From: a virus
Reading direction: 5' to 3' (one strand)
IMG/VR virus record: IMGVR_UViG_3300006751_000032
Coordinates: 1 to 40,272 of that record
Length of the DNA stretch: 40,272 bases
In this document: piece by piece, positions 1 to 40,272 of the stretch
Position numbering within the stretch: position 1 is the stretch's first letter
Layout: each line of letters starts with the position of its first letter
Translations under genes and position numbers: made by a program
Notes under the pieces: generated by a model
What the model was told of the DNA's origin: nothing
Databases searched by the model: none
Seen by the model: only the letters and a program-made list of their open reading frames with translations

Positions 1-981
1 AAATATCCTACAGATAGGAAATGGCGTGATAATGTATTTCAACAATTACTAGCATTTAAAAGAGAATTAATTGTAGATAGACAAAGAAAGATTATAGGTC
101 AATCTCCACATGGATTATCACTTGCGTGGTCTTATATGGAACACGCTTGGGGTATTAAATGTGGGAAGATGAAAACCCCTATGGAAATATGGAATGATGA
201 AGAGCATTTAAAGAAAGGTATTAATAAGATTTTAACAGGTACTTTTTTTGAACAAAAAGAACATCATAGTATTACAGAATCAGATATGAGGTCTATGTTA
301 AGAAGATACTCTGGAACTCAAATGGTATCAAATTTCAGACCTACAGCAGCCGCAGCTTTATATGATATATTTGTAGAGAAAGATAGTCCTTTAATGGGTG
401 AAAAAGCAGGTGTAGTATGGGATCCATCTATGGGTTATGGGGGTCGTTTATTAGGTGCAATTGCAGCTGGGGTAAATTATTTAGGTACGGATCCTTGTGT
501 TCCAACATATGAAGGATTGTGTAAAATACAAGAAGATTATGGACACAAAGATAAATCATATTTACTATTAAAACAAGGTAGCGAAACTTATATACCTCAA
601 CCAGATTCGATAGATTTTGTATTTACAAGTCCACCGTACTTTGGTTGGGAACAATATGGTGATGAAGAAGAACAATCATTTATAGCATATCCAGAAGAAG
701 AATTATGGAAAGAGAAGTTTCTAAAGAAGACTTTCCAGAACGCTTATATAGGCCTTAAACCAGGTAAGTATATGGCAATCAATGTTGCGAATACAAAACA
801 GTATAAAACATTTGAAGAAGATACTATACAACTAGCGCTAGATGTAGGATTTGAACAAGCTGATACTTGGTGGTTATCATTATCAACACAAAAAAAAGAT
901 GTACATTTAAAACGAATCGAAACTAAAGATTTTCCTTCTGGACGCAAATACGAACCCACTTTTATATTCAAAAAAGTGTAA
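1..981 (+). CDS. DNA methyltransferase, TSPPYF type (5' end outside window)
   Basis: The frame is open from base 1, so the start lies upstream; 326 residues are present. Seen: a SAM-binding motif I region (DPSMGYGGRLLG, near 421-455) and the catalytic motif TSPPYF near 627-644, which is typical of amino-methyltransferases making N6-methyladenine or N4-methylcytosine. The product probably modifies phage DNA in the cytoplasm; target site and base are unknown. A second protein with the same motif pair and a similar region in front is encoded at 15861-17318, so the two look like distant paralogues. Confident as a methyltransferase, uncertain as to specificity. Confidence 0.8.
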   Translation, partial: KYPTDRKWRDNVFQQLLAFKRELIVDRQRKIIGQSPHGLSLAWSYMEHAWGIKCGKMKTPMEIWNDEEHLKKGINKILTGTFFEQKEHHSITESDMRSMLRRYSGTQMVSNFRPTAAAALYDIFVEKDSPLMGEKAGVVWDPSMGYGGRLLGAIAAGVNYLGTDPCVPTYEGLCKIQEDYGHKDKSYLLLKQGSETYIPQPDSIDFVFTSPPYFGWEQYGDEEEQSFIAYPEEELWKEKFLKKTFQNAYIGLKPGKYMAINVANTKQYKTFEEDTIQLALDVGFEQADTWWLSLSTQKKDVHLKRIETKDFPSGRKYEPTFIFKKV

Positions 982-1061
982 ATTATATCAAAATAGAACA
1001 AAAGTAGAACATTTAATCTCAATAACCTAGTGTTTATGCGATGGAATAATCCATTATTTGC

Positions 1062-1090
1062 TTGAAAATCACAAGCGGAACTGATAGCAT
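1062..1090 (+). promoter_or_regulatory. Sigma70-like promoter of the CobT-like gene
   Basis: TTGAAA (1062-1067), 17-base spacer, TAGCAT (1085-1090). The 15-mer AACTGATAGCATAGC at 1079-1093 recurs exactly at 3399-3413 in front of the CobS-like gene, at nearly the same distance from a -35-like box. The predicted start site lies only about 5 bases before the ATG at 1102, where no Shine-Dalgarno is visible. A small hairpin (ATGGA/TCCAT, 1040-1053) lies just upstream. Confidence 0.5.
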
Positions 1091-1101
1091 AGCAGTATAT
1101 T

Positions 1102-3354
1102 ATGATTAATTACACTATGAATAAATCAAATAAATCAAATGATGTAGAAAAAAAATCTACACTTGCAAAATTACTTGCTACTGAAAATGTTGAAGTACAA
1201 GAAAATGCTGTATCAACAGCATCCTTTGATGTTAAAAATAGAATTTTAACAATCCCTATATTTAAAAAAGAACATAAATCCAAAAACGTATATGATATGT
1301 TAGTCGGCCACGAGGTTGCCCACGCATTATGGACCCCAGCAGATAGTTGGGGAGATATGAAAGACCGAAAACAAGAATTTAGGTCTTTTGTAAATGTATT
1401 GGAAGATTGTAGAATAGATAAAAAAATTCAAAAAAGATATCCTGGTTTACAAAATGATTATTTAAAAGGTTTTGATAAACTTTACAAAGATAATTTCTTT
1501 AAAACTAAAGGTAGAAAATTAGATGATTATATGATTATTGATAAAATCAACCTATACTTTAAATCAACAAAAAGACTAAAAATGAATTTAGATAAAAAAG
1601 AAAAAATGTTTATTAATATGGTTGATAAATTAGAAACTTTTGATGATGTATTAAAACTTGCTGAAGAAATATTAGGATATTCTAAAGATAAGATTAAAAA
1701 AATACCAGATTTTGATAAACACGCTACAGCAAAAATTTATACAAAACCTAAACCAGAAGATAAAGAAGGAGAAGGTAATTCTGAGGATAATAAATCAGAA
1801 GAAAAATCGGAAGACAATAAATCAACAGATGATAAGTTAAAAGAATTTTTAGATAAAAAAGAAAAAGAATTAGGATCAGGTAGTTCAGATTTAAAGAAAG
1901 CAATTGACGCTAAAAAAGAGGAAGATAAAAAAGAGGTTGATGGATTTTCTTCAGGTGCAGGAGGGGATTTTGATTTATCTTCTGCTACTGCTAGAGAATA
2001 TCAGGATGAGATTCAAAAACAATTAAATGATAATGACGCTTCAGAAAGAAGTTATTTTTTATTAAATAAACCTAATCTTAAAAATTTAATTGTTCCTTAT
2101 AAAAAATATATTAAAGATAATATGATAAAGGATGCTGTTGACCATATTAAAAGAGAAGACTGGAGAAGTAGTATAGACTATCATAGAACATTTTATAAAA
2201 AATTTATGAAAGAATCTCAAAGTACAGTTAACTATTTGGTTAAAGAATTTGAAATGAAAAAAAATGCTAGATTACACGCTAGAGCAGCAACAGCAAAAAC
2301 TGGTGTAATTGACCCATTACAATTATACAAATATAAATTTGCGGAAGATATATTTAAAAAAATTACAATTATACCTAATGAGAAGAACCACGGTATGATT
2401 ATGTTGTTAGATTGGTCAGGTTCTATGAGTAATCATATTTATCCTACTGTTGAACAATTATTAAATTTAGTTATGTTCGCTAGAAAAATACAAATACCAT
2501 TTTCAGTTTATAAATTTTGTAATGCTAGTAGATTTAGTGATAAGTACGATAATATTATAAAAGATTTACCTTTTACTTTTGGTCCAAAAGAATTACAATT
2601 AGATAAATCAACAAGGTTAGTTCAATTATTTACACATAGACAAAGTAAAAAAGACTTTTTAAAATCTGGTGAGTTCTTACATAGGGCGGCTACTTATTTT
2701 GGACTACACTATGGATATAGACGAAGTTGTGGAATTAGTGAAGCAGATTATTCTAAACTTTATCATGTACCTAGTCCTTTAAATGAATATTCTTTGCATT
2801 CAACACCTTTAGATGAATCACTAATTGCTATGGATACAATAATTGCAAAATTTAAACATGATTACCAATCGGATAAGATTTCTTTAATAACTTTAACTGA
2901 TGGACAATCAAATGGAATAAGTGCAACTGGTAATAAATGGGTTAAACTTGGTAAGAATTATGTAGATTGTTCTGGTTATGGTAGTTGCTATGATAAGGAA
3001 CATAAAGACCTTACTCATAGATTATTAAAATATCTTAAAAAGAAACACGGTATTAAAACTATTGGATTCTTTTTAGTTAAAAAATTTAGAGATTTAAGAT
3101 ACCATGTACAATACAAATATGATAAAGAATTACTTGCTAGAAAAATGTTTAATAAAGATAAATGTATTCCTGATATTAATACTGGATATGATGTATATTT
3201 TTATATTAAATCAGATACACAAATTGCTAATAATAAAATGCAAGATATTAATACAACTAATAAGAGAATACTTAAAAAAGAATTTGTTAATAGTATGAAG
3301 AAACGATTAGTTTCCAGAGTATTATTACAAAAATTCATCAAGGAGGTAGCATAA
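1102..3354 (+). CDS. CobT-like protein: HExxH motif plus VWA domain
   Basis: 750 residues. Seen: HEVAH at residues 70-74, a zinc-metalloprotease-like HExxH; a very acidic/lysine-rich linker around 215-280; and a C-terminal von Willebrand A domain with the MIDAS signature DWSGS (437-441) and a later TDG (599-601). Family knowledge: VWA proteins of this kind partner MoxR/CobS-type AAA+ ATPases, and marine T4-like phages carry such pairs annotated as CobT or peptidase next to CobS. The AAA+ partner is the next gene, under a near-identical promoter. Inference: a two-part ATP-driven remodelling or metal-insertion machine. No CobN chelatase subunit is present, so a cobalamin role is not shown. A start at 1117 is also possible. 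Confidence 0.8.
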   Translation: MINYTMNKSNKSNDVEKKSTLAKLLATENVEVQENAVSTASFDVKNRILTIPIFKKEHKSKNVYDMLVGHEVAHALWTPADSWGDMKDRKQEFRSFVNVLEDCRIDKKIQKRYPGLQNDYLKGFDKLYKDNFFKTKGRKLDDYMIIDKINLYFKSTKRLKMNLDKKEKMFINMVDKLETFDDVLKLAEEILGYSKDKIKKIPDFDKHATAKIYTKPKPEDKEGEGNSEDNKSEEKSEDNKSTDDKLKEFLDKKEKELGSGSSDLKKAIDAKKEEDKKEVDGFSSGAGGDFDLSSATAREYQDEIQKQLNDNDASERSYFLLNKPNLKNLIVPYKKYIKDNMIKDAVDHIKREDWRSSIDYHRTFYKKFMKESQSTVNYLVKEFEMKKNARLHARAATAKTGVIDPLQLYKYKFAEDIFKKITIIPNEKNHGMIMLLDWSGSMSNHIYPTVEQLLNLVMFARKIQIPFSVYKFCNASRFSDKYDNIIKDLPFTFGPKELQLDKSTRLVQLFTHRQSKKDFLKSGEFLHRAATYFGLHYGYRRSCGISEADYSKLYHVPSPLNEYSLHSTPLDESLIAMDTIIAKFKHDYQSDKISLITLTDGQSNGISATGNKWVKLGKNYVDCSGYGSCYDKEHKDLTHRLLKYLKKKHGIKTIGFFLVKKFRDLRYHVQYKYDKELLARKMFNKDKCIPDINTGYDVYFYIKSDTQIANNKMQDINTTNKRILKKEFVNSMKKRLVSRVLLQKFIKEVA

Positions 3355-3382
3355 GTGTTGAATTTACTATGCTTTTTAACGC

Positions 3383-3410
3383 TTGACATTTCTGATGAAA
3401 CTGATAGCAT
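3383..3410 (+). promoter_or_regulatory. Sigma70-like promoter of the CobS-like gene
   Basis: TTGACA (3383-3388), 16-base spacer, TAGCAT (3405-3410), inside the exact 15-mer 3399-3413 shared with 1079-1093. The predicted transcript has a leader of about 35 bases carrying AAAGGAG ahead of the ATG at 3452. Confidence 0.55.
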
Positions 3411-3451
3411 AGCTATAGAAACTTACATTATGAAAGGAGAAAACTTATATT

Positions 3452-4654
3452 ATGGAACTTAATGTGAATCAAAAATCCGTTGTTGATGTTTTATATAAAC
3501 ATTATAAAAAAGACACGGTAACTAGATCCGAAATAAATGATTTAGTTAAAAAGAAGGTTATCAAAAATCCTTCTTGGTTGAAATCTGATAAGTACAAAGT
3601 AGGTAGAGGTGTTTATAAATTACCTATGAGTTCAGATGAAACTGAAAAAACGGAAGTAGAAACTCCAAAATCTGATACAAAGGCTGCATATGTTGTTAGT
3701 TCTTTAACTGACAATGTTATTCCTGCAAGGGATAAAGACTTTGTTAATTTTGGTAATTTTGCTGATGTTAAAAATATCATAACTTCTAAAAGATTTTATC
3801 CTGTGTTTATTACAGGATTGTCTGGTAATGGTAAAACACTTGCGGTGACGCAGGCTTGTGCTGTTGCAAAAAGAGAAATGATAAGAGTTAATATAACAAT
3901 TGAAACTGATGAGGACGATTTACTTGGAGGTTATAGATTAAGGGATGGATCAACTGTCTGGCAAAACGGCCCAGTTATTGAAGCAATGGAAAGAGGTGCT
4001 ATTCTTTTACTAGATGAAATAGATTTGGCTAGTAATAAGATAATGTGCTTACAACCAATACTTGAAGGTTCTGGTATCTATGTTAAGAAAATTAACAAGT
4101 ACGTAAAACCTAAATATGGTTTCAATGTTGTTGCTACTGCAAATACTAAAGGACAAGGATCCGAAGATGGTAAATTTATCGGAACTAATGTTTTGAACGA
4201 GGCGTTTTTGGAAAGATTTCCAGTAACCTTTGAACAAGAATATCCTTCAGTTAAAACCGAGGAAAAAATTGTTGCGACTAAACTTAAATCTGCTGGAAAA
4301 TCAGACCAAAAGTTTGCTCATAACCTTGTAACTTGGGCTGATGTCATAAGAAAAACTTATGATGATGGCGGAGTTGATGAGATTATATCAACAAGAAGGT
4401 TAGTACATATTGCAGAAGCATATGGAATCTTTAAAAATAAAATGAAGGCTGTATCTGTTTGTACAAATAGATTTGATGATGATACTAAAGACTCATTTGT
4501 TGAATTGTACACTAAAGTGGATAGTGGTGCTTCAGTAGAACAAATCCTAGAACAGAAGAAAAAGGAAGAAGAAGCTTCAGTTCTACAGGAAAAGAATTCC
4601 GATGATAGTGAGGATGACGAAGATAAGGAAGATGATTCCGATATCTCCGTCTAA
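3452..4654 (+). CDS. cobS: CobS-like MoxR-family AAA+ ATPase
   Basis: 400 residues. Seen: a basic N-terminal domain (about 1-60), Walker A GLSGNGKT (122-129), Walker B LLLDEID (D188, E189), ATANTKGQG and an arginine-containing ERFPVTF segment typical of MoxR/CobS ATPases, and a highly acidic tail. Family knowledge: bacterial CobS is the AAA+ ring of aerobic cobaltochelatase and pairs with the VWA protein CobT; marine T4-like phages commonly carry the homologue. Its partner candidate is the gene directly upstream. The symbol follows phage annotation custom; the phage substrate is not established by the sequence. A strong terminator follows. Confidence 0.85.
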   Translation: MELNVNQKSVVDVLYKHYKKDTVTRSEINDLVKKKVIKNPSWLKSDKYKVGRGVYKLPMSSDETEKTEVETPKSDTKAAYVVSSLTDNVIPARDKDFVNFGNFADVKNIITSKRFYPVFITGLSGNGKTLAVTQACAVAKREMIRVNITIETDEDDLLGGYRLRDGSTVWQNGPVIEAMERGAILLLDEIDLASNKIMCLQPILEGSGIYVKKINKYVKPKYGFNVVATANTKGQGSEDGKFIGTNVLNEAFLERFPVTFEQEYPSVKTEEKIVATKLKSAGKSDQKFAHNLVTWADVIRKTYDDGGVDEIISTRRLVHIAEAYGIFKNKMKAVSVCTNRFDDDTKDSFVELYTKVDSGASVEQILEQKKKEEEASVLQEKNSDDSEDDEDKEDDSDISV

Positions 4655-4677
4655 AAACTATTCATAGTGTAAGTACG

Positions 4678-4715
4678 CTTGGGGCGTTTCATATTTTTAT
4701 TCGCCCCAAGTTTTT
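4678..4715 (+). terminator. Rho-independent terminator after the CobS-like gene
   Basis: Perfect 9-bp stem CTTGGGGCG (4678-4686) / CGCCCCAAG (4702-4710), 15-base loop, then TTTTT. It closes the CobT/CobS-like unit. Confidence 0.92.
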
Positions 4716-4744
4716 ACATTATAAAAACTATAAAAAGAAAGTAT

Positions 4745-5044
4745 ATGATAAAAGAAAAAGTGAAAAAATTTGAAGTAAAAAAAATAACACCATTACACGA
4801 TTTGTCTTGGTATGTAAAATGGATAAGTTCAGTAATTATATTAATAGGTATGATGTTAACTTCTTTAGAAATGGCACCATATAATTTATATTTACATTTA
4901 ATAGGAGTATGTGGTTGGTTTATAGTAGGTATGTTATGGCATGATAGAGCATTAATATTTTTAAATGCAGTTGCAATAGCAGTATTTGTAATGGGTATTG
5001 TTAAATATCATATTAGTTGCACCAATTGTATGATACCTTTATAG
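4745..5044 (+). CDS. Small three-helix membrane protein
   Basis: 99 residues from ATG 4745; an upstream TTG at 4679 lies inside the terminator and is rejected. Seen: three hydrophobic segments at about 28-47, 50-68 and 70-90, a conserved-looking LHLIGVCGWFIVGMLWHDRA stretch between them, and a short C-terminal tail with two cysteines. I recognise the general pattern from small conserved membrane proteins of marine T4-like phages but assign no function. It heads a tight group with the next two genes, ending in bS21. No clear promoter is visible between the terminator and the start. Confidence 0.75.
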   Translation: MIKEKVKKFEVKKITPLHDLSWYVKWISSVIILIGMMLTSLEMAPYNLYLHLIGVCGWFIVGMLWHDRALIFLNAVAIAVFVMGIVKYHISCTNCMIPL

Positions 5045-5052
5045 GAAAAATT

Positions 5053-5208
5053 ATGAGTATAAAAAAGAAAATTGAAGTATTAAAAGAAACAATTGCTTGG
5101 TTTAGAAAACAAATTGAACCACACGATTGTGGATGGATGCACACAACAATTGATGGACTAAAACATAGAATTAGTGCATTAAGAAAAGAATTGAAAAAGA
5201 AAAAATGA
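5053..5208 (+). CDS. Small charged coiled-coil-like protein, unknown
   Basis: 51 residues from ATG 5053, preceded by AGGA 5-8 bases upstream. Rich in Lys and Glu with heptad-like hydrophobic spacing at both ends and a central EPHDCGWMHT segment. Its stop overlaps the ATG of the S21 gene (ATGA), so the two are probably translationally coupled. No family recognised; the HDCGWMHTTID core is common in small phage proteins of marine origin, but I attach no function. Confidence 0.7.
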   Translation: MSIKKKIEVLKETIAWFRKQIEPHDCGWMHTTIDGLKHRISALRKELKKKK

Positions 5209-5447
5209 GTATAACAGTTGAAGTAAGGCATGGAAATGTTGAACAGGCTATGAGAATCTTAAAGCGTAAGATTCAAAAAACAGGTTTAATGAAAGAAATT
5301 AGAGATAGACAATATTATAGAAAACCATCTGAAAAAAGAGTTGAAAAATTGAAAGAAAAAAAACAAACCCTTATAAAACTTCAGAAAAAAAGGGATGAAA
5401 ATATGGGAATTGTTATTGTTAAAGGTGTGAAAAAAAGATTAATTTGA
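5205..5447 (+). CDS. rpsU: Phage-encoded ribosomal protein bS21
   Basis: 80 residues. Seen: VEVRHGNVEQAMRILKRKIQ, then a KTGLMKEIRDRQYYRKPSEKR stretch, which matches bS21 (N-terminal strand, basic helix, KxGxxxExRxRxxYxKPSxxR), followed by a C-terminal extension (about 60-80). Family knowledge: bS21 sits on the 30S platform near the anti-Shine-Dalgarno and affects initiation; phage copies are known, notably in pelagiphages. Inference: the copy joins host ribosomes during infection and may favour phage messages, several of which here lack a Shine-Dalgarno. Confidence 0.92.
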   Translation: MSITVEVRHGNVEQAMRILKRKIQKTGLMKEIRDRQYYRKPSEKRVEKLKEKKQTLIKLQKKRDENMGIVIVKGVKKRLI

Positions 5448-5646
5448 TGAATTCTATGCCGTTTGTGTCTGTATATATATTATGCTACAAAGCTATTCAT
5501 AAGTCTTTGTAGAGGCGTAGAGAGGTTTAGGGTTGTACCTTGTTTATTAATTTAAACAAAAACAACCCAATAAAATAAGGGTTATATAATAAAGATTTGA
5601 TTTAGAACAATTTTTGAAAATATCCACGATTCACTACTTGTAATTT
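5448..5646 (+). other. Structured intergenic region with competing hairpins
   Basis: No gene found. Seen: hairpin CTACAAAG (5485-5492)/CTTTGTAG (5505-5512); a long hairpin GGGTTGT (5530-5536)/ACAACCC (5562-5568) with an inner TTGTTT (5540-5545)/AAACAA (5554-5559); and an alternative pairing of AACCC (5564-5568) with GGGTT (5579-5583). The same AACCC can pair upstream or downstream but not both. It could be the 3' end of the bS21 transcript, an attenuator or a small RNA. It lacks tRNA hallmarks. Confidence 0.5.
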
Positions 5647-5656
5647 TATAAATAAT
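5647..5656 (+). promoter_or_regulatory. T4-type late promoter before hsp20
   Basis: TATAAATAAT matches the T4 late promoter core TATAAATA read by the gp55 sigma factor. The following leader carries the hairpin at 5673-5694. Confidence 0.75.
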
Positions 5657-5672
5657 GATTATATAACATATA

Positions 5673-5694
5673 GAGAGTGCCATTATGGGCTCTC
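5673..5694 (+). promoter_or_regulatory. Leader hairpin shared with the peroxiredoxin gene
   Basis: GAGAG (5673-5677) pairs with CTCTC (5690-5694), continued by CC/GG around an ATTAT loop with one bulge. A near copy with the same flanking TAGAGAG and TATGGG lies at 7208-7230, also 16-18 bases after a TATAAATA box. Confidence 0.6.
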
Positions 5695-5730
5695 GTAAAC
5701 GATAACTTTGCTTAATAAAAGGAGGTTAAT

Positions 5731-6183
5731 ATGACCAATAAAGCATTATCTATTTTTAATCAATTAAGACCAGTATCAATAGGATTTGATAATATCTTTG
5801 ACCATTTTGAAAGAATGTTTGAAGATGATTTTTTATCACCTACTACGATACCAAATTATCCGCCATACAATATCGTTAAAACAGGCAAGAACAAGTACGA
5901 TATTGAAGTAGCTCTTGCTGGATATTCTAAAAAGGATATTCAAGTGAACTATGAGGACGGTCTTTTGACTATCAAATCTGCTAAAACAGAAAAAGACGAA
6001 AGTAAAGATGACAATGGTAATATCTTACATAAAGGTATCGCTAAAAGATTCTTTTCTAAAGCTTTCACGGTTGCTGATGATTGCGAAATCAAAGGTGCTG
6101 AATTGAAAGATGGTCTTTTAAAAGTATCTATGGAGAAGATTATTCCAGAGAGCAGAAAAGCAAAAACAATAGATGTTAAATAA
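5731..6183 (+). CDS. Small heat-shock protein (Hsp20/alpha-crystallin)
   Basis: 150 residues. Seen: an N-terminal segment (NIFDHFERMFEDDF), then an alpha-crystallin domain at about 45-140 with VALAGYSKKDIQVNYEDGLL and the A-x-x-x-GLL/KVSM signature near the C-terminus. A perfect AGGAGG lies 6-11 bases before the ATG. Family knowledge: Hsp20 holdases bind unfolding proteins without ATP, and hsp20 genes are common in marine T4-like phages, where roles in virion assembly or stress during infection have been proposed. The late promoter and strong ribosome binding site predict abundant late expression. The next small gene follows within 10 bases. Confidence 0.93.
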   Translation: MTNKALSIFNQLRPVSIGFDNIFDHFERMFEDDFLSPTTIPNYPPYNIVKTGKNKYDIEVALAGYSKKDIQVNYEDGLLTIKSAKTEKDESKDDNGNILHKGIAKRFFSKAFTVADDCEIKGAELKDGLLKVSMEKIIPESRKAKTIDVK

Positions 6184-6192
6184 GGAGATAAA

Positions 6193-6369
6193 ATGTTTAA
6201 ATTTGATTTAGAAATTCCAACTTACGCAGAATGGAAAGTCCAATTTGAAAAATTCTTAAAAGAACAACCTGAGCAAGCTAAGAAATATCAAGAGCAAACT
6301 CAGAAATTCTGGCAAGACTGGTTTGAAGATGTATTAAAACCTAACTTGTTCAATATTTTTAAAAAATAG
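6193..6369 (+). CDS. Small aromatic-rich protein, unknown
   Basis: 58 residues, with AAGGAG 7-12 bases upstream. Rich in Trp, Phe, Lys and Gln, predicted mostly helical (EWKVQFEKFLKEQPEQAKKY, FWQDWFEDVL), with no membrane segment. Directly downstream of hsp20 on the same late transcript and followed by a strong terminator, so the two form one unit. The pattern is vaguely phasin-like, but I do not assign a family. It could act with Hsp20; that is inferred only from position. Confidence 0.75.
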   Translation: MFKFDLEIPTYAEWKVQFEKFLKEQPEQAKKYQEQTQKFWQDWFEDVLKPNLFNIFKK

Positions 6370-6398
6370 ACGTTAAATAATAACGTAATATAGATAGA

Positions 6399-6430
6399 TA
6401 GTGGCGGGTAAAACCGCCGCTATTTTTTTT
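6399..6430 (+). terminator. Rho-independent terminator after the hsp20 unit
   Basis: Stem TAGTGGCGG (6399-6407) / CCGCCGCTA (6414-6422) with one G-U pair, loop GTAAAA, then eight T. A weaker hairpin ACGTTA/TAACGT precedes it at 6370-6386. Confidence 0.93.
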
Positions 6431-6441
6431 AGCTCAGCTCA

Positions 6442-6470
6442 TTGACAAATCCTATAGAATTTAGTATAAT
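6442..6470 (+). promoter_or_regulatory. Consensus sigma70 promoter
   Basis: TTGACA (6442-6447), exactly 17 bases, TATAAT (6465-6470): a perfect consensus. It drives the lipoprotein gene at 6499 and probably the next gene. Its position straight after a terminator defines a new transcript read by host polymerase. Confidence 0.92.
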
Positions 6471-6498
6471 AAATACTAATATATTATAAAAGGAAAAT

Positions 6499-6696
6499 AT
6501 GAATAAATTATTAATAATTTTAATGAGTTTGATTCTAGTTAGTTGTTCAGGCATACAAAATCCAAAACTATCATTCGGAAAAAAATGTGTAGAAAAAGGT
6601 GACCAAGTTCACTATTCTTATGTTTGGGTCTATGATAAGAATGCTGGATTGCAAGCTAATGAGGAAGCGTGTTCATTGATTGATACACAAAAATAG
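6499..6696 (+). CDS. Small lipoprotein
   Basis: 65 residues. Seen: a short signal peptide with a lipobox ending L-V-S-C (Cys16), then a polar domain of about 49 residues with two further cysteines (KKCVEKG, EEACSL) that could form a disulfide. AAGGA precedes the ATG. Expected to be lipidated and anchored at the outer or inner membrane. Under a perfect host-type promoter, so likely made early. Function unknown; superinfection exclusion or envelope alteration are common jobs for such phage lipoproteins, but nothing in the sequence decides this. An o-spanin is a less likely alternative. Confidence 0.8.
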   Translation: MNKLLIILMSLILVSCSGIQNPKLSFGKKCVEKGDQVHYSYVWVYDKNAGLQANEEACSLIDTQK

Positions 6697-6703
6697 GAGA
6701 TTT

Positions 6704-6732
6704 TATAAAAAGGATGTTTCCTAGATACGCTA
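6704..6732 (+). repeat. 29-bp exact repeat, copy 1
   Basis: Identical to 28815-28843 inside the large nucleotidyltransferase gene. Here it supplies the bases before and after the first ATG (6714) of the next gene, in the same reading frame as the other copy. Confidence 0.9.
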
Positions 6733-7127
6733 TAATGCTTAAAGACATTAAAAATAAAATTACACCAACGGCAGTTTTTGCTTTTATACTTATAGTTATT
6801 TTGGCAGGGCTTTTGTTCAACAAAAATGATGAGGTTAAAAGATTACAAACTAACCTTGAGAATAGTGAAGCAGGTATTACAAGCCTAGAAGCAGAATATT
6901 TAAATAGTATTACATTATTAGAAAAATCAATAGAAGATTATGAAAATGAATTGTATGCTATAGCTGGCAGATTAATTGAATCTGAAAAAGATACAGTTAT
7001 TGCTAGGGATGAAATTACTGAATTGAGAAAAAAACTACAATCTGTTGAATTAGAATTAAATGTAAATATAACTGCTTTAAATGACGCATTAGAAAAACCT
7101 AATTGTCCTGTTGTACCTACTGAATAG
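6714..7127 (+). CDS. Membrane-anchored coiled-coil protein, spanin-like
   Basis: 137 residues from 6714 (130 from the alternative ATG at 6735). Seen: one transmembrane helix (about 20-36, VFAFILIVILAGLLF), then a long acidic coiled coil (about 38-125) and a short tail, NCPVVPTE. The N-in, coiled-coil-out layout resembles Rz-type inner-membrane spanins, but other phage membrane proteins share it. The first codons (MFPRYA) lie inside the 29-bp repeat copied from, or into, the gene at 27760, so the natural start may be MLKDIKNK at 6735. Downstream of the small lipoprotein on the same transcript. Confidence 0.7.
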   Translation: MFPRYAIMLKDIKNKITPTAVFAFILIVILAGLLFNKNDEVKRLQTNLENSEAGITSLEAEYLNSITLLEKSIEDYENELYAIAGRLIESEKDTVIARDEITELRKKLQSVELELNVNITALNDALEKPNCPVVPTE

Positions 7128-7131
7128 GTCA

Positions 7132-7159
7132 TTGACAATTGATGGAATTTTGATATAAT
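7132..7159 (+). promoter_or_regulatory. Sigma70 promoter before the peroxiredoxin
   Basis: TTGACA (7132-7137), 16 bases, TATAAT (7154-7159). It lies 25 bases upstream of a late promoter, giving the peroxiredoxin gene stacked host-type and late promoters. Confidence 0.85.
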
Positions 7160-7183
7160 AGAATTTGTGTAGTGTATATATTA

Positions 7184-7193
7184 TATAAATAAT
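7184..7193 (+). promoter_or_regulatory. T4-type late promoter before the peroxiredoxin
   Basis: TATAAATAAT, identical to the ten bases at 5647-5656. Confidence 0.75.
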
Positions 7194-7207
7194 TGTACAC
7201 CACACAT

Positions 7208-7267
7208 AGAGAGCCCTATATGGGTTCTTTTAGAGAGGAGGGTCACCTCCACAATTACTCTCCTCTC
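7208..7267 (+). promoter_or_regulatory. Structured peroxiredoxin leader
   Basis: First hairpin 7208-7230: AGAGAGCCC with GGGTTCTTT around TATAT, the homologue of 5673-5694. A second element can fold two ways: GAGAGGAG (7233-7240) with CTCCTCTC (7260-7267), or GGAGG (7237-7241) with CCTCC (7246-7250) around GTCA. The two share bases, so they exclude each other. The ribosome site proper (AAAGGAA, 7276-7282) lies just downstream. Confidence 0.6.
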
Positions 7268-7287
7268 ACTTAACTAAAGGAAATATT

Positions 7288-7848
7288 ATGCAAGAAGGCG
7301 ACCGAGTACCACAAATCAAATTTAAAGTAAGGTCATTAGGCGATTGGGTTGAGAAAACAACCGATGATTATTTCAAAGGTAAAAGAGTTATATTATTTTC
7401 ATTACCAGGAGCATTTACACCTACTTGTTCAACAAAACAATTACCAGGATTTGAAAAATTAGCAGATGTATTTAAACAACATAGAATAAATGAAATTTAT
7501 TGTATGTCAGTTAATGATTCGTTTGTGATGAATGCCTGGGCACAAAATCAAAAACTAGCTAATGTACAAGTTATACCTGACGGTAATGGAGAATTTACTG
7601 AAAAGGTTGGAATGCTTGTTGATAAGAAAGACAAAGGTTTTGGAAACCGTTCTTGGAGATATGCAGCTATTATTACTGATGGTTTAGTAGAAAAAGTTTT
7701 TATTGAATCATGGAAAAAAGATATTTCTGCTGAAGACCCTTATGAAGTAAGCTCACCAGAGAATGTATTAAAATATTTACAATCTGGATCACCATCAGAA
7801 TCTGGAGGTGGAATGCCTACAACATCAGCTGAAAGTTTAGGTTCTTAA
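7288..7848 (+). CDS. Peroxiredoxin, Prx5/AhpC-TSA type
   Basis: 186 residues. Seen: thioredoxin-like fold with the peroxidatic signature PGAFTPTCS (40-48, Cys47), a downstream SVNDSFVMNAWA segment and the GFGNRSWRYA region with the conserved Arg of the Prx5 group. No other cysteine fits the usual C-terminal resolving position (Cys67 is the only other), so it is probably a 1-Cys enzyme. A Ser/Gly-rich tail (168-186) is unusual. Family knowledge: reduces H2O2 and alkyl hydroperoxides in the cytoplasm. Stacked promoters and a structured leader suggest dosage matters. Inference: protects infected cells from oxidative stress. Confidence 0.93.
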   Translation: MQEGDRVPQIKFKVRSLGDWVEKTTDDYFKGKRVILFSLPGAFTPTCSTKQLPGFEKLADVFKQHRINEIYCMSVNDSFVMNAWAQNQKLANVQVIPDGNGEFTEKVGMLVDKKDKGFGNRSWRYAAIITDGLVEKVFIESWKKDISAEDPYEVSSPENVLKYLQSGSPSESGGGMPTTSAESLGS

Positions 7849-7852
7849 CAAA

Positions 7853-7881
7853 TTGACAAAAGCAAATTAATTTGTTATTAT
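7853..7881 (+). promoter_or_regulatory. Sigma70 promoter of the DUF3310/clamp operon
   Basis: TTGACA (7853-7858), 17 bases, TATTAT (7876-7881). The expected start site falls at or next to the ATG at 7888 and no Shine-Dalgarno is present, so the message is probably leaderless. Confidence 0.7.
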
Positions 7882-7887
7882 TATATT

Positions 7888-8154
7888 ATGAAATACAATG
7901 AGGATAAAATCCTAGAAGAAATTGGTGATTATATTAAATCTACATACGGCCAACATTACTCAACAGGTAAAGATGGATTTCAAGTACAAGATTTATTTAA
8001 AACATTAAACATTGGAAAAGATTTCTGCCACGCTAATGCAATTAAATATTTGTGTAGGTATGGAAAGAAAAAAGGACAAAACCGCAACGATTTATTAAAG
8101 GCGGTACATTATGTTATTTTATTATTAAACTATGATAAGGAGGAGTTGAAATGA
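7888..8154 (+). CDS. DUF3310-like protein
   Basis: 88 residues. Seen: HANAIKYLCRYGKKKGQNRNDLLKAVHY, which matches the NAIKYxxRxGKK...DLxKAxxY core of DUF3310, a small phage family often labelled nucleotide kinase or nucleotide metabolism without proof. Here the family's usual N-terminal HY motif is less clear (QHYSTGKDGF). Its ATG coincides with the predicted transcription start, and its stop overlaps the clamp gene's ATG by four bases, so it heads the replication operon and is coupled to gp45. Confidence 0.7.
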   Translation: MKYNEDKILEEIGDYIKSTYGQHYSTGKDGFQVQDLFKTLNIGKDFCHANAIKYLCRYGKKKGQNRNDLLKAVHYVILLLNYDKEELK

Positions 8155-8816
8155 AAATAAGTAGTAATACCCTAAATGTGTTGAGAAATTTCTCGGACAT
8201 TAATCAAAATATATTATTTAAAACAGGTAGTGTTTTATCTACTATGTCCACAATGAAAAACATTATGGCCAGAGCAGAGGTAACAGAAGAATTTGAGCAA
8301 GAATTTGGCGTGTATGATTTGCCAGAATTTTTAAGAGCATTAGATTCTTTTCAAGCACCAGTTTTAAATTTTAATGGAACATCTAATTTAAGAATTAAAG
8401 ATGAAAAATCCACACTATCGGCAAGATATGCTTTTGCTGATAAAACAACATTAGTAACCCCACAAAAAGAAATTACTATGCCTGATAAAGCAGTTTCATT
8501 TACATTAAAAAATAATGATTATGAATCTGTTAAAAAGTTATATACTAATTTAAACTTACCTGATATTGCATTTAAAGGTGAAAAAGGTAAAATAAAATTA
8601 GAAGCTTTAGATAAAAAAAATAGTAACTCAAATCTATCATCTATCAATGTAGGTGAAACAGATTTAGAATTTACTGCATATATTAAAGCAGAAAATATGA
8701 AACTTATACCAGGTGATTATGATGTTGCATTATCTAAAATGAAGATAGCACATTTTATAAACAAAAAAGTAAATGTTCAATATTGGATTGCTTTAGAAGC
8801 TGATTCAGCATTTTAA
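8151..8816 (+). CDS. 45: Sliding clamp (T4 gp45-like)
   Basis: 221 residues against 228 in T4. Seen: N-terminal KISSNTLNVLRNFSDINQNILFKTG, YDLPEFLRALDSF, and a C-terminus YWIALEADSAF that parallels the T4 end YVVALEADS. Family knowledge: trimeric processivity ring for the gp43 polymerase, loaded by gp44/gp62, and coactivator of late transcription at TATAAATA promoters together with gp33 and gp55. Those promoters occur at several places in this window. AGGAGG lies 7-12 bases before the ATG (aaggaggagttgaaATG). Confidence 0.93.
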   Translation: MKISSNTLNVLRNFSDINQNILFKTGSVLSTMSTMKNIMARAEVTEEFEQEFGVYDLPEFLRALDSFQAPVLNFNGTSNLRIKDEKSTLSARYAFADKTTLVTPQKEITMPDKAVSFTLKNNDYESVKKLYTNLNLPDIAFKGEKGKIKLEALDKKNSNSNLSSINVGETDLEFTAYIKAENMKLIPGDYDVALSKMKIAHFINKKVNVQYWIALEADSAF

Positions 8817-8822
8817 AGTATA

Positions 8823-9011
8823 ATGGAAATAAAATGTTGTTTATGTAGAGTTTTAATGACTCGTAATACGAAAGATATTTCTAAAGGACAACCAACTTTT
8901 AATAATCCATCACCGCTTGGAAAAAATATTGGTGATGTGTGTTGTGATTCTTGTAATACAACGAAGGTAATACCAGCAAGAATAAAACAAAAACAATTTA
9001 TAATATTATGA
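8823..9011 (+). CDS. Small zinc-ribbon protein
   Basis: 62 residues. Seen: two CxxC knuckles (Cys5-Cys8 with an extra Cys6; Cys41-Cys44 preceded by Cys40) separated by about 32 residues including NNPSPLG, then a basic tail VIPARIKQKQF. This is the layout of small phage zinc-ribbon proteins (CCLC...NNPxPLG...CCDxCNxxVIPAR). Role unknown; it may bind nucleic acid or a replication protein, given its place between clamp and clamp loader genes. Confidence 0.75.
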   Translation: MEIKCCLCRVLMTRNTKDISKGQPTFNNPSPLGKNIGDVCCDSCNTTKVIPARIKQKQFIIL

Positions 9012-9026
9012 AAGAGGTGAAAAACA

Positions 9027-9971
9027 ATGTCAGACTTTCTTTGGGTTGAACGATATAGGCCGAAAACTATTTCGGATTGTATATTAAGTAGTGATTTAAA
9101 AAGTACATTTTCAGAATTTTTAAATAAAAAAGAATTACCAAATCTATTATTATCTGGTACTGCAGGTACAGGTAAGACTACCGTTGCTCGTGCCTTATGT
9201 GAAGAAATAGGTTGTGATTATATAATGATTAATGGTTCCGATGAAGGTCGGCACATTGATACATTAAGAACACAAATTAAAAACTTTGCGTCCTCAATAT
9301 CTTTAGTTGCTACTTCAAATCATAAAGTAGTAATTATAGATGAAGCAGATTATATGAATCCTGAATCTGTCCAACCTGCATTAAGAAATTTCATAGAAAC
9401 ATTTTATAAAAATTGTAGATTTATATTTACTTGTAATTTTAAGAATAAGATTATCCCTGCTTTGCATAGTCGCTGTACTGTAATAGACTTTAGAATAATG
9501 AATGGTCAGAAGGTACGGACGGCTACTGCGTTCCTAGATAGACTTTCTGACATATTACAAGAAGAACATATTACCTTTGATAAAAAAGTTCTTGCTGAGT
9601 TAATACAAAGACATTATCCAGATTTCAGAAGAACCATAAATGAATTACAAAGATATTCTATAAGAGGTAAAATAGATAGTGGAATTTTAATATCATTATC
9701 TGATATTAATAATAAAGAATTAATTAAATTATTAAAAGAAAAAAGATTTGGTGATATGAGAAAGTGGGTTGTGCAAAATTTAGATAAAGACCCTGCTTCT
9801 TTATTCAGTAATATCTATGATATACTTTACAAGCATTTGGATCCTAAATCTGTTCCAATGGCAGTTTTAACAATTGCTGATTATCAATATAAATCTGCTT
9901 TTGTTGCCGACCACGAAATAAATATGGTTGCTTGTTTAACAGAAGTAATGGCGAATTGTAAATTTAAATAA
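9027..9971 (+). CDS. 44: Clamp loader large subunit (T4 gp44-like)
   Basis: 314 residues against 319 in T4. Seen: WVERYRPKTISDCIL at the start, Walker A GTAGTGKT (44-51), Walker B VVIIDEAD (D105-D108), the SRC arginine-finger motif (148-150) and a C-terminal collar domain. Family knowledge: four gp44 ATPase subunits with one gp62 open and load the gp45 clamp at primer-template junctions. Preceded by AAAGAGGTG. Separated from gp62 by a small membrane protein gene, unlike T4 where 44 and 62 adjoin. Confidence 0.95.
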   Translation: MSDFLWVERYRPKTISDCILSSDLKSTFSEFLNKKELPNLLLSGTAGTGKTTVARALCEEIGCDYIMINGSDEGRHIDTLRTQIKNFASSISLVATSNHKVVIIDEADYMNPESVQPALRNFIETFYKNCRFIFTCNFKNKIIPALHSRCTVIDFRIMNGQKVRTATAFLDRLSDILQEEHITFDKKVLAELIQRHYPDFRRTINELQRYSIRGKIDSGILISLSDINNKELIKLLKEKRFGDMRKWVVQNLDKDPASLFSNIYDILYKHLDPKSVPMAVLTIADYQYKSAFVADHEINMVACLTEVMANCKFK

Positions 9972-9980
9972 AGGAGAAAA

Positions 9981-10169
9981 ATGAACAATCTAATACAAAA
10001 AATAGGAGTATGGCACTCCAAGATATTTGGATTTCTTTCTAAAAAAGCAAAGACTTCTAAATTTTGGGCAATACTATTAACACTCGCTGTGCTATACGAA
10101 ATTGTTGAACATATAGTTTGGCCGATATTAGTACCGTATTTGGTTTATATGCAATGGTTTAACAATTAA
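9981..10169 (+). CDS. Small single-helix membrane protein between 44 and 62
   Basis: 62 residues. Seen: a basic N-terminal half (KKAKTSK) followed by one hydrophobic stretch (about 29-57, FWAILLTLAVLYEIVEHIVWPILVPYLVY, possibly one helix and a kink at the prolines). AAGGAG precedes the ATG. It ends exactly at the base before the gp62 start, so translation is probably coupled. Function unknown. Being wedged inside the clamp-loader operon may hint at membrane attachment of replication, but this is speculation. Confidence 0.75.
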   Translation: MNNLIQKIGVWHSKIFGFLSKKAKTSKFWAILLTLAVLYEIVEHIVWPILVPYLVYMQWFNN

Positions 10170-10568
10170 ATGATAGAATATAAATTATCAGATTATTTAA
10201 ATGCTATAAACTATACTAAAATTAACCTTTTAGATGGTGATGATATTACTTGGGAAAAAAAATATCCACCTTATGTTATTAATAGATGTTGCTCTCAACA
10301 TTTGGATAGTATAATGATGGCAAATGAAATGAATCAAAGACACGGCCTCACCAAACGGCTACAGTTTCATTTTCTTCTAAATAGTATAAGAAAACGAAAA
10401 CGATTTGGTGGGCGGTGGACAACTACTGCTAAGTCAAAAAATTTAGAGTATGTAAAAGAATATTATGGGTATAGTAATGAGAAAGCTAAAATAGCTCTTG
10501 ACATACTTAATAAAAAACAAATTGACTTTATTAAGTCTAAACTTGATAAAGGTGGGAGAAAAAGATGA
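10170..10568 (+). CDS. 62: Clamp loader small subunit (T4 gp62-like)
   Basis: 132 residues, shorter than T4 gp62 (187) but close to cyanophage versions. Seen: LSDYLNAINYTKINLL, YPPYVINRCCSQHLDSIMMANEMN, and the basic patch SIRKRKRFGGRW, all typical of the gp62 family in marine T4-like phages. Family knowledge: non-ATPase subunit that joins the gp44 ring into the clamp loader. Stop overlaps the regA start (ATGA). Confidence 0.88.
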   Translation: MIEYKLSDYLNAINYTKINLLDGDDITWEKKYPPYVINRCCSQHLDSIMMANEMNQRHGLTKRLQFHFLLNSIRKRKRFGGRWTTTAKSKNLEYVKEYYGYSNEKAKIALDILNKKQIDFIKSKLDKGGRKR

Positions 10569-11101
10569 GTGAAGAAATTAATTGGTCACCTGAAAGTATG
10601 TTAGAGATAACTCTTAAGCAACCAGATGACTTTTTAAAGATTAGGGAAACTTTGTCCCGAATGGGTGTTGCAAGTAGGAAAGATAAAACGTTATTTCAAT
10701 CTTGCCATATACTACATAAACAAGGTAAATATTATATAGTACACTTCAAAGAATTGTTTGCTTTAGATGGTAAGAAAGCAACATTAATCCACAACGATAT
10801 ACAGCGTAGAAATACAATTGCTTGCTTATTGCAAGATTGGAGTTTATTATCAATTGTTAAACAAGAATCAGCTGAAGATAAATCGCCGTTATCACAAATT
10901 AAGATAATTGCATTTAAAGAAAAAGGTGATTGGAACTTACAAGCGAAATATAATATTGGTAAAAAAATAGTAAAAGAAGAAGAAGTTAAACCAACAAAAG
11001 AAGAAGAAGTTAAACCAACATATGCTGAAGAAGATACAAGACCTTCAGATACAGAACCTAAAGAAGATGAAATAAAACCTGTTTCAATGACAACAGAATA
11101 A
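10565..11101 (+). CDS. regA: RegA translational repressor with extended tails
   Basis: 178 residues against 122 in T4. Seen: RegA core from about residue 12 (MLEITLKQPDDFLKIRETL, QSCHILHKQGKYYIVHFKE, RRNTIACLLQDW) to about 134 (AKYNIGKK). It adds an 11-residue N-terminal extension and a 44-residue acidic C-terminal tail containing a perfect 24-base tandem duplication (EEEVKPTK twice). Family knowledge: RegA binds around initiation codons of early and replication messages and blocks ribosomes. Position after gp62 is as in T4. GGTGGGAG lies before the 10565 start; Met12 is an alternative start closer to the T4 length. Confidence 0.93.
   Translation: MSEEINWSPESMLEITLKQPDDFLKIRETLSRMGVASRKDKTLFQSCHILHKQGKYYIVHFKELFALDGKKATLIHNDIQRRNTIACLLQDWSLLSIVKQESAEDKSPLSQIKIIAFKEKGDWNLQAKYNIGKKIVKEEEVKPTKEEEVKPTYAEEDTRPSDTEPKEDEIKPVSMTTE
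10972..11019 (+). repeat. 24-bp tandem duplication in the regA tail
   Basis: Two identical, adjacent 24-base units (10972-10995 and 10996-11019), in frame, doubling an eight-residue EEEVKPTK-type segment. Looks like a recent slippage or duplication. Confidence 0.9.
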
Positions 11102-11110
11102 GGATATATT

Positions 11111-11440
11111 ATGATTAGATTATGGAGACTCACTACAGGTGAGGATATTATTGGCAAAGTTTTTGAAGAAGTGGAAAGTAATCCTGAAAAACAATTACAG
11201 CCTACAAGTGAAGGTTATACAAAAATCCAAAAACCTTTTGTATTAATTCCAATGCAAGGTAAACCAGGACAACCTATGCAAATAGGTTTTCATCCATACA
11301 TACCATATACGAAAGATGAAGTAATTAAAATTAAAAATATTAATATAATTACTGAAACAACACCAGAAACTCATTTAGAGGATACATACGAAAAACAAAC
11401 AAGTGTTATATTGACACCAAAAAGTAAAATTATTTCGTAA
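11111..11440 (+). CDS. Conserved-looking phage protein, possible Sm-like fold
   Basis: 109 residues. Seen: MIRLWRLTTGEDIIGKVFEE opening strands, then PFVLIPMQGKPGQ, then IGFHPYIPYTKDEVIKIKNINIIT and a polar tail. The order (short strands around a TGEDIIG turn, PxxI, Y..D..I.I....I) is that of a small Sm/LSm-like beta barrel seen in marine T4-like phages between regA and gene 43; that fold is my inference from pattern only. AAGGA precedes the ATG. A weak terminator follows. Function unknown. Confidence 0.7.
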   Translation: MIRLWRLTTGEDIIGKVFEEVESNPEKQLQPTSEGYTKIQKPFVLIPMQGKPGQPMQIGFHPYIPYTKDEVIKIKNINIITETTPETHLEDTYEKQTSVILTPKSKIIS

Positions 11441-11449
11441 TTAAAAGTA

Positions 11450-11471
11450 TTGATTTGAATCAAATCTTTTT
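11450..11471 (+). terminator. Weak rho-independent terminator
   Basis: Hairpin GATTTG (11452-11457) / CAAATC (11461-11466) with a three-base loop, followed by TTTTT. The stem is AT-rich, so termination may be partial. Confidence 0.55.
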
Positions 11472-11489
11472 GGTGATGAGCAGTAGCTT

Positions 11490-11497
11490 CATAAATA
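11490..11497 (+). promoter_or_regulatory. Late-like promoter CATAAATA before the ferredoxin
   Basis: One mismatch from TATAAATA, 8 bases before the ATG at 11506, so any transcript would have an extremely short leader. Confidence 0.4.
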
Positions 11498-11505
11498 TCT
11501 ATTCA

Positions 11506-11847
11506 ATGAAGGAAATTAAAGTTAATTTTGTTTTAACAGATGGAACAATTGAAACAATAGAGGTGCCTACCTATAATACTTTAATGGAAGCAACCAAGTA
11601 TTATTCTAAAAATGGTTATATAGAAACTATAGACGCTGAGTGTGGTGGTGCTTGTGCGTGTGCTACGTGCCATGTAATTGTAGATGATAAATGGATTGAT
11701 AAAGTTGGTAAACAGCCAGAAGGAAGTGCTGAACAAGCTTTATTAGATTACGAACATAAGGCAAATGATAATAGTAGATTGTCTTGTCAGATTATTTTAG
11801 ATGAATCAATGGATGGATTAACTGTGCATATACCTTACGATAAATAA
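11506..11847 (+). CDS. 2Fe-2S ferredoxin, adrenodoxin/ISC type
   Basis: 113 residues from ATG 11506; the open frame extends 17 codons further upstream, but that stretch crosses the terminator and promoter-like bases. Seen: cluster ligands Cys46-x5-Cys52-x2-Cys55 and Cys94, exactly the CX5CX2C...C spacing of adrenodoxin-type ferredoxins rather than the plant type seen in cyanophages. Family knowledge: one-electron carrier in the cytoplasm, used in Fe-S assembly and for oxygenases or reductases. Inference: it may serve phage or host redox enzymes; no dedicated reductase is in the window. Confidence 0.92.
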   Translation: MKEIKVNFVLTDGTIETIEVPTYNTLMEATKYYSKNGYIETIDAECGGACACATCHVIVDDKWIDKVGKQPEGSAEQALLDYEHKANDNSRLSCQIILDESMDGLTVHIPYDK

Positions 11848-11864
11848 TTATATTATAATATATT

Positions 11865-14354
11865 ATGAATTTTTATACAAATGTTATTGAATACAAAAAT
11901 AAACTTTTAATAAGAGGAGTTGCAAATAGCAAACCTTATCTCAGCAGAATTAATTATAAACCTACCTTATATATTCCAACACAACATAAAACAAATTATC
12001 AGACACTAGACGGCATAGGCGTAATGCCTAAAAATTTTGGGAGTATATCTCAAGCGAAATATTTTATAGACCAGTATAAAGATATAGCTGAATATAAAAT
12101 TTATGGTATGAATCGTTATCCTTATCAGTATATTGCTGATGAGTATGGAGAAGATATTAAATGGTCAAAAGATTTTATTAAAATATTTACACTTGATATA
12201 GAGTGTGAGTGTGAGTATGGTTTCCCAGATGTTGATACAGCTAAAGAAAAAATAATTTGTATAACAGTTAAGAATCATAGTAATAAGCAGATTATAACTT
12301 GGGGCATAGGAGATTTTATTGCTAAAAAAGCGAATATAACTTATATTAAATGTCAAAATGAGAAGCATTTATTATTAGAATTTTTAAAATTTTGGTGTAA
12401 AAATCATCCAGATGTAATTACAGGTTGGAATGTTAAGTTTTTTGATATACCTTATCTTATGAATCGTATGAGATTTATGTTTGATAATGATACGATTAAT
12501 AAAATGAGTCCTTGGAATTATGTTAATGCAGAACGAATACAATTTGGACAAAAAAATCAACAGTATTGGAATTTACTTGGTATATCTGTATTAGATTATT
12601 TTGATTTATATAAAAAATTTACCTATGTAAGACAAGAAAGTTATCGCTTAAATTATATTGCTAAAGTAGAAATAGGTGAGCAAAAAATTGAAAATCCATA
12701 TGAAACATTTAAGGATTTTTATACAAAAGATTATCAAAGATTTGTTGAATATAATATCCAAGATGTAGAATTAGTTGATAGGTTGGAAGATAAAATGAAA
12801 CTTATTGAATTATGTTTAACTATGGCTTATGATTATAAAGTAAATTATATAGATGTATATTCCCAAGTAAGATGTTGGGATACTTTAATTTATAATCATT
12901 TAAGAAAAAAAGATATTGTTATTCCACCTAGAGTAGACCACGAAAAGAATACAAAATATGAAGGTGCATATGTTAAGGATCCACAATTAGGATTACATAA
13001 ATGGATTGTTTCATTTGATTTAAATAGTTTATATCCACATTTAATTATGCAATATAATATTTCACCTGAAACATTTGTAGGTATGGAACCTGATGGAGTA
13101 AATGTAACTAATTTATTATCTGAACAGTTAGATTTAAAATGGGCAAAAGATAAAAATGTAACTGTGGCACCAAATGGTGCTTTATTTAAAAGAGATAAGC
13201 AAGGTTTTTTTCCAGAGTTAATGGAGAAGATGTATAGTGAGCGAGTAGTGTTTAAAGACTTAGCTATAAAAGCGAAAAAGGAATTTAATAAAACCAAAGA
13301 TGTCATTTATAAAAATGAGATAAGTCGTTGTCATAATATTCAAATGGCTAAAAAGATTGCATTGAATAGTGCTTATGGTGCTATCGGCAATCAGTATTTT
13401 AGATATTTTGATGTTAGACAAGCAGAGGCAATTACTTTAGGTGGACAATTATCAATTCGTTGGGTTGAAAATGATGTTAATAAATTTATGAATAAAGTAT
13501 TAGGAAGTGAAAATAAAAATTATGTAGTTGCTTCTGATACTGATTCAATTTATGTTGAAATGGCTTCTTTAGTTGATAAGGTTTGTAAAGATAAATCTAT
13601 TCAACAGATTACAGATTTTTTAAACAAAGTATCTAAACAAAAGATACAAAAGGTCATAGATGATAGTTTTAAACGCCTAGCAGAGTATATAAACGCATAT
13701 GACCAGAAGATGATAATGAAACGAGAGATAATAGCAAACAAGGGTATATGGGTCGCTAAGAAGAGGTATATACTTAATTTGTTTGATGAGGAGGGTGTTA
13801 GATATTCAGAACCTAAATTAAAAATAATGGGTGTTGAAGCAATTAAATCATCTACACCAGAAGTTTGTAGAGGTAAAATTAAAGAAGCCATAAGTGTTAT
13901 AATGAATCAAACTGAAAATGATTTGATTAAATTTGTAAATGATTTTAAAAAAGAATTTGTAAATATGACACCAGAAGAAGTTGCTTTTCCTAGGACTTGT
14001 AATAATCTTTTAAGATATACTGATAATTCTAACATTTATAAAAAATCAACACCAATACACGTTAAAGGTTCTTTAATTTATAATCACTATTTACATAAAC
14101 AAAAATTAGAATATAAATATCCTGTCATTAAAGAAGGTGATAAAATTAAATTTTTAATGTTAAAATTACCAAATACATTTAAAGACCAAGTGGTAGCATT
14201 TTCTACAAGAATACCAGAAGAATTTAATATACATAGGTTTGTAGATTATGAAACACAATTTACAAAAACATTTACAGACCCATTGAGATTTATTTTAGAA
14301 TCTATTGGTTGGAAATTAGAAAGAGAAGCAACATTGGAGAGCTTTTTTGGATGA
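11865..14354 (+). CDS. 43: Family B DNA polymerase (T4 gp43-like)
   Basis: 829 residues against 898 in T4. Seen: exonuclease motif I FTLDIECE (D111, E113), Exo III YNIQDVELV (D300), polymerase motif A DLNSLYP (D385), motif B KKIALNSAYG (about 496-505), motif C ASDTDSIY (D558, D560), and a C-terminus of charged plus hydrophobic residues like the clamp-binding tail of T4 polymerase. Complete and apparently active for synthesis and proofreading. A TATAAT at 11854-11859 lies 5 bases before the ATG and no Shine-Dalgarno is visible, so it may be leaderless or read through from upstream. The stop overlaps a small membrane gene. Confidence 0.97.
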   Translation: MNFYTNVIEYKNKLLIRGVANSKPYLSRINYKPTLYIPTQHKTNYQTLDGIGVMPKNFGSISQAKYFIDQYKDIAEYKIYGMNRYPYQYIADEYGEDIKWSKDFIKIFTLDIECECEYGFPDVDTAKEKIICITVKNHSNKQIITWGIGDFIAKKANITYIKCQNEKHLLLEFLKFWCKNHPDVITGWNVKFFDIPYLMNRMRFMFDNDTINKMSPWNYVNAERIQFGQKNQQYWNLLGISVLDYFDLYKKFTYVRQESYRLNYIAKVEIGEQKIENPYETFKDFYTKDYQRFVEYNIQDVELVDRLEDKMKLIELCLTMAYDYKVNYIDVYSQVRCWDTLIYNHLRKKDIVIPPRVDHEKNTKYEGAYVKDPQLGLHKWIVSFDLNSLYPHLIMQYNISPETFVGMEPDGVNVTNLLSEQLDLKWAKDKNVTVAPNGALFKRDKQGFFPELMEKMYSERVVFKDLAIKAKKEFNKTKDVIYKNEISRCHNIQMAKKIALNSAYGAIGNQYFRYFDVRQAEAITLGGQLSIRWVENDVNKFMNKVLGSENKNYVVASDTDSIYVEMASLVDKVCKDKSIQQITDFLNKVSKQKIQKVIDDSFKRLAEYINAYDQKMIMKREIIANKGIWVAKKRYILNLFDEEGVRYSEPKLKIMGVEAIKSSTPEVCRGKIKEAISVIMNQTENDLIKFVNDFKKEFVNMTPEEVAFPRTCNNLLRYTDNSNIYKKSTPIHVKGSLIYNHYLHKQKLEYKYPVIKEGDKIKFLMLKLPNTFKDQVVAFSTRIPEEFNIHRFVDYETQFTKTFTDPLRFILESIGWKLEREATLESFFG

Positions 14355-14479
14355 TGGATTTAATAATGTTTTCTGCTGTGATGTTAGGTGCTTTTTTTGC
14401 TATGAGTAATATAACTTTTATACAATTTTGTATATTGTTATTAATAATAAAATTTTTATGGATGAGTTATGGAAATTAA
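14351..14479 (+). CDS. Tiny membrane protein (42 aa)
   Basis: 42 residues, starting on an ATGA overlap with the polymerase stop and ending 11 bases inside the next gene. Strongly hydrophobic: LIMFSAVMLGAFFAM and FIQFCILLLIIKFLW form two possible helices. The two overlaps fit the compact style of this operon. No family recognised. It could be an accidental frame, but it is the only frame bridging the gap. Confidence 0.55.
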   Translation: MMDLIMFSAVMLGAFFAMSNITFIQFCILLLIIKFLWMSYGN

Positions 14480-15020
14480 GAAGAAATATAATATAATTTA
14501 TGCAGATCCGCCTTGGCATTTTCAGAATTGGAATAATAAAAACGCACAAACAAATCCAGAGAATCATTATAAAACAATGTCAATGAAAGATATTGCTAAT
14601 TTACCTATAAAAGATATAGCAGATAAAGATTGTATATTGTTTATGTGGTGTACTGATCCACTATTACATAAACAAATACCTATTGTTAAAGATTGGGGTT
14701 TTGAATATAAGACCGTTGCCTTTTATTGGATAAAAACTAACAAGAATAGAATTAAGAATTATTATGTTAAAGGTCCAGGTTATTGGACTAGAGCAAATCC
14801 AGAGATATGTATATTAGCAACAAAAGGTAAACCTAAAAGAGTTAGTGGTAATGTTGATAGATTAGTTGTAAGTGAAAGACGGGAGCATAGTAGAAAACCT
14901 GATATAATAAGAAATCGTATTATAGAGTTATGTGGTGATTTACCTAGAATAGAATTGTTTGCTAGAACTACTTTTCCTAGTTGGGATGTATGGGGAAATG
15001 AGGTGAACAAATGGAATTGA
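14469..15020 (+). CDS. MT-A70 family adenine methyltransferase
   Basis: 183 residues. Seen: catalytic DPPW (13-16) in YNIIYADPPWHFQNWN, LFMWCTDPLLH, KTVAFYWIK, and the C-terminal GDLPRIELFARTTFPSWDVWGNE typical of MT-A70 proteins. Family knowledge: phage and bacterial members methylate adenine N6 in DNA, often as protection against restriction or for regulation. Overlaps the tiny membrane gene by 11 bases. Its stop lies within the -35 box of the next promoter. Third methyltransferase of the window. Confidence 0.9.
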   Translation: MEIKKKYNIIYADPPWHFQNWNNKNAQTNPENHYKTMSMKDIANLPIKDIADKDCILFMWCTDPLLHKQIPIVKDWGFEYKTVAFYWIKTNKNRIKNYYVKGPGYWTRANPEICILATKGKPKRVSGNVDRLVVSERREHSRKPDIIRNRIIELCGDLPRIELFARTTFPSWDVWGNEVNKWN

Positions 15021-15045
15021 CTTTATCTATAACTTATGTTATAAT
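15017..15045 (+). promoter_or_regulatory. Sigma70 promoter before the first oxygenase
   Basis: TTGACT (15017-15022), 17 bases, TATAAT (15040-15045). The -35 box overlaps the stop codon of the MT-A70 gene. Confidence 0.85.
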
Positions 15046-15072
15046 AATATATCTAATTGTGTTATAAAGAAG

Positions 15073-15080
15073 CCATAAAT
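15073..15080 (+). promoter_or_regulatory. Late-like promoter CATAAATA before the first oxygenase
   Basis: One mismatch from TATAAATA, downstream of the host-type promoter; the same stacked arrangement as before the peroxiredoxin gene. Confidence 0.4.
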
Positions 15081-15132
15081 AGTATTGATATTAGTGAAAT
15101 GGAACAATGAATAAAATAGTAGGTCAAATAAT

Positions 15133-15867
15133 ATGAGTACAGTAGGAAGAAATTTTAATTGGAAAAGACCTTTTGGTCCATCAATTCTTCAAACTACAAT
15201 ATCAGATGAATTATGTGATATATTTTTATCTGTAGGTAATAGAATACGTAAAGATAAATTAAAAAAACAAAAATTAGATAGTAGAAAAAAACTTGCTGGT
15301 AATCTTTCTGAAGAATATGGTTATAGCTTTGATGATGGAAAAGATTTACATTTAGAATTTTCAAAAAAACAATTAGAAATTGTAAGTGAAGAATTAAAAT
15401 GGTTAGCATCCCAATATACTAAACTTGTTATGCCTAGAGGTAGTAAAGATCCATTTTCAGATAAACCAAATATATTGGAAGTAGAGGATATAAAACTAGT
15501 GCATCCACTCTGGATAAATTATATGAAACAAGGTGAATGGAATCCTATACATAATCACCTAGGTTTAATATCGTGTGTTATGTATTTAAAAGTACCAAAA
15601 GAAATAAGAGAAGAAAATGATCCTGTTAAAGGAACTGAACTTTCAAAAAAAAGTAATACACCAACAGCAGGAAAAATAGAATTTAGTTACGGTAGTCATA
15701 TGCCATTTAGTAAATCAGGTATTACTTACACACCTAAAGAAAAAGATGTATATTTTTTTCCAGCGAAATTAACTCATCAAGTTTATCCTTTTACATCTAA
15801 AACAGAAAGAATATCAGTAAGTTGTAATTTTAAAGATATAGAAGATACTAGGAAGAGGACTTGGTAA
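15133..15867 (+). CDS. 2OG-Fe(II) oxygenase-like protein 1
   Basis: 244 residues. Seen: WNPIHNHLGLISCVMYLKVP (H140, H142 as candidate iron ligands), FFPAKLTHQVYPF (H215 as the distal ligand) and ERISVS (R226 for 2-oxoglutarate), in the order of the phage 2OG-Fe(II) oxygenase family. Family knowledge: these enzymes use O2 and 2-oxoglutarate to hydroxylate or demethylate a substrate; phage targets are mostly unknown. It sits between two methyltransferase genes, so base hyper-modification or repair is conceivable, but that is inference. Its stop overlaps the next start. Confidence 0.82.
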   Translation: MSTVGRNFNWKRPFGPSILQTTISDELCDIFLSVGNRIRKDKLKKQKLDSRKKLAGNLSEEYGYSFDDGKDLHLEFSKKQLEIVSEELKWLASQYTKLVMPRGSKDPFSDKPNILEVEDIKLVHPLWINYMKQGEWNPIHNHLGLISCVMYLKVPKEIREENDPVKGTELSKKSNTPTAGKIEFSYGSHMPFSKSGITYTPKEKDVYFFPAKLTHQVYPFTSKTERISVSCNFKDIEDTRKRTW

Positions 15868-17318
15868 TGTTTGACGATATGTATAAAAATCCACCAACAC
15901 ATAAATGGCGTTTAGTGTTTGAAAAATATGCTAACAAAGATAAATTGCCTATAATGGATCAACAGACCTTTGAGAGAATTACAAATGACGAAGGTAAAGA
16001 AAAATTTAGGGAAGAGTTAGCAGAATATATTGCTAGAGTTAGACCAACATTTCCTTTAAAATCTATTTCAGAGGAGATGATGAAACAAGCATTTAAAGGA
16101 TTAAAAAAACAAGACATATGGGAATATTGTAAACCAAACGAACAAGTTTTTAAAAATGTAAAAGAAAAATATGATGATTACAAATATAATTTTAAAGAAT
16201 ATGGTTTAGGTATTATTGACGCACCATCTACTTACAATGATGTATCAAATCATTTTCATCAAAAAACTAGATTAAATTGTTCAAGTTATAGTTTCAGGTC
16301 TCCTTTAGATGTATGGTATAATGGGTCAGCAAAAGATATATGGAGATGTTTAGGTCCAATGTGGCGTGGTATTAATGGAATGAAACCAGTTATGGTTGAA
16401 GGTAAAGAAGAATTAAGAGGTGGTAAATTAGATGGTGCAAGTTATCTATCTGCTTTTAGATTACAAACTTATATTGCAACACAATTTAAACCTATTGTAG
16501 CAAAGGCTGTTTATGAAATGACTAATGCAGGAAGAGTGTTAGATACAAGTTGTGGTTGGGGCGATAGACTTGCAGGTTTTTATGCTAGTAATGCTTGTGA
16601 ATATATTGGTTGTGATCCAAACCCTAATGTATATGAAACATATATGGACCAAGTATCTGAATATGAATTATTATTAGGTAATAAGGATCCAGTTATAAGA
16701 GAATTAAAAAATGCTGATGGTATAAATTATTTTGAGTGTTTAGGAAAAAAACACATAAGAATTTTTAGATGTGGTGCAGAAGATTTACCTTGGGATCAAA
16801 TAAAAAATGTTGATTGTGCTTTTACAAGTCCACCATATTTTGCAACAGAGCAATATAATGAAGGTGGTGAATACGAAGAAGACCAATCTTGGAAAAAATT
16901 TAATGAATATGAATTATGGAGAGATAATTTCTTTTTACCAGTATCACAACATAGTTATGAAAGTTTATCTGATAGCGGACATATGTTTATTAACATAATG
17001 GATCCTACTGTAAAAGGTAAAAGATATAAAAGTTGTGATGAATTAGTTGATAGTTTGGTATTAAAAAAATTTCCAGGAAAATTTGTAGGTCAAATTGGAA
17101 TGAGAATTATGCAACGACCTAAAAGTGATAAGTTATTTAAAAACGAGGAAGAAAAAGCAGAGTTTATGAATAGATTTTATATTGAAAATATATGGTGTTT
17201 TTCAAAACATCCAACATTTACTACAATAGCAGTAAATAATCCTAACCTAACTGTTAGTAATAGTTTAGCTACTATTGATTATTTCAGACACGCTAGAAAG
17301 GCTGCATTACCTATATGA
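15861..17318 (+). CDS. DNA methyltransferase, TSPPYF type
   Basis: 485 residues. Seen: a long N-terminal region (1-200) without recognised domain, motif I VLDTSCGWGDRLAGF around D228, GCDPNPNVY, and catalytic TSPPYF (322-327) followed by ATEQYN. Together these define an amino-methyltransferase of DNA. The C-terminal half resembles the protein encoded at 1-981, including the GWEQY/ATEQY stretch after the motif and the charged segment behind it. Starts 7 bases inside the upstream oxygenase gene and ends overlapping the next ATG. Target sequence unknown. Confidence 0.85.
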   Translation: MVMFDDMYKNPPTHKWRLVFEKYANKDKLPIMDQQTFERITNDEGKEKFREELAEYIARVRPTFPLKSISEEMMKQAFKGLKKQDIWEYCKPNEQVFKNVKEKYDDYKYNFKEYGLGIIDAPSTYNDVSNHFHQKTRLNCSSYSFRSPLDVWYNGSAKDIWRCLGPMWRGINGMKPVMVEGKEELRGGKLDGASYLSAFRLQTYIATQFKPIVAKAVYEMTNAGRVLDTSCGWGDRLAGFYASNACEYIGCDPNPNVYETYMDQVSEYELLLGNKDPVIRELKNADGINYFECLGKKHIRIFRCGAEDLPWDQIKNVDCAFTSPPYFATEQYNEGGEYEEDQSWKKFNEYELWRDNFFLPVSQHSYESLSDSGHMFINIMDPTVKGKRYKSCDELVDSLVLKKFPGKFVGQIGMRIMQRPKSDKLFKNEEEKAEFMNRFYIENIWCFSKHPTFTTIAVNNPNLTVSNSLATIDYFRHARKAALPI

Positions 17319-18070
17319 TAGAAAAGATAAAAAAAATATTTACAATTTGGAAACAACCAGAAAAACCTAAAATTCATTGGTGGTCAGTTATAGATGGTTT
17401 AGAAAAAGTTGTGCCAGTATTACCTGCAAAAGAAGTTATTCCAGATTGGTGGAAACGAGTTGATAGGATGCTTGATGGATTTAAAGACGATCCTATGAAT
17501 AAAGGAACAGTAAAAAATTGTCCATCTATGCCTGAATATTTATCTCAAGGATTTGTAGTACCTTTATGGTGTGATTTACACCTAGAAATAGAACACAATA
17601 AATTTAAATGGCAATCTCCAGAGCCACAATTTAACTTTTCAAGCCATGCTGATGAGCAGTTTAGAAATTTTGCTCCACAGCACGTAAAAGATAATTCAAG
17701 TATGGTATTAAAACCTACGTGTCCATGGCGTTTAAAGACACCACCAGGTTGGTCAGTATGGCAGTTACCAATGTATTATCATTATAATACTGTGTTTGAA
17801 GTTTTACCTGGTATTATATGGTCAGATATACACCACGAAATTAATCAACAAGTGCTTATGAAAAGGTTTGGTACATTTAGAATTAAAAAAGGTACACCTT
17901 TAGCGATGTATGTACCTTATGAAAGAAATAAATATACATATGACATACAAGGCCCTACGCCTGAAAATACAAAGTGGGCAAATGAAGGATATATGAATGT
18001 CAGAACTAAATTTACAGGAGGATATAAGTTACATCAAGCAGAGGTGAAAAAATGTCCAGTCAAGCATTAA
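17315..18070 (+). CDS. Tryptophan-rich phage protein, unknown
   Basis: 251 residues, unusually rich in Trp, Pro and His. Seen: IPDWWKRVDRM, GTVKNCPSMPEYLSQGFVVPLWCDLHLEIE, CPWRLKTPPGWSVWQLPMYYHYN and an IHHEINQQVLM segment. The TVKxCP...GFVVPLWCD pattern recurs in proteins of marine T4-like phages that have no known function. The His/Trp clusters could suggest a small-molecule or metal-binding beta fold. Coupled to the methyltransferase by an ATGA overlap and to the next gene by a 19-base overlap. Confidence 0.75.
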   Translation: MIEKIKKIFTIWKQPEKPKIHWWSVIDGLEKVVPVLPAKEVIPDWWKRVDRMLDGFKDDPMNKGTVKNCPSMPEYLSQGFVVPLWCDLHLEIEHNKFKWQSPEPQFNFSSHADEQFRNFAPQHVKDNSSMVLKPTCPWRLKTPPGWSVWQLPMYYHYNTVFEVLPGIIWSDIHHEINQQVLMKRFGTFRIKKGTPLAMYVPYERNKYTYDIQGPTPENTKWANEGYMNVRTKFTGGYKLHQAEVKKCPVKH

Positions 18071-18411
18071 TGATTACTAAAGAGCAATATAAAGATTTAA
18101 AAGAGTATTGGGATTACCAAAGAGTTTTAGAATATAACAAAGAAGCACTTAAACATAGGCTAGCAAAAGTTAAAGGAAGAGTCTTTGATATTCATGGACC
18201 TGTGGAGAGCGAAAATTTATTTAAGGAAATATGGGTTAATATAACTGACAAAGATTTAGAAATACCCTTTAAAGGATGGGTACCACAAAATGAAAAATTC
18301 AGATTTGAATGGGAGCGAGATCCTAATACACCTAAACAGTTGCCTAATATTCCAAAAGGAAGACCAGTTGTATTGAGAGCAAGAAATTACAATGAGGATA
18401 ACATTATATAA
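18052..18411 (+). CDS. Unknown phage protein
   Basis: 119 residues starting after GAGGTG, 19 bases inside the preceding gene. N-terminal half charged and helical (KEQYKDLKEYWDYQRVLEYN), C-terminal half with FEWERDPNTPKQLPNIPKGRPVVLRAR. No membrane segment. No family recognised; likely travels with the preceding gene given the overlap. Confidence 0.75.
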   Translation: MSSQALMITKEQYKDLKEYWDYQRVLEYNKEALKHRLAKVKGRVFDIHGPVESENLFKEIWVNITDKDLEIPFKGWVPQNEKFRFEWERDPNTPKQLPNIPKGRPVVLRARNYNEDNII

Positions 18412-18565
18412 AAGATATAACAATTATATATCATTGGATTTTTCTCCTGAAGACCTTGACTTTGTAAGAGAACAATGTTATAATAACAATATAAAATGGT
18501 ACGTTATAAGTTATACAGATAAGGATATTGAACAGTATGAGCGATTTTCTAAAAGAAATTATTAA
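18392..18565 (+). CDS. Small protein upstream of uvsX
   Basis: 57 residues, overlapping the preceding gene by 20 bases and uvsX by 29. Starts [20 protein letters not shown], then [20 protein letters not shown]: alternating strand, helix, strand of a compact alpha/beta fold. I recall similar small proteins beside uvsX in marine T4-like phages, which supports it, but the function is unknown. Without it there would be a 120-base gap with no gene. Confidence 0.7.
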
Positions 18566-19556
18566 AGAAACAGGAAATGAATATGCTTCACTAGTAAGTG
18601 AAGGTGTTGAAGCAGGAGATGTTAATAGTTTTATTGATACAGGCTCTTATGCTTTAAATGGTTTATTATCAGGTTCAATTTTTGGAGGTCTTCCTTCAAA
18701 CAAAATTACTGCAATCGCAGGAGAAGCTGCAACAGGTAAAACTTTCTTTGCATTAGGAATAGCTAAATATTTTTTAGATAAACATAAGAACGGTGGTGTA
18801 GTGTTCTTTGAATCTGAAAGTGCTTTAACAAGAGATTTAGTTGAGAGTAGAGGTGTTGATAGTAAAAGAATGGTTATAGTACCAGTATCAACCGTACAAG
18901 AATTTAGATACCAAGCAATAAGAGTATTAGACAAATATATTGAACAGGATGAAAAGACAAAACAACCTATTATGTTTGTATTAGATAGTTTAGGTATGTT
19001 ATCTACTACAAAAGAAATGACAGATACAGCCGAAGGAAAAGAAACCAGAGATATGACAAGGTCTCAAATTGTCAAGGCTGCATTTAGAGTTTTAACATTA
19101 AAATTAGGCAAAGCAAAAGTACCAATGATAATGACTAACCATACTTATGATGTTATCGGGTCAATGTTCCCACAAAAAGAAATGGGTGGTGGAAGTGGAT
19201 TAAAATATGCTGCTAGTAATATAATATATCTTTCCAGACGAAAAGAAAAAGAAGGTAAAGAAGTTATTGGTCAAATTATTCATTGTTTAAATTATAAAAG
19301 TAGATTAACAAAAGAAAATGCTAAAGTAGATGTAAGATTAACTTACGATAAAGGTTTAGAAAGATATTATGGATTATTAGATATTGCACTTAAACATAAT
19401 TTATTTAAAGCAGTATCAACGAGAATAGAATTACCAGACGGAACAAAACAATATGCTAAAACAATTAATAATGAACCTGATAAATTCTTTACTAAAGATA
19501 TTCTCAATAAGATTGACCAGGCTGCCAAAAAAGAATTCCTTTATGGCGGTGAATAA
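18537..19556 (+). CDS. uvsX: UvsX, RecA-like recombinase
   Basis: 339 residues from ATG 18537; a TTG three codons upstream is less likely. Seen: Walker A GEAATGKT (62-69), Walker [12 protein letters not shown] (D150), and [19 protein letters not shown] as the RecA-like nucleotide-sensing and DNA-binding region. Family knowledge: T4 UvsX catalyses strand exchange and drives recombination-dependent replication together with UvsY and gp32, neither of which I see in this window. Overlaps the small gene before it and the unknown gene after it. Confidence 0.95.
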
Positions 19557-19833
19557 AAAATACGTCTTTGTCCAAAGAGGTATTGATGATTTTTCTTGTA
19601 TTAAAATAACTGAAGGTGAATTTAAAGATGTCATATTTACATATGGCCATGTTAAGTTTGCTGAAAAAGAAAATGAACAAGGTAAAATTCCATTAAAATT
19701 TGATTATAAAATACAAAGAAATTATGAAAATAAAGATACTGATGGTCAGGAATTTAAAAATTTAATAGGTGATATTTTAGTGGAGGTTGTAGAACTACAA
19801 TTAAAGGAAGGCAAACTTAATATCAAAGACTAA
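19543..19833 (+). CDS. Unknown protein between uvsX and gene 41
   Basis: 96 residues from ATG 19543; the open frame extends 30 codons upstream inside uvsX, which is a shadow. Begins [22 protein letters not shown] and contains [16 protein letters not shown] and [14 protein letters not shown], predicted mostly beta strands. Small genes of this type sit in the same place in other marine T4-like phages. Located between the recombinase and the helicase, so a replication accessory role is plausible but unproven. Confidence 0.75.
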
Positions 19834-19835
19834 TT

Positions 19836-21239
19836 ATGGCTGAACAATTTGAAATAACAATATTAAGGAATTTAATTCATAATGAAGAATTTACACGTAA
19901 AGTCTTACCTTTTTTAAAAGTAGATTTTTTTAAAAATAGAGATGAGATAATTCTTTTTAATCTTATAAATGATTTTGTAGTAAAATATAATAATCTTCCT
20001 AACAAAGAAGCTTTGAATATAGAAATAGGTAATTTAAAAAATATTACAGAAGACGAATTTAATTTAACTAACAAATTATTAGATAGTTTAAAAGAAGGTA
20101 TAACTGTACCGTCAGTAGACCAACAATGGTTATTAGATACAACAGAAAAATTTTGTAAAGAACGAGCAGTACATAATGCTATACTTTCAGGTATTAAAAT
20201 ACTTGATGGTAAAGATAAGAAATTAACTCCAGAAGCAATACCAAGTATATTGAGTGAGGCTCTTGCTGTAAGTTTTGATGAACATATTGGACACGATTAT
20301 TTTAAACAAACCGAAGACCGATACGAATATTATCATAGAGTAGAAGAACGATTAAAATTTGATTTAAATTATTTCAATAGAATTACAAAAGGTGGTCTTC
20401 CTCCTAAAACTTTAAATGTTGCATTAGCAGGAACAGGTGTAGGTAAGTCTTTGTTTATGTGCCATGTTGCGTCTTCTATGCTAACGCAAGGCAGAAATGT
20501 TTTATACATTACTTTAGAAATGGCTGAAGAAAGAATTGCTGAAAGAATTGACGCTAATCTTTTAGATGTAACCATTGATGAATTGTATGAAATGCCTAAA
20601 AATTATTATGATAATAAAATTCAAAAATTAAAAAAAGGTGTTGAAGGTCAATTAATTATAAAAGAATATCCTACAGCGGCTGCTCATAGTGGACATTTTA
20701 AATCATTGTTGGATGAATTAGCATTAAAGAAAAGTTTTAAACCAGATGTAGTGTTTATTGATTATTTAAATATATGTGCTTCAAGTAGATTTAAGGGTGG
20801 TAATATATCATCTTATTTTTATGTTAAAGCAATTGCTGAAGAATTAAGAGGTTTAGCAGTAAGATATAATGTACCTATAATGACAGCGACTCAAACAACC
20901 AGAACTGGATTTATGTCTTCCGATGTTGGGTTAGAAGATACAGCAGAAAGTTTTGGTTTACCTGCAACAGCTGATTTTATGTTTGCTTTAATTACTAATG
21001 ATGAGTTAGAAGCATTAAATCAAATGAAAATTAAACAATTAAAAAATAGATATAATGATCCAGCAATAAATAGAGCATTTATTATTGGTGTTGATAGAGC
21101 AAAAATGAGATTATATGATGTAGAACAAACTGCTCAAAAAATTGTAGATAGTAACCAAGAAACAAAAGATAAATTAGATAGTCCTTCAGGCCCACAACCT
21201 GCTGACGCTTATGATAAATTTTCAGGATTCAAAGTATGA
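19836..21239 (+). CDS. 41: Replicative helicase (T4 gp41/DnaB-like)
   Basis: 467 residues against 475 in T4. Seen: N-terminal helical domain, then RecA-like motor with Walker A GTGVGKS (199-205), Walker B VVFIDYLN (D309), and a TATQTTRTGF segment corresponding to DnaB motif H3/H4. Family knowledge: hexameric 5'-3' helicase that unwinds the fork and works with the gp61 primase, which is not in this window. Its stop overlaps the next start by four bases. Confidence 0.95.
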   Translation: MAEQFEITILRNLIHNEEFTRKVLPFLKVDFFKNRDEIILFNLINDFVVKYNNLPNKEALNIEIGNLKNITEDEFNLTNKLLDSLKEGITVPSVDQQWLLDTTEKFCKERAVHNAILSGIKILDGKDKKLTPEAIPSILSEALAVSFDEHIGHDYFKQTEDRYEYYHRVEERLKFDLNYFNRITKGGLPPKTLNVALAGTGVGKSLFMCHVASSMLTQGRNVLYITLEMAEERIAERIDANLLDVTIDELYEMPKNYYDNKIQKLKKGVEGQLIIKEYPTAAAHSGHFKSLLDELALKKSFKPDVVFIDYLNICASSRFKGGNISSYFYVKAIAEELRGLAVRYNVPIMTATQTTRTGFMSSDVGLEDTAESFGLPATADFMFALITNDELEALNQMKIKQLKNRYNDPAINRAFIIGVDRAKMRLYDVEQTAQKIVDSNQETKDKLDSPSGPQPADAYDKFSGFKV

Positions 21240-21514
21240 AGAAAAACCCAATAAGAAAAAGACAACCTACTATCTATTATAAAACTGAAATGGTTAAAAA
21301 AGGTAAAAAGATATTGTGGCGTGCTGTAGAAATGCCAAGTAAGTTAGTTTTGAAAGAAAGTTTTTTTGAAGAAGACGCAAAAAAAGTAGTTAAGTTTCAA
21401 AATCAAAATAAGACATTTGGTAGATTTGGATTTCCTAAATTTTTTGATGTTCGTCCAATAGATGAAAGAAAAAAAGATAAAGGTAAATCAGATTATATTT
21501 CAATAAACAGATGA
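21236..21514 (+). CDS. Basic small protein, unknown
   Basis: 92 residues, ATGA overlaps at both ends. Very lysine-rich (KKNPIRKRQ, KKGKKILWR, RKKDKGK), no cysteines, no membrane segment. It contains FFEEDAKKVVKFQNQNKTFGRFGFPKFF, a helix followed by an aromatic stretch. Basic character suggests nucleic-acid contact. No family recognised. Between the helicase and an oxygenase in the same coupled group. Confidence 0.7.
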   Translation: MKKNPIRKRQPTIYYKTEMVKKGKKILWRAVEMPSKLVLKESFFEEDAKKVVKFQNQNKTFGRFGFPKFFDVRPIDERKKDKGKSDYISINR

Positions 21515-22095
21515 TATTAGAAAAAACATTCCCTACTAATAATTTAAATGTTACTCTATTTGAGCAAAAGCTTGATGATGAAAAAATGAATAACAAAATT
21601 ATTAAAGAGATTGATAAACAAGGGGATAAACAAAATCATAAAACTAATGTTAAAGCTCAAATGACACAATGGTCAATGGTTGATAGACCTGGCTTTAAAC
21701 AGCTTGCAAATATTATTTTAGATATGAGTAAGACAGTTGCAAAACAAAAATACAATGTGAGTTTGGTACCTATGATTAATGATTTATGGGGTATGAAATA
21801 TGTTAGTGAAGATTATACTATAATCCACGACCATTGGCCTGCTGTTTTTGGTTGTGTATATTATATTAATCCATTACAAGATTTTCCTGGTGTTTCCTTT
21901 CCTGACTTAAATATTGAAAGAAGACCTGAACACGGTCTTTTATTAATGTTTCCAGGTTGGATAAAACACGGTGTTAAAAAGAAAAAATTTGAAGGAAAAA
22001 GATATTGCGTTTCTTCAAATATATATTGTGCAGAATATTGGACTAAAATAGCAAGCAGAAATTCTATTAAACCTAAAGATACTACTAATAAATAG
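21511..22095 (+). CDS. 2OG-Fe(II) oxygenase-like protein 2
   Basis: 194 residues. Seen: IIHDHWPAVFGCVYYINP (H106 with D107/H108 as candidate iron ligands), LLLMFPGWIKHGV (H153) and KRYCVSSNIY (R164 as the 2-oxoglutarate anchor). Same ligand layout as the protein at 15133 but low overall similarity, so it is a separate member. Family knowledge: Fe(II)/2-oxoglutarate hydroxylases; phage substrates unresolved. The stop codon lies inside a hairpin that also covers the next start codon. Confidence 0.82.
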   Translation: MILEKTFPTNNLNVTLFEQKLDDEKMNNKIIKEIDKQGDKQNHKTNVKAQMTQWSMVDRPGFKQLANIILDMSKTVAKQKYNVSLVPMINDLWGMKYVSEDYTIIHDHWPAVFGCVYYINPLQDFPGVSFPDLNIERRPEHGLLLMFPGWIKHGVKKKKFEGKRYCVSSNIYCAEYWTKIASRNSIKPKDTTNK

Positions 22096-22101
22096 TAGTA
22101 T
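22079..22101 (+). promoter_or_regulatory. Hairpin masking the next start codon
   Basis: Perfect 8-bp stem ATACTACT (22079-22086) / AGTAGTAT (22094-22101) with a seven-base loop. It covers the stop of the oxygenase gene and two bases of the ATG at 22100, as expected for translational coupling. Confidence 0.6.
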
Positions 22102-23326
22102 GGCAAAAATAAATAACATATCAGTATCAGAAGCTGTATTTACAAAAATGCAGGAGCGAGGAACTGCATTTATTTTACAAAGAGCGTTTAAAGATAATAA
22201 GAAATTTAAAAAGGCTGAAGATATTATTGAAGATAAAGTTACTAAAGATGGCTTAGAAAAAATTTTTACTTTAAATTCTAAAAAATTATTTCATTTTGAA
22301 ACATTAAATCCAAAAACACCTGAAGGTAAATGGTTAACTACTTTTTACTTACAACAAAAGAAAATGCTTGATGAATTTTCTGATTCTAAATTTACAGTTT
22401 TCAACCGTGATGGTGGGTTTATGCAATTTATTAATGATTTAATTAAAACTAAATTTAATATACCAAAAAAGGATGCTTGGAATCCAGCAGATATTTGGTT
22501 GATAAAACAAAAGGATGTCTTTAGAAAAAAAATACAAAAAGAATTAGATGGTGCTAGTGGTACTCAAACTATAAGAGAATTAAATGCTATAATGAGAAGT
22601 ATGTTTAAAAAACGTGAGGTTGTAGGTATATCATTAAAACTTATTACTGGCGCTCAAGCTAAATATGAAGAAGTAAATGTTGATGAAAAGTTTTTTGATA
22701 AAATAGAAACTAAAGAAGGTGAATATAATTTTAAATTAGGTCAGGTTGTATTAAAATTAGATTTAAATCCTAGAAAAACATCCTTTCTAACAAAAGATTC
22801 AAACATTGTCCTTTGGGATAGAGATAATAAAGAAGTAGCGAAATATCAATTAAAAGGTAATACTACTTCCAGATTATCAAATTTAGTATTTGAACCTGTA
22901 ATGAGGGGAGCAGCTGCTAGATTAGGTAAGGCACCGTTAGGATTAGTAGAAAAATTAGCACTTATGTATGATAAAAAATTGTTTAATTCTACAACAAAAC
23001 AACATCAATCCTATCCTATGAATTTAAAAGAATTTCATAAAAGACGAATTGAATATGGTAGTATGTTTGATAGATTGAATAAAAATAAACTTGTTAAAGG
23101 CATTGGTGTTAAGAGTAAAAACGAATTTTTAGATAATATGGTAAAGGTATTTAAAGGTAAGGAATCTCATATTGCAAATATTAAGTTAATGCAGATGTAT
23201 TTTATTGATAAAGTATTGCAATTAAGAGATAAAAAACGAAATGAATTTTTAACAGACTTACTTTTTATATCTCAAAAGAAAGGTAGACAAGTATATGATT
23301 TTGGACCTTTCGGCAAATTATATTAA
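22100..23326 (+). CDS. Large unknown protein with PD-(D/E)xK nuclease-like motif
   Basis: 408 residues. Seen: AWNPADIWLIKQKDV (D131), ELNAIMRSMF, then VVGISLKL (S178-L-K180) followed by acidic residues. The order PxD(I), about 49 residues, SxK resembles the catalytic core of PD-(D/E)xK enzymes such as restriction endonucleases. The rest (200-408) is charged with no recognised domain. Family-level assignment is inference; related large proteins in marine T4-like phages are unannotated. No Shine-Dalgarno; start probably opened by ribosomes finishing the upstream gene. Last gene before a late promoter. Confidence 0.65.
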   Translation: MAKINNISVSEAVFTKMQERGTAFILQRAFKDNKKFKKAEDIIEDKVTKDGLEKIFTLNSKKLFHFETLNPKTPEGKWLTTFYLQQKKMLDEFSDSKFTVFNRDGGFMQFINDLIKTKFNIPKKDAWNPADIWLIKQKDVFRKKIQKELDGASGTQTIRELNAIMRSMFKKREVVGISLKLITGAQAKYEEVNVDEKFFDKIETKEGEYNFKLGQVVLKLDLNPRKTSFLTKDSNIVLWDRDNKEVAKYQLKGNTTSRLSNLVFEPVMRGAAARLGKAPLGLVEKLALMYDKKLFNSTTKQHQSYPMNLKEFHKRRIEYGSMFDRLNKNKLVKGIGVKSKNEFLDNMVKVFKGKESHIANIKLMQMYFIDKVLQLRDKKRNEFLTDLLFISQKKGRQVYDFGPFGKLY

Positions 23327-23327
23327 T

Positions 23328-23336
23328 TATAAATAT
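23328..23336 (+). promoter_or_regulatory. T4-type late promoter of the cargo operon
   Basis: TATAAATAT, 60 bases before the ATG at 23395. No other promoter is obvious until 34103, so it may serve about 10.8 kb. Confidence 0.7.
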
Positions 23337-23394
23337 ATGTGTTGATAAATTGATGGATGAGTGATTTTTTGTTAATGGAATTATTGGGAGATAA

Positions 23395-24618
23395 ATGCAA
23401 AGTTTTAAACAATATTTGTCCGAAGCTAGGAACACACACCTAGAACATTTAGAGGACGATATAATCAATAACGGATACGAAGGTGGCTTAAATGCTATCC
23501 AATTCTTAACATCATTAAGAAATATGATGGTAGGAGAGTCAGGTCGTAAAGTTAATGTATCTACAAAGTGGGATGGAGCTCCTGCTATAATCTGTGGTAT
23601 TAATCCAGAAAACGGTCGTTTTTTTGTTGCCACAAAATCACTTTTCAATGTAACTCCAAAAATCAATTATACAAATTCAGATATAAGAAGAAATCACGCA
23701 GGTGCTCTTGTGGATAAACTAGAGGTATGTTTAAAGTATCTTAAAAAATTGAATATTAGAGGAGTTGTTCAAGGAGATTTACTTTTTACGCCTAAAGAAA
23801 TTAAGTCAGCTTCTATAAGAGGAGAAAAACATATTGCATTTAGACCAAATACAATTACATATGCAGTACCAGAGGATAGTGATTTAGCAAAAAGAATTTT
23901 AAAAGCAAAAATAGGTATTATATTTCATACAACATATTCAGGACGAACAATAGATAAGTTAAAAGCAGGTTTTGGAGTTAGTATTAATTCGTTTGCTAAA
24001 ACTTCAGATGTATTTTTTGATAATGCTAGTTATAGAGATAATAGTGGTGTTGCTACATTTACTAAAGGAGAAAATAATACTTTTACAAGTATATTGAGAA
24101 TGGCAATAGGGTCAATTAAAAAAGGTAAAAGAATTTTAAATTTATTAAGAAGACAAACAAATTTATTATCTGTTGGTGCTAGATTAAAAATATTCTTTAA
24201 TGATTATGTTAAAAAAGGACAATCTTTTCCAAGCACACAAAAAATTAATAATGATTTTAGAAAATATTATGCAAGTGTTTTAGATGATGAAGTTTCAAAA
24301 AGAAAAACACCTGCAGCTAAAAAAAGATATGAAACAATTAGAGATGAAGGTTTAAAATTTATAGACAGATATGGTGATGAAATTTATTTTGCGATTGCAA
24401 GTTATTTAAGTTTAACAAGAGCTAAAAATTTTTTAGTAAATAAAATGAATCAAGTTAAATCTATTGGAACATTTATACAAACTGATAAGGGATGGAGAGT
24501 AACTAATCCTGAAGGTTTTGTTGCTGTAGATAGAATGGGGAATGCTGTAAAACTTGTGGACAGATTAGAGTTTAGCACAGCAAACTTTACATTAGCAAAG
24601 AATTGGATTAAAGGATGA
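23395..24618 (+). CDS. Ligase-like nucleotidyltransferase with capsid-targeting-like N-terminus
   Basis: 407 residues; GGGAG precedes the ATG. Seen: N-terminus MQSFKQYLSEA, like the head-targeting peptides of T4 internal proteins; KWDGAPAI (K58) as nucleotidyltransferase motif I (KxDG); VVQGDLLF (126-131) in the place of motif III; PEGFVAVD (E373) as motif IV and AVKLVD (K386) as motif V. This motif set is that of ATP-dependent DNA/RNA ligases and capping enzymes, with a long insertion between III and IV. Inference: a divergent ligase or nucleotidyltransferase packaged in the virion. Catalysis is unproven; motif III has Asp where Glu is usual. Confidence 0.65.
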   Translation: MQSFKQYLSEARNTHLEHLEDDIINNGYEGGLNAIQFLTSLRNMMVGESGRKVNVSTKWDGAPAIICGINPENGRFFVATKSLFNVTPKINYTNSDIRRNHAGALVDKLEVCLKYLKKLNIRGVVQGDLLFTPKEIKSASIRGEKHIAFRPNTITYAVPEDSDLAKRILKAKIGIIFHTTYSGRTIDKLKAGFGVSINSFAKTSDVFFDNASYRDNSGVATFTKGENNTFTSILRMAIGSIKKGKRILNLLRRQTNLLSVGARLKIFFNDYVKKGQSFPSTQKINNDFRKYYASVLDDEVSKRKTPAAKKRYETIRDEGLKFIDRYGDEIYFAIASYLSLTRAKNFLVNKMNQVKSIGTFIQTDKGWRVTNPEGFVAVDRMGNAVKLVDRLEFSTANFTLAKNWIKG

Positions 24619-25301
24619 CAGCAGTAGCAAGTTTTGCACAACACATAACTGAAGGCGTTTATGATAAAGGAATATTTAAAGCTTTCTTCCTTGCAGGTGG
24701 ACCTGCGTCAGGAAAATCGTTTGTTTCTGCTAGAGCATTTGCTGGTTCTGGATTGAAAGTTGTAAATTCAGATAAAAAATTTGAAGCCGATTTAAAGAAA
24801 ACAAATTTATCATTAAGTATGCCTGAACACGAAAAATATTTTAGAGATAAAATAAGAGCTGGTGCAAAAGCAGTAACAGCAACTGCATTAGGCTCTTATG
24901 TTCAAGGAAGATTAGGATTAGTTATTGATAGTACAGCAAGAGATTATGATTCTATTGCTAGACAATATCAGATGTTAACTTTGTTAGGATATGATTGTTA
25001 TATGATATTTGTCCAAACACCTTTACAAGTTGCTTTAGAGCGACAAAAACAAAGAGAAAGACAAATGGCAGATTATATTTTAACAACTTCTTGGAAACAA
25101 ACACAAAGTAATAAACCTAAATATAAAAGATTGTTTGGTTCTAATTATAGTGAAGTTGAAAATAACAAATCAAATTTAGAATTAATAACAATAACTATGA
25201 ATAAAGTGGCAAGACAAGTAACAGCATTATTAAATGCACCAATTAAAAGTTTTACAGCCAGAAAATGGATTGTAAGTAGATTAAAGGAGAAACGTAGATG
25301 A
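24615..25301 (+). CDS. P-loop kinase (zeta-toxin / polynucleotide-kinase-like)
   Basis: 228 residues, ATGA overlap with the ligase-like gene. Seen: N-terminal SFAQHITEGVYD, a targeting-like motif; Walker A GGPASGKS (28-35); VVNSDKKFE; GLVIDSTARDYDSIARQYQMLTLLGYD and the arginine-rich lid LERQKQRERQM. This arrangement is that of zeta-toxin and T4 polynucleotide kinase type phosphotransferases. Coupled to the ligase-like gene, so the pair could heal and seal nucleic-acid ends, as T4 Pnkp and Rnl do; that is inference. Alternatives: nucleotide or sugar kinase, toxin-like kinase. Confidence 0.75.
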   Translation: MTAVASFAQHITEGVYDKGIFKAFFLAGGPASGKSFVSARAFAGSGLKVVNSDKKFEADLKKTNLSLSMPEHEKYFRDKIRAGAKAVTATALGSYVQGRLGLVIDSTARDYDSIARQYQMLTLLGYDCYMIFVQTPLQVALERQKQRERQMADYILTTSWKQTQSNKPKYKRLFGSNYSEVENNKSNLELITITMNKVARQVTALLNAPIKSFTARKWIVSRLKEKRR

Positions 25302-25765
25302 AAATATCAGATAGTACAGCAATTTCTATGCCTATGCGAAATTTATTATCCATCCTAGCAGCTGTAGGTATAGGAGTGTGGGCTTATTTTGGGGTGATGG
25401 AGAGATTAAATAATTTAGAAACAAAAGCTACACTTGCAGAAAAAGATTTAACTAGTGAAGTGCAAAGAATTGATAAAGATATAGATTCATTGGTTACAGG
25501 TGATATTGCACAAAATAATGAATTTAGGATCAAATGGCCAAGGGGGGATTTAGGTTCTCCGCCTGCTGATTCTGAACAATTTATGCTTATAGAATTTCTT
25601 TCAGGACAAGTGGAAAGTCTTACGAAGCAACTTGAAGGTATGATGAACAATAAGGTAAACATTGAAAGGTTGCAGACGGATATGGAGAAGTCTTTGGAAG
25701 ATATTGAGAAATTAAAGGACAAGATTAGAGAAACCAATACTGGTTTTACTACGGAGGGGAATTAA
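25298..25765 (+). CDS. Membrane-anchored coiled-coil protein
   Basis: 155 residues, overlapping the kinase gene by four bases, with AAGGAG upstream. Seen: MKISDSTAISMPMRNLL, one membrane helix (about 14-32, LLSILAAVGIGVWAYFGVM), a coiled coil (35-65), a short RIKWPRGDLGSPPADSEQF linker and a second coiled coil (90-148). Proteins with the same opening occur in marine T4-like phages next to cargo-type genes. Function unknown. The layout would suit an envelope-spanning or virion-attached protein. Confidence 0.75.
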   Translation: MKISDSTAISMPMRNLLSILAAVGIGVWAYFGVMERLNNLETKATLAEKDLTSEVQRIDKDIDSLVTGDIAQNNEFRIKWPRGDLGSPPADSEQFMLIEFLSGQVESLTKQLEGMMNNKVNIERLQTDMEKSLEDIEKLKDKIRETNTGFTTEGN

Positions 25766-26065
25766 ATGGACGCAGCTACTTTAGTTACCATCATAACAAT
25801 GTTTATTGTAACTGATACATCAAGCGAATTTGTTAAGTATGATGGTTTAATGAGCTGTTTGAAAGATAAAAGAAAGATTGAAAAATTAAAAGATGGTCGT
25901 AGAGTAATCTGTGGTCCATCTATGGCAGAAATTGACGCAGAAGGTAATATTATCAGTATTAAAAACAAAATGCCAGACCAATCTGGTAGTTTAAAACTAG
26001 GTGGTACAGCGAAGTCTTTAACAGAAAAGAAAAAAGAAAAAAAGACTAAAGTATTAACGCAATAG
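25766..26065 (+). CDS. Small membrane-associated protein with CLxxKRxxEK motif
   Basis: 99 residues, abutting the upstream stop. Seen: a hydrophobic start (AATLVTIITMFIVTD, residues 3-17), then SCLKDKRKIEKLKDGRRVICG and a lysine-rich tail. The CLxxKRxxEK segment recurs in the gene at 27129 (DCLKTKREVEK), followed in both by a second cysteine. The two related genes flank the amino-acid-binding lipoprotein. The hydrophobic N-terminus could be an uncleaved anchor or signal. Function unknown. Confidence 0.7.
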   Translation: MDAATLVTIITMFIVTDTSSEFVKYDGLMSCLKDKRKIEKLKDGRRVICGPSMAEIDAEGNIISIKNKMPDQSGSLKLGGTAKSLTEKKKEKKTKVLTQ

Positions 26066-26085
26066 GCCTAAATAGGATAGATGAT

Positions 26086-27120
26086 ATGAAAAAAATATTA
26101 ATGAGTTTATTAGTTGCTTTATTTTTAGTTGGTTGTAATACAACAAAGAGTGTTAAAATAGAACAAGAAGTCGGTCTTTTAAAAACCGTACAAGAAAGAG
26201 GTTATGTTATTTGTGGAGTTAATGCAGGTCTACCAGGATTTTCTGCTCAAGATGAGAACGGAAACTGGAGTGGTTTAGATGTAGATTTCTGTAAAGCAGT
26301 TGCCGCTGCTATATTTGGTGATTCAAGTAAAGTAGAATTTATAGGATTAAATGCTAGTCAAAGATTTCCAACATTAGCGTCAGGTAATATTGATGTACTT
26401 GCAAGAAATACTACTTGGACAATCAGTAGGGATGTAAACTTAATGTTTGAATTTGCTGGTGTCAATTACTATGACGGTCAAGGATTTTTAATACCAACAG
26501 ATTTAGATATTAAGAGTGCAACAGAATTAGATGGTGCGTATGTATGTATTACAAAAGAAACAACATCTGAATTAAATTTAAACGATTATTTTGCAGAAAA
26601 TAATATGGCATATCAACCAATATATGTTGAAGGCAATAAAGACGCAAAGGCAAAATTATTTAATGGCGAGTGTGATGTATTCACAACAGACGCTTCAGGA
26701 TTAGCGTCAGCGAGAGCTGGTGCAGAAGACCCTAGTAAGTGGATGGTATTACCAGAAATTATATCAAAAGAACCATTAGGTCCACTTGTAAGACAAGGCG
26801 ACCAAGAGTGGGAAGATGTAGTTAGATGGACACACTTCATTATGGTAAATGCCGAAGAAGCAGGTATCACAATGTATAATGTAGATTTAATGTTAACTTC
26901 AAAAAATAAAGAAGTTAAAAGAATATTAGGTGTGGAAGGTTATATCGGTCCAATGTTAGGACTTGGTATGAAATTTGGTTATAACATTATCAAACAAGTT
27001 GGTAATTATGGAGAGTCATTTGAAAGAAATGTGGGACCAAATACACCACTTGCTTTAGAAAGAGGATTAAATAATCTTTGGAAAAACGGTGGCGTAATGT
27101 ATGTGCCACCAATTAGGTAA
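26086..27120 (+). CDS. ABC-type amino-acid-binding lipoprotein
   Basis: 344 residues. Seen: lipoprotein signal with lipobox L-V-G-C (Cys17); then a complete substrate-binding protein: VQERGYVICGVNAGLPGFSAQD, GLDVDFCKAVAAAIFG, FPTLASGNIDVLARNTTWT, and GVMYVPPIR at the end. This is the pattern of general L-amino-acid-binding proteins of the AapJ/BztA/YhdW group, abundant in SAR11. Those are normally soluble periplasmic proteins; the lipobox is unusual. No permease or ATPase gene accompanies it. Inference: captured from a host and adapted as an auxiliary metabolic gene, perhaps feeding the host transporter during infection or altering the cell surface. Confidence 0.93.
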   Translation: MKKILMSLLVALFLVGCNTTKSVKIEQEVGLLKTVQERGYVICGVNAGLPGFSAQDENGNWSGLDVDFCKAVAAAIFGDSSKVEFIGLNASQRFPTLASGNIDVLARNTTWTISRDVNLMFEFAGVNYYDGQGFLIPTDLDIKSATELDGAYVCITKETTSELNLNDYFAENNMAYQPIYVEGNKDAKAKLFNGECDVFTTDASGLASARAGAEDPSKWMVLPEIISKEPLGPLVRQGDQEWEDVVRWTHFIMVNAEEAGITMYNVDLMLTSKNKEVKRILGVEGYIGPMLGLGMKFGYNIIKQVGNYGESFERNVGPNTPLALERGLNNLWKNGGVMYVPPIR

Positions 27121-27128
27121 GGAGAAAT

Positions 27129-27611
27129 ATGTTTAAAAAATTATGTGATAAAATAGGATTTAAAAATGGTGGTATTAAAGAGTTGGCAACAATACTAGGT
27201 GCTCTATTCTTAATCGCTATAATATTTGGTGTAGTATTGCATAGTACAAGAGCAAATGCAGATTGTACAGGTTGCGGAGATGATGGACACCAAATTTGTC
27301 CAGTAGAAGGTGACCACGAACACAAAAAACCAGAAGTAGTTTTTGCAGTATGTGTCTTTGCAGATGGTACATTAATTGACCATAAAGGTGCTAACTCAAT
27401 GTCCGATTGCTTAAAGACTAAAAGAGAAGTTGAAAAGGCTTGGAGAAATAGAGCAGACGAAACAGATAGTGTAGAAATAAATGGTATTACTTACAAGATA
27501 GATGGTGAGTCATTAGCATTTATGTGTGATTTAGTGGACGCAAGAGTACATCATTATAATGATGGTACTTGGGAAATAGTTAAGATATTAGGCAAACATA
27601 AAAAGGACTAA
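27129..27611 (+). CDS. Cysteine-rich periplasmic/membrane protein
   Basis: 160 residues, AAGGAG upstream. Seen: an N-terminal membrane helix (about 19-38, ELATILGALFLIAIIFGVVLH), ending RANADC, which may be a signal-peptidase site; then DCTGCGDDGHQIC and HEH, a possible metal-binding cluster; then SMSDCLKTKREVEK and FMCDLVDA. The latter motif is shared with the gene at 25766. Probably exposed on the periplasmic side. Function unknown; positioned directly after the binding lipoprotein, 8 bases away. Confidence 0.72.
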   Translation: MFKKLCDKIGFKNGGIKELATILGALFLIAIIFGVVLHSTRANADCTGCGDDGHQICPVEGDHEHKKPEVVFAVCVFADGTLIDHKGANSMSDCLKTKREVEKAWRNRADETDSVEINGITYKIDGESLAFMCDLVDARVHHYNDGTWEIVKILGKHKKD

Positions 27612-27613
27612 CA

Positions 27614-27760
27614 ATGTTAAAAGAAATAAAAAGATGGTGTATTGAAGTTTCAAAAGCACTTTGTAGTGAAACGGTCAGTACAGCAGGAACCATTTGTGAT
27701 AAAACAAAGAAAGCAAATGCTGACTTTGTTAAAGCAATAATGGATGGTATTTACAGATAA
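27614..27760 (+). CDS. Small protein, unknown (48 aa)
   Basis: 48 residues, two bases after the upstream stop and overlapping the next ATG by one base (taATG). Helical and polar, with two cysteines (RWCIEV, ALCSE) and a third (TICDK). Begins MLKEIKRW, similar to the MLKRFKEH start of the next gene. No membrane segment. No family recognised. Confidence 0.65.
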   Translation: MLKEIKRWCIEVSKALCSETVSTAGTICDKTKKANADFVKAIMDGIYR

Positions 27761-30213
27761 TGTTAAAAAGGTTTAAGGAACATTTTAAGGAATCAATAAT
27801 AGACATACCTAGAAATACGTATGCTAAGCCTGTATTTGATAATGCAGATACAGATAATCCTAAACTTAAGCCTTCTGTGAGAAAACAATTACTAGACGGA
27901 ATTAAACAGTTTGAAAAATTTGGAGAAATAGTTAACACTACACTAATCGGTTCTATATTAACAAAACAATATAGAGAGGACGCTGATTTAGATGTAACTA
28001 TCTTATTTAAAATTCCTGGTACAAAAGCTGAACAGGAAAAAGTACACACAAAGATAAGAGAGTTCCAGTGGACTGCTAATGGTAAAAAGGTAGGCCTTAG
28101 CAATCATATTATAAACTATTTTTCTATCATAGATCCTGCCGTATTTAATAAGAACAGAAAGATGGCTGATGGTACTTTCGATATAGACAAAAACGAGTTT
28201 ATTCGAAAACCAGAACCAGGTACTTTCAGTTCCGAAAAATACGTTGCGGATTTTCAGAAACGTGTTTCTGAAATAGATGTTGTTAAAGGTGAACTCGTAA
28301 GAGATATGATTGATTATGAGGAACTAAAAAATTTATCTGCTGATGATGTAGAAAATTTAAGTACAGTAGTTTCAAAAAAGTTAGATGAAATTAAAGCTTC
28401 TATTAACACATTAATTGATATGGGGGATAAAGTTATGCAGGACCGAAAGGATGCTTTCGATTCTATAATGTCTCCCGATGAAATCAGAAAATTTGGTGAG
28501 AAGAATCGTCTTCCGAAAAATGTGATTTATAAAATGTTAGAAAAGTATCATTATCTCAAATTTTACAAAACTTTGGTAGAGATAATGGAAGATGGTAAAA
28601 TCACACCAGAAGAGCTGAAATCATTATCAAAAATAAAAGAGGCCAGAGGTAGACATATAGCGTTTACCTTTGGCCGATTTAATCCGCCTACAATAGGACA
28701 CGAAAAATTATTACAAAAATTGTTATCTGTAAGAGCAGATGACCACAAAATTATTTTAAGTCAGTCAGAGGATTCAAATAAGAACCCTTTGAAGTTAAGA
28801 GATAAAGTAGCAGCTATAAAAAGGATGTTTCCTAGATACGCTAGACATTTGGCTGCAAGTAAATCAAATATAATTATTGATATAGTAACTGAATTTTATA
28901 AAAAGAAATATACAGAATTGTCAATGGTTGTTGGAAGTGATAGAGTTAGTGAATTTAGAACACTATTAAAAAAATATAATGATGTAAAAAGCAGACACGG
29001 ATACTATAATTTTGATAGTATTAATATTGTTTCTGCTGGCGAAAGAGATCCAGACGCTGAAGGTGCTCAAGGTATGAGTGCAAGTAAAATGAGAGCGGCT
29101 GTAAAAGCAAATGATTTTAAAACATTTAAAAAAGGATTACCTTTAACATTTGGAAGGTCTAAAGACGCCGAAGCATTATTTAAACAAACTAGAAAAGGAA
29201 TGCATTTAGCTGCAAGCTATGATCCTTCCTTAGTAGAAAAGGTAAAAGATTTACCAAGATTTCAAGTATGGGAAAAAGGAAATGATAAGAAAGATTTTAG
29301 AGTTATTTCTGCTAGAGATGAGGACCATGTGAAAAAACAATTAAGTCATGTTAAAAAAGAATTAATAATTAAAAAATTAAATGCAGGTTTTGATAGCGGC
29401 CTTCCATCAATGGCAGGTGTGCTACGATTTAAACCATTTATAACTGCTTCAACGAAAAAGGAATTAAACAATATGGTATTAAGAGATAAGTATATTACGG
29501 AACATTTATATGATGTAGGAGATATTGTAGATGATGTTAGTAATAATGTAACTGGTATTATTGTTAGACGAGGTACCAATTACGTGACTTTAGAAAATGC
29601 AGATGGTAAATTACATAAGGCGTGGTTGTATGATATAATTGAAACGCCAGTATTTTCTGAAGATTTAGAAAAGAAATCAAAAGAAATTAAACAAGGTAAA
29701 ACAAAATATGACCAGAGAGATGGCATAGGAAATTTACCAGATGGTATACCAGAGAAAAAAGAATCGTATGATATGGGACACGATTGGGCAAAATATACTT
29801 CATCTATTACCCCAGGAGAAAAACATTATGATCCTAAAGCTCAAGGTAAAACATATAAACCTAGTACGCCTGAAGATAATTTAATTAATGTAAATGCTAG
29901 TAAAAATGTTGATTTAAAAGACATTGAGGAATGGGTAAATAACGAAGATACAATAGATAAATATAAGGAACGTTATGGGGAAGAGTGGAAAGTAAAATTA
30001 GACGAAGTTTATAACAAGATGTTTAACAAAGTGGTTGACACTAGCGACAATATGGTTGAAGGAAGAATGAAAGATATTGCTATAGATTTGAAACATTTAA
30101 GTGATGATGAGTTTAAAAAGAAATATAGCAAGTCTAAAGAAGAATTGAGAAAATCATTGGGTGGAACATCTGAAGTTAAAACGTTTAAGGAGTTTGCAAA
30201 TGCAAAAGTTTAA
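27760..30213 (+). CDS. Multidomain nucleotidyltransferase (MNT plus NMNAT-like domains)
   Basis: 817 residues. Seen: N-terminus MLKRFKEHFKES, targeting-like; a minimal nucleotidyltransferase fold with GS (64-65) and DLD (76-78), the hGSx(10)DhD signature; a helical stretch (150-290); a cytidylyltransferase/NMN-adenylyltransferase domain with FGRFNPPTIGHEK (T311-IGH314) and GMSASKMR (438-445) in the place of ISSTxxR; then an SH3-like repeat VTGIIVRRGTNYVTLE and a polar tail ending KTFKEFANAK. Two different nucleotidyltransferases in one chain is unusual. Inference: virion cargo acting on nucleotides, NAD or RNA ends after injection. Contains one copy of the 29-bp repeat. Confidence 0.82.
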   Translation: MLKRFKEHFKESIIDIPRNTYAKPVFDNADTDNPKLKPSVRKQLLDGIKQFEKFGEIVNTTLIGSILTKQYREDADLDVTILFKIPGTKAEQEKVHTKIREFQWTANGKKVGLSNHIINYFSIIDPAVFNKNRKMADGTFDIDKNEFIRKPEPGTFSSEKYVADFQKRVSEIDVVKGELVRDMIDYEELKNLSADDVENLSTVVSKKLDEIKASINTLIDMGDKVMQDRKDAFDSIMSPDEIRKFGEKNRLPKNVIYKMLEKYHYLKFYKTLVEIMEDGKITPEELKSLSKIKEARGRHIAFTFGRFNPPTIGHEKLLQKLLSVRADDHKIILSQSEDSNKNPLKLRDKVAAIKRMFPRYARHLAASKSNIIIDIVTEFYKKKYTELSMVVGSDRVSEFRTLLKKYNDVKSRHGYYNFDSINIVSAGERDPDAEGAQGMSASKMRAAVKANDFKTFKKGLPLTFGRSKDAEALFKQTRKGMHLAASYDPSLVEKVKDLPRFQVWEKGNDKKDFRVISARDEDHVKKQLSHVKKELIIKKLNAGFDSGLPSMAGVLRFKPFITASTKKELNNMVLRDKYITEHLYDVGDIVDDVSNNVTGIIVRRGTNYVTLENADGKLHKAWLYDIIETPVFSEDLEKKSKEIKQGKTKYDQRDGIGNLPDGIPEKKESYDMGHDWAKYTSSITPGEKHYDPKAQGKTYKPSTPEDNLINVNASKNVDLKDIEEWVNNEDTIDKYKERYGEEWKVKLDEVYNKMFNKVVDTSDNMVEGRMKDIAIDLKHLSDDEFKKKYSKSKEELRKSLGGTSEVKTFKEFANAKV
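28815..28843 (+). repeat. 29-bp exact repeat, copy 2
   Basis: Identical to 6704-6732; encodes IKRMFPRYA within the adenylyltransferase-like domain, where the residues fit the domain, so this is probably the original copy. Confidence 0.9.
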
Positions 30214-33200
30214 ACAAGTAAGAGAAGGTGCTGAAGATTTACCTCAAGCAAAAGCTACAGGTAAACAACACAGAGCAGCTCAACTAGCGGTAAGTATAAG
30301 AGATAAAGAAACTAGTATGAGGGATGTTGATCCTTCCCAAAAAACTAGAATTGCAATTGGTAAAGCAGATGTAGCTCATATGAAATTAAAATTAGGAGAT
30401 TTAAAAAATAAAATTAGATTGTCAAGGTTGAGTGCTGAAAATGAACCTGAAACAGATGACAAAGGTAAACCTAATAAGAAAAAAGAAATTAAAGAAGATG
30501 AGCGACTTTCTCAATTAGGAAGAATAAAGAAAGCGATTGATATTGCTAAAACATATGCAGGTAATATGACTCGTGCTACAAAAGAAATTGAAAAAATAGC
30601 AAAAGGTTTATCACAAGTAAAAGATGTTGAAACTGCTTTAATGAGAGCTAATGAAGAAACAGATCCAAGAAAACCTGAAGACAAAGATAAACCGAAAGAT
30701 AAATTAAAATTAAAAGATTTTTCAAAAAGACTTGCTAGTTTTAAAGATAAATTTTATAAAGATTTAAAACCAAAAGGTTTATTTGCTTCTATAGGTAATA
30801 ATGATTTTCAACTTAAATATGGTGCAGTTAAAGAAGGTGTTATACCTAATACACAATCAGCAAAACAAAAAGCATATAACAAATTTATTAAACAAGGAAA
30901 ACATCCAGATACAGCTGCTGAAATGGTCGCTAATTTAGTGGCAGAAGATAGTAATGTAAAATATAAAGTAGTTGACGCTAAAACTAACAAACCAATTCCA
31001 GATTTAAAAGATAAATCAGTTGGATATAATACTGCTTTACATATGAAAAAACAAAAAGGCGATGGTTACAAAGTTGTACCAGTTGACGTTTATGGTAATA
31101 TAGATGAAGCAAACATAGTTTTTAGAGCAAAAGCAACAGATGGTGGTTATTTTCTAGTATTAAAGCGTGATACTTCTGGTATGAGTGGTAGCCAAGATAA
31201 ATTTTTAATGCGTCATTTGAAAAACGGTAAAGTTAAAGAATTAGGTTCTCATCCATCGTTAGATGGTGCAAAAACTTTTGGTAAGAATAGGGGTATTATT
31301 GAAGAAGTTGAATTAGAAGAACATATAGAATTAGATGAAGAAATATTAAATGAGTTAGGTTCAAAAATTCCCATTTTGATAGGTAAAGTAAAAGAACATA
31401 TGAAGATGTATAAAGAAATGATTGACCGTGTATTAAAATTACAATATGGCAAAAAGTTTACAGATAGTATGCTTACAATAACAGCACAGACAGCTTCAAA
31501 AAGTGTGCCTGCAGTAGTAAGAGAATTGAGTGCTAGAGACCTTTTTAAAGAACAAGTAGAATTAGAAGAAGGTTTAAAAATGGCTAATTTAGTTGGTCAA
31601 AGTATTGCACATTTAGGATTGTATGTAGAATTTGCTGAAGATGTAAAGAAAGAATATTTTAAACCCAAATCGCAAGTATCTTTGTTCACAAAAGCAAAAG
31701 CAGACCAAGTTTTAAAAAGTGTTCCTAAATTAATAAAAGAATTGAGAAAACCAGGTATATGGAGTGAACAAGTAGAAGAATATTTGGGAAAAAGTACAAC
31801 AAGGTCTGACCCAGGAAATATGTTATGGTATGAAGTTGAAATTACAAAAGGTGGTCAATATAAAAAGATATCTCAGGAAGAATTGCCAAAATGGAAATCT
31901 AAAGGATGGAAAGTTGCTTTTGATCCTTCAAAGGGAAAATTTCCTAAAGGTTATTTTACAAAAGAAAGTAATGACATGGGTTTTTGGGTAAAATTTGCCA
32001 AGAAAAAAGAAAGTGGAATTGTTGCTGCTTGGTATAGAAGTAAAGAGGATGCTGAAAAGGCATTAGCAAGTTTAAAAAAAGATGGTCTTAATGGTATTAT
32101 ATCAAAAGGTCGTATGGATGAAGAAGCTAGAGACCTTAAATTTGGTAATATAACTGTTATAACAATTACTAAAGATGGTAAACGAAAAGAAATTGAAAAG
32201 AAAGATTTACAAAGATGGAAAGATGATGGTTGGAAACTTGCTGAAGATATAAAGAAAGAAGATTTTAAAACTTTTAGAGAAGGTCTACAACCAGGATTTG
32301 CAGTAAGATATTTAGACCCTAAAAATGGAAAAAGATTTGCTGTTGCATATAAAATAAAAAAAGACGCAGATGATAAAGCTGCTCAATTAAAAAAAGATGG
32401 TGCAAAAGATATTTCAATAACTAAACATAGTTTAAATTTTAAAGAACATAATTTAAAAACTGTCCATGAAGTATCTCCACCAGGTTGGGAAGGCTCAGTT
32501 AGAGCGATGAAAAAACATCCAGAACTAGGTGGTGAAAAGGGAGATAAAAATATTTATGCTCTGTCTTGGTATTTAAAAAACAAAGGGGCAAAACCACATT
32601 ACAAAGATAAAGGTGGTAAACCTGTAAAGAAAGACAAATATAAAAATGAAGAAAAAATTTTAGATGAATCAGCATTAAAAGATATAGAAGATTATAATGC
32701 TAAGAAAAAGGTATTACAGACTATTGAACTTGATCCTAAACAAATGAAGGATCCTCAAATGAGAACTGCTGTAATAATAAGAAAGAAAAATTTAGAAAAA
32801 GAATTACAGGCTTTAAAAGCAAAAGGAACACCAATTGCTGCTGAAGTAGAACCTGGCACAGAAAAAAGAGAAGTGGCTTCTTTTTCTAAAGTTAATGAAG
32901 ATAATATACATTTTGGCATATCAGGACTTGAAACTGATAGGCAACAATTAGAGGAGAAAAAAATGGAAAATAAGTATATGGAAACCAGAACAGGCAGCCT
33001 GGAAGATAGTATTACTAAAATACGTGTTGAGCAGCCTACAGTTAAAAAAGAAGAACCAAATATAAAATTAGAACCAAAATCTTATTTAGAAACTAAAGAA
33101 GGTTCACTTGCTGACGCAGCTGCTAAAGTAGTAAGTGAAGATACTAATATTTACATCAATGGTTCTGAACCTGCTAAAGTTGAAGATGGTAAAGGTTTAA

Positions 33201-33574
33201 ATAATGTACAACCTAAACCATTAAAGAAAAAAGCAATTGCTAAACCATTAGCAAAAAAAGAAGGCGTAACTCCTGAAAAACAAAAAGAGATGGATAAATT
33301 AATGAAAGCGTTTTTAGCAAAAGGTGGTAAAGTTCAAAAATTAAAACCTGGTATTGCTAAAGGAGCTGGTCATATGGATAGACGAGGTCCTTACAAAGCA
33401 GATATACTAAAAAATAAAAAAGAAAATAAATCTTTTAAATCTTTAAGAGCTTCTTCAAATCAAAGAGAAGTTGAAAAAGATTTAGTTGCTTCAACTTCTG
33501 GTGGAAAAGGTAAGACATTAACAGGTAAAAAACCTGCAAAAATTGATACTGAACCTAAAGTACATCCAATATAA
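30200..33574 (+). CDS. Very large repeat-containing virion-type protein
   Basis: 1124 residues from ATG 30200, chosen because AAGGAG lies 8-13 bases upstream; overlaps the preceding gene by 14 bases. Seen: N-terminus MQKFKQVREG, targeting-like; charged helical region; an A-B-A-B tandem array (units at about 31827, 31978, 32148 and 32290) where A is ITKxGxxKxI...WKxxGWKxA and B is an alpha/beta unit ending LKKDG; HEVSPPGWEGSVRAMKKHPEL followed by ALSWYLKNKGAKPH, a motif known at C-termini of phage proteins; two ETxxGSL units (32976, 33082); a lysine-rich end. No enzyme motif recognised. Probably a head-interior or structural protein assembled from recurring phage modules. Confidence 0.75.
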   Translation: MQKFKQVREGAEDLPQAKATGKQHRAAQLAVSIRDKETSMRDVDPSQKTRIAIGKADVAHMKLKLGDLKNKIRLSRLSAENEPETDDKGKPNKKKEIKEDERLSQLGRIKKAIDIAKTYAGNMTRATKEIEKIAKGLSQVKDVETALMRANEETDPRKPEDKDKPKDKLKLKDFSKRLASFKDKFYKDLKPKGLFASIGNNDFQLKYGAVKEGVIPNTQSAKQKAYNKFIKQGKHPDTAAEMVANLVAEDSNVKYKVVDAKTNKPIPDLKDKSVGYNTALHMKKQKGDGYKVVPVDVYGNIDEANIVFRAKATDGGYFLVLKRDTSGMSGSQDKFLMRHLKNGKVKELGSHPSLDGAKTFGKNRGIIEEVELEEHIELDEEILNELGSKIPILIGKVKEHMKMYKEMIDRVLKLQYGKKFTDSMLTITAQTASKSVPAVVRELSARDLFKEQVELEEGLKMANLVGQSIAHLGLYVEFAEDVKKEYFKPKSQVSLFTKAKADQVLKSVPKLIKELRKPGIWSEQVEEYLGKSTTRSDPGNMLWYEVEITKGGQYKKISQEELPKWKSKGWKVAFDPSKGKFPKGYFTKESNDMGFWVKFAKKKESGIVAAWYRSKEDAEKALASLKKDGLNGIISKGRMDEEARDLKFGNITVITITKDGKRKEIEKKDLQRWKDDGWKLAEDIKKEDFKTFREGLQPGFAVRYLDPKNGKRFAVAYKIKKDADDKAAQLKKDGAKDISITKHSLNFKEHNLKTVHEVSPPGWEGSVRAMKKHPELGGEKGDKNIYALSWYLKNKGAKPHYKDKGGKPVKKDKYKNEEKILDESALKDIEDYNAKKKVLQTIELDPKQMKDPQMRTAVIIRKKNLEKELQALKAKGTPIAAEVEPGTEKREVASFSKVNEDNIHFGISGLETDRQQLEEKKMENKYMETRTGSLEDSITKIRVEQPTVKKEEPNIKLEPKSYLETKEGSLADAAAKVVSEDTNIYINGSEPAKVEDGKGLNNVQPKPLKKKAIAKPLAKKEGVTPEKQKEMDKLMKAFLAKGGKVQKLKPGIAKGAGHMDRRGPYKADILKNKKENKSFKSLRASSNQREVEKDLVASTSGGKGKTLTGKKPAKIDTEPKVHPI

Positions 33575-33592
33575 TAAAAGGTAATCATCCAT

Positions 33593-34099
33593 ATGGCTAA
33601 ATTACCTTTAATATATTGTGATATGGATGGTGTTCTAGCAGATTTTAAAACTGCAGCTTCCAAAACAACAGGTATGTCTATTAACAAATGGATGAATATA
33701 CCATCAGGTCAAGGTAAGTGGGACGCAATCAGAAATAATAAACGATTTTGGTATGACCTTCCTTGGCAATCAGGTGGAAAACAGTTGTGGTCTTTCATTT
33801 CTAAATACAATCCCAGTATATTAAGTGCATATGTAGCTAAAGATTTTGATCCAAATTGTATACCAGGTAAGACACATTGGGCTAAAACAAAATTAGGTCT
33901 TACTACACGAAGAATTAATTTAGTGTTAAGAAGTGAGAAAAAACTTTTTGCTAAAATACATTCTCGTAATGGTGAGAAAGTTATACTAATAGATGACTAT
34001 AAACCAAATGTAGATGAATTTACACGTGTTGGTGGTATAGGAATTTATCATACAAACACTAATAATACAATATCTAAACTGAAAAGGTTAGGATTTTAG
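33593..34099 (+). CDS. HAD-family phosphatase, 5'-nucleotidase-like
   Basis: 168 residues. Seen: catalytic DMDGVLADF (D10, D12), SAY (78-80) as motif II, a lysine around residue 93 or 98, and ILIDDYKPNV (D134, D135) as motif IV. This fits the 5'(3')-deoxyribonucleotidase branch of HAD hydrolases. Family knowledge: removes phosphate from nucleotides; the phosphatase half of T4 polynucleotide kinase is also a HAD domain. Last gene before the next late promoter, so it may complete an end-processing set with the kinase and ligase-like genes; that link is inferred. Confidence 0.82.
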   Translation: MAKLPLIYCDMDGVLADFKTAASKTTGMSINKWMNIPSGQGKWDAIRNNKRFWYDLPWQSGGKQLWSFISKYNPSILSAYVAKDFDPNCIPGKTHWAKTKLGLTTRRINLVLRSEKKLFAKIHSRNGEKVILIDDYKPNVDEFTRVGGIGIYHTNTNNTISKLKRLGF

Positions 34100-34102
34100 T
34101 GT

Positions 34103-34111
34103 TATAAATAG
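34103..34111 (+). promoter_or_regulatory. T4-type late promoter
   Basis: TATAAATAG, four bases after the phosphatase stop; a strong AAAGGAGGGA site precedes the next ATG. Confidence 0.78.
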
Positions 34112-34157
34112 TATTGTATTCAAAAATGAGTACCTTAATAAAAGGAGGGAACAGAAT

Positions 34158-34466
34158 ATGATGTTAAATACTGATACAGGCACTAGTGCTCCATTATGGT
34201 CACTAATGCAAATACATAAAGCACCTACAGCTGCTCTAATGCATTCGGGCGGAAGTGCAGGTAGTGGATTGCTTTTTAACAATGCAACGGAAGATAACTT
34301 AATTACGAATGTTACAGTAGGTCTTTTTAATTATAAAGACGCTGAAACACAATCGGGTAAAGTTGCTCACGTTGGATGGATTTTGAAGACGACTGGAACT
34401 GATGGCAGAGCAAGCAGGATTCAATATGAAACTTTAGCTTGTTTGACAAATAGTGCAGACGCTTAA
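34158..34466 (+). CDS. Small virion-type protein
   Basis: 102 residues (start 34158; the second Met is an alternative). Rich in Gly, Ala, Ser and Thr, low in Lys, unlike its neighbours: GGSAGSGLLFNNATEDNLITNVTVGLFNYKD, VGWILKTTGTDGRASRIQYETLA. Such composition and predicted beta structure suit a decoration, tail-fibre or head-surface protein. Late promoter and a near-perfect Shine-Dalgarno predict high expression. I do not recognise a named family. Confidence 0.7.
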   Translation: MMLNTDTGTSAPLWSLMQIHKAPTAALMHSGGSAGSGLLFNNATEDNLITNVTVGLFNYKDAETQSGKVAHVGWILKTTGTDGRASRIQYETLACLTNSADA

Positions 34467-34485
34467 TAATTAATATTAATTAATT

Positions 34486-34505
34486 GGGTGGCCTTCGGGC
34501 CACCC
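34486..34505 (+). terminator. Very stable UUCG-tetraloop hairpin
   Basis: GGGTGGCC (34486-34493), loop TTCG, GGCCACCC (34498-34505): an 8-bp stem with the C(UUCG)G tetraloop known from T4 intergenic regions. No T-run follows, so it may stabilise or punctuate the message rather than terminate transcription cleanly. Confidence 0.75.
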
Positions 34506-34526
34506 TAAATATATAAACAAAGTGAT

Positions 34527-34564
34527 GTAGGAAAATACCTACAGTAGCATTCCCCACAAAGGGG
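34527..34564 (+). promoter_or_regulatory. Two leader hairpins before the structural gene
   Basis: GTAGG/CCTAC around AAAATA (34527-34542) and CCCC/GGGG around ACAAA (34552-34564), directly upstream of AGAGGAG and the ATG at 34582. Confidence 0.5.
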
Positions 34565-34581
34565 TTTAGAGGAGAAAACAA

Positions 34582-35043
34582 ATGGCAGACAAAAAAGTAA
34601 CAGCGCTTACGGATTTAGGAAATTCTTTAGCGACTGAAGATTTATTCCATGTAATTGATGATCCGTCAGTTACACCAATTAATAAAAAGATTTCAGCAGA
34701 GGACGTATTTAATAATATGCCTTCTTGGTTGGGTTTTAAACAAACATCACAAACATTAACTAGTGATGGTTCATCAGCTTTAACAGCAAATGTAACTACA
34801 GCGATTACAGAAATCGTTGGAACAGCAGGAACTGCTACAGTTGGATTAGCAGATGGTTCAGATGGTCAAGTTAAGATAATTCTTAATGTGGCTGGAAGTG
34901 GAACATATGCACAAACTATAACACCTACAAATTTAAGAGGTTATACAAGTGCAGTATTAAACGCACCAGGCGAAAGTGTTACGTTAGTTTTTAAAAATTC
35001 TAATTGGAACATAATTGCTGGTAATGGTTATACAACAGCGTAA
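34582..35043 (+). CDS. Virion structural protein, fibre-like
   Basis: 153 residues. Seen: [44 protein letters not shown], a segment widely found at the start of tail-fibre or neck proteins of marine T4-like phages, then a Thr/Ala/Gly-rich beta region ([34 protein letters not shown]). The second half resembles short fibre or capsid-decoration beta folds. Low lysine, good Shine-Dalgarno, structured leader: features of an abundant virion protein. Exact position in the particle not known. Confidence 0.72.
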
Positions 35044-35067
35044 TTTTTATAATAATAGGAGATGATA

Positions 35068-35331
35068 ATGCAAATTGATGAAACAATATTAAAAGAAGAA
35101 AGAGCAACTTTAAAAACAGATTTTGATACCTTAACTGGTAGAATTGCTCAAGTTGAAAAAGATTTAGGTACTATGAAAGGTAATCTAAATGCTGTTTTTG
35201 GCGCAATACAACAAGTGGATAAATTACTTGTAAAAGTTCAACCTAAAAAGGATGAAAAAGTATTGCTAAATGAAAAAGAAAAAGGTATGCCTGCTGATAA
35301 ACAACAGGCACTAAACTTAGCAACATCATAA
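35068..35331 (+). CDS. Small coiled-coil protein
   Basis: 87 residues from ATG 35068, which sits 6 bases after AGGAG; the ATG at 35062 is too close to it. Long amphipathic helix (ETILKEERATLKTDFDTLTGRIAQVEKD) with a second helix GNLNAVFGAIQQVDKLLVKV and a charged tail. Probably oligomeric. Between two late structural-type genes. No family recognised. Confidence 0.7.
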   Translation: MQIDETILKEERATLKTDFDTLTGRIAQVEKDLGTMKGNLNAVFGAIQQVDKLLVKVQPKKDEKVLLNEKEKGMPADKQQALNLATS

Positions 35332-35356
35332 AAGTTGCAAAAAAAGGAAGAGAGTA

Positions 35357-35806
35357 ATGAAGACATTTAAACAACATATAAACGAAGGCAAAGGTTATGT
35401 TGGTGACGCTCAAGGTGTTGGAACAAACACTATGGAAAATCCAATAGAGGATGGTTCAGTAGGCGTACACAATATACATCTGCCTGAAATAGTAAAAAGA
35501 GTAAGTGCTTTTGTTGGCTCTATTGCTGATAGAGAGTATTTAAATCCACAAGGTGCTATAAATCAATTAAGAGATTCTATTAGCAAAATTGGAATTGGTT
35601 TTAAAGATGAAATTAAATTGGGTGAAGATAAAACAGGAACATTTGAAACTGGTCTAACTCAATTTGGCGGTCGTTTCGGTAAAGATACTGATGGCTCTGA
35701 TATAAATGATGACGGGATATCTCATAAAGGTAAAGAGTTAAAATTAAAAGGGAAATACGAAACATTATCAAACGGCGCTGTTAAAGTTTATGCAGAGCTT
35801 GCTTAA
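35357..35806 (+). CDS. Virion-type protein with capsid-targeting-like N-terminus
   Basis: 149 residues; GGAAGAG precedes the ATG. Seen: MKTFKQHINEGKGYV, the best match in the window to the T4 internal-protein leader (MKTYQEFIAEA); then LPEIVKRVSAFVGSIADREYLNPQGAINQLRDSISKIGIGF, a helical segment I recall from structural proteins of marine T4-like phages, and a Gly/Asp-rich end. Predicted cleavage after INE. Function unknown; proposed to enter the prohead. Confidence 0.72.
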   Translation: MKTFKQHINEGKGYVGDAQGVGTNTMENPIEDGSVGVHNIHLPEIVKRVSAFVGSIADREYLNPQGAINQLRDSISKIGIGFKDEIKLGEDKTGTFETGLTQFGGRFGKDTDGSDINDDGISHKGKELKLKGKYETLSNGAVKVYAELA

Positions 35807-36168
35807 TGTTCACAAAGATAACAAGAGATAATTGGTTATTTTTCGCTATAAAAAACTACAATGTTCCTAATTTAGATTCGGAACAAGAGTTTTATGAAGA
35901 TTTGAAACGATTTAAATATATTAAACGTTTATTTCGTAAATATAAATCTACTGGCGAATTGAAAACAAGATTGATAATAAATCATATTATTGTTTTACAA
36001 AATGTTTTTGGTATGGATGCAGCTTGTACCTTGTTATTTTTTAAAATTGAAAGAAATTTTTGGGCTTTATTAAAAACATTTTTGGTATATTTAAATTCTA
36101 TACAAGAGGATGAAATGCCAAGTGTTAAAATAAACAAGTCCATATTAAACAGTTTAGGGAAATTATAA
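35806..36168 (+). CDS. Conserved-looking late protein, unknown
   Basis: 120 residues, one-base overlaps at both ends. Helical, with aromatic clusters: ITRDNWLFFAIKNYNVP, FKYIKRLFRKYKSTGELKTRLIINHIIVLQNVFG, DAACTLLFFKIERNFWALLKTFLVYL. I recall this LNH(I/L)(I/V)xxxNVFG...LFFK pattern from late genes of T4-like marine phages but no function. Translationally coupled to its neighbours. Confidence 0.72.
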   Translation: MFTKITRDNWLFFAIKNYNVPNLDSEQEFYEDLKRFKYIKRLFRKYKSTGELKTRLIINHIIVLQNVFGMDAACTLLFFKIERNFWALLKTFLVYLNSIQEDEMPSVKINKSILNSLGKL

Positions 36169-36758
36169 TGGGTAGAGCAATAGACTTAATGATAACTTAT
36201 AGAGTTATCAAAATGTTAGTAACCCCATTTGAAAAGCACGAAGCTTTTAAGTTGGGTATTATAGACAATAAAGGTAAGGTATTAAAAAAAAATAAAATGC
36301 TTACAACAGCTAAAGAAAAAAATGCCTATACCTTATTGCATAGGTTCGTTTTTAATTTAAAAAGATTAATGAATGCAATACCAGGTGTTAAGTCAAAGAT
36401 AGGAACTTATGCAGTAGCATTAGCTTTACTTTTAAAAGAAGATAAAAATATACCAAAAGATCCACTTGAAAAACAATTATATAAATTTTTAAAAAAAGAA
36501 GGTCATTTAATACTTGATGATGATATAAAAGAAAGTGTTGGGTTTGATTATTTACCTAAAGGTAGATATACTATGGTTGATAGATTAGAAAATTTAGAAG
36601 GTATTGAAACTGCTGATGTAGGAGATATTGTTTATACAACAAATGATTCAAAACCTACTGATACTTATTTAGGGACGCATTTATATGATGTTATTAATGA
36701 AGAATCTAAAAAAATTATAAGAGTATCAGAGGATAACATAGAGAGGATTAGACTATGA
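36168..36758 (+). CDS. Late protein, unknown, with SH3-like end
   Basis: 196 residues. Seen: RVIKMLVTPFEKHEAFKLGIIDNKGKVLKK, then LLHRFVFNLKRLMNAIPGVKSKIGTYAVALALL, then a C-terminal part ADVGDIVYTTNDSKPTDTYLGTHLYDVI, which resembles the GDIV...LYDI segment of the protein at 27760. The TPFEKxxAFxLGIID opening is typical of a conserved family of marine T4-like phages. Overlaps its neighbours by one and four bases. Function unknown. Confidence 0.72.
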   Translation: MGRAIDLMITYRVIKMLVTPFEKHEAFKLGIIDNKGKVLKKNKMLTTAKEKNAYTLLHRFVFNLKRLMNAIPGVKSKIGTYAVALALLLKEDKNIPKDPLEKQLYKFLKKEGHLILDDDIKESVGFDYLPKGRYTMVDRLENLEGIETADVGDIVYTTNDSKPTDTYLGTHLYDVINEESKKIIRVSEDNIERIRL

Positions 36759-37498
36759 TAAATTTAAAAAGATTAAGAGAATCCTTTACTACTTCTCAAA
36801 TAGCTAATTTGAGAAAACAATGGGCGACTGTTAAAACAGTTAATCCAACAGGTGAGAAATATAAAGCGTTAGTTAAATGGATTAATGATAAAGAATTTGA
36901 TACGGTAGACGCTTTAGCAAGAGCAAAAATTAATTTTGTTTCTTATATTGCTAAAAAAGCATTAATGGATAGGTGGGGATTTAAAAAAGATACTATCAAT
37001 AAAACTTATGGTGGTCTATTAAGTATGGGAGAAGACGCTCCTGCTAATGCAGTAGGGGATGGTTCTAATGTTGCGTTACCACCAACACACGAACCAGGGT
37101 TTACAAAGGCTCAAGGAGATTCATATAAAAAGAAAAATAAAAAAGATGGGTTTAAAGATTTTATTAAAAAGTTTATAAAACAAACAACTGTAAATGAAAT
37201 GAATTCCAGAGAAATATCTTTACAAGTATCCAATGACGCAGATTTATATACAAAACAGATACAACCTATCATAAAAAATTTAGCAAGAAAAAAGAATAAA
37301 GGAATTTTTAATAAAAATTTAGCAGTAAAATTATTTAGATATGCAGTAGATAATAAAGTAAAAGAAGTAGAAGGTCCAAGAAGTAGATTAGTTCCTGGGT
37401 CTGTAAGAGATGACGCTGCTACTAAACTACTTTCGGATTTTAGTGATGAGATTGATGACTATGTAAAAGAGTTAAAAAAATCAGGGAGAAAAATGTAA
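36755..37498 (+). CDS. Late protein with targeting-like N-terminus
   Basis: 247 residues. N-terminus MINLKRLRESFTTSQ is a weaker member of the targeting-like series (Glu9-Ser10). Seen further: a helical region (FVSYIAKKALMDRWGF), the low-complexity link GEDAPANAVGDGSNVALPPTHEPG, which resembles linkers of other phage head proteins, and a basic C-terminal helical domain ending KKSGRKM. Stop and next ATG overlap by one base. Function unknown. Confidence 0.7.
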   Translation: MINLKRLRESFTTSQIANLRKQWATVKTVNPTGEKYKALVKWINDKEFDTVDALARAKINFVSYIAKKALMDRWGFKKDTINKTYGGLLSMGEDAPANAVGDGSNVALPPTHEPGFTKAQGDSYKKKNKKDGFKDFIKKFIKQTTVNEMNSREISLQVSNDADLYTKQIQPIIKNLARKKNKGIFNKNLAVKLFRYAVDNKVKEVEGPRSRLVPGSVRDDAATKLLSDFSDEIDDYVKELKKSGRKM

Positions 37499-37848
37499 TG
37501 AAAACCTTTAGTGAGTTTATGGTAAGTAGAGGATTTTCTGTAGGTCCTATGAGTATAGCTAAACCTATGGGGTCTATGGGTGGAACACAACATTTCCCAC
37601 AACATAGAAAATACTCTACTGTATTTGCAACTTACTCAGGACCAGGTCATGGAACATATAAACCTATGACTTCTCTTAATGCTAATAAACAATTGCCAGC
37701 TCATCTAGCTAAATATTTTGATAAGTCTGGTAATATAAAAGATAAAAATGTTGCAGATAAAATAGCAAAAGAATTGAAAAATAGAAATGTTAAATACAAA
37801 ATAACAGATGTAACCCCTAAAGGTTACGGACCAAAAGAAGGAAAATAA
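37498..37848 (+). CDS. Small late protein, MKTFSEFM start
   Basis: 116 residues. N-terminus MKTFSEFMVSRGF resembles MKTYQEF of T4 internal proteins but lacks the Glu at the cleavage position. Middle part rich in Gly, Met, Pro and His (GPMSIAKPMGSMGGTQHFPQH), C-terminal half basic. No family recognised. Confidence 0.68.
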   Translation: MKTFSEFMVSRGFSVGPMSIAKPMGSMGGTQHFPQHRKYSTVFATYSGPGHGTYKPMTSLNANKQLPAHLAKYFDKSGNIKDKNVADKIAKELKNRNVKYKITDVTPKGYGPKEGK

Positions 37849-37971
37849 ATGAAAAAAATTCTTAAAAATAAATGGCTGTGGGCAGCTGTTGTAGTTGTTG
37901 TAGCAGTTGTGTTATGGCAATCAGGAATATTTGCTCCAGAAGTACACACAGAACATACAAATGGTTGCTAG
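37849..37971 (+). CDS. Tiny membrane protein (40 aa)
   Basis: 40 residues directly after the preceding stop. Basic start (KKILKNK), one helix (about 9-28, with a run of valines), and a short outside tail ending in Cys. AAGGAAAA precedes the ATG. Could be a small holin-type or lysis accessory protein by size and position, but nothing confirms it. Confidence 0.65.
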   Translation: MKKILKNKWLWAAVVVVVAVVLWQSGIFAPEVHTEHTNGC

Positions 37972-37986
37972 AGGAGAATAAGTAAT

Positions 37987-38481
37987 ATGGGAGCATTTAA
38001 CGCAAAAATAACTGCTGAATATAATCCACCTAGAAAATGGGTAATGCAAAAGCCTTTAATGTATGACTGTACCGATTTATCAAAAGATGAATTGGATACA
38101 TTAGCTGATATTGGTGTTAAATTAGAAGGAAGAAAAGTAGTTGTTAAAAAAGGATTTACAACTGACTTAGCTTCAGTACCTAGAATATGTTGGAATTTAA
38201 TAGCACCTTGGGACGTTGCAAGGGCAGCTATTATACACGATTTATTATATAAAAGAATAAGACAATATCGCCATAGAATGGCGATAGAAATAGGTGATGG
38301 TGTAACTCTTGGAGAAGATAAATGGTTAGTTAAAGCTGCAAAGAAAGCAGCTGACAAAGTATTTCTATGTGGTATGAAAGACGCAGAGCCGTCTGTACCA
38401 AAATGGAAAATATATTCTGCTTATTATTCAGTTGCATTGTTTGGCAGATGGAGTATAAAACCTAACAAGGATAATATATAA
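37987..38481 (+). CDS. DUF1353-like protein
   Basis: 164 residues, with GAGGAG 11-16 bases upstream. Seen: VVKKGFTTDLASVPRICWNLI and AAIIHDLLYKR, the GFxTDxASVPR...AAxxHDxLY signature of DUF1353, plus the later AADKVF. Family knowledge: common near lysis or tail genes of phages; the conserved Asp and His-Asp suggest a hydrolase, unproven. Its stop overlaps the next start by one base. Confidence 0.83.
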   Translation: MGAFNAKITAEYNPPRKWVMQKPLMYDCTDLSKDELDTLADIGVKLEGRKVVVKKGFTTDLASVPRICWNLIAPWDVARAAIIHDLLYKRIRQYRHRMAIEIGDGVTLGEDKWLVKAAKKAADKVFLCGMKDAEPSVPKWKIYSAYYSVALFGRWSIKPNKDNI

Positions 38482-38729
38482 TGTGGTTTTGGATGATAAC
38501 AAGCATAGCAGGTGCAATACTTGGGCAGTCAACAAATGCTTGGTTTAGAAAAACTAAAATGGGCATATGGTTTTATGCAAAAGTAGAACAATGTTATAAT
38601 TGGGCTGCTAATAGATATAATATTCAAGTTTTATCAAAGGAAGAAAAGTTGATAAAGAAATTTCCTAATCTAATGAAAAGAATTAAAAGGTTAGAGAAGT
38701 TAGCTGACATTAAAGAGTCAGATAAATAA
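38481..38729 (+). CDS. Small membrane-associated late protein
   Basis: 82 residues. Hydrophobic, aromatic N-terminus (WFWMITSIAGAILGQ) followed by a Trp/Tyr-rich helix (MGIWFYAKVEQCYNWAANRYN) and a basic coiled tail. Similar arrangement to small late proteins of marine T4-like phages. Coupled to the DUF1353 gene. Function unknown. Confidence 0.7.
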   Translation: MWFWMITSIAGAILGQSTNAWFRKTKMGIWFYAKVEQCYNWAANRYNIQVLSKEEKLIKKFPNLMKRIKRLEKLADIKESDK

Positions 38730-38752
38730 ACGTACATAGGAGGAAACAATCT

Positions 38753-38911
38753 ATGGAATGGTTATCAGGAAGAGTAAAAGAATTAACATCACTACACGGA
38801 GGCGTTTTGATTGGCCTAGGTGTTGTGGTTTTATTCTTTAGTCCCGTAGCTAAAATTGCGGCTTGGGCTGCAATTGCATATGGCGCTTGGGCTATTATAA
38901 AGAAAGACTAA
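38753..38911 (+). CDS. Small two-helix membrane protein, holin candidate
   Basis: 52 residues, strong AGGAGG site 8-13 bases upstream. Seen: a short amphipathic start (MEWLSGRVKELTSLHG), then two hydrophobic segments (GVLIGLGVVVLFFS and KIAAWAAIAYGAWAII) and a charged end. Size, the two segments and the position just before a spanin-like gene fit a holin, but small membrane proteins of this kind in marine phages are untested. No endolysin is seen in the window. Confidence 0.7.
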   Translation: MEWLSGRVKELTSLHGGVLIGLGVVVLFFSPVAKIAAWAAIAYGAWAIIKKD

Positions 38912-38917
38912 TTTAAA

Positions 38918-39388
38918 ATGTTTGGTTATTTAAAGATGATGTTTGTAGTTATTATTATCGCTGGTATATCTGGCGCTGGAATGTATGTTATGAAACTGCG
39001 TAGTGATAATGCAATCTTAAAAGCAAATCAAATCAAACTAGAAGAAGCAGTCAGCTCCCAAAAGGAGCTGATTGCCAAGCAAGAGGCAGACTTTAAAGAA
39101 ATATTGGCTGCTAATCAAAAGATGAATGAGCTTGTGAGTGCCCTTAAAAAAGACCTTGATGATTTAGATAAAAGATTTAACAAAAAAAATAGGGATGTAG
39201 GCAAACTTGCAATTGCTAAAACTAAATCTATTGAGAGAATAACAAACGGTGCAAGTGCATTGGCTACAAGATGTATTGAGATTGCAAGTGGATCACCATT
39301 AACGGAGAAAGAAAAGAATGCTACAAAGAAGTCAGAAATCAATTCTGAATGTCCGTCAATAGCAAATCCGAATTTCATAAATTATTAA
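38918..39388 (+). CDS. Rz-like inner-membrane spanin candidate
   Basis: 156 residues. Seen: one N-terminal membrane helix (about 6-25, KMMFVVIIIAGISGAGMYVM), a long coiled coil (28-100), a helix ending TRCIEIASG, and a C-terminal part with a second Cys (SECPSIANP). This is the general layout of Rz-type i-spanins. An embedded o-spanin lipoprotein was not found in the other frames. Related proteins in marine phages are usually annotated Rz-like or unknown. Follows the holin candidate by 6 bases. Confidence 0.65.
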   Translation: MFGYLKMMFVVIIIAGISGAGMYVMKLRSDNAILKANQIKLEEAVSSQKELIAKQEADFKEILAANQKMNELVSALKKDLDDLDKRFNKKNRDVGKLAIAKTKSIERITNGASALATRCIEIASGSPLTEKEKNATKKSEINSECPSIANPNFINY

Positions 39389-39409
39389 TCTTTACTATGT
39401 TCCTTATTG

Positions 39410-39417
39410 TATAAATA
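39410..39417 (+). promoter_or_regulatory. T4-type late promoter at the homing endonuclease
   Basis: TATAAATA, five bases before the ATG at 39423; predicted start site on or next to the ATG, so the message would be leaderless. Confidence 0.62.
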
Positions 39418-39422
39418 GATAT

Positions 39423-40052
39423 ATGAATGCTAATAGATTTTATGTTTATCACTGGTTAAGAGAAGATGGCACGCCTTATTATGTAGGTAAAGGACAGACT
39501 AATAGAGCATTTGAAAAAAGAAGAAAATATAGACCACCAGTAGATAGAATAAAAATTATCAAAAACAATTTTACTGAAGAACAGGCTCATAAATTAGAGG
39601 TAAGTGAGATTTTAAAATATGGTCGTAAAGATTTAGGCACAGGTATTTTAAGAAACAAAACTGAAGGTGGTGATGGTCACGTGCCAGGTCCAGAAACAAG
39701 ATTAAAGTTATCTTTAGCACTCAAAGGAAAAAACAAAGGAAAACCTGCTTGGAATAAAGGTCTCAAAGGTGTTCAAAAATCAAATAAAAAAGGTGGTAAT
39801 AGACCTGACCTTACACCAGAGATAAGAGCAAGAATATCAGAAAAAGTTAGAGCATATAAACTAGGTAAAAAATTAAGTGAAGAAACAAAAAACAAAATTA
39901 GTAAAGCAAATAAAGGTAACAAAAGACCTGATATGATAGGTAATAAATTATCAAGTGGCGCAAGAGATAACTCGGCGTTTAGAACACCAGAATGGAGACA
40001 AATGGTAAGTGAAAGAATGAAAAGAATAGCAAAAGCTAGGAGAATAACATGA
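39423..40052 (+). CDS. GIY-YIG homing endonuclease with NUMOD3 repeats
   Basis: 209 residues. Seen: RFYVYHWLREDGTPYYVGKG (first half of the GIY-YIG fold, with VYH...YYVG), Arg28, LRNKTEGGDGH as the distal conserved segment, then DNA-binding NUMOD3-type repeats (KNKGKPAWNKGLKG, SEETKNKISKANKG). Family knowledge: free-standing homing endonucleases spread their own gene by cutting alleles that lack it and are common between T4-like phage genes. The stop overlaps the ATG of the next gene, which carries a short direct repeat near its start; both fit an insertion at this junction. Confidence 0.88.
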   Translation: MNANRFYVYHWLREDGTPYYVGKGQTNRAFEKRRKYRPPVDRIKIIKNNFTEEQAHKLEVSEILKYGRKDLGTGILRNKTEGGDGHVPGPETRLKLSLALKGKNKGKPAWNKGLKGVQKSNKKGGNRPDLTPEIRARISEKVRAYKLGKKLSEETKNKISKANKGNKRPDMIGNKLSSGARDNSAFRTPEWRQMVSERMKRIAKARRIT

Positions 40053-40272
40053 ATGAAACTTCGTGCGGCAGTTTATGGCAATCCAGGAATGAAACTTCGT
40101 TTAAATTTCCTGGACAGGAAAGCGAGTTATTATTAGAAAAAGTTACTGAAAATTTAGGTAAGGTGATGCCTATAACCGAACCATTTAATCACTGGTTATA
40201 CGATGGTGTTTTATTAGACGAAACTATTGATGAACTTTTAAATCTCAAACTGCCATTACCAAAAATAGAAAA
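40049..40272 (+). CDS. Partial gene, possible 2OG-Fe(II) oxygenase start
   Basis: 74 complete codons, open at the window end. Starts on the ATGA overlap with the endonuclease gene. Contains the repeated residues NETS (2-5 and 15-18) and PITEPFNHWLYDGVLLDETIDELLNLKLPLP, a pattern I associate loosely with N-termini of phage 2OG-Fe(II) oxygenases; the catalytic part is outside the window, so this is a weak suggestion. A 27-codon frame from 40053 competes but ends early. Confidence 0.6.
   Translation, partial: MNETSCGSLWQSRNETSFKFPGQESELLLEKVTENLGKVMPITEPFNHWLYDGVLLDETIDELLNLKLPLPKIE
40051..40064 (+). repeat. 14-bp direct repeat, copy 1
   Basis: GAATGAAACTTCGT, repeated exactly at 40087-40100, 36 bases apart (12 codons), at the junction between the endonuclease gene and the next gene. 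Confidence 0.85.
40087..40100 (+). repeat. 14-bp direct repeat, copy 2
   Basis: Second copy of the 14-mer at 40051-40064; in frame, it repeats the residues NETS. Confidence 0.85.

Follow-up and report, generated by a model that had tools for sequence, protein, structure and literature searches.

The capsid-targeting sequence of bacteriophage T4 brings foreign proteins into the head core, and once injected, the T4 proteins IPI and Alt target host defences or RNA polymerase (PMC9958956). Phages also possess an RNA-repair toolkit, which consists of a ligase, a polynucleotide kinase, a HAD protein and a pol-beta protein (PMC7824862). In cyanophages, an NMNAT-like protein has been detected in virions of S-SM1 (PMC3037559), S-SZBM1 (PMC9146016), S-SCSM1 (PMC9602691) and S-CREM2 (PMC10665884) by mass-spectrometric proteomics.

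Here, we analysed a marine T4-like fragment (Kyanoviridae, pelagiphage-type; IMGVR_UViG_3300006751_000032), the whole 40,272-nt stretch of which is referred to as the window. Marine T4-like phages count among Earth's most abundant viruses, and an unannotated gene that is very common among them, DUF6267, lies in this fragment. The original prediction, made from the DNA letters, had proposed that one late region of the window might encode a virion-borne module for the end healing and sealing of nucleic acids. The components it named, namely the nuclease-like, ligase-like, kinase, nucleotidyltransferase-NMNAT and HAD proteins, are all present with their motifs and at the coordinates it gave (Table 1).

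Results

Genomic setting of the cassette

The gene order of the window is that of Pelagibacter phage HTVC008M (Kyanoviridae). Genes for DNA polymerase, UvsX, clamp loader, helicase and a CobS-type ATPase are located upstream of the cassette, and the genes in question are surrounded by replication genes. The term 'late region' thus fits the promoter at 23328, but not the company that these genes keep.

Table 1. Features of the cassette in the window and fused proteins at related loci (slash, cut position of the targeting peptide)
Feature	Position or locus	Strand	Basis
phrog_1462, PD-(D/E)XK-like nuclease candidate (W-N-P-x-D131; S178-L179-K180), untagged here	22100..23326	+	motif conservation
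Late promoter element of T4 type, TATAAATA, some 60 bp upstream of the ligase-like gene	23328..23335	+	position and relatives' counts
Capsid-targeting peptide of the ligase-like protein, MQSFKQYLSE/A, predicted cut after E10	23395..23424	+	matches T4 ipII MKTYQEFIAE/A
DUF6267 (PF19782), divergent covalent nucleotidyltransferase, ligase-like	23395..24618	+	Pfam 2e-124; conservation; fold
AAA_33/zeta/Pnkp-type P-loop kinase with targeting peptide SFAQHITE/G	24615..25301	+	AAA_33 1.7e-11
Targeting peptide MLKRFKEHFKE/S and pol-beta-type nucleotidyltransferase domain, GS...D74xD76	27760..28626	+	weak Pfam
NMNAT/cytidylyltransferase-like (HIGH-type) domain, GRFNPPTIGH	28651..29208	+	Pfam CTP_transf_like
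1124-aa K/E-rich protein, peptide MQKFKQVRE/G, internal similar FxxFxE peptides	30200..33574	+	probable start 30200
HAD phosphatase, 5'-3' deoxyribonucleotidase-type; motifs DMDGV, S, K, DD intact	33593..34099	+	family match
Fusion DUF6267-NMNAT	L075		
Fusion NMNAT-kinase	L077, L046, L047, L048		
Fusion kinase-polbeta-NMNAT	L190		

DUF6267 as a ligase-like family

Of 50,697 phage records, 466 contain DUF6267, and almost all of these are marine T4-like; among viral contigs, at least 600 stretches encode it. Its matches come mostly from Synechococcus phages, and a literature search found no paper on the family. The window protein contains the motifs K58xDG (K58WDG), K81, QGD128, H178, PE373GFVA (E373G) and AVK386L (K386). 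Across 126 aligned homologues, which include a compact form that lacks the greater part of a helical insertion, K58, D60, G61, E373, G374 and K386 are kept in 98–100% of the sequences, so that the motif is not a chance one; K81, Q126, D128, H178 and Y181 are likewise essentially invariant. This level of conservation holds for the catalytic motifs down to ~28% identity, members without a targeting peptide included.

The superfamily motifs I (KxDG), III, IV (EG) and V (lysine) occur in order in 98–100% of the 126 homologues, and, in comparison with the T4 Rnl1 and Rnl2 sequences, the order and spacing of the DUF6267 motifs resemble those of I, Ia, III, IIIa, IV and V of ATP-dependent ligases.

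The predicted structure of the window protein had a pLDDT of 82. Because a helical insertion of ~130 residues muddied the Foldseek search with this full-length model, a compact homologue was modelled instead (pLDDT 91.4). Of its best 50 PDB matches, 49 are DNA ligases, RNA/tRNA ligases or capping enzymes, with DNA ligases accounting for many of the top ones. Each match is weak on its own (E 0.12–1.6, none at E ≤ 0.001), so that it is the agreement among them, together with the motifs, that makes the case for the fold. Structure prediction thus supports the nucleotidyltransferase fold that had been proposed for the 23395 product. Searching a viral structure library returned DUF6267's own family first, followed by RNA ligase 2 and DNA ligases. 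An S-PM2 protein in this library, named a cytidyltransferase-like domain protein, matches DUF6267 and is long enough for a fusion of the kind listed in Table 1.

Profile comparisons by hhalign used both shallow and deep profiles, and the families of the kinase, NMNAT-like, pol-beta, HAD and nuclease proteins served as negative controls. DUF6267 aligned with Rnl1 such that motifs IV–V were in register (PEGFVAVDRMGNAVKL with IEGYVAVMKDGSHFKI) at E 0.01–0.09; the controls reached E = 0.07, placing this alignment inside the noise. Neither profile depth gave a match to Rnl2, and a sequence search against solved structures (PDB) gave no match either. Membership of the T4 RNA ligase 1 or 2 family, considered as a candidate assignment, was rejected on these two grounds. 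With the Rnl1 match falling within control noise, DUF6267 is placed, by its motifs and models, in the lysine-adenylating ligase/capping superfamily and outside the known ligase families. It would thus constitute a new, previously unrecognised ligase-like family within a known superfamily, with catalysis predicted. Since Synechococcus phages were not among the ten commonest organisms listed in the T4 Rnl1/Rnl2 searches and DUF6267 is found mostly there, it may stand in for standard ligases in these phages, as judged from the organism lists of these searches.

Partners of DUF6267

The kinase gene overlaps the 3' end of the DUF6267 gene by 4 bases, and its family conserves the P-loop, D44 and R134/R138/R140 (alignment numbering). 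The closest solved relatives are zeta toxin (2e-5) and the kinase of C. thermocellum Pnkp (1e-3), the latter being what we take the matched PDB entries to be; seryl-tRNA(Sec) kinase (PSTK) is also among the relatives. The kinase thus resembles zeta toxin no less than bacterial Pnkp and does not look specifically Pnkp-like. Further downstream, a single gene (27760–30213) encodes a pol-beta-type domain followed by an NMNAT-like domain. The former has only weak Polbeta/NTP_transf_2 matches (2e-3), none of which identifies it as RlaP. No informative match came from PDB profile searches with the NMNAT-like, nuclease and pol-beta families.

Among 84 DUF6267 loci with at least 3 kb following the DUF6267 gene, the NMNAT-like gene is found in 72 and the kinase in 35, the kinase being absent from many. 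The kinase and ligase-like genes therefore do co-occur in relatives. Moreover, six fused proteins link the parts (Table 1). Being both syntenic and fused, DUF6267, the NMNAT-like, the pol-beta-type and the AAA_33 kinase proteins therefore form one functional module. The joint module suggested by the original prediction is thus upheld for the ligase-like, kinase and nucleotidyltransferase-NMNAT proteins, but the HAD and the nuclease are only loosely linked to it in the window, the HAD more weakly.

The nuclease-like gene lies directly upstream of DUF6267 in 52 of 140 loci. D131, SLK and N193 are 98–100% conserved in 18–41 divergent relatives, a pattern that is PD-(D/E)XK-like with S where an acidic residue is expected; its assignment to a repair pathway is not supported. 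The HAD protein best matches a 5'-3' deoxyribonucleotidase family, and a 3'-phosphatase role for it is not supported. As it is untagged here and lies ~9 kb downstream, the HAD was not retained as an established part of the kit.

Targeting peptides, late promoters and virion proteins

Targeting-like N-termini are found on the products of 23395, 24615, 27760 and 35357 and on the 1124-aa protein (30200), the last of which is possibly a core or carrier protein. The unrelated ligase-like, kinase and polbeta-NMNAT proteins open with one type of peptide, which resembles the N-terminus of T4 ipII. Some untagged DUF6267 proteins of cyanophages begin exactly where the tag ends, M(A)KNTHLEHLED (MAKNTHLEHLED). 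The expectation of such N-termini was correct for the five products named above, but not for the nuclease-like and HAD proteins of the window. The nuclease-like family is untagged in most relatives as well, with positional counterparts tagged in HTVC008M and Melnitz; the HAD is tagged in several relatives (MRDYKEFYRE/A), and its travelling in the head of this phage is not supported.

Intergenic DNA makes up 6% of the window and contains five copies of the element TATAAATA, against 0.67 expected (p about 0.001). Counted within 120 nt upstream and compared with composition-matched simulations, the element precedes 67 of the 103 DUF6267 genes that are tagged or nearly so (expected 3.4, simulation maximum 9) and 0 of 71 untagged ones (expected 0.4).

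The published virion proteins of two cyanophages bear on the tag. In S-SZBM1, the NMNAT-like protein is tagged (MRFRQFIIE/A) and found in the virion, and DUF6267, untagged in this phage, is not in the published virion protein list, in agreement with the packaging model. For S-CREM2, a score matrix trained only on marine loci from other phages, and hence a fair test, gave at least 8 bits for 6 of 52 virion proteins vs 3 of 167 others (p = 0.0065). A narrow tag expression failed in this phage by requiring certain residues after the cut, and a looser one was chosen after the S-CREM2 data had been seen. The tag is present on the S-CREM2 virion SAM hydrolase, Cas9-like nuclease, APH-like kinase and NMNAT-like protein. 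A prohead protease had no match in the window's own record, which is explained by the record being a 40-kb fragment and by a control search that was likewise silent.

Taken together, the capsid-targeting peptide, the late promoter and the proteomics of NMNAT-like relatives support the proposed delivery with the DNA, and we infer that the module is virion-borne, a conclusion that is well supported. Given that the tag is like T4's head-loading peptide, it is probable that the repair kit enters the host ready-made, injected along with the phage DNA. A literature search for virion-borne ligase/kinase sets found none, and this capsid delivery mode is not described for ligase/kinase enzymes of such kind in the literature searched.

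Discussion

The combination of a ligase-like protein, a kinase, a pol-beta protein and, in relatives, a tagged HAD matches phage RNA-repair sets (PMC7824862), hence our preference for a late-expressed, capsid-packaged nucleic-acid (probably RNA) repair cassette. We consider this the best reading and give it an even chance; cleavage, ejection, catalysis and substrate are what we infer within it. In such a scheme, the tag would draw the ligase-like protein, the kinase and polbeta-NMNAT into the prohead core, where a gp21-type prohead protease would cut it off after Glu, and the packaged enzymes would be ejected into the cell along with the DNA. There, DUF6267 would seal nucleic-acid ends by way of a lysine-AMP intermediate at K58, with the kinase adding phosphate to 5'-OH ends and the pol-beta domain putting back nucleotides that had been lost, a role suggested for RlaP in other RNA-repair sets of phages. 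The HAD phosphatase, where tagged, could clear 3'-phosphates. By analogy, end healing and sealing is plausible, and RNA would be the likeliest substrate, above all tRNAs cleaved by suicide nucleases of the host. More tentatively, and with somewhat under an even chance of being right, marine T4-like phages at large may inject a prefabricated repair complex built around DUF6267 before any phage transcription, with untagged relatives making the enzyme after infection.

One point against repair is that the NMNAT-like enzyme, the most constant partner of DUF6267, has no obvious step in end sealing. An alternative is an NAD+-centred counter-defence kit, wherein the NMNAT-like protein and the kinase act in NadR fashion to rebuild NAD+ early in infection and NAD+ serves DUF6267 as a source of AMP to use or pass on, not for sealing ends. 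NMNAT-kinase fusions exist, the NMNAT-like domain weakly matches the NadR NMNAT model (4e-7 in L190), and NAD+ regulation was suggested by the authors of PMC9602691. However, NadR is matched only through its NMNAT half: the kinase matches AAA_33/zeta/PSTK/Pnkp and not the NadR-type ribosylnicotinamide kinase (AAA_28 only at E = 0.08, in one relative), and no role is left for a lysine-AMP ligase fold or a pol-beta domain. We regard this alternative as unlikely. Distinctly unlikely, in our view, is that the nuclease-like, ligase-like and kinase proteins mend breaks made in the incoming genome by restriction or other DNA nucleases. Co-delivery with the DNA would suit immediate repair, and both the position of the nuclease-like gene and the DNA ligases among the best PDB matches point in this direction; yet the nuclease family mostly lacks the tag, and no OB-fold or DNA-binding domain was identified.

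The capping guanylyltransferases, which share the DUF6267 fold, raise the thought that DUF6267 and the NMNAT-like protein nucleotidylate host RNA or proteins with cap-like or AMP tags, much as Alt, a modifying enzyme that T4 packages, ADP-ribosylates its targets. Pol-beta and kinase partners suit repair better, however, and no target is known, making this very unlikely. Finally, the same tag occurs on core proteins, and a long K/E-rich tagged protein is encoded in the same region, so that the proteins might be head-core fillers with decayed enzyme folds. This is extremely improbable, given motifs that stay invariant even in untagged members not expected in the head.

The repair cassette, if real, has several implications. 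With DUF6267 placed in this superfamily, mutating a single lysine is enough to put its chemistry to a direct test. Delivery of the kit by the capsid would account for the enigmatic NMNAT-like protein in cyanophage virions and would show phage action against suicide nucleases ahead of transcription, and the targeting peptide plus late promoter would provide a simple marker for injected proteins across marine T4-like phages.

Compared with known systems, the NMNAT-like protein belongs to the same family as the cyanophage virion 'cytidylyltransferase/NMNAT' (T4-GC190) of S-SM1, S-SZBM1, S-SCSM1 and S-CREM2, the gene of which adjoins DUF6267 in several of those phages. The accessible portions of the earlier virion papers suggest a part in NAD+ regulation, with no mention of the tag, the fusions or a ligase fold for DUF6267. 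Like NadR, some relatives' proteins join an NMNAT-like domain and a P-loop kinase in one chain, but their kinase is of the AAA_33/zeta/Pnkp type. The RlaP sets share the logic of ligase, kinase, HAD and pol-beta with the window, whereas DUF6267 is another ligase-like family and the window pol-beta is not recognised as RlaP; packaging is not described for those sets in the accessible portion of PMC7824862.

In T4 tRNA repair, PseT (Pnkp) and Rnl1 likewise bring a ligase, a P-loop kinase and a HAD together in one phage region. DUF6267 lines up with Rnl1 over motifs IV–V, yet the two are not homologous by profile comparison. Unlike in PseT, the kinase and HAD of the window are separate, a pol-beta and an NMNAT-like domain are added, and the proteins would be packaged. 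The proposed manner of packaging is also shared with T4: IPI-III and Alt have the same kind of ~10-residue N-terminal peptide ending in E and the late promoter, and a T4-like head with a gp21-type protease occurs in relatives. The cargo, in contrast, has no counterpart among T4 internal proteins, being a multi-enzyme module of nucleotidyltransferases and a kinase.

Further proteins with a capsid-targeting peptide

The 149-residue protein without known family, whose N-terminal tag ends in a glutamate at a predicted prohead protease cut, is probably an additional injected protein. The longer tagged protein probably starts at the tagged ATG, not at the listed GTG. It also contains internal FxxFxE-like peptides, at residues 207, 689 and 895, which suggest several protease cuts.

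Features of the window
Feature	Position	Strand	Detail
Tagged protein, 149 aa, no known family	35357-35806		MKTFKQHINE|GKG
Tagged protein	30200-33574		probable start ATG 30200; ORF as listed, GTG 30161
Lipoprotein-type amino-acid-binding protein	26086-27120		SBP_bac_3, 3e-14
T4-type late promoter elements TATAAATA, further intergenic copies	5647, 7184, 34103, 39410	+	

The SBP_bac_3 gene lies inside the module, and such a lipoprotein-type protein is also found in related loci L001-L004 and L034.

One DUF6267 clade (loci L172-L184 and similar) has the tag-like start MFSFKGFITKEKNT, in which the glutamate is shifted or lost; possibly these proteins are packaged without cleavage, or cut one residue later.

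In cyanophage S-CREM2 (gp6, gp12, gp13, gp14, gp15 and gp136; genome, L089-L092), the peptide is present on the phage-encoded Cas9-like nuclease, SAM hydrolase and APH-like kinase, which others have detected in the virion. Carrying the tag, these enzymes are therefore probably injected too.

Follow-up and report, generated by a model that had tools for sequence, protein, structure and literature searches.

A full-length amino-acid-type solute-binding protein (SBP) of the AapJ/BztA type is carried by phages, where it sits within a set of three small genes, here called A, B and C. It was found in a viral DNA stretch of 40,272 nucleotides (IMG/VR record IMGVR_UViG_3300006751_000032, positions 1–40,272), hereafter the window, whose coordinates are used throughout. 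The best reading of the protein is a membrane-held amino-acid catcher that serves a host permease, and we give this about an even chance of being right. The features on which the argument turns are as follows.

23328–23335 (+): TATAAATA, T4-late-promoter-like, putatively a promoter; upstream of a run formed by a DUF6267 gene, a kinase-like gene and A-B-SBP-C
25298–25765 (+): gene A, 155 aa, one N-terminal hydrophobic segment, then a coiled-coil-like region
25766–26065 (+): gene B, 99 aa, with a CLKxKR...CGPS motif
26086–27120 (+): SBP, AapJ/BztA-type family-3 solute-binding protein, 344 aa
26086–26136 (+): lipoprotein signal of the SBP, residues 1–17, ending in the lipobox LVGC, read directly from the sequence (Cys17 codon at 26134–26136)
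27129–27611 (+): gene C, 160 aa, exported or anchored, with a Cys/His-rich linker and a domain

Identity, fold and ligand site of the binding protein

The SBP frame is open and intact along its full length in translation, and its product matches Pfam SBP_bac_3 (PF00497) at 53.6 bits against a curated cut-off of 26.4. The nearest solved structure is 4z9n from Brucella ovis, by its title an amino-acid-binding protein with glutathione bound in the crystal; residues 31–344 align with it as far as the C-terminal residue (E 2e-106), and this full-length alignment includes the C-terminal extension of the AapJ/BztA type. An AlphaFold2 model built from a 48-row alignment (A1) had a mean pLDDT of 86 and a pTM of 0.83, and superposed on 4z9n with a Z of 42.2 and an rmsd of 1.8 over 315 residues (52% identity). 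A BFVD fold search gave weak matches only, the best having a TM of 0.48 by query length. The first-pass annotation, made from the sequence alone, had proposed a full-length AapJ/BztA-like binding protein, and the profile match, the 4z9n alignment and the model superposition all bear this out.

Six residues (R93, T110, R115, T159, T160 and D202) are invariant in 48 aligned phage and bacterial sequences. Going by the DEBP and LAO structures, we take these to hold the carboxylate, side chain and amino group of the ligand. The core amino-acid-binding positions are hence kept, and the loss of such residues that had earlier been named as a possible refutation did not occur. The mature protein is under purifying selection, with a median dN/dS of 0.143 over 1242 pairs from 53 distinct genes, compared with 0.758 for the N-terminal 30 residues.

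Four further positions set the phage proteins apart in a comparison of 48 distinct phage rows with 22 rows from the alphaproteobacterial order of genome G166 (see below) and 98 other bacterial rows. Position 156 is fixed as T in phages and is mostly Q in bacteria; position 158 is E in 98% of the 48 phage rows and G in 120/120 distinct bacterial rows; position 161 is fixed as S in phages and is T in all 120 bacterial rows; and position 185 is fixed as K in phages and is mostly E or D in bacteria. The phage T156 and S161 are the same as in DEBP (2ia4) in the alignment, E158 is not. These positions presumably border the ligand loops in relatives, so that specificity may be altered, and the fit of the phage SBP to its ligand or to a permease may have changed. 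Taken further, the SBP could scavenge or sequester another ligand, such as glutathione, a dipeptide or an opine-like molecule. The glutathione in 4z9n favours this, as do the four phage-fixed positions, where bacteria are near-uniform or carry another charge; however, the positions that we assume to hold the ligand backbone in relatives are unchanged in the phage protein, and we consider a changed ligand decidedly improbable.

Residence in phage genomes

The genes around the SBP include a T4-type sliding clamp, clamp loader, RegA-type repressor, DNA polymerase, UvsX and replicative helicase. The closest phage record to the DNA polymerase of the window is Pelagibacter phage Mosig EXVC030M (59%). 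Relatives of the SBP occur on at least 90 viral contigs, from which 80 loci were retrieved (77–100% identical); these hold near-duplicates and comprise 48 distinct full-length phage proteins, and 53 distinct genes in the dN/dS set. Nine of 50,697 isolated-phage records matched the SBP, at just 25–27% identity, hence there was no close relative among them.

A bacterial contaminant or a chimeric contig at this point would be in keeping with the closest cellular relatives, alphaproteobacterial proteins at 61–63% identity. Against it, the same gene set recurs on the 80 viral contigs as far as each one extends; a T4 major capsid gene lies on the same contig in five of 16 of the larger SBP records, including all three longer than 120 kb; and the phage SBPs form a separate clade (100/100) on a long stem. 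The shared set, the capsid linkage and the separate clade led us to reject a chimera or contamination, which had been anticipated in the first-pass annotation as a refuting outcome, and we regard its probability as negligible. One additional locus (L384, SBP 47%) was without A, B and C, read as bacterial-like and was set aside.

The absence of permease or ATPase genes alongside the SBP, claimed for the window, holds more widely. The permease family PF00528 was found in none of ten SBP-bearing viral records, which may be fragments, and PF00005 matches in four of the ten were only short P-loop fragments in other frames (4–33, 6–32, 5–32 and 14–72 of 137). A complete phage-encoded importer was rejected on the same counts.

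The late cargo region to which the SBP gene had also been assigned is at best a possibility: in the window the gene comes after the replication block, although the T4-late-like TATAAATA does stand upstream of its run. This motif has six matches in the window, below a shuffled mean of 12, and five of the six lie just before an ORF start on the coding strand (5647, 7184, 23328, 34103 and 39410, all +). Across loci, the late-promoter-like NATAAATA was present at most 120 bases upstream of A in 5/45 distinct loci, with a background of 4%, and of B, the SBP and C in 0/45, 0/60 and 1/46.

A fixed gene set with the binding protein as passenger

ORFs were called in the 80 viral SBP loci and compared with the genes of the window, presence being counted where the contig leaves room. 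Gene A was in place in 70/70 loci, B in 73/73 and C in 59/59, in contrast to five other neighbours from the window, which were in place in 2/53, 7/64, 4/67, 2/44 and 2/31. As A, B and C are always there while other neighbours change, A-B-SBP-C constitutes a unit, and it occupies at least four genomic positions. Upstream of the set were a baseplate hub (35/80 loci), an Rz/Rz1-type spanin pair (12/80) or DUF6267 with or without uvsX and gp41 (7/80); downstream were a baseplate wedge only (7/80) or TctA (4/80). CsgF/G was the only marker in one locus of the 80, and 14 had none of the markers near the set.

Searching with C gave 108 relatives, of which 80 were kept, yielding 74 new loci. The SBP was present in 56 of these and absent despite room in 17, with the remaining one at a contig start. 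Seven of the 17 SBP-less loci were read in detail: A, a B-position gene and C abut directly in six (L353, L364, L366, L371, L374 and L380), and in L367 the B-position gene and C are separated by a 46-aa ORF. The B-position proteins of L371, L374 and L380 have a signal-peptide-like N-terminus. Among 73 newly fetched loci found with B as query, the SBP came next in 69 and the contig ended there in four. With 17 of 74 C loci lacking it, the SBP is a passenger that has entered or left the set between B and C, and because A-B-C occurs without it, amino-acid capture is not the function of the set itself. The two arrangements, A-B-SBP-C and A-B-C, are a natural plus/minus comparison which makes the role of the SBP testable.

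A 48-aa ORF after C in the window (27614–27760) is similar by eye to the 46-aa ORF of L367. The different places of these similar ORFs suggest that small genes shuffle around the set.

Genes A, B and C

Gene A had matches in 45 of the 50,697 phage records (40 named Pelagibacter phages, four uncultured and one unassigned), and its family is pelagiphage-specific. Its profile matches were phrog_20984 (listed as unknown), phrog_34293 and phrog_1686. Gene A matched no spanin profile, and the true spanin pair of L023, a 171-kb SBP phage, is separate and matches phrog_739/812; gene A was therefore not assigned to the Rz-type inner spanins. A homologue (74%) of the L023 inner spanin is encoded in the window at 38918–39388, approximately 11 kb from the SBP set.

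Gene B is the most conserved member of the set (median dN/dS 0.076), and A, B and C are all under purifying selection. Eleven pelagiphage records with A were read, and in 10 of them A is followed within about 0.8 kb by a small B-type gene with a CLK-KR...C motif. Six of the 11 also have an annotated gene for a lysozyme, endolysin or M15 peptidase no more than about 2.5 kb away, and the other five do not. B and C themselves had no match among the 50,697 isolated-phage records. By hhalign, gene B is weakly similar to the B protein of podovirus pelagiphages (probability 44.5, E 2.3e-4 for that pair alone), the domain of gene C is strongly related to the same pelagiphage B domain (E 1.2e-12), and C aligns with B over 21 columns (E 5e-6). 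Cys75, Cys94 and Cys133 are invariant in the gene C domain. The predicted model of C had a pLDDT of 71, and a fold search with it gave no useful match (best Z 3.5). All three are uncharacterised pelagiphage proteins that merit study.

These neighbourhoods raise the possibility of an envelope or lysis module, in which A, B, C and the SBP would form a membrane–periplasm complex that acts in lysis or times it, the SBP being the part that senses a ligand or docks. The B-type gene after A, the nearby lytic enzymes in six pelagiphage records, the purifying selection on A, B and C, and the spanin pair that precedes the set in 12 loci all agree with this, and the arrangement at those 12 loci fits lysis too. 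Gene A has no spanin profile, however, the real spanin pair of L023 is separate, and the set follows a baseplate hub in 35 loci and DUF6267 in seven. We also know of no lysis protein that needs a full-length ligand-binding partner. On balance we think such an envelope or lysis module unlikely.

A probable membrane tether

The SBP of the window begins MKKILMSLLVALFLVGC17, that is, an n-region, a hydrophobic stretch and a lipobox, with 25 residues between Cys17 and the conserved CGVN motif. The N-terminus was readable in 76 of the 80 loci and was hydrophobic in all of them: 53 have a lipobox, and 23 have a longer, Cys-free hydrophobic segment, some ending in an AxA-like sequence. The best 19-residue Kyte-Doolittle means were 2.4–2.8 for Cys-free segments and 1.4–2.3 for the lipobox type. 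A phage-only tree of 34 lipobox and 12 anchor rows requires at least two switches between the two forms. The replacement of an ordinary signal peptide by a lipobox, as first described, hence applies to this copy but not to the 23 with a Cys-free segment. Given that every N-terminus is hydrophobic and that the two types have interchanged, tethering is probably conserved across phage copies.

Among bacterial relatives, 136/139 have no lipobox, and one pattern match is probably by chance. Two relatives from Rhodobiaceae/Parvibaculum (L126 and L149) lack a Met in the range searched and have a hydrophobic, anchor-like N-terminus; they could be a cellular tethered form.

The residue at position +2 of the phage lipobox is N, A, S, Q or G and never D. 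Under the E. coli sorting rule for lipoproteins such residues point to the outer membrane, and an SBP sorted there would be parted from a permease in the inner membrane.

Exclusion is a common task of phage lipoproteins, and a tethered SBP could likewise sit on the host's permease, or on a receptor at the cell surface, and shut out other phages or host uptake. A dominant-negative partner of this kind would be in keeping with the tether, with the fixed set and with the altered residues in the loops. A mere plug, however, would need neither the core ligand residues nor purifying selection over the whole mature protein, both of which are kept, and we rate superinfection exclusion or transporter blockade as rather improbable.

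Origin and host

A phylogeny against SAR11-type and other bacterial orthologues, already envisaged in the first-pass annotation, placed all 17 phage rows (of 71) in one clade (100/100) with a long stem (0.53); as far as these trees go, the phage SBP arose once. The sister of this clade (99/95) comprises 11 rows from the order of G166, while three further rows from the order lie outside it. An orthologue was present in 120 of 150 genomes of this order, the best with 63% identity to the phage SBP. These are small, AT-rich alphaproteobacteria (0.7–1.6 Mb; 31–35% GC at the four loci read), and from the small size and low GC of the genomes the order is probably SAR11/Pelagibacterales. The G166 orthologue stands in an SBP-permease-permease-ATPase operon, as read from translated ORFs, and has an ordinary AHA-type cleavable signal.

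The best host evidence is that nearly all matches of gene A are Pelagibacter phages, and on that basis the host of the SBP phages is very probably SAR11. By its tree, dN/dS and capsid linkage, the SBP is a host-derived gene under purifying selection in a phage genome, and so a candidate auxiliary metabolic gene.

Proposed role and known systems

We propose that the SBP gene may have passed from a SAR11-like bacterium into the ancestral line of these T4-like pelagiphages. The gene would have been parted from its permease and ATPase genes, given a membrane tether and joined to A, B and C, probably envelope proteins, between B and C. During infection the SBP would be exported and fastened to the periplasmic face of a membrane, either by a lipid or through an N-terminal hydrophobic anchor, as its N-termini suggest, and would work alongside the A, B and C proteins. 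It could then close on amino-acid-type ligands, a capability to which the retained site and the selection on it point, and might pass them to an AapQMP-type host permease, so that captured nitrogen and carbon would feed virus production.

The roles proposed earlier were aid to a host transporter, sequestration of amino acids and masking of a surface receptor; among these, service to the host transporter fits best. The same phages encode TctA in 4/16 SBP records, including both longer than 170 kb, and the CsgG outer-membrane pore in 8/16, which supports a nutrient-uptake theme. In PMC9599517 the CsgG pore of phages is already discussed as a possible way for small macromolecules to enter or leave. 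The +2 residues, the spanin-adjacent loci and the occurrence of A-B-C without an SBP call for caution over uptake. Alternatively, the SBP could be the ligand sensor of a pelagiphage envelope complex made up of A, B and C, coupling amino-acid supply to transport, remodelling or lysis time; this we consider a long shot, though if true it would mean that a virus brings along its own sensor of nutrients.

The catcher reading can be set beside several known systems. AapJ/BztA (YhdW-like) proteins of AapJQMP transporters share with the phage SBP their full-length sequence, fold, C-terminal extension and core ligand positions; the phage protein differs in being apparently tethered, without permease or ATPase genes, with phage-only residues at 156, 158, 161 and 185, and in a phage gene set. 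Lipoprotein solute-binding proteins with a comparable lipid tether are known from Gram-positive and some other importers, but these sit with their own importer genes, and nearly all cellular orthologues of the SBP examined were without a lipobox. The T8SS/curli genes CsgG and CsgF of pelagimyophages, found downstream of the set in 8/80 loci, likewise remodel the SAR11 envelope, as an outer-membrane pore and fibres, but do not bind ligands. PstS is likewise the binding protein of an ABC importer in T4-like marine phages. Its carriage by cyanophages, as a phosphate-binding protein, is described in passages of PMC6359870. The SBP reported here differs from it in family and ligand class, in its apparent SAR11 host, its A-B-C partners and its tether.

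The first-pass interpretation of a phage-borne AapJ/BztA-type protein, apparently tethered and without its own permease or ATPase, stands in those respects. It had missed the fixed set, the two tether forms and the phage-only loop residues, which, with the absence of the SBP from part of the family, are new here. No paper on a phage amino-acid-binding SBP came up in searches of the open-access PMC literature, although absence there is not proof. What appears to be new, phage PstS being already known, is a tethered amino-acid-type SBP fixed in a pelagiphage gene set on dozens of T4-like contigs. SAR11 feeds through ABC-type transporters, which take up amino acids and small molecules like them from a very dilute supply. 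If phages keep and move a tethered amino-acid SBP, the chief route of nutrients into the most abundant marine heterotrophs would be under direct viral influence, in parallel to the part ascribed to the PstS of cyanophages for phosphate.

Other genes on these contigs were also recorded. The TctA permease was seen in phage at L060:9618–11057 and in the records of L010, L023 and L078. In L057–L060 it directly follows A-B-SBP-C, and in L060 it is followed by a 380-aa exported-looking protein without a Pfam match and then by a small membrane-like ORF. L023 also encodes a CHASE2 domain fused to an adenylate/guanylate cyclase (L023:11200–12837, −), adjoining CsgF/CsgG; PMC9599517 has previously reported adenylate cyclase in the neighbourhood of curli genes in phages.
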